NCBI RefSeq assembly: GCF_001646655.1
Contig: NZ_LPZN01000024.1
Location: 1-35,752, forward strand
DNA from: Rhodococcus gordoniae
GTDB lineage: Bacteria > Actinomycetota > Actinomycetes > Mycobacteriales > Mycobacteriaceae
Direction of reading: 5' to 3'
DNA length: 35,752 nt
The first letter of the stretch is position 1; every line of letters starts with the position of its first letter. The notes below the pieces were generated by a model. That model made no database searches. It saw only the letters and a program-made list of their open reading frames with translations, and was not told the origin of the DNA. Made by a program: the position numbers and the translations under genes. Of the stretch, positions 1 to 35,752 are shown piece by piece.

Positions 1-2
1 AG

Positions 3-18
3 GGGGTCCGGGGGCGGA
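3..18. repeat. 16-bp direct repeat, left copy
   Basis: GGGGTCCGGGGGCGGA is found here and again at 35717-35732. In the right copy it is part of a perfect hairpin; here the second arm is degraded. If the molecule is circular the two copies lie 38 bp apart start to start. It resembles GC-rich palindromic units common in actinobacterial intergenic DNA. Confidence 0.6.
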
Positions 19-46
19 TCGCCCCTGGTCAACACCGCAAATGCGA

Positions 47-93
47 CTCGGCGCACCGAACCGGGGGACGATTTCCGAGTTCGATGCGCCGAG
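47..93. repeat. inverted repeat, 9-bp arms
   Basis: CTCGGCGCA at 47-55 is perfectly complementary to TGCGCCGAG at 85-93, with further matched AAC/GTT three bases inside each arm and a loop of about 29 bases. It lies downstream of the minus-strand DUF2637 gene (stop at 201), so it could end that transcript, but no U-run follows. Bases 121-200 between it and the gene are unusually T-rich, with six-base T-tracts at 123-128 and 142-147 in the middle of GC-rich DNA, and hold no gene that I can see. Confidence 0.45.
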
Positions 94-200
94 GTGAGAA
101 TGACAGGCATCAGACGTGGACGTTTTTTGATGTCGGTCTGATTTTTTGTTGATTCCGATTTGACGCTGAAAAGTTGATATTTCCGATGTCTTTGTGATGC

Positions 201-1136
201 TCAGATGGTGACGGAGGTGTCGGCCTCGGAGAGCCAGCGGTAAACGGTGGCGACGGAGCGGTCGACTTCTTGGGCGATGACGGGCACCTCCACTCCGGCC
301 TGGCGCCGGGCGAGTGCCCATTCGCGACGCTCCTCGTGAGAATGGAAGGCCGGGATGGCGTTGGTGTCGAGGTGGGTGCCGGGCAGGTGGGGCAGTGGCA
401 CCTCGAGCTGTCGGGCGAGAGGGTCAGCGGTCGCGGTGCGAGTCGACCGCGCGACCGGAGTCTCACTCGCGGTCTCGGCGTCGGCACGGTTCTCGGTGAT
501 GGTCGTGACGTGAGTCTTGGGTGCGGTCGCGTTCTCGTGTGCGGTCTCGGCGTCGGCACGGTTCTCGGTGATGGTCGTGACGTGAGTCTTGGGTGCGGTC
601 GCGTTCTCGTGTGCGGTCTCACGGCGCGGCTGTGTCGCGGGCGCGGATTCGATGTGAGTCTCGGCGGGGTTCTCGGTGGGTGCGGCGGTGCGACGGCCGA
701 GAACGGTCAGCGCGTGGGTGGAGGCGAGCAGTGAGATCGGCGGGAGTGTGGCGATCACGGCGGCGAGAACGGAGTTGAAGCCGGGGGTCGTGGTGAGAAC
801 GGCGTGGATCGCGTTTCCTGCGATCGAGACGGTGGCGGCTCCGATGAGAATCTTCCAGAAGAATCGTCGTGCCCGGTGGTCGTGACGTCGGGAGACGACT
901 CCCATCGTTGCTTGCAGGATCGTTCCGTCGACGATGACGGGGAACAGGAAGGCGATCTCTCTCGGTTGGCCGGCCTGGATGCACAGGTCTCGCAGTGCGA
1001 GGAAGCTGAGAATGAACGCGGCCGCCCCGATTCCTACGGTGATGGTCACGCCTGCGAACCACATGGATCCGCTGACGGCTGTCACGTTCTCGGGCGCTGA
1101 GGTGTTCTTGTTCTTGTGTCGCTTCGTCCACTTCAT
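201..1136 (-). CDS. SpdB-like DUF2637 membrane protein with C-terminal HTH
   Basis: Predicted 311-residue membrane protein. The N-terminal half holds about four hydrophobic segments (near residues 25-45, 60-75, 95-115, 122-145) with the spacing of the DUF2637 family, which is encoded on actinobacterial plasmids and linked to plasmid spread. A hydrophilic linker of about 90 residues follows and contains a perfect 24-residue tandem duplication. The last 40 residues look like a helix-turn-helix (key residues ALARRQAG, VPVIAQEVDRSVATVYRWL). I chose the ATG at 1134-1136 rather than the upstream in-frame starts because a TACTAT -10 box lies exactly 7 bases upstream, inside a dyad, which fits a leaderless transcript. 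Function in plasmid spread is inferred from the family; the DNA-binding tail is unusual and suggests a link to plasmid DNA. Confidence 0.75.
   Translation of the reverse strand: MKWTKRHKNKNTSAPENVTAVSGSMWFAGVTITVGIGAAAFILSFLALRDLCIQAGQPREIAFLFPVIVDGTILQATMGVVSRRHDHRARRFFWKILIGAATVSIAGNAIHAVLTTTPGFNSVLAAVIATLPPISLLASTHALTVLGRRTAAPTENPAETHIESAPATQPRRETAHENATAPKTHVTTITENRADAETAHENATAPKTHVTTITENRADAETASETPVARSTRTATADPLARQLEVPLPHLPGTHLDTNAIPAFHSHEERREWALARRQAGVEVPVIAQEVDRSVATVYRWLSEADTSVTI
471..614 (-). repeat. 72-bp perfect tandem duplication in the DUF2637 gene
   Basis: Positions 471-542 and 543-614 are identical 72-bp units, each encoding 24 residues that begin ETAHENATAPKTHV and end ENRADA. 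The unit length is a multiple of three, so the frame is kept. Complete identity, including third positions, means a recent duplication. It lies in the hydrophilic linker between the membrane domain and the C-terminal HTH. Confidence 0.95.
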
Positions 1137-1161
1137 GGTTCCCATAGTAACAATGAGAACC
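1137..1161 (-). promoter_or_regulatory. operator-promoter dyad, site 1
   Basis: A 25-bp imperfect palindrome: on the plus strand the left arm is GGTTCCCATAGT and the right arm ACAATGAGAACC. Read on the minus strand it contains TACTAT followed by 7 bases and the ATG at 1136, the spacing of an actinobacterial leaderless promoter. The dyad covers the -10 box, so a bound protein would block transcription. Related sequences lie at 2623-2647 and 3258-3282 in the same position relative to an ATG. Just upstream, ATGAGATGAGA-like repeats occur at 1162-1172, 1185-1193 and 1226-1236. Confidence 0.65.
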
Positions 1162-1428
1162 ATGAGATGAGAAGGGGTTTCTCAGATGAGAGTCGCAGGT
1201 CACGACCGGATCGAGTCAGGTACGTGAGATGAGATGCCTGCGCCCGATCGGTTCTCGGGCGACTACTCCATCTAGGAGTCCTGACAGACAAGACGTGGTC
1301 CATTATTCGGATAAGAACTATTGATCTGGGCGGTTCTGCGCACGTAGTGCCGACTCAGCCCCACCCGAAACGAATGCCGTCGGTGTGTCGCCGTCTCGAG
1401 TCCATGTCATCGATAGAAGACTTCTCGT

Positions 1429-1911
1429 ATGGGCAGTGCCGAAACGACAACACGATGGATCAGGGTGGTGGCTCTGCTGCCAGTGCTGTTCGCAGTCGCG
1501 ACCTTGCTCAGCGCGCATTACCTAGACGAGCACCGCCAATCCGGCATCGGCGATGTCCTGAGTAATTGGTACTTCATCGCTGTGATCGGTTTCGTGGTGA
1601 TCGTGCCGGTTCTGGTCGTCTCCCTCTGTGGGGCCGCAGCGCTGACGCGCTGGTTCCGTCTCGGTCGTCTGCTGTCGACGGTGGGGTGTACGACAGCGCT
1701 GCTAGCGACTGCCGCGCTCACCTATGCCGGTGTCACCGAAGCGCTCTCCGGCGGCATTCGGCAGCAGGACCCCAACAGCTGGACACCGTCACTGTCCGCC
1801 TTCGAGACCCTGGTGTTCACGGCACCGTTCGCCGTGATCGCCGGTGCCAATCTGTGGGTGCTCGTCCACCTCTGGGCACGCGCACCCTCGGCGCAGGGCG
1901 ACAAGGCGTGA
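1429..1911 (+). CDS. hypothetical four-helix membrane protein
   Basis: 160-residue protein with four clear hydrophobic segments (about residues 11-30, 47-70, 82-103 and 128-150) separated by short polar loops, and a short polar C-terminus. No catalytic or binding motif is visible and I do not recognise a family. It stands alone between divergent minus-strand neighbours. No good Shine-Dalgarno precedes the ATG; the upstream sequence CGATAGAAGACT could hold a -10 box about 9 bases before the start. The 265 bp between this gene and the DUF2637 gene hold the operator at 1137-1161 and a small hairpin (GCCCGA at 1242-1247 pairing with TCGGGC at about 1255-1260), nothing else that I can support. Confidence 0.6.
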   Translation: MGSAETTTRWIRVVALLPVLFAVATLLSAHYLDEHRQSGIGDVLSNWYFIAVIGFVVIVPVLVVSLCGAAALTRWFRLGRLLSTVGCTTALLATAALTYAGVTEALSGGIRQQDPNSWTPSLSAFETLVFTAPFAVIAGANLWVLVHLWARAPSAQGDKA

Positions 1912-2079
1912 AGCCCGCGCAATCGACCGCCGGTTTACGTCCCATATATCGCGCAGCGCGAATACCAGAGGCCAGTAGCCGAGGACGCATACGAGTACGT
2001 CGGCGAGCGCACCCCATCACGTCAGCGCCAATCGGGACTCGAACTGCTTATCGGACACCGTCGATCAATGCCGCCTCGA

Positions 2080-2352
2080 TCAGTTCGCTGCGATCAGGCC
2101 GAAGATGCCGACGATCAATCCCATGAGGCCGCAGTAGAGGAAGAAGGCCGCTCCGAGCCTGTTCTTCTCTTGCCGTTCCCTCTTGGTCACGCTTTTTCTC
2201 CGCATGTACTCGCATGCTCCGAAGCAGATGAGCGCCGCGACGATCAGTAGCCACCACAGACCCGTGAGACTTCCGGCGAGGATGCGGACGGGTTCGGGTG
2301 GGCCGTCGAAGCTGAGGTAGGTGGTTTGGGCGTAGAGGTGGGGCTCATTCAC
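2080..2352 (-). CDS. small two-helix membrane protein
   Basis: 90-residue protein with a hydrophobic segment at about 28-47 (LTGLWWLLIVAALICFGACE), a very basic loop (MRRKSVTKRERQEKNR), and a second hydrophobic segment at about 67-88. By the positive-inside rule the loop is cytoplasmic. GTG start at 2352 is preceded by AAAAGGA about 12 bases upstream. It follows the 74-residue membrane peptide gene by 29 bp on the same strand, so the two probably form an operon driven from the site-2 promoter. No family recognised; a membrane-associated maintenance, exclusion or conjugation accessory is possible but not shown. Confidence 0.6.
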   Translation of the reverse strand: MNEPHLYAQTTYLSFDGPPEPVRILAGSLTGLWWLLIVAALICFGACEYMRRKSVTKRERQEKNRLGAAFFLYCGLMGLIVGIFGLIAAN

Positions 2353-2381
2353 GTCGGTGGCGGTCCTTTTCTCAGGCTCGG

Positions 2382-2606
2382 TCAGTCGGTGGTCGGCACT
2401 GTGTCACGCGGCACCGACTGATCTTGGTGCGTCGTGGTGCGCCCCGCTATCGGCTCGACGGCGAGAACGGTGCCCGCTACGACGAGAACGACGGGGGCAA
2501 CTGACATTCGGCCGACTACGGGATGGGCGTTGTTTGTGCTGGTGGAAGCGTTATCGTCGCGGATTCTCACGCACGCCCGCATAGATGATCGAGCGTTCTT
2601 CTGCAC
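2382..2606 (-). CDS. putative 74-residue single-helix membrane protein
   Basis: Open frame of 74 codons from a GTG at 2606, with one hydrophobic stretch (about residues 34-54, MSVAPVVLVVAGTVLAVEPI) and a polar tail. The start is uncertain: no clear Shine-Dalgarno is seen, and an internal ATG at residue 9 or 34 is possible. A leaderless promoter upstream (2623-2647) delivers transcripts beginning at the ATG at 2622, which is in a different frame and reads only 23 codons. This protein would then be made by reinitiation, or a frameshift separates it from its true start. Confidence is limited for these reasons. Confidence 0.4.
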   Translation of the reverse strand: MQKNARSSMRACVRIRDDNASTSTNNAHPVVGRMSVAPVVLVVAGTVLAVEPIAGRTTTHQDQSVPRDTVPTTD

Positions 2607-2622
2607 CGCTGCCTGATGTCAT
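2551..2622 (-). CDS. possible 23-codon leader ORF
   Basis: ATG at 2620-2622 lies exactly 7 bases downstream of TACTAT in the site-2 dyad, the geometry of a leaderless start. It encodes MTSGSGAEERSIIYAGVREN plus three residues and stops with TAA at 2551-2553. It overlaps the start of the 74-codon frame in another frame. It may be a leader peptide coupling translation of the downstream membrane genes, or the decayed start of that gene. Confidence 0.3.
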   Translation of the reverse strand: MTSGSGAEERSIIYAGVRENPRR

Positions 2623-2647
2623 GGATTCCATAGTAAGAATGGGATAC
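2623..2647 (-). promoter_or_regulatory. operator-promoter dyad, site 2
   Basis: Plus-strand arms GGATTCCATAGT and GAATGGGATAC form a weaker 25-bp dyad than site 1 but keep the same core (CCATAGTAA). On the minus strand TACTAT is followed by GGAATCC and an ATG. Next to it the sequence TCTCATG is also shared with site 1. Confidence 0.55.
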
Positions 2648-2730
2648 ATGAGACGTGAGAGTCCCACCGCGAGTGAGTGGTCCTCCTCATGTCCCTCAAC
2701 GCAGTTGAGGATGTGCAACGGTGGGCGCGG

Positions 2731-2988
2731 TCAGGTGCGATTCCAGCGGCCGACGCCGGTCTGGGCGGTGGACTTGACTTCCCCGGTGGCCGGGGTGTCC
2801 CAGCTGTGGCCGTTGTTGTGTTCGGCTTCGAGTCGTTCGATTGTTTCGAGGACGGCGGTCTCGAGGAATTCGCTGAAGGTGCTCGGCGGGAGGACTGCGC
2901 GGGTGCCGAGGTAGGCAGCGCGGATGCGTTCGGCCTGGTCGGTGTGGAAGCCGAGTTTGGGTCGCGGTGTGCGTGACGACTCGGTCAT
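2731..2988 (-). CDS. small ParB-like ribbon-helix-helix protein, copy 1
   Basis: 85-residue protein with the order short strand (KLGFHT), helix (DQAERIRAAYLGTRAVL), PP turn and long helix (TFSEFLETAVLETIERLEAEHN), then a tail ending KSTAQTGVGRWN. This fits small actinobacterial centromere-binding proteins of the pCXC100 ParB type, which use a ribbon-helix-helix fold; family assignment is by pattern only. Its start ATG overlaps the stop of the upstream paralogue (ATGA at 2985-2988), and AGGA lies about 9 bases upstream, so the two are translationally coupled. No ParA gene is adjacent; the only ParA-like ATPase of the window is at 17247. Likely jobs are partition or autoregulation. Confidence 0.6.
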   Translation of the reverse strand: MTESSRTPRPKLGFHTDQAERIRAAYLGTRAVLPPSTFSEFLETAVLETIERLEAEHNNGHSWDTPATGEVKSTAQTGVGRWNRT

Positions 2989-3257
2989 TGCTGGTCCTGT
3001 TCTCCGGGGCGGCCGGGGGCGTTGCGTCCGACGCCGGTCTGGGAGAGGGATTTGAGTTCGCTGCGGCTGGGTGTGCGCCAGGGCCGGCCTTCGTTGTGTT
3101 CGGCTTCGAGGCGTTCGGTGGCCTCGACCAGCAGGTCGGTGATGAACTCACTGAGGGTGGCCGGGGGCAGGCTGGCGCGGGTGCCGACGTAGGCGGCGCG
3201 AATCCGGTCGGCGTCGGCTTCGGTGATGTCGAAGGCCATGCGCTTCTTCCCGGTCAT
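2985..3257 (-). CDS. small ParB-like ribbon-helix-helix protein, copy 2
   Basis: 90-residue paralogue of the downstream gene. Shared blocks: DRIRAAYxGTRAxLPPxTxSEF, ERLEAEHNxGxxWxTP and a terminal KSxxQTGVGR. Predicted strand-helix-helix core at about residues 5-52, then a Pro/Gly-rich tail. I chose the ATG at 3255-3257 (MTGKKRMAF) over upstream in-frame codons because TACGAT lies 7 bases upstream in site 3, as for the other leaderless genes here. A DNA-binding role in partition or in repression of its own promoter is inferred; the protein pair is the best local candidate to bind the shared dyads. Confidence 0.6.
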   Translation of the reverse strand: MTGKKRMAFDITEADADRIRAAYVGTRASLPPATLSEFITDLLVEATERLEAEHNEGRPWRTPSRSELKSLSQTGVGRNAPGRPGEQDQQ

Positions 3258-3282
3258 GGTTCTCATCGTAACTTCGGCACGT
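3258..3282 (-). promoter_or_regulatory. operator-promoter half-dyad, site 3
   Basis: GGTTCTCATCGTAAC on the plus strand matches the start-proximal arm of site 1 in all but two bases, while the distal arm is not conserved. On the minus strand it gives TACGAT, GAGAACC, ATG (7-base spacing), a leaderless promoter for the two ParB-like genes. Confidence 0.5.
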
Positions 3283-3351
3283 GAGGCACAGCCTCTGCCA
3301 CGAGTGGACATGTTCGGGGGTGCGAAAGGGAGAAGGCGGAGCGGATACCTG

Positions 3352-3415
3352 ATATGGCTTGGCATGACCTACCCGAACAATATCTGTATATGGCTCGGCG
3401 TGTCCTACCCGAATA
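3352..3415 (+). repeat. two iterons, probable replication origin
   Basis: Copies at 3352-3379 and 3388-3415 match at 24 of 28 positions; both begin ATATGGCT and both contain CCTACCCGAA. The period is 36 bp. They lie 30 to 93 bp upstream of repA, the usual place of the origin in pAL5000-type plasmids, where RepA and RepB bind. They are probable initiator-binding sites. Only two copies are seen, so this is not a CRISPR array. Confidence 0.65.
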
Positions 3416-3444
3416 CTCGATCTTGGTAGTGCACAGTACTCGGC

Positions 3445-4332
3445 ATGGAAACGGCGGGGGAGTCCCTTCTCACGGACGAGCAGTGGGGAAACGAGGTGCT
3501 CCTGCCGCATCGGCCGTTCGCGACGAACCAACTCGAGCACGGTCAGTACCGAATGAGCCGTGACCAGGCATTGATGATGCGCTACATCCAGCACTCTCCA
3601 CACGCGTTGCTCGGATCGATCGTCATCGACTGTGACCACCCCGATGCCGCGATGCGGGCGTTCGAGAAACCGTCGGATCATCCGACGCCGAGCTGGGTCG
3701 CGCAGTCTCCCTCCGGGCGGGCGCACCTGGGTTGGTGGCTGGGCGACCATCGAGTCTGCCGTACCGACTCGGCACGGTTGACTCCGCTGCGCTACGCCCA
3801 TCGCATCGAGCGAGGTCTGTGTATCTCCGTCGGTGGGGACTTCTCCTACGGTGGGCAGCTGACCAAGAACCCGATCCACCCTGAGTGGGAAACCATTTAC
3901 GGTCCAGGGGATCCGTACTCGTTGCGGGATCTGGCGACCATCTACACACCTCGTCAGGCTCCGCGCCGGCCCGACCGCTCCGTGGGCCTGGGTCGCAATG
4001 TGACGATGTTCGACACTGCCCGTAAGTGGGCGTACCCACAGTGGTGGCACCATCGTCATGGCACCGTAGACCAGTGGCTCCAACTGGTTCTTCAGCGTTG
4101 TCACGGAATCAACAGCGAGTTCGCCGACCCTCTTCCTTTCATCGAGGTCCGTGCCACGGCGTACTCCATCGGCAAGTGGATCTGGCGTAACTTCGACGAG
4201 GGGACGTTCCGGGCGCGCCAGGCAGCACGTGGCAGCAAGGGCGGCAAGGTCATGAGCTCCGCCAAACGGGAAGCAAACAGGAAGCGGGCCACCAAGTTCA
4301 ATCTGGCGACAGCATTGGAGTTCGCGCAATGA
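3445..4332 (+). CDS. repA: RepA replication initiator, pAL5000 type
   Basis: 295-residue theta-type replication initiator that would open and prime the origin. It matches the pAL5000/ColE2-like Replicase family pattern: N-terminal RMSRDQALMMRYIQHSP, then an acidic IVIDCDHPDAAMRAF block (about residues 58-72), a GRAHLGWWL block (about 91-99), and YGGQLTKNPIHPEW (about 135-148). The C-terminus is basic (GSKGGKVMSSAKREANRKR). The full length agrees with relatives, so the first ATG at 3445 is kept although no Shine-Dalgarno precedes it; CACAGT 7 bases upstream could be a leaderless -10. It overlaps repB by ATGA at 4329-4332, the standard operon layout. Iterons lie directly upstream. Confidence 0.88.
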   Translation: METAGESLLTDEQWGNEVLLPHRPFATNQLEHGQYRMSRDQALMMRYIQHSPHALLGSIVIDCDHPDAAMRAFEKPSDHPTPSWVAQSPSGRAHLGWWLGDHRVCRTDSARLTPLRYAHRIERGLCISVGGDFSYGGQLTKNPIHPEWETIYGPGDPYSLRDLATIYTPRQAPRRPDRSVGLGRNVTMFDTARKWAYPQWWHHRHGTVDQWLQLVLQRCHGINSEFADPLPFIEVRATAYSIGKWIWRNFDEGTFRARQAARGSKGGKVMSSAKREANRKRATKFNLATALEFAQ

Positions 4333-4592
4333 GGGGCAGCGCCCAGGCACAACAACGTCGGTCCATCACCGCAAAGGAACTGGCACGCCGGCTCGGCTCG
4401 TCGGAGCGCACTGCACGTCGCCTGATTGCCGAACCCCGAGACCAATTCCTCGAACGCGCGGAACGCCGACGCAAGCAGGTGGTCGAACTTCGCCAGCAGG
4501 GGATGAAGTACCGCGAGATCGCCGAGAAACTGGAGATGTCGACCGGAGCGGTGGGTCGGATACTGCATGATGCCCGCAAGCTCGAGGGGTAG
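4329..4592 (+). CDS. repB: RepB DNA-binding replication protein
   Basis: 87-residue protein, the typical partner of RepA in pAL5000-type plasmids, where it binds the origin and activates it. Two helix-turn-helix patterns are visible: ITAKELARRLGSSERTARRLI near the N-terminus and KYREIAEKLEMSTGAVGRIL near the C-terminus. A basic helical linker (ERAERRRKQVVELRQQ) joins them. Its ATG overlaps the repA stop, so translation is coupled. The 70 bp to the convergent gene that ends at 4663 show no obvious terminator. Confidence 0.85.
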   Translation: MRGSAQAQQRRSITAKELARRLGSSERTARRLIAEPRDQFLERAERRRKQVVELRQQGMKYREIAEKLEMSTGAVGRILHDARKLEG

Positions 4593-4662
4593 GAGCGGCT
4601 TCCGCGTGAAACGATTCGATTCCCCTTCACCGCTGTGGTTCTGACCGGAGCGAGAATTTCGT

Positions 4663-5958
4663 TCAGTAGCGGTGCCGGTCGAAGCGGTCCCCGCGGGTCC
4701 GGGTGCGCATGCCCGAGCGCTGGAACAGTATCTGCCGGATCTCGGCGAGAGCGGTGGCACGGGTGTCGTCGCTGGCCGGAGGATGAGCAGCACGCCGGTC
4801 GAGTTCGGCGCGACGTTCGGCGGCGCGGCGGTCCTGGATCTCAGTGCGGCGCTCGGTGGGGGTAGGCCCTGACCACACATCGGCGAGGGCACGGAGCTGC
4901 CAGCGCAGGAAAGCGGTCGGGGACGCTAGGTGTGGGAGGCTGCGGTCGCGGCGGAACTCGGTGATCTGGTCGGCTACGTCGTCGCCGGTCCATCGGGTGG
5001 TGTCGATGCCTGCGGCGGTCAGGGCATCGGCGATCGCTCCGACGTGGTGATGGGTGGTTCCGGGGACGTAGTGGCCATTCCGATCCACGCCGCGGTATTC
5101 GGGCATCGTGGCACCGAGTCGGTCGGCCAGGCGCGCTGCGGCGATCTGAGCGTGCAGGGGTCGTGGGTCGCCCTCGCCCTCGCCCTCGGCCTTCGTCGAA
5201 GCCCGGGCGCGGCGCGTAGCGCGCGCGTTGGTGATTACTTGAGAACGAGAGATACCTGTAGAACCCAAAGGGTTCTCCGGTAGATCCGCATGATTCGGAA
5301 ACTGGGGATAAACAGAAGAGTTGGCAGTGAACTTGCTGGTCAAGGCCCACACGGAAGCTGCACGAAGTTGCTTTCCACCGTGGGTGAGGCTGGCTTCGAT
5401 GCGTTCGGCGATGGTGAGGTAGCGGCCGCGGACGAGCTCGACGGCGGCTCCGATGCGGCGAAGGATCTGGCGGGCACGATCGAGGACGTCGGTGCTGATG
5501 CCGGCGTACTCGGCGAGGGTGTCGCGGGCGGCGGTGAGGCTGCGGCCGGTGGATTCGTCGGCGTAAGCGGCGTGAGCGTTGGCGGCGGCGATGAACTTGT
5601 CCGGGGCGATGCGGTGCTCGTGGCAGATCTTGATGCCGGTCTCGCTGCGGGCGAAGGTGATGATCTGGCGCATCCACCCCATGCGGGAGTCCCAGACGGG
5701 GATGGGGGAGTAGGCACCATCGGCTACGCGGAGGTTGTAGCTGCCGCGACGGCGACCACGGCGGGTCTGGGGAGTGGCGCGGCCGGGACCTCGACGGTTG
5801 TCCCCGGCGGTGTGTGCGCTCCGTTGAGGGCGACACGCGGGAGTGTGATTTGAGACGGAAGTTGGCCCAAACGAGCAGCGCTCGCTAATATGCATAACGA
5901 AGGCTTTCTGGTGAGAAAGTTCGAGTGCCCGAGGAGTTTGGCGACTTTGCTCGGTCAC
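4663..5958 (-). CDS. winged-helix Rep-like DNA-binding protein
   Basis: 431-residue protein. Residues about 70-210 contain segments (YNLRVADG, WDSRMGWMRQIITFA, LAEYAGISTDVLDRARQILRRIGAAVELVRGRYLTIAERIEA) that look like a winged helix-turn-helix with the word order seen in replication-associated proteins of actinobacterial plasmids. The middle (about 230-270) is basic and low-complexity (RATRRARASTKAEGEGEGD), the C-terminus is Arg/Glu-rich and helical. GTG start at 5958 is the longest; an ATG at residue 22 is also possible. Convergent with repAB. A second replication or copy-control factor is the likeliest role, but I cannot name the family with certainty. Confidence 0.6.
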   Translation of the reverse strand: MTEQSRQTPRALELSHQKAFVMHISERCSFGPTSVSNHTPACRPQRSAHTAGDNRRGPGRATPQTRRGRRRGSYNLRVADGAYSPIPVWDSRMGWMRQIITFARSETGIKICHEHRIAPDKFIAAANAHAAYADESTGRSLTAARDTLAEYAGISTDVLDRARQILRRIGAAVELVRGRYLTIAERIEASLTHGGKQLRAASVWALTSKFTANSSVYPQFPNHADLPENPLGSTGISRSQVITNARATRRARASTKAEGEGEGDPRPLHAQIAAARLADRLGATMPEYRGVDRNGHYVPGTTHHHVGAIADALTAAGIDTTRWTGDDVADQITEFRRDRSLPHLASPTAFLRWQLRALADVWSGPTPTERRTEIQDRRAAERRAELDRRAAHPPASDDTRATALAEIRQILFQRSGMRTRTRGDRFDRHRY

Positions 5959-5974
5959 ATATTCGGTTTGGAAG

Positions 5975-6002
5975 ACCCCTCGCTTGGCAGGCGGGGGGTT
6001 TT
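5975..6002. terminator. hairpin with T-run
   Basis: CCCCTCGC (5976-5983) pairs with GCGGGGGG (5991-5998) with one mismatch, loop TTGGCAG, followed by TTTT on the plus strand; the other flank is A-rich, so it could act both ways. It lies between the minus-strand RHH gene (ending 6054) and the start of the Rep-like gene (5958), so its most sensible use is to separate those two transcripts. Confidence 0.45.
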
Positions 6003-6053
6003 CTGCATCTGAGGGCGGGCTAGTTGGCGGCTAGCGGCCCTCTCTGGTGGCGT

Positions 6054-6239
6054 TTACACGGTTACCGCCTTGATCTCGCGGGCAAGGTCCGGTCGACCGG
6101 CTTGTAGTGCGAGCAGGTCGGCGACGTATTGGGATAGCGCGACCTTGGCGTCTTTGGCATCGTTGCGGAGCTGTTCGTGCAGCTCAGCGGGGATGCGTAG
6201 AGTCATCGCGGCGCGGTCGCCTTTATGCGGCTGTGCCAT
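6054..6239 (-). CDS. small ribbon-helix-helix (Arc/CopG-like) regulator
   Basis: 61-residue protein with a strand (AAMTLRIPAELHEQL) and two helices (LHEQLRNDAKDAKVALSQYVADLLALQAGRPDL), the pattern of Arc/MetJ/CopG repressors and of HicB-lineage or other antitoxin DNA-binding domains. I chose the ATG at 6239 (MAQPHKGD) over an upstream TTG because GGGGG lies about 8 bases before it. No toxin gene is adjacent, so a stand-alone repressor, such as copy-number control beside the rep genes, is more likely than a toxin-antitoxin pair. The 188 bp to the P450 start hold no gene that I can support. Confidence 0.6.
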   Translation of the reverse strand: MAQPHKGDRAAMTLRIPAELHEQLRNDAKDAKVALSQYVADLLALQAGRPDLAREIKAVTV

Positions 6240-6427
6240 GCGTAAACCCCCGTTCTTCAAGATCGGCCCGTTGAATCTGACTCAGGTTAGCGGCTGCGAG
6301 CGCGGATGTCAGTTACCCCCGTACATCGGCGTGGCGCGTGTCGACTAGTGGGACGGCAGTCAGGGAGCCCTTGAGCGGTGGGAGGCGGCGGTGTGTCTCT
6401 CGCCGGCGGTGGGGCACACTCTCACGA

Positions 6428-7837
6428 ATGGCGTCACCGCAGCTTTCGACGAGCAGCCCTGCGACCACCGACTCCCAGCCGATCCCGCGACCTCGATGGA
6501 GACTGCCGCTGGTGGGTGATCTGCTCAGCATCGACGTGGCCAAGCCGGTTCAGGGTGAGATGCAGATGGCGCAGGAACTCGGTGGGATCTTCGAACGCAA
6601 GATCCTCCAGCACCGGCTGATCGTGGTCTCCGGCGCCGATCTGGTGCGCGAGGTCAACGACGAGGAGAAGTGGGCGAAGTTCCTCGGCAAGCCGCTGCGC
6701 AAGCTTCGCGTCATCGCCGGCGACGGGCTGTTCACCGCGTTCAACTCCGAACCGAACTGGAGCAAGGCCCACAACATCCTCGGTCCGGGCTTCAGCCAGG
6801 CCGCGATGCGCGGCTATCACGACTCGATGCTCACCGTCGTCGGCCGGCTGGTCGACAGCTGGGACAGCGCAGCGGCCGGCGGCGAGTATGTGGACGTGCC
6901 GAAGAGCATGACGTCGCTGACCTTCGACGTCATCGGCCGGTGCGGCTTCAGCTACGACTTCGACTCGTTCGGCCGCCCCGAACCCGATCCCTTCATCGCG
7001 GCGATGAGCCGGGCGCTCGAGTACATCAACCGCTCGTCGAACGACATTCCGATCCTGCGGGCCCTGTTCGGTCGCGCGGCGCGTGAGCAGCACGAACGCG
7101 ACATCGCGTTGATGCAGGAGACGGTCGATCGCATCGTCGAGGAGCGGATGCACTCCGGTGGGCAGCACGGCGATCTGCTGGATCTGATGATGCACACCGT
7201 CGATCCCGACACCGGCGAGAAGCTCAGTCCGGAGTCGATCCGCAATCAGGTGCTGACCTTCCTGGTCGCGGGCAACGAGACCACTGCGGCCACTCTGGGT
7301 TTCGCGGTTCATTTCCTGAGCCGACATCCCGAGGCGGTGGCGAAGGCGCGGGCGGAGATCGCCGAGGTCGTCGGCGCCGACGGCCGGATTGGGTACGAAC
7401 AGGTCGCCAAGCTGCGGTATGTGCGGCGGGTGGTGGACGAGACGCTGCGGTTGTGGCCGGCCGCCCCGGGTTATTTCCGCAAGGTGCGTGGTGAGACCAC
7501 CCTCGGCGGGCGCGTCCTGCCGAAGGGTTCGTGGGTGTTCGTACTGCTGCCGCAGCTGCACCGGGACCCGCTGTGGGGCGACGATCCCGAGCGGTTCGAC
7601 CCGGATCGATTCGAGCCCGAGGCCGTGCGCAAACGGCCGGCGCACATCTTCAAGCCGTGGGGCACCGGGATCCGGGCGTGCATCGGTCGGCAGTTCGCGT
7701 TGCACGAGGCGGTGCTCACGCTCGCATCGCTGATCCGGCGGTACGACTTCGCTCCGGAACCGGGTTACGAGCTCGACGTGCACGAGGCGATCACTCTCAA
7801 ACCGCGGGGGTTGAAGGTCAAGCTCTCACGTCGGTGA
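6428..7837 (+). CDS. cytochrome P450, CYP102-like heme domain only
   Basis: 469-residue heme monooxygenase. Family hallmarks in order: WSKAHNILGPGFSQAAMRGYH (about 113-133), I-helix AGNETTAA with the oxygen-activating Thr (about 281-288), ExxR as ETLR (E338, R341), and the heme loop WGTGIRACIGRQFALHEA with ligand Cys418. The spacing and the words around each motif resemble the heme domain of Bacillus CYP102 (BM3), which binds fatty acids, but the fused reductase is absent, so it must take electrons from separate redox partners that are not encoded nearby. ATG at 6428 fits the family length; no Shine-Dalgarno is seen and CACACT 7 bases upstream could be a leaderless -10. Substrate cannot be read from the sequence; a fatty acid or other hydrophobic compound is plausible. 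Confidence 0.9.
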   Translation: MASPQLSTSSPATTDSQPIPRPRWRLPLVGDLLSIDVAKPVQGEMQMAQELGGIFERKILQHRLIVVSGADLVREVNDEEKWAKFLGKPLRKLRVIAGDGLFTAFNSEPNWSKAHNILGPGFSQAAMRGYHDSMLTVVGRLVDSWDSAAAGGEYVDVPKSMTSLTFDVIGRCGFSYDFDSFGRPEPDPFIAAMSRALEYINRSSNDIPILRALFGRAAREQHERDIALMQETVDRIVEERMHSGGQHGDLLDLMMHTVDPDTGEKLSPESIRNQVLTFLVAGNETTAATLGFAVHFLSRHPEAVAKARAEIAEVVGADGRIGYEQVAKLRYVRRVVDETLRLWPAAPGYFRKVRGETTLGGRVLPKGSWVFVLLPQLHRDPLWGDDPERFDPDRFEPEAVRKRPAHIFKPWGTGIRACIGRQFALHEAVLTLASLIRRYDFAPEPGYELDVHEAITLKPRGLKVKLSRR

Positions 7838-7911
7838 CGGAGACTGCCGACAGGTAAGTTCCCCCCCGGGCAGCCGTACTGTGCCCACGGTTCGGGGGAG
7901 GTTATAAGTCA

Positions 7912-8964
7912 ATGGTTCTCAACGAGTGGCATTTGGTCGAGACGTTGGTCGACGGCGAGATGTCCGTTGTCAGCTGCGGCGGCGTAGTTAAGGATTGGGC
8001 GTCGGTGACCCGGCATGTTCAGCCGGCCCCCGATCTTCCGGTCACGCGGATCATCGACGAGGTGATCCGCACTCGTCGGCCGATGTCGATCGATCTGCGC
8101 TCGCGTAAGGGGGCGCAGAAGGCGTTTCACATCGAGGCGCTGCCCGTTCTCGGCCCCAGCGGGGAGGCGCACGGTGTCCAGGTATGGGTGGGGGAGCCCG
8201 GCCGGGTTCCCACCCCACCTCGTATCGCAGCTGGGATTGCGTGGAGTCTCGAGCGGATGGTGATCGGCCAGACGGTCGAAGCCTCGATGATGTCCGGGGT
8301 GCTTCCTGAAGAGCACGTTCCGGAGCGAACTCCTGCGGAGTACATCGCCAAGGCGGTGAAGTTCGACGATTCGGCGTCGTTGTTCGAGCTGGGCATCGAC
8401 CCGGTGCACGGTCGCCGGTGGGAGGCTCCGATGTCAGTTCTGCACGCCGACGGGCGGGTCATGCGCTGGTACTGCTGGGGCAAGGGTCGCACTGATCCGG
8501 GCAATGTGGGACTGCGGCTGCTGTGGCACGACGTCTCCGATACGACGTCACCGGAGTTGCCGACGTTGAGCGAGCTGGGAATGCAGGAGATGCTGCGGTC
8601 AGCGGGGGTCTACACCGGCGTCTTCGTCGCCGACCTCGCCGTTCTGACGATGTGGCTGCCGGATGCTCCACCGTGGGTGTCCTGGCGAAACGTCAAGGGT
8701 GGAAACGAGATCGTGTATCCCGATGACCGGCATGTGCTGGCCGATGCACTGGCAACGTTCCGTTCGGGGGATACCGCGCCTCGGTGCGTCCGAGCTCGTC
8801 TGCGTTCGAAATCGGGCTGGCGGGCAGCACAATTGTCGATCAGCCCGTATCCCGGCCCTCTCAGCGACCGTCTCGTGCTCGTTCAGATTTCAACGATTCC
8901 GGATGAATTCGATGCGGCCACAGAGGATTTGCAGGGATCAGATCGGGGGGTGCGAGGCGGGTAG
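7912..8964 (+). CDS. GAF/PAS-like sensor protein without output domain (DUF5593-like)
   Basis: 350-residue soluble protein beginning WHLVETLVDGEMSVVSCGGVVKDW. This opening, and the central VQVWVGEP and ELGIDPVHGRRWEAPMSVLHADGRVMRWYCWGK, resemble actinobacterial proteins with a GAF-like DUF5593 domain followed by PAS-like modules. Three alpha/beta sensor-like modules are suggested (about 1-105, 110-210, 215-335); no kinase, cyclase or DNA-binding domain is visible. GGGGGAGG lies 12 bases upstream of the ATG, a strong RBS. It follows the P450 gene by 74 bp and may be cotranscribed, so it might sense a compound connected with the P450; that is inference. Confidence 0.6.
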   Translation: MVLNEWHLVETLVDGEMSVVSCGGVVKDWASVTRHVQPAPDLPVTRIIDEVIRTRRPMSIDLRSRKGAQKAFHIEALPVLGPSGEAHGVQVWVGEPGRVPTPPRIAAGIAWSLERMVIGQTVEASMMSGVLPEEHVPERTPAEYIAKAVKFDDSASLFELGIDPVHGRRWEAPMSVLHADGRVMRWYCWGKGRTDPGNVGLRLLWHDVSDTTSPELPTLSELGMQEMLRSAGVYTGVFVADLAVLTMWLPDAPPWVSWRNVKGGNEIVYPDDRHVLADALATFRSGDTAPRCVRARLRSKSGWRAAQLSISPYPGPLSDRLVLVQISTIPDEFDAATEDLQGSDRGVRGG

Positions 8965-9010
8965 GTTGGTCCCGGACTATCAGCTGTGATCTGGTAGTTT
9001 GTCTTCCGCG

Positions 9011-9026
9011 TCCCCACCCGTGGGGA
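9011..9026 (+). terminator. short hairpin downstream of the sensor gene
   Basis: TCCCCA (9011-9016), CCCG loop, TGGGGA (9021-9026), followed by TTTC. A weak terminator for the P450/sensor transcript. The rest of 8965-9180 holds no gene; a TGTCG...CGACA dyad at about 9148-9162 may end the minus-strand XRE gene. Confidence 0.4.
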
Positions 9027-9180
9027 TTTCCCGGGGCTTGCCCACTCGGCCTCGGATGTAGCACAGCCGGTTTCGGCCGCTTCCGCATATCCGCGTGAGG
9101 CGGGCTGCTATCTCCGCGGGGGGAGCTCAGACGTGGTTATCCGTATTTGTCGTACGTCGACACACAGCGTGTCGCGCGTG

Positions 9181-9627
9181 TCAGACGGGTGCGCCCGGCG
9201 GTCGGGTTCGGGCCCGTTCGTAGGCGGCCCGGACCTCGGCTGTGTCCACTTCCAGAGCTCGGGCCAGTCGTTCGGCTACCGGCTCTCGCAGCGAGGTTTC
9301 CCCCAGCTCGAGGCTGCTGAGCGAGGCCGTGGAAATGCCTGCTTGCAGCGCCAGCTGGGGCTGGGTCAGGCCGGCCTGGACGCGCAGATCACCCAGATAC
9401 CGGTCGTGCGGGGGTATCCGTACCAGCTCGGACATCGAAACGTCGAGGGCGGCGGCGACACGGGCCAGACGGTCCACCTGCGGGGTCGCCTGCCCGGATT
9501 CCCAGGCACGCACGGCCGCCACGCTCACTTCGGCGAACCTCGCCAGGTCACCACGGGTGTAACCCTTCTCTGTCCGCAGATCGATCAGCCTCTCACGGTC
9601 GAATCCCCGAAGAGGTCGTCTCGTCAT
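9181..9627 (-). CDS. tandem-HTH XRE-family regulator
   Basis: 148-residue repressor-type protein with two complete Cro/C1 helix-turn-helix domains: first at about residues 8-65 (LRTEKGYTRGDLARFAEVSVAAVRAWESGQATPQVDRLARVAAAL), second at about 75-130 (LRVQAGLTQPQLALQAGISTASLSSLELGETSLREPVAERLARAL). One polypeptide could thus bind two half-sites. I chose the ATG at 9627 (MTRRPLRG) because GGAAAGG lies about 9 bases upstream; an in-frame ATG at 9651 is the alternative. It is transcribed away from the transfer operon across a 500-bp leader that has three 25-bp-spaced repeats just beyond its start, so it is the probable regulator of transfer. Confidence 0.85.
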   Translation of the reverse strand: MTRRPLRGFDRERLIDLRTEKGYTRGDLARFAEVSVAAVRAWESGQATPQVDRLARVAAALDVSMSELVRIPPHDRYLGDLRVQAGLTQPQLALQAGISTASLSSLELGETSLREPVAERLARALEVDTAEVRAAYERARTRPPGAPV

Positions 9628-9665
9628 GCCCGAAACCTTTCCACGAGCCATAACACTGCCCTACA

Positions 9666-9729
9666 GGAATGGTTTGCGTCATCTTCCACTGGAATAGATT
9701 TTGCTGTAACGTCCCGGAATAGAGTTTCA
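9666..9729. promoter_or_regulatory. three direct repeats at exact 25-bp spacing (operators)
   Basis: GGAATGGTTTGC at 9666, GGAATAGATTTTGC at 9691 and GGAATAGAGTTTC at 9716 share GGAATrG followed by a T-rich step, with starts exactly 25 bp apart. They sit 15 to 100 bp upstream of the XRE gene on the far side from its coding region, in the divergent leader of the transfer operon. Likely binding sites for the tandem-HTH protein; the exact spacing would place each on nearly the same sequence register but rotated on the helix. Confidence 0.55.
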
Positions 9730-9799
9730 ATGAAGGGTTTCGTGGCGAAGGAGGTAATGATCGGCTGAGCCGAGGAGCGTCTGGCCGGCAGCCAGCGCG

Positions 9800-10038
9800 A
9801 GCCACGGTGAGGCCACCGGCAAAAAGGGAAAACCCCGGACACGTGTCAGTGATTGGCGTCGGTGTCACGTATCCGGGGTTGAACCACCTACGTACCAACC
9901 CGTCCGGGCTGACTACGCAAGCTCGGGCACCAGGTCACTACGTACGAGAACCCACTTCCTTGTCGGGCGCTGCTGTTCTGGCGTTACTCGACTGTGCGCG
10001 CCAGCAGCAGCGTTCCCGCACCTAGTCGGCGCTGCCGA
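9800..10038 (+). promoter_or_regulatory. structured leader RNA of the transfer operon, possible riboswitch
   Basis: In order: a 15-bp arm AACCCCGGACACGTG (9831-9845) pairing with CACGTATCCGGGGTT (9866-9880, one mismatch), then GAACC, then AACCCGTC (about 9897-9904) and GCTGACTACGCAAGC (about 9908-9922), a bulged hairpin 9968-10012 (CGCTGCTG, tt, CTGGCG against CGCCAGCAGCAGCG), and GTCGGC/GCCGAC (10024-10038). The words GGGGTTGAA, AACCCGTC and GCTGACTACGCAAGC resemble in order the conserved 3' part of the ydaO c-di-AMP riboswitch, which in Actinobacteria precedes cell-wall hydrolase genes. The match is incomplete (the usual small hairpin between the words is not evident). No gene is visible in 9652-10164. 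Confidence 0.35.
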
Positions 10039-10164
10039 CACGTGCACAAGCGGACTACTTCCCCTGTGGTGACCACCCGATCTTCTCGGCCCTGACGGAT
10101 CTCTTTCTCGCTCAGGTCCTTCATGCATTCGGGACTCGATTCATTCGCAGGAAAGGCGATGTAC

Positions 10165-11439
10165 ATGTCCGTATCCAACGAAGATCAGCTGGTTTCCGGC
10201 ACCGGCAGACACCGGCGCCGCCGAACGACCAGTGCGGTGCTCAGCACCGCGACTCTGGCACCGGCGGCAGCCGGGTTGCTCATTGCCTTTGCGCCGACGG
10301 CAGCAGCAGCGCCGACCGGCGACTCCGGCGGCGGGCAGGCGGGCATCACGTCCCCGCCGCAGTCCGGTGGTGGGCAGGCGGGCATCACCTCCACGCCCCC
10401 CTCGACTTCTGCTCCTGCACCCTCGGCCCCTGATCCGCAGGCCGCCGAGAACTTCTGGGTAGCGCCTCCGGCCGAATACAACCGCGGCACCCGCGCCTAC
10501 AACCCGCAGACCGGCGGTGGTGTGTCGATGGCGCAGTACAACGGCTATTCGGGCGGCGACTACTCCGACTACTCCGGTTACAGCGTTCCTGCTCCGCAGG
10601 CACCGGTCGTGGTGGAAGGTCCGACCCTGCCGATCGAGGCTCCGGTCAACAAGATGCGTTTCGGCCGGGTGCTCTTCGACCAGCCGAACTGGGTCTCGGA
10701 CGTCGATGCCGACAAGACCAACCGCACGACCGCAGTGGTCGAAGCTATGGTCACCGACTACCACCGGTCGACCGGCATGGAGACCGAAGAGGCCGAAAAG
10801 ATCGCCTCGGCCCAGGTCGCAGGCACGGCCGTAGGTGCAGCGACCGGATTCGGCACCGGCTGCCTCGCGGCCGGTGTCCCGACCGCACTGGCAGTGAGCA
10901 CGGTCGCGGGCATCGTCGGGGCAGGAGCAGGCACGATGGTGCCCCTGCCGATTCCGGGGGTTGCTCCCGTGACCTCGGGCGTTGCCGCTACCGCCGCTGG
11001 TGCGGCGGCCGGATTCGGAGTCGGATGCGCGGTCGGTGGCGGACTCGGCGCACTCGGCGGCGGTCTGGCCGGGTACGGGGTCGGCACGGCTTACGGCGCG
11101 GGCGAGGATGCCACGCCGATCGAAACCGAGGTGCCCGACATCGAGGCCGAACAGGTCACAGAACAGGTCGACACCACGCTCGCGCAGTGGTCGGAGGATC
11201 CCATCGGTGCGGCTGCGGTCGACGCTGTGCAGACCTTCGCCACCGAGACCGCACCTGCGATCGATGAGCAGGTCCGCGACTTCGTTCAGGCACAGCCCGG
11301 CGGTGAGCAGGTCATCGAGCAGGTCGACCAGGCACTCGACTCGTTCTTCACCGACGCGACGCCGGGGCTGGCATCGCGCCTGGTCAGCGAGGCGGTCGGT
11401 CTGGGTCTCGGCGCGCCCGCTCCGGCAGTCGACGCCTGA
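10165..11439 (+). CDS. secreted glycine-zipper protein heading the transfer operon
   Basis: 424-residue exported protein. An Arg-rich N-region (RHRRRR) and hydrophobic stretch end at APTAAAAPTG, a likely signal peptide. A Gly/Pro-rich tandem repeat (SGGGQAGITSPPQ, SGGGQAGITSTPP) and a Tyr/Gly/Ser-rich segment follow. Residues about 215-310 are Ala/Gly-rich with repeated GxxxG spacing, typical of glycine-zipper segments that pack in or on membranes, and the C-terminus is acidic and helical. Rhodococcal proteins annotated 'insoluble domain protein' look similar. I chose ATG 10165 because AGGAAAGG ends 8 bases before it; ATG 10159 is too close. First gene after the leader RNA; an outer-envelope or pore component of the conjugation channel is plausible but unproven. 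Confidence 0.7.
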   Translation: MSVSNEDQLVSGTGRHRRRRTTSAVLSTATLAPAAAGLLIAFAPTAAAAPTGDSGGGQAGITSPPQSGGGQAGITSTPPSTSAPAPSAPDPQAAENFWVAPPAEYNRGTRAYNPQTGGGVSMAQYNGYSGGDYSDYSGYSVPAPQAPVVVEGPTLPIEAPVNKMRFGRVLFDQPNWVSDVDADKTNRTTAVVEAMVTDYHRSTGMETEEAEKIASAQVAGTAVGAATGFGTGCLAAGVPTALAVSTVAGIVGAGAGTMVPLPIPGVAPVTSGVAATAAGAAAGFGVGCAVGGGLGALGGGLAGYGVGTAYGAGEDATPIETEVPDIEAEQVTEQVDTTLAQWSEDPIGAAAVDAVQTFATETAPAIDEQVRDFVQAQPGGEQVIEQVDQALDSFFTDATPGLASRLVSEAVGLGLGAPAPAVDA

Positions 11440-11465
11440 GTCCAGTCGAAGAGGGAGACGAACCG

Positions 11466-12194
11466 ATGAAGCGGAACGACCGAGCGGGCTCACCTCGGGT
11501 GTTCGATGCGACCGCACCTCGCACCCGCATGGTTCGGGAGTCGGTACCGGCGGCCGAAGAGCGCTTTTCCTCCGGGAGAACCGCGTCCGCCCGTGAGTCG
11601 GCGTCTCGAGTGGTCGCGGCGGCCGATGCCGGTCGCCGCGCCGCTCACCCGACCACGCAGGTGACCACGCGCCGCCCTGTCGGGAAGGGACTGACCTACG
11701 CCGGTCTCGGCCTCGCGGCCGTGGCCGTCGTGGGACTGGCCGGCTGGGGCATCACCGCTCTCGTCGGCGGCGGTGACGACGACGCGGACTTCGGTGGCCT
11801 GGTCCCGGACACCGCAACCGCTGCGCCGACAGCGGCCGCGGCAGCGGCAGATGACCCGTGCTCACCTGGCGAGGGTGACCAACTCTCCGGCGAAGGGGTG
11901 ATCGCGGCGCTCGAACACCGCTATTACCTGCTGCGTTCGGGTGAGTCGGTGCGGGAGTTGATGGCCCCTGATGCGCCGTTGCCCGACGCGGCAATGATCC
12001 AGCAGGGCATCGACACCGTGCCGCTGGGGACCACGCACTGCCTCGAGGTCACGGCCATCGGGCCGAACACCTACAGCGCGCAGATCACCGAGGTCCGCCC
12101 GGATCGGCGCAACGAGTTCAAACAGCGCATCACAACGACCACGGCCGAGGACGGCCGAGTGATGATCCGCTCCATCGAAGAGGTCGGGTCATGA
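11466..12194 (+). CDS. single-pass membrane protein with external NTF2-like domain
   Basis: 242-residue bitopic protein: basic cytoplasmic N-terminus (about 1-75), one membrane helix (about 78-100, LTYAGLGLAAVAVVGLAGWGITAL), acidic Ala/Thr/Pro-rich spacer, and an extracytoplasmic domain of about 110 residues that starts near Cys135 (DPCSPGEGDQLSGEGVIAALEHRYYLLRSGESVRELM) and ends RVMIRSIEEVGS. The latter has the helix-then-sheet order of NTF2/VirB8-like domains and two Cys (CSPG, THCLEV) that may form a disulfide. GAGGGAG precedes the ATG. The stop overlaps the next start (ATGA at 12191). Probable structural component of the transfer channel. Confidence 0.65.
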   Translation: MKRNDRAGSPRVFDATAPRTRMVRESVPAAEERFSSGRTASARESASRVVAAADAGRRAAHPTTQVTTRRPVGKGLTYAGLGLAAVAVVGLAGWGITALVGGGDDDADFGGLVPDTATAAPTAAAAAADDPCSPGEGDQLSGEGVIAALEHRYYLLRSGESVRELMAPDAPLPDAAMIQQGIDTVPLGTTHCLEVTAIGPNTYSAQITEVRPDRRNEFKQRITTTTAEDGRVMIRSIEEVGS

Positions 12195-14170
12195 GGAAAG
12201 CAAGTCTCGCTCTGGCAGCGGCAGCAGTGACCACCGCGGCCGCGGTAAGCACACCGACGGTTGCTCATGCAGCGGAAACGAACGGGTGTGCGCGCACGAT
12301 CGCGCTGATGATTCCCGGCACGACGGAAACGTCCGCTCATGCTGATCCGACCGTGCCGACGGGCATGCTCGCGGCGGTCGGTGACGCACTCGAGCAACGG
12401 TTCGGCAAGAACCTCGACGTGGTGTACGTGCCGTATCCGGGCGAGGCGTTCTTCAACGGCACGTCCTATGCCGAATCGAAGTCGCGGGGCGACAAAGCGG
12501 CAGCGGAGTTGATGGAGCGGTGCCCGTCGTCGACGTACCTCATCGCCGGGTACAGCCAGGGCGCGCAGATCGGCAACGATCTGGCCGTCAACATCGGCCA
12601 CGGTCTCGGCCCCGTCACTCCGCAGCAGGTCAAGGCGGTGATTCTGCTCGCCAATCCGAAGCGGGGCACCGAGGGCGCAACGTTGATCGGCCCGCCCCTG
12701 AGCGGTCAGGGCATCGCGGGGCCGGCCCCGGAAGGGTTCGGCAAGCTCGCGGGCAAGGTGTTCGACATCTGCCACCCGGACGATGCGTACTGCAACACCG
12801 ATGGTCAGTCGACGCCGTTCCTGGCGTCTCTGGGCCGGATCATCGCCAATCCGCCGGGAGCGGTCGATGTCTCTGCCGAACTCGCCTCGACTGCATCACC
12901 CCAGACTCCGACGATCACCGGCACGTCGACAGTGGCGCAATCCTCCCTGGTCGATGAGCTGTCCTCACCGGGGACCTGGCGCAACGCGGATCTGTCGGCG
13001 GTGTTCGGGGCAGCCTCGCAACTGGCCGAGTCGGTGTCTTCGCTCGATGCCGCTGGTCCGACGTCGACCACCTCAGCGGCGAACATCGCCCGCATGACGC
13101 AGCAGGCGCGGCTGGTGTCGGAGACTTTGACGCCGGTCGACCAGGCGCGACAGTGGATCGACAGCAATCCGGGCGCGCGTGAGACGTTCACCTCAGCTCC
13201 CGAGGGATCGCCGGAGGCGACCACGGCGGGCGTGCTCGACATGCTCGAGCAGGTCGATGTCCCGGCGGTGTTGTCGGCCGCCGAAGCGGTGACCGGGGTG
13301 AGCACGGCCTTGCTCAAGTCACGGGCCTCGGGGGAGTCGGTCGATGTGTCGACGCTGGCAGGGTCGGCAGATGCGCTGGTCGCGGGTCTGTCGCCGTTGG
13401 CGGCCTCGGGTCCGGTGGAGTTGCGGACAGCAACGCAGGTGCTTTCGGTAGCCAAGCCGACGACGATCATCAATCAACTGCTGGGCGTCGTCTCCGGCGT
13501 GACCTCGGTCGACTATCCGGCGGTGGCGGCCGGGTTGCAGCAGCTTCCGATCAAGATTGCCACCGGCGATGTGCACGGGGCGCACGCGGTCGCGGGCGAT
13601 CTGAACAATCAGCTCTCCCCGCTGGTGAAGATGGCTGCCGGGGTGGATTTCAAGACACTCTCACGGCTGGTGGCGATGGTTCCGGACCCGTCCGGCACGG
13701 CCGCAATCGCCGCGCTGGTGCTTGATCTGCTCGGCAACGTCGATGTGATCCGCTTGGCCCGCAATGTCGGCGAGATTCAGGAAATCGCCTGGTCGGTGGC
13801 CGAAAGCGGGAACGTGCTCGAGCTGTCTCGGCTGATGCCGGTGGCGGTGGATCTGGCGCAGGTGGCTCTCGGCGTGCTCACCCCGGGCCAGAAGATGAGT
13901 CCCGATCAACTGCACGATCCGGGCGATCCGATCGGCTCGCTGATGTCGGTGCAGGCACAGGACAGTGATCTGGCCGGCCTGGGCCAGTCGGTGATGACGC
14001 TGGCGAGCAGTGACAGTGCGGCCGAGCTGGGGCAGCTGGTGGCCGAAGGATTCACCGCGGCGAGTTTCTACGCCTCGAATTCGCACATTGCGTATCCGAG
14101 CTGGTCCCCGGATGGGAGGGACAACGCGATCGACACGATGGTGAAGGTTTTCGCCAAGGCGATCGGCTGA
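12191..14170 (+). CDS. secreted cutinase-family protein with long C-terminal extension
   Basis: 659-residue exported protein with a signal peptide (about 1-28, cleavage after AHA). Residues about 30-230 are cutinase-like: a conserved N-terminal Cys, the nucleophile motif GYSQG with Ser122, and CHPDDAYC with the acid Asp and two Cys. The usual catalytic His that follows that motif (HxxY) is not visible: the expected segment reads GQSTPFLASLGRIIANPP. So the enzyme may be inactive or use another base. Residues about 235-659 form a Ser/Ala/Val-rich helical region of unknown fold, far beyond the roughly 220 residues of ordinary cutinases. Coupled to the previous gene by ATGA. In a mycolate envelope a cutinase relative could act on mycolate esters at the conjugation site. 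Confidence 0.8.
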   Translation: MRKASLALAAAAVTTAAAVSTPTVAHAAETNGCARTIALMIPGTTETSAHADPTVPTGMLAAVGDALEQRFGKNLDVVYVPYPGEAFFNGTSYAESKSRGDKAAAELMERCPSSTYLIAGYSQGAQIGNDLAVNIGHGLGPVTPQQVKAVILLANPKRGTEGATLIGPPLSGQGIAGPAPEGFGKLAGKVFDICHPDDAYCNTDGQSTPFLASLGRIIANPPGAVDVSAELASTASPQTPTITGTSTVAQSSLVDELSSPGTWRNADLSAVFGAASQLAESVSSLDAAGPTSTTSAANIARMTQQARLVSETLTPVDQARQWIDSNPGARETFTSAPEGSPEATTAGVLDMLEQVDVPAVLSAAEAVTGVSTALLKSRASGESVDVSTLAGSADALVAGLSPLAASGPVELRTATQVLSVAKPTTIINQLLGVVSGVTSVDYPAVAAGLQQLPIKIATGDVHGAHAVAGDLNNQLSPLVKMAAGVDFKTLSRLVAMVPDPSGTAAIAALVLDLLGNVDVIRLARNVGEIQEIAWSVAESGNVLELSRLMPVAVDLAQVALGVLTPGQKMSPDQLHDPGDPIGSLMSVQAQDSDLAGLGQSVMTLASSDSAAELGQLVAEGFTAASFYASNSHIAYPSWSPDGRDNAIDTMVKVFAKAIG

Positions 14171-14177
14171 GGCCGGT

Positions 14178-14214
14178 CGGTCCTGGTCAGCGGGTGGTGC
14201 CGCTGCCAGGACCG
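14178..14214 (+). terminator. strong hairpin after the cutinase gene
   Basis: CGGTCCTGG (14178-14186), a bulged T, CAGCGG (14188-14193), loop GTGGTG, CCGCTG (14200-14205), CCAGGACCG (14206-14214): 15 paired bases. It starts 7 bases after the cutinase-like gene stop. No U-run follows, so it may attenuate or stabilise the mRNA rather than end it. A second short hairpin (GCATCCG/CGGATGC, about 14232-14257) lies before the next gene. Confidence 0.6.
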
Positions 14215-14324
14215 GGAGCCTTCCACTAACACGGCATCCGACCTCGGGCGGGCGGATGCGAAGTCACTCACGTGCATGGCCTGGGCGGGCTAGCGACAAG
14301 CACTCATGCAAAGGGGGTGAGAAC

Positions 14325-15929
14325 GTGGCTTCTTCGACGACGAAAATTACGCTGGCAGCCAGCGTCGTGGCCCTGATGGGTGCGCTGGTGATGTGCGGCA
14401 GCGACAATCCCGATCCGGACAACTGCCTGCCGACGCAGGGACCGTCCCGGTCACCGAACAGCCTGCGTGCTGCCACCGGCAAGAAGGTGCAGCCGATGGT
14501 CACCGGCACCTACACGTTCACCTCCGGTTTCGGCCCGCGCTGGGGTACCTCGCACAACGGCATCGACCTGGCGGCGCCGATCGGTACGCCCTTCTATGCA
14601 CCGATCGACGGAATCGTTGTTGCAGCAGGAGATTCCGGCGCGAGCGATGAGAACGGTTTCGACAACTGGATCATCGTCGACTCGGCCACCGCGGACGGGT
14701 CGACCATCTCGACGGTCTACGGGCACATGTTCCCGGACGGTGTTCTCGTCTCCGTCGGTGACGAGGTGCGCGCCGGGGATCTGATCGGCCTGGTCGGCAA
14801 CGCCGGAGGTTCGACCGGACCGCACCTGCATTTCGAGGTCTGGCCCGGGGGCCGACTCGACGGCGGATCTCCGATCGACCCGATGCCGTGGCTGGCCGAT
14901 GCGTCTGAACTCGACGCCCCGCAACAGCGTCCGACCTCGCCGAATGTGCAGCTGGTCGCGGCCGAGACTCCGCTCGGTGCCGGTTGCACCGGCCTGACGC
15001 GCCCCGGCGGACGCTCCCTCGCGCCGGGATCGGTCCCCGAGGAGTTCCGGGAGTGGATCGTCAAGGCGGCTCAGACCTGCGAGGCGATCGACGCTCCTTT
15101 GCTGGCCTCCCAGCTCTACGCCGAGAACCAGTTCCGCTACGGTCCCTCCTCGCCGGTGTCTCCGGCGGGGGCACGCGGGCCGGGGCAGTTCATGCCCGCA
15201 ACCTGGGCCTCGATCGGCCAGGACTACGACGGTGACGGCGTGGCCGACGTGAACTCCATCGGTGATTCGGTGATGGCGATGGCCGCCTACGACTGCCAGA
15301 TGTGGGAGCAGACGCAGCAGTGGCTCCGCGAGGGAAAAGTCTCAGGTGACGGCACCGAGTTAATGCTCTCGGCCTACAACTGCGGGCCGGGCAACACACT
15401 CGCTTCCGGCGGGGTGTGCGGCAACGCAGAGACCACGAGCTACGTCCGCAATATCCTGGCCGGCCGCGCTGACTTCGCCGGTGTCGACCAGCCTCGGCCG
15501 CCGTCGGTGAGTGGTTCGCGGGTGGTCGATGCAGCACTTGGATGGCTGGGCACCGATTACGCCTGGGGTGGCGGGGATGCCACCGGACCGACTCGCGGCA
15601 TCGCCGATGGCGGTGTCGCCGATGAGCACGGCGACCACAACAAGGTCGGCTTCGACTGCTCGGGCCTGGTCGTGTACGCGGTGGCGCAGGCGACGGACGG
15701 AAGAATCGTTCTGCCACACCAGGACTCCGCTCAGGTCAACGATCCTCGAGGGACGCCTGTAACCGAGGCGGCGGACTTGCAACCCGGAGACATCGTGCAG
15801 CCCTACCCCGGCCACGTGTGGATCTGGATGGGGGACAACAAAGTTGTCGAAGCACCCCAGTCCGGAGAGAAGGTCCGGATCACCGAATGGACGCCCCCGA
15901 AACATGTCAGAGCCATCCGATTTAATTGA
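14325..15929 (+). CDS. three-domain peptidoglycan hydrolase: M23 peptidase, lytic transglycosylase, NlpC/P60
   Basis: 534-residue exported cell-wall enzyme. N-terminal hydrophobic segment ends ALVMC, a lipobox-like site (Cys24). M23/LytM domain about 60-190 with HNGIDL (His80 region), GHM and the HLHFEV zinc motif (about 167). SLT-type lytic transglycosylase about 240-390 with the catalytic Glu in YAENQF (about 267), GARGPGQFMPATW and AYNCGPGN. NlpC/P60 domain about 410-534 with DCSGLV (Cys445), LPHQDSAQ and GHVWIWMG (His near 498). Together it can cut stem peptides, cross-bridges and glycan. GTG at 14325 preceded by AAGGGGGTGAG is preferred over the longer frame. In conjugation such enzymes make the local hole for the channel; the combination of all three is richer than the usual two-domain VirB1-like protein. 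Confidence 0.9.
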   Translation: MASSTTKITLAASVVALMGALVMCGSDNPDPDNCLPTQGPSRSPNSLRAATGKKVQPMVTGTYTFTSGFGPRWGTSHNGIDLAAPIGTPFYAPIDGIVVAAGDSGASDENGFDNWIIVDSATADGSTISTVYGHMFPDGVLVSVGDEVRAGDLIGLVGNAGGSTGPHLHFEVWPGGRLDGGSPIDPMPWLADASELDAPQQRPTSPNVQLVAAETPLGAGCTGLTRPGGRSLAPGSVPEEFREWIVKAAQTCEAIDAPLLASQLYAENQFRYGPSSPVSPAGARGPGQFMPATWASIGQDYDGDGVADVNSIGDSVMAMAAYDCQMWEQTQQWLREGKVSGDGTELMLSAYNCGPGNTLASGGVCGNAETTSYVRNILAGRADFAGVDQPRPPSVSGSRVVDAALGWLGTDYAWGGGDATGPTRGIADGGVADEHGDHNKVGFDCSGLVVYAVAQATDGRIVLPHQDSAQVNDPRGTPVTEAADLQPGDIVQPYPGHVWIWMGDNKVVEAPQSGEKVRITEWTPPKHVRAIRFN

Positions 15930-15995
15930 TACACAACGGATTTCATACGCCAGAACATCGGAAACGATGACACACCAGGAAGGGAACATCACACC

Positions 15996-16640
15996 GTGAG
16001 TGAAGAGTGGGACACGGCGGAATCGGCCGTCCGCACCCTCGGATCGACCCGGACAGTCCAGGCGATGACGGCCTCGGACCTGCGGGCTTGGGCTGCGGAG
16101 AACAACCTGATGACGCGCACCCAGTGGCCGAAGATCAAGCGCGAGCTCTACAAGCAGTTCGATGTGGACTACGACGCCCTGCGAGAACGCGAGCAGCGTG
16201 AACGGGCCGAAAAGCTGGCCGCGGCCGCAACATCGGCTCCGGTGGTGTCCTTGGCCTCGGCCGGCGACGAACGTGGCTCGTTCGCCGTCGTCGGCGATGC
16301 CGACACCAGCGATGTCGCCTGGTACGGATCGTTCCACAAGGACGATCGGATCTTCCGGCCCGGCGATCAGGACTCGGCGGATGAAGCCAGCGCCGGTAAA
16401 GCCGTGTTCCTCGCTGCGAAAGTCCGCGACCACCTCGAGGTCGAGGCGGTTCGGTTGCGTCTGCGGGTGAGCAGTGAACGCATCGACGGGGTAAAACTGG
16501 CCGATCTCGCGGCAAAAAAGCAGGTCATCCTCGATCTCGAGGTGACGCCGACCGGGAATCCGGCCGAGCAGTGGTGCCTCGAACCGGGCTACGGCGAATG
16601 GCGGGCGATCCGCCTGTCGGATCTGGTGGTGGCCGAATGA
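15996..16640 (+). CDS. hypothetical cytoplasmic protein of the transfer operon
   Basis: 214-residue soluble protein, GTG start with AGGAAGGG about 11 bases upstream. The N-terminal 75 residues are helical and charged (TASDLRAWAAENNLMTRTQWPKIKRELYKQF, REREQRERAEKLAAA), resembling a DNA- or subunit-interacting helical domain; the rest is mixed alpha/beta without recognisable motif. Its stop overlaps the next start (ATGA at 16637), so it belongs to the transfer operon. I do not recognise the family. Confidence 0.6.
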   Translation: MSEEWDTAESAVRTLGSTRTVQAMTASDLRAWAAENNLMTRTQWPKIKRELYKQFDVDYDALREREQRERAEKLAAAATSAPVVSLASAGDERGSFAVVGDADTSDVAWYGSFHKDDRIFRPGDQDSADEASAGKAVFLAAKVRDHLEVEAVRLRLRVSSERIDGVKLADLAAKKQVILDLEVTPTGNPAEQWCLEPGYGEWRAIRLSDLVVAE

Positions 16641-17236
16641 TCCGCCGACTGGCACTGATCGGTGTCCTCGCCGGAGCCCTAACGGTGGCCGGATGCAGCT
16701 CCGAGACCGACCAGGACCAGAGCACTACGAACTCGTCGGCACAGCCGTCGTCGACGGAGGCATGGCCTCCCACCGTACCGGCTGCACCCACCGAGCAGTC
16801 CACCCCCGCTCCGGCGGCACCGAGTGTGGACACCTCCGATCCGGGCGAGCTCGGCCGCACGGTCGTCGAGACCTGGTTCTCCTATGACACCCGTACCGAC
16901 ACCAATCGCAACGACGCGCCTGTGCGGGCCGCCGATCTGGGCGTGCTGACCGGCGAACTCGACGCGCAGGTCCGCGCCGATGTCCAGATCCCGGTCAAGG
17001 CCAGCGGTGAGTGGGCACAGTGGGCGTCGCAGGGCGCGACGGTCACCGCCGTGGCGGTGGAGGTCCCCAACCAGGGACAGGCCAATACCGCGACGAAGTA
17101 TCACGGCATGTACGAGGTGACCAGCACGGTCACCGATTCCAGCGGCACCGAGATCGGCACAGACGTGCAGTACGTCGCCGTGGTGCTGACCGACAACGGC
17201 GACGGATGGCGCGTTTCGTCCGTCACCACCCTGTGA
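16637..17236 (+). CDS. lipoprotein with NTF2-like domain
   Basis: 199 residues with a clear lipoprotein signal: MIRRLALIGVLAGALTVAGC, lipobox VAGC with Cys20. A Thr/Pro/Ser-rich spacer (about 22-70) precedes a domain of about 125 residues (ELGRTVVETWFSYDTRTD, then several beta strands ending DGWRVSSVTTL) with the order helix, helix, antiparallel sheet of NTF2/VirB8-like domains. It would be anchored on the outer face of the membrane. Translationally coupled to the gene before (ATGA) and close to the ParA-like gene after it. Likely channel assembly factor. Confidence 0.7.
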   Translation: MIRRLALIGVLAGALTVAGCSSETDQDQSTTNSSAQPSSTEAWPPTVPAAPTEQSTPAPAAPSVDTSDPGELGRTVVETWFSYDTRTDTNRNDAPVRAADLGVLTGELDAQVRADVQIPVKASGEWAQWASQGATVTAVAVEVPNQGQANTATKYHGMYEVTSTVTDSSGTEIGTDVQYVAVVLTDNGDGWRVSSVTTL

Positions 17237-17246
17237 GGTGAGCGTG

Positions 17247-18761
17247 ATGGCTGACATCGCTGACTACAACCACGAACCGACCATCGACCCGCGTCGGCTG
17301 CGGCTACGCCCGAACCGTCCCGCTGTCGAACCCGAACCGGCCCCGGCTCCTGAGCCTGTAACCGAGGACATCGCCGATCCGTACGGGGTCGGAGTAGATG
17401 CTCTCGCGGCCGTCGACGAGCCGATCGCGCCGACAGCAATGCCGTCCACCGGGCACGGCGCACTGTTCGACGAGGCCGCCTCACCGGCACTTTCCCAGCC
17501 TGCTCAGTGGGGTTGGCGGGGTCGGATCAATGCAGCTCTGGGAACGAAACTGGCCCCGAAGGCGGCCTCGGCAGAGACCGGCCACCGGGCGGCGGTCGAA
17601 GCGATCCAGCGAACGCTGCCGGGTTCGGGCACGGTCGCTGTGGTCAACACCAAGGGCGGAGCCGGCAAAACTCCGACGTCGATTGCGCTGGCAGCGATGC
17701 TCGGTAAGCATCGCGGCCGCGGGGTCGTGGCGGTGGATATGAGCGAGGCCGGCGGCACCCTCGGCATTCGCGCAGCGCGCACCGCACCCATCGAACGCAC
17801 GGTGTGGGATGTCCTCGACAACGCATCGCGGCTGATGTCGGCCGACGTCGAGGCGGGGGAGCTGGCGGCGTATCTGCGGCTCCAGCCCACCCACGACGAG
17901 ATCCTGGCCGGGGACACCGATTCTTCCTACGACGACATGCTCGGCGAGGACGAGTGCGCGGCGTTGGGCGCGGTGCTTCGTCGCCATCGCGACCTGTTGA
18001 TTATCGACACAGCCACCACTCCGCAGGCCGGGGCATGGCAGTGGGCGGTGCGCCACGCCGACGTGCTGGTGGTGCCGCTGCCGATGCGCCGGGACATGGC
18101 GCAGCACGCCTACGCGATGCTCGACGGCCTCCGTAAGCGGGGGTTCGAGCATCTGGTGCGCTCTGCGATCGTGCTGCTGTGCGCGACGCCGGGGTCCGAT
18201 CCGAACCTCGAAACTGCGATTGTCGACGAGTTCGACTCTCTCGGTGTGCAGACCTACGTTCGGGTCCCGTTCGAGCCGGTCTTCGCCACCGGTGAGCGGA
18301 TCACGCTCGAGGCGTTGTCGCAGAGTTCGATCATCGCGTGGACGAATGTCGCGGCGATGGTGACCGATGCGCTGGCCGAGGCCATCGTCGAGCGGCAGGC
18401 CGGACTCCGGCAGCAGGGGGTACCGGCTCCGGTGGTCGCCCCGGAACCGGCTCCGCCGACGTTCGCGGCGGACGTTCCGGGCGTCGTAGCGCCCCAGCCG
18501 GCCCGGGCTCCCGAGTCGGTTCCCGCAGCTGAGCCGCCCCCGGCCCCGGTAGTGGAACCCGCTGCCGTTCCTGCTGTCCGGGTGCCTGAGACGGACCCGG
18601 CCAGGGACCTGCCCCTGGACTACCGGCCCACCGCCGAGACGGCGGAAGCGGCCCCCGAACCGGATGCCTCGAGCGAATCCGCTGCTGAGGTGCACCAACC
18701 GCCGGCCCCGGCCCGACGGCCGCAACCACCGAAGCCGTCGAGCTTCGATCCCTACGCCTGA
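17247..18761 (+). CDS. ParA/MinD-like ATPase of the transfer operon
   Basis: 504-residue cytoplasmic ATPase. Residues 1-125 are Pro-rich and acidic; the P-loop at about 136-144 reads KGGAGKTPT instead of the usual KGGxGKTTT/S, keeping the deviant signature Lys and the GKT. Walker B-like LLIIDTATT lies near 251-259. The ATPase domain ends near 385 and a Pro/Ala/Glu-rich tail of about 120 residues follows. Start ATG 17247 is preceded by GAGGTGA; an upstream GTG is less likely. Roles for ParA-type ATPases are plasmid segregation or polar positioning of machines. As it lies within the channel genes, far from the ParB-like genes at 2731-3257, positioning the transfer apparatus is one option and partition another. 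Confidence 0.75.
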   Translation: MADIADYNHEPTIDPRRLRLRPNRPAVEPEPAPAPEPVTEDIADPYGVGVDALAAVDEPIAPTAMPSTGHGALFDEAASPALSQPAQWGWRGRINAALGTKLAPKAASAETGHRAAVEAIQRTLPGSGTVAVVNTKGGAGKTPTSIALAAMLGKHRGRGVVAVDMSEAGGTLGIRAARTAPIERTVWDVLDNASRLMSADVEAGELAAYLRLQPTHDEILAGDTDSSYDDMLGEDECAALGAVLRRHRDLLIIDTATTPQAGAWQWAVRHADVLVVPLPMRRDMAQHAYAMLDGLRKRGFEHLVRSAIVLLCATPGSDPNLETAIVDEFDSLGVQTYVRVPFEPVFATGERITLEALSQSSIIAWTNVAAMVTDALAEAIVERQAGLRQQGVPAPVVAPEPAPPTFAADVPGVVAPQPARAPESVPAAEPPPAPVVEPAAVPAVRVPETDPARDLPLDYRPTAETAEAAPEPDASSESAAEVHQPPAPARRPQPPKPSSFDPYA

Positions 18762-18786
18762 CCTTCTGTGTGAAAGGACCCCTGTG

Positions 18787-19185
18787 ATGTCTCGCAATAC
18801 CTCGATGCGGTCGCTACCTCGTAGCGTGGCCCGTGCTGCGTCCCTTCTGTCGGCCACGATCGGCACGGTGTTGCTCACCGCCGGTACCGCCTCGGCTCAG
18901 ACCGACAATCCACTCGACGGAATCTCCCCTGATCTGGGGGTGTTCGGTCCTACGTTCCAGAGCACCTGGTCGCGGATTGCGGGCGGTATCTGGGGTGCGG
19001 TCCTGGCGGTATCCGCAGTCAACCTGATCATTTCGCTCTACAAGATCCGTAAGGCTCGCGCCGGGGGCTACCAGAGCGAACTGAGCGATTCGATGGATTC
19101 GGCCAAGACCGCTGGTGTGGCGTTCGGTTGCGTGGCCGGAGCCGGGATCATCGTCGGCGCCATCTTGTTCGTCGTCAACGGCTGA
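18787..19185 (+). CDS. VirB2/TrbC-like small membrane protein
   Basis: 132 residues: signal peptide (about 1-38, ending TASAQT), then two membrane helices (about 62-82 GGIWGAVLAVSAVNLIISLYK and 108-130 AGVAFGCVAGAGIIVGAILFVV) joined by a basic loop (KIRKARAGGYQ). Size, cleaved signal and two-helix layout are those of VirB2/TrbC-type subunits of type IV secretion systems. AAAGGA lies about 9 bases before the ATG. Assignment rests on architecture and operon position. Confidence 0.6.
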   Translation: MSRNTSMRSLPRSVARAASLLSATIGTVLLTAGTASAQTDNPLDGISPDLGVFGPTFQSTWSRIAGGIWGAVLAVSAVNLIISLYKIRKARAGGYQSELSDSMDSAKTAGVAFGCVAGAGIIVGAILFVVNG

Positions 19186-19218
19186 TAGCCGATCTACCAG
19201 CACTGTTAGGAGAATCAG

Positions 19219-19971
19219 ATGGCACCCGATTTCAGCTCGATCAAGCCGGGCTCCCAGCAATCGCCCTCGGCAACAGCAGCACCGACGCCGACATCCTCGG
19301 CGAAGACGGCAGAGACCAAAGGATGGAAGGCGGCGTTCGGCAGACTGCCCACATGGTTCAAGTACGGCCTGGTGATCCTGCTCGTGGTGACGATCCTCGG
19401 GAGCATTCTCGCGGGGTTGAGCGGCGGTAGCTCGGAGTCCGACACGGTGCGGACCGGGCACGGTCCCAACTCGATCACCAACGGTGTTCCGCATGGCTAC
19501 GACCACACCGAGGCCGGAGCACAGACCGCGGCCGCCAACTTCGTGCAGGCAGTGAGCCAGATCGCCCTCGGCCGGGTGACCGCCGCCGACCTGAAAAACA
19601 ACCTTGTCGGGGACGGCGCCAGCGATGCTTTGATTGCCATTGTCGAGGACAACGTCTCACACTCCGAAGACACCGTGATGAACAACATCCCGGTCCTGGT
19701 CAACGTCACGGACTACTCGGATGACCGTGCGGTGGTGTCGGTGTGGGCAGTCTCGGCGAGCCAGAGCGATCTGAGCGGCACGGGCAAGATCAGCGTCCTC
19801 ACGGTTTGGTCCACGACCACGGTGACCTTGGAGTGGGAGAACGGGGATTGGAAGGCCGTCGATTGGGCGTTCCGGTCCGGACCCGAGCCCGAAGAGGTCT
19901 CGTTCCCCGAAGGGGACTCCACTCTCGCCAAATTCGGCGCGAACGGCCTCTACACCTTCTTCGTGGAGTAA
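19219..19971 (+). CDS. VirB8/TcpC-like conjugation protein
   Basis: 250-residue bitopic protein: Pro/Ser/Thr-rich cytoplasmic N-terminus, a membrane helix (about 48-70, WFKYGLVILLVVTILGSILAGL) and an outer domain of about 150 residues. This has helices (GAQTAAANFVQAVSQIAL, AADLKNNLVGDGASDALIAIVEDNV) followed by a sheet (VLVNVTDYSDDRAVVSVWAV, TTTVTLEWENGDWKAVDWAF), the VirB8/TcpC order. AGGAG sits 6 bases before the ATG. The stop is 2 bases from the next start. Channel scaffold linking inner and outer parts. Confidence 0.7.
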   Translation: MAPDFSSIKPGSQQSPSATAAPTPTSSAKTAETKGWKAAFGRLPTWFKYGLVILLVVTILGSILAGLSGGSSESDTVRTGHGPNSITNGVPHGYDHTEAGAQTAAANFVQAVSQIALGRVTAADLKNNLVGDGASDALIAIVEDNVSHSEDTVMNNIPVLVNVTDYSDDRAVVSVWAVSASQSDLSGTGKISVLTVWSTTTVTLEWENGDWKAVDWAFRSGPEPEEVSFPEGDSTLAKFGANGLYTFFVE

Positions 19972-19973
19972 TC

Positions 19974-22103
19974 ATGCGACCCCTTGTCCGTACTTTTCTT
20001 GCGGTGCTGCTGGCAGTGCTTGCGTTGGCCTCAAGTGCGATTCCCGCGTGGGCGCAGCCGCTCAGTGGCGCTGCCGAAGGGTGGCCTGCTGGGATGCCAG
20101 ACGAGCTCAAGGAGTTCTTTCCCGGTCACCCGGAGTTCGAGGCGGCCGGGTGGTCGACCGATCCGGCGTGTGCGGACAAGGGTGGCGACTTCGGGCAGTA
20201 CCTCGCGCAGTATCTCCGCTTCGACCAGCAAATTCTCTACTGGGCGTCCCCGGTGACGCAGCGCATCGCGCAGTACGCCGAGCTGATGGGCGTCTCGGAG
20301 GATGAAGCGAAGCAAGCGGTGCTCGATGGCAAGGCTCCGACCACCTGGCCGGCATCCTTCCCCGGTGGCGACCCGGAGTTCTCGCCCTCGGCCAAGGTGT
20401 GCGCTGCGGATCTGGCGAAGTGGTCCGAGCCTGGCGGGAACCACTGGGGATTTACCTGGGCGGCAGCACCCGACGCCGGTTCGATCGCAGTGATGAAGCA
20501 ACAGAAGTGGGTCGACAACCTGCCGGACGACATCTTTGAGAATCCGTGCAGCGACCACGAGATGCTGTGCAACAGGGCCTATTTCCTCGACTGTGACAAG
20601 ACTTCAGGGCCGGATGAACTCGTACAGTGCCGCGCCTGGAACACGCGGGTGGGGGCGATGTTCGGCGGCATCTGGAACTGGAAAGAGCAGAACAAGGACT
20701 TCGCTGACCGGTTCCTCGATCTCGCCAGAGTCGGTGGTGTGGTCCTCAAGGCCGCCACGCCGCTTCAGATCCAGCTCGGCGTCGGCCTCGGTATGGCGGC
20801 CGTCGACAAGGCCGGTGACGTGGTCGCGTTCATCGCTGATCCGGGCAGCGTGATCGACGACTGGGCCAACAGCACCAAGGAAAGCGCGGTATCGCTGACC
20901 ACCTCGGTCCTTGAGGGCTTGGCGAACATCCACGAGTTCAACCCGCGGGATGAAGGTTTCCTGCGGTGGTACGCGGTCAGTTGCGGAATCGGGGTGTTCG
21001 TCATGTCGATCACCGCACTGTTCACGATCTACCGAACCTCCGCACAGAAATCGACACGAATGGAACTGGTGCACAGCCTGATCGGCTACGCCCCGTTAGG
21101 TGTGCTGTCGATGATGTTCGCCCCGGCCGCCGCCGAAATGCTGGTCCAGCTCTCGCACGCGCTGACCACCTCCCTGTCCGGACTGCTCAAGCAGGACTTG
21201 GAGCAGGCGGTGGTGTCCGTATCGGCAATGCTCGGAGGCATCACGAGCGACACCGTCGTCGGTGGCTCTCTGACCGGAATCGTGTTCTTCGGGTTGTTGT
21301 TCCTCGGGTCGCTGGCGTTGTTCTTCGGCATGTTGATGCACGCCGCTGCCTTGCCGATCCTCGCCGGCCTGACCGGTGTCGCGTTCGGATTGTGGGTGCA
21401 TCCGAACCTGCGGAAGAAGGCGATGCGCCCGATCTTCGTATTCATCTCGATCGTGTTTTCCAAGCCGGTGATCTTCCTCGGTCTGGGGTTCTTAGCCACG
21501 GTGCTGATCGACAGCAGCGCCGGGGCTTACGTCGACGGTGACCTCGCATCGCTTGGCGCCTTGGCGATGTCGGCGGTGTGCATCGGACTGGTCGGCCTCG
21601 CTCCGTGGTCGCTGCTCAAGTACGCCCCGTTCATGCCGTCCAGTGAAGATTCGGAAGGCTTCGGCGATACCGGATCGGCGACCGGACAAGGGCTGGGCGG
21701 CACTTTGCAGACCGCGCAGATGGCAATGATGGCCCGCGGCGGTGGTGGCGGGGGTGAGGTCGCTGCGGCCCGCTCCGCAGGGGCGGCACACGCCCATCCT
21801 GTCGGCGGCGGGAGCGTTGGTGGGGGAGTGGCCTCCACCTCGAACGGGTCGACGTCCCATAGTTCCGCCGGGTCGACCTCCCACCAGCACTCGGGTGTTA
21901 CCGCAGGTCATAGCGGTGGGGGGCATGGTGGGGCGAGCACTCGCAAGCTCATGGGAGCAGCCAAGGGCATCTCCGGCACGGTCGCATCGGCCGGGGTGGG
22001 AGCGGCTGTCGTGGCCGGGACCGTGGGCGGCGCAGCGCTGAACAAGGCAGCCCAGGCGGCACAGAACGCTCCTGAACGAGCCGACAACATGGGAGATCAG
22101 TGA
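19974..22103 (+). CDS. VirB6/TrbL-like polytopic channel protein
   Basis: 709 residues. Signal peptide about 1-28 (LLAVLALASSAIPAWAQ), an external domain of about 290 residues with several Cys (PACADKG, KVCAAD, NPCSDHEMLCNRAYFLDC), then about six to seven membrane helices between about 325 and 555. The C-terminal 130 residues are Gly/Ser/His-rich, cytoplasmic or flexible, ending in an Ala/Gly helix. Membrane core size and place between VirB8-like and VirB4-like genes fit VirB6/TrbL. The extra Cys-rich external domain is typical of actinobacterial versions only in my judgement, not verified. Its stop overlaps the next gene's ATG by one base (TGATG). Confidence 0.7.
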   Translation: MRPLVRTFLAVLLAVLALASSAIPAWAQPLSGAAEGWPAGMPDELKEFFPGHPEFEAAGWSTDPACADKGGDFGQYLAQYLRFDQQILYWASPVTQRIAQYAELMGVSEDEAKQAVLDGKAPTTWPASFPGGDPEFSPSAKVCAADLAKWSEPGGNHWGFTWAAAPDAGSIAVMKQQKWVDNLPDDIFENPCSDHEMLCNRAYFLDCDKTSGPDELVQCRAWNTRVGAMFGGIWNWKEQNKDFADRFLDLARVGGVVLKAATPLQIQLGVGLGMAAVDKAGDVVAFIADPGSVIDDWANSTKESAVSLTTSVLEGLANIHEFNPRDEGFLRWYAVSCGIGVFVMSITALFTIYRTSAQKSTRMELVHSLIGYAPLGVLSMMFAPAAAEMLVQLSHALTTSLSGLLKQDLEQAVVSVSAMLGGITSDTVVGGSLTGIVFFGLLFLGSLALFFGMLMHAAALPILAGLTGVAFGLWVHPNLRKKAMRPIFVFISIVFSKPVIFLGLGFLATVLIDSSAGAYVDGDLASLGALAMSAVCIGLVGLAPWSLLKYAPFMPSSEDSEGFGDTGSATGQGLGGTLQTAQMAMMARGGGGGGEVAAARSAGAAHAHPVGGGSVGGGVASTSNGSTSHSSAGSTSHQHSGVTAGHSGGGHGGASTRKLMGAAKGISGTVASAGVGAAVVAGTVGGAALNKAAQAAQNAPERADNMGDQ

Positions 22104-23695
22104 TGAGTGACAGTGAGCAGCGCACCTCGATCCTCGGCTCGGAAATCGCTCGCCGAGGACTGATCCCCGTTCCCGAACCGGTGCTGTTCGCCTATGCAGC
22201 GGCGCTGATGGTCTCGATGTTCCTGTTCGTCTTCTTCGGATCGACGATCTGGACACTGGCCGGTGTCCTTGCGGTGGTGGGCGGCACGCTGTGGGCGACG
22301 ACCGACATCAACGGTCGCCGGTCTTGGGCGGGGGAGAAACTGCACCGGATCCGGGATCGGCGGCGGCGAAAGCACGGTGAACACGTCTACCGGGCACCCG
22401 GTGATGAGTTGTACGGGGTGCTCGGAGCCGATCCGGGCTGGGAGTTCCCGGTGCCGCTCGGAGATGTCGCTCCGCTGGATCTGACCGATACAGGTCTCGA
22501 TGACATGTTCATCCTCGAGCACCGGACGCCTGGTGACAACAACTACTACTCGGTGGTGCTGTCGATTCAAGGGCTCGCCGAAGGACTCCGCGGTGCAGAG
22601 GAATGGGCAGTGACCTCGCAGGCGTTCTCGCGCACGCTGGCCTCGTTCGCGCGCCGATCCTCACTGCTTCGAGGGCTGGAGATGGTGCACCGCTCGGTGC
22701 CGGCCGATCTGACTCCCCACGTGGCGTGGATGGAATCGGTGGTGCGCGCGAATCCTCATGCACACCGGGTGATGCCCGCGGTCGAGTCCTACGGCCAGCT
22801 CATCGACGGTCTGGCCCCGGAGTCGGAAGAGCATCGTTGCTACGCCACGCTGATCTTCCCGAAGTCGATCGAACTGCTGTCGGCGGCCGGAGCGGTCGCC
22901 AAGCGTAAGGGCGTAGAGACGAAGGCCGGTATCGGCCAGGTCATCGTCGAGGAGACCATGCGGGCGGTCGGCGCGCTGACCTCAGCTCGTCTCGGACAGG
23001 TGCAGGTGCTCGGCCAACAGCGTGCCTGTGCGGTGTTCCGCTCGATGCTCGATCCGTCCTACGCACTCGACGCCCACCGTGGCGCAAACTGGGGCAACTG
23101 CTGGCCGTCGTATGTCGGCGGAGACCTATCGACACGGGTGTCCGACCGATGGGATACCCGCGTCGGGTTGATCCGGCCCGGTTCGATCGAACCGATCCCG
23201 CTGCACGCTGAATGGCTCTCGCCGCTGTTGACCGGCGTCGACCCGGACCCCGGCGATCCTGTTGAGGGGCTTCCGGCCCAGCCAACAATCCGCACGGTGA
23301 AGGTGCGGATGGATTTCGTCGATGCAGTCAAAGCGCGCCAGGTGGCACGCAAGGACGCGACCGAGGATGCAGCACGCCAGTACAAGGAGCGAAAGAAGGG
23401 CCAGGTCACCGACGGTGCATCGGAGGTCATGGCGTCGGCATCACTGCGTCGCCGCGAAGACCTCAAGCCGGGATCGGGACACCACGGGGTGATCTGGTCG
23501 ATGGCAGTGTCGGTCACCGCACCGGATGAGGATGCGGTGATGCGAGCGTGTGCGCGGCTCGAGCAGGCCGCCGACCAAGCCGCCATCAAAGAGTTCACCT
23601 GGTTCGACGACAGCCACGATGTCGCGCAATTCCTCACTCTGCCGCTCGGCCGCGGACTCGCGGCCACCAAGTACACCCGGGCCAAGGGGGTCTGA
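22103..23695 (+). CDS. SCO6880-family type IV secretion protein (PrgI/VirB3-like)
   Basis: 530-residue protein with two membrane helices near the N-terminus (about 25-47 and 52-70, the PrgI/VirB3-like part), a basic segment (RIRDRRRRKHGEH), and a long cytoplasmic part that resembles the N-terminal half of VirB4 without a P-loop. Phrases such as ILEHRTPGDNNYYSVVLSIQGLAEGL and GTHH-like SGHHGVIWSMAVSVTAPDEDAVMRA are those of SCO6880-family proteins of actinobacterial conjugative elements. GGGAG lies 7 bases before the ATG. It overlaps both neighbours by one base, and with the next gene it would make up a split VirB3-VirB4. Confidence 0.8.
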   Translation: MSDSEQRTSILGSEIARRGLIPVPEPVLFAYAAALMVSMFLFVFFGSTIWTLAGVLAVVGGTLWATTDINGRRSWAGEKLHRIRDRRRRKHGEHVYRAPGDELYGVLGADPGWEFPVPLGDVAPLDLTDTGLDDMFILEHRTPGDNNYYSVVLSIQGLAEGLRGAEEWAVTSQAFSRTLASFARRSSLLRGLEMVHRSVPADLTPHVAWMESVVRANPHAHRVMPAVESYGQLIDGLAPESEEHRCYATLIFPKSIELLSAAGAVAKRKGVETKAGIGQVIVEETMRAVGALTSARLGQVQVLGQQRACAVFRSMLDPSYALDAHRGANWGNCWPSYVGGDLSTRVSDRWDTRVGLIRPGSIEPIPLHAEWLSPLLTGVDPDPGDPVEGLPAQPTIRTVKVRMDFVDAVKARQVARKDATEDAARQYKERKKGQVTDGASEVMASASLRRREDLKPGSGHHGVIWSMAVSVTAPDEDAVMRACARLEQAADQAAIKEFTWFDDSHDVAQFLTLPLGRGLAATKYTRAKGV

Positions 23696-25194
23696 TGCCG
23701 TCACTACGCAGCCGCAAAAAGGACGCTGCGCCTGCGCCGACCGCTCCGGAGGTAGATCAGGCGGACACGCCGGTGGTTCCTCGTCGGCGTCCACCGAAGC
23801 GCAACAAGTGGCTCGACCGGTGGGGCTGGTACGAGCCACGCCCGGAAGGGGTGTGGTCGACGACTCGCCAGGCCGAAGCACTGAATCTGGCGACCACCCG
23901 CAAAAACGTGCGGCACGAAGGACTCGTGTCGGGGCGGAACCTGATGTCGAATGCGCTGGTCATCACCGATCCGTTCGCGTTGTACGGAAGTGAGATCGAG
24001 AACATCAACGTCGCGGTGGTCGGTGATATCGGCAAGGCGAAGTCCTCACTGATCAAGACCACCCTGGGACTGCGGCAGATCGCGGCCGGCCGTCAGGTCG
24101 TGGTGATCGACAAGAAGCGTCAGGGTGATCGCGGTGGTGAGTACACCGAGCTCGCCAAGTCGCTGGGGGTGCCGTCGATCAGGTTCAAGACCGGCGGGGA
24201 CGGTGCGCGGTTGAACATCATGGACCCGGCGATTTCGTCGTCGGTGACCACTTCTGGTGGCATCGTGCCGGCCGGTCAAGAAGTGCTGATTGCCGCGGTA
24301 CTCGAGGACACCATGCAGCGGACGTTGGTGCAGACGGAGATCGCGGCGCTGAACCTGGCGCTGAGACTGGTCAACGAACGTGCCCGCAGCGAGGGCACCG
24401 AGCCGATCCTGCGTGATGTCGCCGATCTGCTGCTATCCACGCCGGAGGAAGCGACAGTCACCTTCGGCGAGGTGTGGGAGAAGGAAGCGTGCCGGTGGGG
24501 TCGTGATCCGGGCCTGGCGCTGCGGCAGCTCTGCGAAGGAGATCTGCGCGGGTTGGTCGATCAGCCGACCTCGACCGATGTCCGTCATGCGCTCGACCAT
24601 CCGCTCGTGCACTTCGACGTCTCCGAACTGCCCAACAAAGGACCGGCGCTGCGGGTGGTGATGACGGTCATCAATACGTGGCTGTCGAATGTTCTCGCCG
24701 CTCGTGCATCCGAGCACAAGCAGACCATTCTCATCGTCGAGGAAGGCTGGCACATCGCGGAAGGCTCGACCGGGCGGGTTTTCCGGGACAACATGAAGCT
24801 CTCTCGCGGCCTCGGCCTGTCCACGGTCTCAGCGTTCCATCACATCGCCGATCTACCTGCGGATTCTCCGGCCAGGGCGTTGATGCAGGAAGCCGGGATC
24901 GTGTTCCTGTACGGACAGGATCGGGTGGACGATGCCGAGCAGACGGTTCGCATGTACCACCTGCCCGAATACTGCGTCGATCTGCTGATGTCGATGCACA
25001 AGGGGCAGTGTCTCGTGGTGATGGGCAAGTCCGATCCGGTGCTGATGAAGCACGAGCGGTCCCCGCTCGAGATCACCCTCACCGACACCGATGAGGTCAT
25101 TCGGGGTGAGGCGAGCACGCTGGTCGGGCAGACCCGGCTCCCGGACACTCTCGATGCCGAGGAATTGGCCGAGCTGGTGGGGGCGGTGCAGTGA
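23695..25194 (+). CDS. VirB4-like secretion ATPase
   Basis: 499-residue cytoplasmic ATPase powering the channel. The P-loop at about 110-118 reads GDIGKAKSS: the usual Gly before the Lys is Ala, although Lys-Ser is kept. Walker B-like ILIVEEGWHIAEG lies near 346-356, followed by motifs RDNMKLSRGLGLSTVSAFHHIADLP of the VirB4/TraG superfamily. N-terminus (1-45) is basic and Pro-rich. Coupled to the SCO6880-like gene (TGATG) and to the coupling protein (GTGA at 25191). The altered P-loop may be tolerated in this family but deserves checking. Confidence 0.8.
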   Translation: MPSLRSRKKDAAPAPTAPEVDQADTPVVPRRRPPKRNKWLDRWGWYEPRPEGVWSTTRQAEALNLATTRKNVRHEGLVSGRNLMSNALVITDPFALYGSEIENINVAVVGDIGKAKSSLIKTTLGLRQIAAGRQVVVIDKKRQGDRGGEYTELAKSLGVPSIRFKTGGDGARLNIMDPAISSSVTTSGGIVPAGQEVLIAAVLEDTMQRTLVQTEIAALNLALRLVNERARSEGTEPILRDVADLLLSTPEEATVTFGEVWEKEACRWGRDPGLALRQLCEGDLRGLVDQPTSTDVRHALDHPLVHFDVSELPNKGPALRVVMTVINTWLSNVLAARASEHKQTILIVEEGWHIAEGSTGRVFRDNMKLSRGLGLSTVSAFHHIADLPADSPARALMQEAGIVFLYGQDRVDDAEQTVRMYHLPEYCVDLLMSMHKGQCLVVMGKSDPVLMKHERSPLEITLTDTDEVIRGEASTLVGQTRLPDTLDAEELAELVGAVQ

Positions 25195-27002
25195 ACGAGC
25201 GGGGTCAACAGCGGCCGACACAGCCGGTGATCCCGGTCGGCACCGGCCTGGTGGTCGTGGTGATCGGCGCGGTCCTGTGGACGGTGTACGCCGGGGGCGC
25301 GGTTGCCGGCCTGGTGACCGGGGCGGGTCCGGTGTTCCCGGAAGGGCTGTACGGCACGTTGTCGGTGTTGCGGGCGTTGGTGCTCACGCCGGGCGATCCG
25401 ACGGTGGGCTGGCCCGAGGACTCGCGGCCGGGCTCGGCGGTCGCGGTGTGGGTGTGCCTGATCGCAGCGATGCTGGTCTATATCGCCGTCGTCCTCGTGA
25501 TCGACGGGAAGGTTTCGGCACGTCAGCGCGCTAAGCGCACGCGCCAGGAAGGGTTTGCGGACCGGGCGGAGCTGCGGCGGCGCGGCCTCGATCGCAGGAG
25601 CGCGGTGAAAGCCGCGAAGACGAATCGGGCGAGCTTGGGTGATACTCCGGCCCGCAAGATCGACGCGCATCAGGTGGCGACCCGGATCGGCACGCTCTAC
25701 GACGAGCATGGCAAAGATGCCGAGGTGTTCGTCCAGTACCGGGACGGCACGCTGGTCGAGGGTCCGACCGGTTCGGGCAAGAGCTGGCGGTTGGCTTGGC
25801 AGCGGATCGTCGAGTCGGTCGGGTTCGTGCTGGCCACGACCACCAAACCTGATCTGCTGTGGTCGACGGTGGGGCAACGGTTGGCCTCCGGCCCGGTCGA
25901 GGTGTTCGACCCCGAGGGCATCACGCGGTGGCCGACGCCGATGCGGTGGTCTCTGCTGGCCAGCTGCGATGACCCGGATACGGCGATCCGGCGTGCCGAT
26001 GCGCTGGTGCAGGCTGTTCCCCTCGGCGATACCAAGAACAGTGGGTACTTCTCGACGAACGCAGCGAAGTACCTGCGGTGCTGTCTGTATGCGGCAGCGG
26101 TGTCCGGTGGGGACGTGACCACCTTCTATCGCTGGGCGATGCAGCGGCAGGTGCCGAAGGTCAAGGAGATTCTGGACCGGGACCTGCCGACGTGGAGCGT
26201 GGAGTATTCGCAGCTCGGCGGCTCGGGATCGGATTCGGTCGACGATGTGATGTCGACGGTCTCGACGCTGCTCGATCCCCTCGCCTCACCGAAGTTGATG
26301 GCGGCAGTCAACGTCACCGCCGACGAGTCGGTGAACCTCGCGCAGCTCATCCGCGACGGCGGGACGCTGTATCTGATCTCCGAAGGCTCCTACGGCTCAA
26401 GTGCACCGATCGTCACGGCGTTGGCGGCGGAGGCGTATTACCTGGCCAAAGAAATTTCGCGGGAGTACCCAGAGGAGAGAATCGATCCTCCGGTGCGGTT
26501 CGTTCTCGATGAGGTCAACAATGTCGCGCCCATCCCGGATCTGCCCGACAAGGTATCCGACAGCGCCGGGCGAGGAATCTCGATCTGGGCGTTCTGCCAC
26601 GGTCAGGAGCAGAACATCCGGCGATGGGGTCCGAGCGCGGGGAAGATGTTCACGACGAACTCGCCGGTGCGAATCATCCTGCCCGGCCTCGGTGATGTGA
26701 ACGAGCTCGAGCAGATCTCCCGATTGACCGGTGAGCGCGAAGAGTGGTGGTCTCCGACGCAGGCTCCTCGGCAGACGAAGGTGATGACCGCCCCGGAGAT
26801 TCGCGGAATGCCTGCTGACCAGGCATTGATGATCTACCGGGGTGCGGCTCCGGCGCGGGTCCATCTACCGCTGGTGTGGGACATTCCGCACTGGAAGAAA
26901 CGGGTGCTCGACTCTCAAGAGGTCTACAACTGGGTCTGCGAGACGGGGGAGCTGCCCGATTGGGCTTGGTCCCGCACGGGCGGGGAAGTGGTGCTCGGAT
27001 GA
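25191..27002 (+). CDS. type IV coupling protein (TraD/VirD4-like)
   Basis: 603-residue membrane ATPase that would deliver the relaxase-DNA complex to the channel. Two N-terminal membrane helices (about 15-38 and 82-104), Walker A EGPTGSGKSWRLAW (about 191-204), DPEGI block, Walker B RFVLDEVNNVAPIPDLP (about 437-453), and the motif SIWAFCHGQEQNIRRWG used by VirD4/TraG proteins. The C-terminus (TGERE...QAPRQTKVMTAPEIRGMPADQALMIYRG) matches the TraM-recognition-type end. GTG start overlaps the stop of the VirB4-like gene. Its own stop overlaps the next ATG (ATGA at 26999). Confidence 0.88.
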   Translation: MNERGQQRPTQPVIPVGTGLVVVVIGAVLWTVYAGGAVAGLVTGAGPVFPEGLYGTLSVLRALVLTPGDPTVGWPEDSRPGSAVAVWVCLIAAMLVYIAVVLVIDGKVSARQRAKRTRQEGFADRAELRRRGLDRRSAVKAAKTNRASLGDTPARKIDAHQVATRIGTLYDEHGKDAEVFVQYRDGTLVEGPTGSGKSWRLAWQRIVESVGFVLATTTKPDLLWSTVGQRLASGPVEVFDPEGITRWPTPMRWSLLASCDDPDTAIRRADALVQAVPLGDTKNSGYFSTNAAKYLRCCLYAAAVSGGDVTTFYRWAMQRQVPKVKEILDRDLPTWSVEYSQLGGSGSDSVDDVMSTVSTLLDPLASPKLMAAVNVTADESVNLAQLIRDGGTLYLISEGSYGSSAPIVTALAAEAYYLAKEISREYPEERIDPPVRFVLDEVNNVAPIPDLPDKVSDSAGRGISIWAFCHGQEQNIRRWGPSAGKMFTTNSPVRIILPGLGDVNELEQISRLTGEREEWWSPTQAPRQTKVMTAPEIRGMPADQALMIYRGAAPARVHLPLVWDIPHWKKRVLDSQEVYNWVCETGELPDWAWSRTGGEVVLG

Positions 27003-27619
27003 GCGGGTACACGCCGGGCCGGTTGTCGTGGCGGCATCTCGACCAGGAACAAGCCCAACAGTTGTGGGACGAGTTGATCGACTGGGTGGAGTGGTTTCGC
27101 GGCTGCTATCGGCTCACCGATCGGATCAAGGGCTGCTGGTATCGGCACCCGAAGATGGTCGAGGAACTGACGGCGGCGATGTCGGCGCACAAGGTCGCCT
27201 ACGAACAGCTCGGCGACGGTCAGGTGCATTCGTGGTCGCCGGGAAGCTGGCACTACCAGGTCTATCAACCGCTTCTGCAACGGCTGGCGGTCAACTCCGA
27301 CGAGTTCGGCGACTGTATCGACGGGCGCTGCGAACCGCCGACCGTGCAGGTCACGCTGCTCGAGGGGGCACGGGAGTGGATCGCGGCGGACATCGCGGCG
27401 CGGCCGACCCCGATCGCGGCGGCGGTCGCTGCGACCGGATCGTTCTCGGACTCGGGCAACGGGGTGAAGCCGGTGGTGATCGATGCTGCGCGGATGGTCG
27501 ATCTGATCGACTCGGGAGATGCCGAACCGGTTGAGGCTGACGATGAGTTCGGGCCGGTCTCGTATGACGGTCACGTTTGGGAGTGGTCCGACGATACAGA
27601 GGGGTACGTACGGACCTAG
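26999..27619 (+). CDS. DUF4913 protein, last gene of the transfer operon
   Basis: 206 residues. The core WDELIDWVEWFRGCYRLTDRIKGCWYRHPKMVEELTAAMSAHKVAYEQ is the DUF4913 pattern (W, CWYRHP, EEL), a family that commonly sits next to coupling-protein genes on actinobacterial plasmids and integrative elements. Cys at GCY, GCW and DCIDGRCE could bind metal or form disulfides. It is soluble, with an acidic tail. ATG overlaps the coupling protein's stop. Probable partner of the coupling protein or relaxosome; no enzymatic motif is visible. Confidence 0.75.
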   Translation: MSGYTPGRLSWRHLDQEQAQQLWDELIDWVEWFRGCYRLTDRIKGCWYRHPKMVEELTAAMSAHKVAYEQLGDGQVHSWSPGSWHYQVYQPLLQRLAVNSDEFGDCIDGRCEPPTVQVTLLEGAREWIAADIAARPTPIAAAVAATGSFSDSGNGVKPVVIDAARMVDLIDSGDAEPVEADDEFGPVSYDGHVWEWSDDTEGYVRT

Positions 27620-27625
27620 TGACTG

Positions 27626-27717
27626 CCGAGGACATCGGAACCGGACTCACCACCCGGCCTGTCCTCGGTGTGGTGGTCGGCCGCGAAGAGTGCCCGCCCA
27701 GGCGTCGTGGCCGACCA
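27626..27717. repeat. two consecutive perfect inverted repeats after the transfer operon
   Basis: First: CCGAGGACA (27626-27634) against TGTCCTCGG (27660-27668). Second: TGGTCGGCC (27674-27682) against GGCCGACCA (27709-27717). Both have 9-bp perfect arms and loops of about 25. They start 7 bases after the last gene of the operon, so they probably end it or protect its 3' end; an oriT function cannot be excluded. No U-run follows either. From 27718 to about 27915 I see no gene; this part is AT-rich near 27838-27920. Confidence 0.5.
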
Positions 27718-27921
27718 TTCCGCACGGACGCGACCTCGAACTGGGGTTTCCCGCTCAGATCGAAGTCGTGTCCGTTGTGTGTTCGGTCTATCCGGTTGGC
27801 CCTCGCGGGAGGAGTGGAACGCCCCCTGAGTGGCACCCAGGAAAATTTCAATTAGGCCCCGTGCTGTCCAAGGGGTGTATAAATTTTTGCGTAAGAGTGA
27901 TACCCTTTCTGTAGAACAAGA

Positions 27922-27960
27922 GGGCGGATGCTCCCAGCTAGTGCTGGAAACATCCGCCTC
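27922..27960 (-). terminator. rho-independent terminator of the 37-codon gene
   Basis: On the minus strand GGCGGATG (27958-27951) pairs with CATCCGCC (27930-27923), with an inner stem CCAGC/GCTGG around the loop ACTA, followed by the U-rich CTCTTGTTCT. It begins 6 bases after the stop codon of the small gene. Confidence 0.75.
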
Positions 27961-27966
27961 GAACAA

Positions 27967-28080
27967 CTAGATAATGACCAGTTGCTCAAACATCTTGTCC
28001 AGAGTCCAACGGGTTAGTACGCCGGCAAGCATGCGCCCGAGGACACCCCAGATGCGCTTACGCGCAGCGACAGATGTCAT
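27967..28080 (-). CDS. 37-residue cationic amphipathic peptide
   Basis: Small gene missed by length cut-offs. ATG at 28078-28080 follows an excellent Shine-Dalgarno (AAAGGAGA, 6 bases upstream), and TAG at 27967-27969 is directly followed by a strong terminator. The peptide runs MTSVAARKRIWGVLGRML, then AGVLTRWTLDKMFEQLVII. It has no signal peptide or precursor-type Gly-Gly site, net charge about +4, two Trp, and alternating basic and hydrophobic residues typical of a membrane-active helix. Candidates: leaderless bacteriocin-like peptide, type I toxin-like peptide, or a membrane regulator. The leader upstream holds a terminator hairpin, suggesting controlled expression. I recognise no family. 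Confidence 0.6.
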   Translation of the reverse strand: MTSVAARKRIWGVLGRMLAGVLTRWTLDKMFEQLVII

Positions 28081-28120
28081 CTGATCTCCTTTCTTCAGTT
28101 GAGAGTAGCTGGCGCAGAAA

Positions 28121-28149
28121 AGCCGACTCCGGTATTACCGGGGTCGGCT
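28121..28149 (-). terminator. hairpin terminator in the small-gene leader / after traA
   Basis: On the minus strand AGCCGAC and CCGGT pair with ACCGG and GTCGGCT around the loop AAT (one mismatched position), followed by TTTTCTG. It lies 100 bases past the traA stop, so it can end traA, and also 40 bases before the 37-codon gene and downstream of an extended -10 promoter, so it can act as an attenuator. An alternative stem CGGCTA/TAGCCG (28163-28158 with about 28151-28146) uses the same first arm and would exclude the terminator. Confidence 0.7.
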
Positions 28150-28168
28150 AGACGCGTTAGCCGTGAGA

Positions 28169-28177
28169 ATCATATCA
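28169..28177 (-). promoter_or_regulatory. extended -10 promoter for the 37-codon gene
   Basis: On the minus strand TGATATGAT holds TATGAT (28174-28169) preceded by TG, an extended -10 that needs no strong -35; none is evident. Transcription would start near 28162, just before the attenuator-like hairpin. Confidence 0.45.
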
Positions 28178-28248
28178 CACCGCTCCAACTGGGCTTTTCC
28201 GGAGACGCGAGCCCGTTTCCGGCCCCACGCATTCCCCTCCGCCCCCAG

Positions 28249-31200
28249 TCAGATCCGCCTCGTCCGGTGTTCAATCCCGGCGACCGCAGACCGAGGTTCC
28301 GGGGTGTCAACCGCATTCCGCTCTGGTCGCGTCCGCTCCTTGTGCAGTTGGAGACGCTGACGTTCGACGTTGGTCCAGTCGAGTGCGGCCCGGCGATCTT
28401 TGGGCCGGCCTCCGACGAGAGTGTCCTCGTCGGTGATGTGGTGCGTACTTCGGTAAGCAGCCGCGTCCGCGACGGTGGCACGCCACAGAGCAGCGTGTTC
28501 GGGATCGTCGGGGCAGGCGTCGAGGCTCGCGTATGCCCAGATCGGTGCGGTGTCGTCGGTGAGCTGATCGCGGAAGTCGCGGTGGAGCTCGGCGATGGCC
28601 TGGTAGTCCTCGCGGATCGTGGCGGCGAGTTCGGGGTCGATGGTGTCGGCGTCGGACACGGGCGCGACGACCCATTCGGGTGCGTCGGGGTTCGTGAGGT
28701 CGCGTCCGTCGGCGGCGAGGCGGTCGAGTTCGGCGAGGAGCACGGTCGCTGGGGCGGTGGCTCCGGTCCGCTCTGCCAGATCGGCCACGACCTCCTCAAT
28801 GCTCGCTCCGCTGAGGCGGTGGAGATGTTCGATGCGTCCGGCGATGGCCTGGGCGCGTTCGTCGTCGGTCTGCAACGCGAGCGTGGGCAGGTGCTCGGCG
28901 ATGGTCTCTTCGTGCTCGGTGAGCCATGCGGTGTTGCGGCGGGCGATCAGCTCGGTCAGGGGCTTGGCCATGTCGGAGCGCAGCGCGGCCGCGGTGGTGT
29001 CGACGCCGTTTGCGGCAAGGCGTTCGTGGTGCCAGGTGAGCAGGTTGATCGGGTCTACGCCGGCTTGGGCGGCGCGGTGGAGCTGGCGGGCGAGCAGTCG
29101 TGCGGAGGATTCTTCGGCGATGCGGGCACCGAGTTCTTCTCCGAGTGCAGCGGTGGCGAGGGTGCGAACTCTCTGTGTTTCGAGCAGTGCGGAGGTGTCG
29201 CGGTAGCGGCGGATGACCTCGCCGATGCCGGTGTCTGCGGCCGCGGCGCGGTCGGTGGTCTCGGTGTAGCGGCGGGCGCATTCGACCGCGAAGTCGTGCA
29301 TGTCCGTGTCGGTGTGGAGCGGGTCTCGGATCGGTAGCGGCGGCAATGTCGGGTGTTCGGTGAACTGGCCGACGATGGCGCGGGTGCGGTGGGCGAGGAC
29401 CGCTCCGATGTCTTTCGCTCCGGCGAGGGGGCCTTCGGCGAGGGCGTGTCCGAGGAGCGTGCGGGTGCTGTGGCCGTGGTCGTGGGCATCGGCGAGGACC
29501 TGGCGAAGCTGCGCCCATCCTTCGGTGCCTTCGATTGTGGCGGCGATGTGTTCGGGCAGGGTGCGGCGCATCTCGGTCTCGAGTGCGTCGTCGCGGAGGC
29601 GGCGTTGGGCGGCCAGATATGCCTCGCGCAGCCGCTCCGGGTCGGTGGCGTGGGCGGCTTGTTCGGCGAGTTCTTCGGTGGCGGTGCGGTGGCCGTTGTC
29701 GGTGGCGACGACGGTTTCGAGGATCATCCGGCCGGTGGAGACGTTCTTGTCTTCGAGGTGCGGACGCTCGGTGTCGAGGTTGACGGGCACGTCGACCGGG
29801 ACGTAGATCCGGTTGTCGGTGCGGGCGCGGGTGACGGCCACATACAGCCCGGAGCGGTCCATGTCGGGGGTGATGATGGCGTGGGCGGTGTCGACGGTGA
29901 CGCCCTGGGCGCGGTGCACGGTGGAGGCGTAGCCGAGTTGCACGTGGGTGCTGATGTAGTCGGCCGGCAGGGTGATGACGCCGCCGTGTTCGAGGTGCCG
30001 GACGGTCAGTGCGCCGCGTTCGGAGACGACATCGAGCACTTCCCACAGGTCGCCGTTTCGCACGAACGCTCCGGCTTTCTTTCCGCCGGAGGGGTTCAGA
30101 TCGCGGCGGTTGCTGCGGGTGAGCACGATGTCGCCGCGGCCTGCGGTGAGTTCGTCGGCGAGGGCGACGGTGGTGGATTCGTCGCTGGTTCCGTCGTGGC
30201 GGCGTACGGCCTGGACTTGGATGTTCGCTGCCGTGACGTCCTCGCGGGTGGGCAGCATGACGATGGATTCTTTACCGTCGGCGAGGTCGTGGAGGTAGTT
30301 CTCGACGGCCTGGCCGATCATTTCTTCGCGCGTTCCTTCGCGCACGAGGTCGCGTTCGTAGATCAGGTCCAGGCCGGTGGAGTCACCGGATCGCAGCAGC
30401 ATCGAGTTTTCGGCTTGAGCGGTGTCGTTGCCGAATCGGACCACGGTGTCGAGTTCGGGAGCGTCGGTGTTCTGCGCCAGATAGCGCAGAATTCCGCCGG
30501 TTTCCACAGCGTCGAGCTGGGCCGGGTCACCGAGCAGGCGGACGACTGCGCCACGTTCCTTGGCGATCTCGACGACGGCGGCGAGGTCGAGGGTGGAGGC
30601 AAGGGATGCTTCGTCGACGAGCAGCATCGTGCCCGGTGCGATGTCGATGCCGGCCGGAAGTGTGCCGGGGCGACTGCCGACGAGACCACGCCAGGGGTAG
30701 GTCAGGGAGGCCAGGGTCAGGCCGGTGACGCCGACTTCTTCGCCGAGTGTTTCGGCGGCGACTGCGGAGGGTGCGAGGGCTATGACGCCCCGGCCTTCGT
30801 TTTGCCATGCCTGCACGACGACTTTCATGCTGGTGGTCTTGCCGGTTCCTGCGGGTCCGACACCGACGGCCAGCAGTGCCCCGGATTGCAGGAAGTGCTC
30901 GGTCAAGGTGCGCTGGCCGGCGTTGAGGTTGCGCCCGGTTTCGGCGCGCATCGTCTCGTACACCTCGTAGATCGAGGCGGTTCGAGCGGTGAAGACGGTG
31001 GGTTCGCTGGTGGCCGATGCCAGCATCGTTTCGGCGTCGAGGATGCGCTGGGAGCTGTGTTTGTGGCTGCCGTGGTGGGACAGAACGAAATCGCCGTTAC
31101 GTCGGCGCAGACGCCTCGGGATCGCGGGCAGCTCGACGCGTGGGGTGGTGACCGACAACTCCACGACCCGGCTGGTGAGTCGATCGACTGCCGTCCGGTA

Positions 31201-32670
31201 GGTGTCGAGGTCGGGGAACGTCTCACCGCCGAGGTGGGCCTGGACTGCGGAGACGATGTGTGGCAGTTGCCAGCGCGAGCGCTTGGATTCGAGCTTGGTG
31301 ATCACGGCTCGGGCGTCGTCGTCGAGGCTGCGGCGCTGTGGCCTCGGGGCGTGATCGGCGGCGAAGGCGTCGCGGACGAGCTGGTCGACAGCCTCGTTGC
31401 CGCCGAGGATTTCGGCGGCCTTCTCGCGCCATTCTGCGCGCATCTCGGCGAGTGATTTCGCGTCGGCCTTGCCTTCGCGGGTGTCGAGGGTTGCTTGTTG
31501 ATAAAGCTGATACATCGTCTTGGCGTCGGGCATCCGCTGGTACTTGGCGCGGTACTCGGCCACGAGTTCGTCGCGGCGGGCCTCGATCACGCTGCGGCGG
31601 GAGCTGAACATCTCGAGCATGTCGCGGGGAATGACGGCCAGTTCGACGACGGGTTGCTTGCCCTGATCGATCTCGCGGTGGGTCAGCTCGAGGCCGAGTT
31701 CGGTGCTCAGGCGCTGCATCACTTCGGCGTTGAATCGCTGCGAGGCGGCGACGGCAAAGCGGAACATGGTCGATCCGTCGACGGCTCGCCACTTGCCGTC
31801 TTCGGCGGCCTGGGTCTTGATCGACACGACGGCGTGGGTGTGCAGATTGGGGTCCCCGCAGCGGGAATCGAAGTGCTTGTAGAGGGTCGCGACGAAACCG
31901 TTGGTGTCGATCTGTTCCTCGCCGTTGCGGCCGACGCGAGTGAAGCAGGCGTTCTCTTCGAGCCACCGGAGGGTGTCTTTCACCGTGGCATCGACGATGC
32001 GCTCGATCTCGATACGCGTCTCGTTCGGTGCCAGTGCCCACAGGCTCGACACGCTCTTGGGCGGTGTGAAAACCAGGTCGTGGCCGGCTACCGGGTGTCG
32101 GACTTTGCCCTTCTCGTGGGCAATCCAGTTCCGCAATTCGGCCTCGTTCGCGACTGGCCGGCCGTGCTTGTCCTGGAACATACCTCCGGCGATGCGGTCG
32201 AGGATCGCAGCGGTTTCCTCCGGACTCGGGGCGTGCCCGTGGGTATCGGTGTACTCGGCGATTTCGGCCGCGTGTCGGTCGAACAGCTCGACGTTGTTCT
32301 TGAAGGTCGGGAACTTTCGCCCGAGTCGAGCGAGCCGGATTGCGTCCTCGGAGGGGACGCCTCGATCGATGAGTTCGGCGATCATGGCATCGGCATTCGG
32401 ATGGAGACCTTCGCCGAACAATGCCTTCATTTGCGCCTCGGTGACGACATCTCCGACCGAGATCCGGTCGGCGTTCGCGACGTGGATGTCGTCGAGAAGG
32501 TCGTTCAAACCGTCGACGCCGGAGCCGAACCATTCGCCGGGCGGTGTGCCGTGTGCGGTGTAGTAGTCGGTCAGTTCTGCTCCACGTTCACGCTCGCGGT
32601 CGGCTGTGGCGACCTGACGTGTCAGGTACTCGTAGCCGTCCGCTGCGTGCAGGACGTGGAGGGTCATCAC
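28249..32670 (-). CDS. traA: MobF-type relaxase-helicase TraA
   Basis: 1473-residue conjugative relaxase that nicks oriT, stays bound to the 5' end and unwinds the strand to be moved. The N-terminal TrwC-like relaxase has a candidate catalytic Tyr pair (Y36 Y37 in DYYTAHG), HDLVFTPPKSVSSLWAL (about 197-213) and the metal-binding histidines in DPNLHTHAV (H277, H279). The SF1 helicase domain has Walker A GPAGTGKTTS near residue 650 and further RecD-like motifs (VDEAS, YASTVHRAQGVTVD). The C-terminal 500 residues are helical and charged. GTG at 32670 is preferred: TAAGAT lies exactly 7 bases upstream (leaderless), although the ATG next to it is possible. Very long open frames on the opposite strand are composition shadows. 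Confidence 0.92.
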   Translation of the reverse strand: MMTLHVLHAADGYEYLTRQVATADRERERGAELTDYYTAHGTPPGEWFGSGVDGLNDLLDDIHVANADRISVGDVVTEAQMKALFGEGLHPNADAMIAELIDRGVPSEDAIRLARLGRKFPTFKNNVELFDRHAAEIAEYTDTHGHAPSPEETAAILDRIAGGMFQDKHGRPVANEAELRNWIAHEKGKVRHPVAGHDLVFTPPKSVSSLWALAPNETRIEIERIVDATVKDTLRWLEENACFTRVGRNGEEQIDTNGFVATLYKHFDSRCGDPNLHTHAVVSIKTQAAEDGKWRAVDGSTMFRFAVAASQRFNAEVMQRLSTELGLELTHREIDQGKQPVVELAVIPRDMLEMFSSRRSVIEARRDELVAEYRAKYQRMPDAKTMYQLYQQATLDTREGKADAKSLAEMRAEWREKAAEILGGNEAVDQLVRDAFAADHAPRPQRRSLDDDARAVITKLESKRSRWQLPHIVSAVQAHLGGETFPDLDTYRTAVDRLTSRVVELSVTTPRVELPAIPRRLRRRNGDFVLSHHGSHKHSSQRILDAETMLASATSEPTVFTARTASIYEVYETMRAETGRNLNAGQRTLTEHFLQSGALLAVGVGPAGTGKTTSMKVVVQAWQNEGRGVIALAPSAVAAETLGEEVGVTGLTLASLTYPWRGLVGSRPGTLPAGIDIAPGTMLLVDEASLASTLDLAAVVEIAKERGAVVRLLGDPAQLDAVETGGILRYLAQNTDAPELDTVVRFGNDTAQAENSMLLRSGDSTGLDLIYERDLVREGTREEMIGQAVENYLHDLADGKESIVMLPTREDVTAANIQVQAVRRHDGTSDESTTVALADELTAGRGDIVLTRSNRRDLNPSGGKKAGAFVRNGDLWEVLDVVSERGALTVRHLEHGGVITLPADYISTHVQLGYASTVHRAQGVTVDTAHAIITPDMDRSGLYVAVTRARTDNRIYVPVDVPVNLDTERPHLEDKNVSTGRMILETVVATDNGHRTATEELAEQAAHATDPERLREAYLAAQRRLRDDALETEMRRTLPEHIAATIEGTEGWAQLRQVLADAHDHGHSTRTLLGHALAEGPLAGAKDIGAVLAHRTRAIVGQFTEHPTLPPLPIRDPLHTDTDMHDFAVECARRYTETTDRAAAADTGIGEVIRRYRDTSALLETQRVRTLATAALGEELGARIAEESSARLLARQLHRAAQAGVDPINLLTWHHERLAANGVDTTAAALRSDMAKPLTELIARRNTAWLTEHEETIAEHLPTLALQTDDERAQAIAGRIEHLHRLSGASIEEVVADLAERTGATAPATVLLAELDRLAADGRDLTNPDAPEWVVAPVSDADTIDPELAATIREDYQAIAELHRDFRDQLTDDTAPIWAYASLDACPDDPEHAALWRATVADAAAYRSTHHITDEDTLVGGRPKDRRAALDWTNVERQRLQLHKERTRPERNAVDTPEPRSAVAGIEHRTRRI

Positions 32671-32683
32671 GGGCTCGATCTTA
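32671..32683 (-). promoter_or_regulatory. leaderless promoter of traA
   Basis: On the minus strand TAAGAT (32683-32678), CGAGCCC, then GTG-ATG. The 7-base gap equals that of sites 1 to 3. No Shine-Dalgarno is needed or seen. Confidence 0.45.
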
Positions 32684-32895
32684 GCGGTACGAACACGCAG
32701 GTTGGGAGCGAGAATCCCGAATGGCAGTAAAACTGCAAGAGGTGTGTCCCCTTTCTTCTGTTGGTGGTGCCCGGATACGGTGCGATATGGATCGGTGTAG
32801 CCGGCGGTCGAAGACCGCTCCGGCGAAGGAACGGGTTTGGTCGGGCTGCTGGTTTAGACTCGGCGTGAGTTGTTGTAGAAGGGAAGGGTGTCGCA
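32684..32895. other. candidate oriT region between divergent traA and accessory gene
   Basis: Non-coding stretch between the relaxase and the divergently transcribed accessory gene, the usual place of oriT for MobF systems. It contains GCAGT/ACTGC (32724-32728 with 32732-32736), and a strong bulged hairpin GCCGG-CGGTC-gaa-GACCG-ct-CCGGC at 32800-32824. TTTAGACT at about 32853-32860 may be the -10 box of the accessory gene. A nic site cannot be recognised by eye. Confidence 0.35.
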
Positions 32896-33351
32896 GTGAG
32901 TGGTTCGGGGGATGCGGTGCACAACGAGACCAAGGTGATCTCGGCACGCAGTCAGGCACGGTCGAAGCTGTCGGAACGGCGCGCTGAATTGCTCAAGCGG
33001 ATCAGCGACAACCAGCGCGACCTCGAGCGCGCGTTGGCGTCGCTGGAGAAGGTGGACAAGGCCGCTGTTCGTCGTGATGCGGCGATCGCCAAGGCGAACA
33101 AAGAGTTCGAAAAGAAGAAGGCTGCGGCCGAACTCGCGGCGGGCAGGTCGCTGGCGCAGGTTGCTGGACGTGGCGAGACCGCGACCTCGATCTCCGAACT
33201 CGTCGATCTGGACGTGGCGATGGTGCGCCGGTTGGTGAAGCTGGCCGAAGAGAACAACGACTCGACGCCTCCCGCACAAGGATCGAGCGAGGGCGGCAGT
33301 GAGGCGAAGGAACCGACGCCCGACGTGCCTGTAGCTGCTTCCGGCTCCTGA
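32896..33351 (+). CDS. coiled-coil relaxosome accessory protein
   Basis: 151 residues, GTG start preceded by AAGGGAAGGG. A basic, Leu-heptad helix covers about residues 15-85 (SQARSKLSERRAELLKRISDNQRDLERALASLEKVDKAAVRRD, FEKKKAAAELAAG), then a short helix pair (TSISELVDLDVAMVRRLVKLAEEN) that could be a DNA-contacting helix-turn-helix, and a Ser/Pro/Glu-rich disordered tail. Divergent from traA across the presumed oriT. Small coiled-coil DNA-binding proteins in this position usually help the relaxase to find oriT; this is inferred from place and composition. Confidence 0.65.
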   Translation: MSGSGDAVHNETKVISARSQARSKLSERRAELLKRISDNQRDLERALASLEKVDKAAVRRDAAIAKANKEFEKKKAAAELAAGRSLAQVAGRGETATSISELVDLDVAMVRRLVKLAEENNDSTPPAQGSSEGGSEAKEPTPDVPVAASGS

Positions 33352-33393
33352 TCGGGCAGCAAGCACCGGCGCGAGGTCAGAGACGGAGCCACT

Positions 33394-33885
33394 GTGCGGT
33401 GGGAGCCAGGAGACGAGATCGAACGGACTCGCTTCTTCCAACGCGTGGTGTACGGACCGGACTTGGATTCCTGTCACCTCTGGGTCGGGGCACTCGGTGA
33501 CGACGGCTACGGACGGTTCTGGATAGCTCGAGACGGTCATCAGATCGTGGTCCGACCGCACCGTTACGCGCTCGCTGTGGAGCTGGAACGTGGCCTCGAC
33601 GACAACAAAGTGGCGATGCACCGGCGTTGTGACAACCCGCTGTGCGTCAACACGGGCGACGGTGATGCCTTCGCTGCCCATGTGGTGCTCGCGTCGACCG
33701 CTGAGAACATGGCGGACATGGGGCGTAAGGGTCGCGGCTGGGGCCGGTGGTTGTGGTTCGGCGCCGACCGTGCCGAACGTGCTCGACGCTCACGAGCGGT
33801 GGGCGAGGCGGTCTTGCGATATGGCTGGGATCAGCACGCGATCGAGACAGCCCTGTACGACGGGGCGCAAGGAACGCTGTGGTAG
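33394..33885 (+). CDS. HNH-endonuclease-like protein
   Basis: 163 residues. CHLWVGALGDDGYGRFWI, then VRPHRYALAVE and MHRRCDNPLCVN follow the order of phage and homing HNH nucleases (C-W-G, GYG, H-R, HxCxNPxCVN). The usual continuation PxHLxxGTxxxNxxD is changed: after CVN an extra GDGDAFAA precedes HVVLASTAENMADMGRKGRGWG. The Asn and Asp of the tail are kept. The rest is basic and helical. GTG start; it follows the accessory gene by 42 bases and is probably in the same operon. It may be a nuclease or a DNA-binding relative without activity. Confidence 0.6.
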   Translation: MRWEPGDEIERTRFFQRVVYGPDLDSCHLWVGALGDDGYGRFWIARDGHQIVVRPHRYALAVELERGLDDNKVAMHRRCDNPLCVNTGDGDAFAAHVVLASTAENMADMGRKGRGWGRWLWFGADRAERARRSRAVGEAVLRYGWDQHAIETALYDGAQGTLW

Positions 33886-34005
33886 TTGGCAGGCGATCGT
33901 CTTCTGATGTGTCGAGGCGGTTGGTTCAGCCACGGTGGATATTCGATGATGAGAGTCGACCGTTGCACGCAAGTCGGGGCGGTTTCGGAGACGTTAGGGG
34001 TTCTC

Positions 34006-34170
34006 ATGCAGCGCAGTGAAGCGGAAGCGGCCTTGCTCGATGCCGTCCTCGAGGTGATGCCGATTTCGGATCTGGCCCTCGATGCGGCGGTCGCCGGCAT
34101 ACCGGTGCTGGACGTACCCCGCACTCGCAGCATCGACATCTGCTTCTCGGATAAGCCGGACATTCTCTGA
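34006..34170 (+). CDS. possible small ORF of 54 codons
   Basis: ATG at 34006 preceded by TTAGGGG (5-9 bases upstream); encodes an acidic helical peptide (MQRSEAEAALLDAVLEVM, then a hydrophobic ALDAAVAGIPVLDV). In-frame starts at 33946 and 33949 would lengthen it to 74 codons. No family recognised. The remaining parts of 33886-34359 hold no supported gene. Confidence 0.3.
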   Translation: MQRSEAEAALLDAVLEVMPISDLALDAAVAGIPVLDVPRTRSIDICFSDKPDIL

Positions 34171-34359
34171 CGGCTCGCCTGAATCGCACCGTGACGATGC
34201 CACGGTCGGCGCACTGCGGTTGGGTGTCGTCCCGGCGCGGTGGCGCGGATCCGTGCGCGAGCTGCGGGAGAAGCCGGGCGAAGGGGCTCGATGTCCTGAG
34301 CTCGGCCCTGCGCGCTGCGGAAGGTGCGGGCGGGTTCGTTGGTGAGTTGGAGATAGGGC

Positions 34360-34389
34360 GAGGCCCCGCACCGGTCGGTGCGGGGCCTC
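34360..34389. terminator. perfect 12-bp hairpin terminator
   Basis: GAGGCCCCGCAC (34360-34371), loop CGGTCG, GTGCGGGGCCTC (34378-34389), followed on the plus strand by GTGGTGTGTTTGTC. It lies 13 bases from the stop of the minus-strand DUF4192 gene and faces the plus-strand genes, so it probably serves both directions. Confidence 0.8.
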
Positions 34390-34401
34390 GTGGTGTGTTT
34401 G

Positions 34402-35406
34402 TCAGTCCTCGGGGGTGAATCCGAATTCGGGGAGGACGTTTCGACCGGCCTTGAGGACTTCTTGCACTCCCTTGGCGTGCAGGCCGTGGTCAACGACTTG
34501 GCGGATGAGAAGCGCGAGCTTGGGGATCTGGGTCTCGTGGGCTACTCCGTTCTCGATGGCGTCGAGGGCGACGGCGGCGCGGACTCCGTAGCCGTGTGCG
34601 TAGGCGACGGCGGCGAGGACGGACAGGATCGTAAAGCGGGCGTAGCCGGAGGTCTTGCGGGCGGCGTCGGTCAGGATGGCGACGGCGGCGACGTTGCGGG
34701 AGAAGTACAGGGCCACGTCGCGGGCGCGGGGGTTGTCGGTGAGGGTGATCGCGACAGCGACGGCTTCGGGATAGGTCAGCTCGCGGGGTGCTTCGATCGC
34801 GTCGCGCAGCGTCTCTAGGTTCGCGGCGTCGGTGATCTCGGGAGCCTGGGCGCGGGCCTGGCGTGCGTCCCACTGGCGCTCGAACAACACTCCGAGGTCT
34901 TCGGCGGGTGCGAGTTCGGCGGCGAGCGCGTCGCGGCTGGGGGCAATGGGTGCGCGGCCGTCAATGACTCCGAGGACAGCAACGGTGCTCGCGAGGATGT
35001 CGCCGAGTTCGCCGGATTCGGCGCTGGGGAAGTTGAAGAAGGTCTCACCGGCGGTGTACTCGGGCAGGACGGCGGCGATGGGCACGGCCAGACCGAGCGT
35101 GTAGGCGTGGCGGGTGGCGGCGAGAAGGGTCTCCTCTGCGGTGTCGCCGTTGGGGTGGATGCTGACGAGCGCGGCGATGGTGGCGTTGAAGTCGGCGGAC
35201 TCGGCGGCGGCCATGAGCTTGTCGAGAGCGACAACGGCGGTGGCGTTGTCGTGGTCGAGGCGGGCGAAGGGGCCGGTCGTTCCCTGGGGATCGAACAGGG
35301 CGATGACGAGGGATTCGTTCGGGACCATGCCGAGGAAGGCGGGGATGCCTTCGATGAACTGGGCGGTGTTCAGGCGGGTAACGGGGCTGTTCTCGTTGCT
35401 GTTCAT
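34402..35406 (-). CDS. DUF4192 protein
   Basis: 334 residues. The opening AQFIEGIPAFLGMVPNESLVIALFDPQGTTGPFARLD is the typical start of DUF4192, an actinobacterial family of unknown function often found on chromosomes and plasmids. The rest is helical, soluble, with WDARQARAQ and a C-terminal region (AVAYAHGYGVRAAVALDAIE) as in relatives. ATG at 35406 has TATAAA 8 bases upstream on the minus strand (or TAAACT at 6), again leaderless-like, and five phased A-tracts just upstream. It stands alone, and its place on the plasmid gives no clear clue to function. Confidence 0.8.
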   Translation of the reverse strand: MNSNENSPVTRLNTAQFIEGIPAFLGMVPNESLVIALFDPQGTTGPFARLDHDNATAVVALDKLMAAAESADFNATIAALVSIHPNGDTAEETLLAATRHAYTLGLAVPIAAVLPEYTAGETFFNFPSAESGELGDILASTVAVLGVIDGRAPIAPSRDALAAELAPAEDLGVLFERQWDARQARAQAPEITDAANLETLRDAIEAPRELTYPEAVAVAITLTDNPRARDVALYFSRNVAAVAILTDAARKTSGYARFTILSVLAAVAYAHGYGVRAAVALDAIENGVAHETQIPKLALLIRQVVDHGLHAKGVQEVLKAGRNVLPEFGFTPED

Positions 35407-35414
35407 GACTCTAG

Positions 35415-35470
35415 TTTATATCTGTTTTGATGCTTTTTCGATGTTTTGTTGGTGCTTTTTCGGTGCTTTT
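35415..35470 (-). promoter_or_regulatory. promoter with five phased A-tracts
   Basis: T-tracts of four to five bases (A-tracts on the minus strand) begin at 35425, 35434, 35444, 35456 and 35467: steps of 9, 10, 12 and 11, close to one helical turn. Such DNA is intrinsically bent. The units also repeat in sequence (TTTTGATGC, TTTTCGATG, TTTTCGGTGC). They lie directly upstream of the -10 box TATAAA of the DUF4192 gene. Confidence 0.6.
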
Positions 35471-35586
35471 CAGGTGATGCCGGTCACACGCTTTTAGGCT
35501 CTGACCTGCGGTTTTGCGGGTGTATCGGGGTGGTTCGGTGACGGTGGTGGAGCGGGTACCTCGGTCGGTCGGTGCGGCCCTGGTGA

Positions 35587-35740
35587 ACCGGGCGCGGTGA
35601 CTGCCGGGCAAGGGCGGGTTTTCCCTTGCTCGGTGGTCGGCGGGTCCGGTAGGGCCGTGGTGTGGCGACCGGGCGCGGTGCACGCGGAGCAGCGGGAACC
35701 TTGGGAGGGAGGGACAGGGGTCCGGGGGCGGAGCCCCCGG
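35587..35740. repeat. non-coding end with inverted and direct repeats
   Basis: ACCGGGCGCGGTG occurs twice (35587-35599 and 35668-35680). GCAAGGG (35608-35614) pairs with CCCTTGC (35623-35629) around CGGGTTTT. CCGGGGGC (35722-35729) pairs with GCCCCCGG (35733-35740). The 16-bp repeat shared with the left end is at 35717-35732. No gene is visible in 35471-35752. If circular, this joins 1-200 into about 480 bp of repeat-rich non-coding DNA. Confidence 0.6.
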
Positions 35741-35752
35741 GGATCGGTAGAG

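Follow-up and report, generated by a model that had tools for sequence, protein, structure and literature searches.

The window analysed here, 35,752 nucleotides of a plasmid contig of Rhodococcus gordoniae (NZ_LPZN01000024.1), contains on its minus strand a short open reading frame (ORF), MTSVAARKRIWGVLGRMLAGVLTRWTLDKMFEQLVII, at positions 27967..28080, which runs from ATG through 37 codons to TAG. As a preliminary description of this DNA had noted, the start codon lies 5 bases behind a Shine-Dalgarno sequence, AAAGGAG (28092-28086, minus strand). The strong terminator claimed there was also recovered: a stem-loop of 16 pairs, 10 of them G-C, begins 8 bases 3' of the stop (27958-27923) and is followed by the tail CTCTTGTTCT, the complete element covering 27913..27958 on the minus strand. 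One terminator-like site was found in 27600-28300, where shuffled sequences average 0.5.

The motif TGNTANNNT, which we take for an extended -10, a type of element recognised by the housekeeping sigma factors of actinobacteria, occurs once in the 150 nt upstream of the ORF, as TGATATGAT at 28169..28177 (minus strand). With the start set 7 nt past this element and the end at the terminator tail, the predicted peptide mRNA is 250 nt long (27913..28162, minus strand) and opens with a hairpin at 28107..28162 (minus strand). An AT-rich plus-strand stretch at 27838-27920 had been suggested as the place where an antisense RNA could start; it has a GC content of 0.42, against 0.60-0.71 in the 1-kb bins of the window, and holds a second extended -10, TGATACCCT, at 27898-27906 (plus strand), ending 60 nt past the ORF stop. 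The predicted antisense RNA (27913..28080, plus strand) has its 5' end placed 7 nt past this -10, a point at which the tail of the sense terminator also ends in the window, and its 3' limit placed arbitrarily at the start of the ORF. A scan of both strands of 27600-28300 returned no classical sigma-70 promoter with -35 and -10, so the proposed promoters are defined by the extended -10 alone.

The ORF is flanked on one side by a MobF (TrwC-type) relaxase gene at 28249-32670 (Pfam PF08751, E 1.9e-80), the single TrwC match of its genome, and on the other by a gene at 26999-27619 with no Pfam match, which follows a TraG/TraD-type gene (TraG-D_C, E 1.2e-15). The region had been called otherwise empty, and in the identical plasmid pLW3 no gene is annotated between the stops at 27619 and 28249. 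The same gap between the relaxase and its partner was seen in 8 of 11 other plasmids viewed, with varied cargo, and is a hotspot for cargo genes on Rhodococcus plasmids. The cargo in these eight (L006, L007, L031-L033 and L035-L037, at the place of window 27619-28249) includes a Pycsar defence pair, an MFS transporter, DUF2786, TIGR04255 with a regulator, and hypothetical genes. Elsewhere on the plasmid contig, the ORF at 6338-7837 (plus strand) presumably carries a cytochrome P450-like haem motif.

A tblastn search of 72,556 plasmid records with the peptide (E up to 10) returned four records, all from Rhodococcus and all covering residues 1-37. Plasmid pLW3 of Rhodococcus sp. LW-XY12 carries an identical copy (100%), with 761 bases around the ORF also identical. 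The other three, pKNR of R. opacus B4 (E 8e-3), the plasmid of R. qingshengii CL-05 (E 0.09) and pRECF1 of R. erythropolis CCM2595 (E 0.5), encode full-length peptides 38-51% identical to that of the window. These pairwise values are weak by themselves for the distant relatives (8e-3 to 0.5); the CL-05 peptide used as query found pRECF1 at 3e-11 and pLW3 at 0.07, and the pKNR peptide found pLW3 at 0.01. A sixth occurrence, a 97% copy in R. zopfii, was the sole match of a scan of genome contigs; about 700 bases to each side of it, scored in 50-base bins, agree with the window at 82-100%. The six occurrences (window, pLW3, pKNR, CL-05, pRECF1 and R. zopfii) represent five distinct sequences, and all are plasmid-borne or, in two draft genomes, located in the same relaxase-side setting. 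The ORF is unannotated in the relatives, and nothing is annotated over it in pLW3. The homology looks real, judging from full-length, same-frame matches of 37-38 residues that are unannotated and share a common layout.

The preliminary description held that such an expression unit was more than chance, and named loss of the frame from related plasmids as the observation that would count against it; relatives on plasmids of four kinds have kept the frame, with its length unchanged. Ten alignment columns are invariant (M1, G15, L18, G20, R24, L27, F31, L34, V35 and I37), and codon changes lean to synonymous, with pN/pS of 0.17-0.76 over 10 non-independent pairs and 0.39 for CL-05/pRECF1.

The peptide family is rare. 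Profile searches covered overlapping sets of 18 genomes of the genus, 401 of the family, 28 of the R. opacus genus, 61 of the family, 397 of the order and 396 of the phylum (a counter of 1,306), with up to 19 first-look candidates scored per genome in the sets of 401, 397 and 396. Full-length matches came from the genome of the window and two others, in which the match places are those of the R. zopfii and pKNR copies; the remaining listed matches were partial, at E 1.5e-3 or weaker. Viral contigs gave no match, and the phage search gave a single match at E 4. Several further candidates were rejected. The pKNR peptide matched 12 Sinorhizobium records (E 0.9-2) as well as one Azospirillum and one Phaeobacter record (E 6 and 9). 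The Sinorhizobium record that was fetched has no stop at the end of the peptide and is almost unannotated, and the match in one further record falls under a cupin gene. Hits of the CL-05 peptide in one Sinorhizobium and one Actinomyces record (E 4-5) lie under named genes, and for the match in L021 (E 0.0045) none of the three forward frames has a small ORF with the pattern of the family.

The annotated names within about 5 kb define three settings: relaxase and conjugation genes in the window and pLW3, joined by R. zopfii through its DNA match; a helicase-related gene, a sigma factor and a CopG-type regulator in pKNR; and a resolvase-type recombinase, an MFS transporter and hypothetical genes in CL-05 and pRECF1, which are similar to each other. 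No gene is common to the three by annotated name within this distance. Given these different surroundings and the varied cargo of the gap, the module appears autonomous and, in the window, placed in a cargo site.

The five distinct sequences share one order of elements: extended -10, 5' hairpin, Shine-Dalgarno sequence, ORF, 3' hairpin and convergent extended -10. GGAG precedes the start in all five, and the 3' hairpin of pKNR has only a weak T tract. Each copy has exactly one sense TGNTANNNT in the 150 nt upstream, at -97 in the window and R. zopfii, -106 in pKNR, -92 in CL-05 and -91 in pRECF1, and exactly one antisense TGNTANNNT in the 150 nt downstream, ending 60 nt past the stop in the window, R. 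zopfii and CL-05, 58 nt in pKNR and 59 nt in pRECF1. In none of 20,000 dinucleotide shuffles of the window, pKNR and CL-05 did all three sequences have the two elements at matched places (within 2 nt for the antisense and 15 nt for the sense element), a result that is no clean p-value since the pattern was picked after the copies had been viewed. The intergenic region of pKNR (L002 4800-5420) matches a second place on that plasmid.

The layout was also written as a filter that makes no use of the peptide sequence, calling on both strands for an ATG or GTG start with a Shine-Dalgarno sequence, 25-60 codons, a sense TGNTANNNT at -120 to -60, a 3' hairpin and an antisense TGNTANNNT with its end 40-90 nt past the stop. 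Applied to the window and the four family plasmids (473,249 bases, with 120,000 of the 123,183 of CL-05), it returned the 5 copies and no other locus. It returned none in the controls, 1.41 Mb in total: 1,009,571 bases from seven further Rhodococcus plasmids, drawn from eleven without a profile match and cut short at the end in five cases, and 400,000 bases of the R. opacus chromosome. The limits were tuned on the family, the loop limit being raised from 8 to 12 nt to admit the pKNR copy and the minimum stem lowered to 6, and the window and pLW3 carry identical copies, so that these counts gauge a false-positive rate and are not an independent discovery; the filter was run on pieces of up to 20 kb, and a locus spanning the edge of a piece would escape it.

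Comparison of CL-05 with pRECF1 indicates where the locus is most conserved. Identity is 42/52 in the leader, 93/114 (82%) in the ORF and 35/45 in the 3' hairpin, against 59/60 in the segment of the antisense promoter (+45 to +105) and 47/60 in the next segment; the antisense promoter segment differs from the rest with a Fisher p of 1.7e-4, the segment having been picked after the alignment was seen. Among the 60-nt windows from -300 to +414, the best are two at 60/60, which span the antisense -10 and have their starts 155-156 nt from the ATG (41-42 nt past the stop). A second peak reaches 58/60 at +317 and beyond. It corresponds to about 5318-5414 of CL-05 (L003) and the matching part of pRECF1 (L004), before the resolvase-type gene. 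Further upstream, the bins from -700 to -350 (about 4301-4650 of CL-05, L003, and the matching part of pRECF1, L004) are at 50/50, 49/50, 48/50 and 48/50, so that over a longer stretch the antisense peak does not stand alone. Comparing the window with R. zopfii (59/60 in the antisense segment, 111/114 in the ORF) is uninformative on relative conservation, the two being too alike.

When each copy was folded from about 7 nt past its -10, a 5' hairpin was predicted in all five, with z of -4.6 in the window and -5.1, -5.5, -5.5 and -6.8 in the other four, none of 200 shuffles being as good in any copy. A joint alignment of these hairpins (MAFFT/RNAalifold) gave 16 pairs, 6 of them with changes on both sides, but the covariation term was unfavourable (+1.64) and many of the pairs are broken in CL-05 and pRECF1; the hairpin form is therefore claimed from the separate folds. 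A T run follows the hairpin in the window and R. zopfii copies only, and hence termination is not its common role. In these two the sequence 3' of the hairpin (window 28107-28162) is TTTTCT, where transcripts of the relaxase might also end. Pairing of the Shine-Dalgarno sequence with the last 25 nt, as is usual in type I systems, was predicted in three of the five copies (mean probability 0.51 in the window, 0.47 in R. zopfii and 0.49 in CL-05) and was 0 in pKNR and pRECF1. No common intrinsic terminator was found for the predicted antisense RNAs, a candidate being present in CL-05 only. An Rfam match to RNaseP-T, at 20.1 bits against a threshold of 60, was taken as chance.

The peptides of the five copies are 37-38 residues long, below the limit of about 60 that applies to type I toxins, each with its promoter-like site and 3' hairpin, and AlphaFold, run on the single sequence, predicted one helix over residues 3-36 (mean pLDDT 87.6). 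Parts of the earlier account of the peptide hold for the window and not for the family: the net charge of +4 is found in the window and R. zopfii and falls to +2 in pKNR, CL-05 and pRECF1, and of the two Trp residues present in the window neither is kept in all copies. The amphipathic pattern held in part, the best 18 residues lying at the N-terminal end with a moment of 0.31-0.44 in four copies (0.27, elsewhere in the peptide, in pKNR), but the moment of the whole helix was above that of shuffled sequence in none of the five (p 0.75-0.99). The best 19-residue Kyte-Doolittle mean was 0.73-1.32, below the level expected of a membrane-spanning toxin, and charges lie along the helix; the usual hydropathy level for a membrane span is 1.6. 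No match was found for the window peptide in Pfam, for four members in PHROGs and PADLOC, or in a PDB profile search; in NCBIfam, one of four members matched SPJ_0845_Nterm at E 0.081, below the cut-off.

From the arrangement of these elements, we read the locus as a plasmid-borne peptide module that is probably controlled by antisense RNA in a 3'-overlapping, type I-like manner resembling the toxin-antitoxins of Gram-positive bacteria, a reading to which we give a probability of about 0.55. The extended -10 would give rise to a short mRNA with a stable 5' hairpin and a terminator end, encoding a cationic helical peptide of 37-38 residues, and the convergent promoter just 3' of the terminator would produce an antisense RNA complementary to this mRNA from its 3' end inwards. 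The RNA duplex would block translation or recruit RNase III, and little peptide would be made while the plasmid is present. After plasmid loss the short-lived antisense RNA would disappear first, the hairpin-capped mRNA would last, and the peptide made from it would damage a cell that lacks the plasmid. What the sequences show is a conserved ORF, conserved promoter-like sites on the two strands, a predicted 5' hairpin and differing surroundings; we infer the existence of the RNAs, their repressive pairing, the toxicity of the peptide and the stabilisation of the plasmid. For a module carried by plasmids, their maintenance would be the natural role. Because toxicity is inferred and the hydropathy of the peptide falls short of a membrane span, we describe the module as working like type I systems and do not file it as a member. 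The more specific view, that Actinomycetota have here their first family of type I-like toxin-antitoxins, with plasmid addiction, a hairpin-capped mRNA, a charged helix unlike the known membrane-spanning type I toxins and an antisense start at the end of the sense transcript, is held tentatively, at slightly under even odds.

Of the other readings, the one that survives best is a small regulatory or membrane-associated peptide, not a toxin, kept under antisense control and tuning, for example, conjugation, exclusion or host physiology. The peptide is charged and not clearly membrane-spanning, its copies sit on large plasmids, and antisense control suits any peptide that has to be kept low. A shared process or partner is not obvious, since the three settings have no gene in common and the relaxase is adjacent in only one, and we consider this role unlikely, though still a serious contender. 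It is more doubtful that the conserved element is the antisense or hairpin RNA itself, acting in trans or as a dual-function RNA with the peptide secondary. Between CL-05 and pRECF1 the antisense promoter segment is indeed better conserved than the ORF, and every copy has a predicted 5' hairpin, but the synonymous lean and the retention of frame, length and ten residues at 38-51% identity point to the peptide. The preliminary description had offered three functions: the conserved antisense -10 speaks for that of a type I-like toxin, and the leaderless bacteriocin-like one gains nothing. A peptide released against competitors would suit the small, cationic, predicted helical product, with no signal sequence obvious by eye; nevertheless, going by annotated names within about 5 kb, the three settings share no immunity, transport or export gene of such a system (CL-05 and pRECF1 do share an upstream MFS transporter), the charge is only +2 in three copies and the antisense -10 would go unexplained, which leaves this reading very improbable. 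That a short ORF of a rare family arose by chance, without function, is scarcely credible, as it is contradicted by the conservation of frame, length and layout in unrelated settings and by the zero count of the filter in the controls.

The type I-like reading can be compared with described systems. A 2014 review states that all Gram-positive type I pairs then described overlap at their 3' ends (PMC4147584). Like the module proposed here, txpA/RatA and bsrG/SR4 of Bacillus subtilis encode a small peptide on mobile elements, and their RNAs overlap at the 3' ends by about 75 and 120 nt (PMC4147584); the present peptide differs in having no match among the models searched and no classical hydrophobic span, and its antisense RNA is so far a prediction. 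The par system of pAD1 (Fst, RNA I/RNA II) is also plasmid-borne, with RNAs that converge and overlap at the 3' ends (PMC4147584), but its two RNAs have a single terminator in common and it relies on direct repeats. Neither feature stood out here, and the present peptide is charged along its length. TisB and AapA1 are single short helices with charged residues (PMC8309996), as predicted for this peptide, and the mRNA of AapA3, related to AapA1, has terminal stem-loops at both ends (PMC6733600), comparable with the hairpins here; the Shine-Dalgarno sequestration of such mRNAs is predicted in three of the five copies, and the likeness is one of description.

Type I systems are reported to aid the maintenance of mobile elements in C. 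difficile (PMC7699646). According to a 2025 paper, they were known only in Proteobacteria, Firmicutes and Tenericutes before its cyanobacterial case, and it attributes this narrow range to search methods (PMC12390103). Among the matches listed in our open-access searches, no title or beginning of an abstract named a type I system of Actinobacteria or Rhodococcus, and if the reading is true, no type I-like system of Actinomycetota precedes this one among the matches so listed. The locus provides a concrete actinobacterial candidate, together with a layout that is independent of peptide sequence and by which others may be sought, and the module could partly explain the persistence of large plasmids in Rhodococcus.
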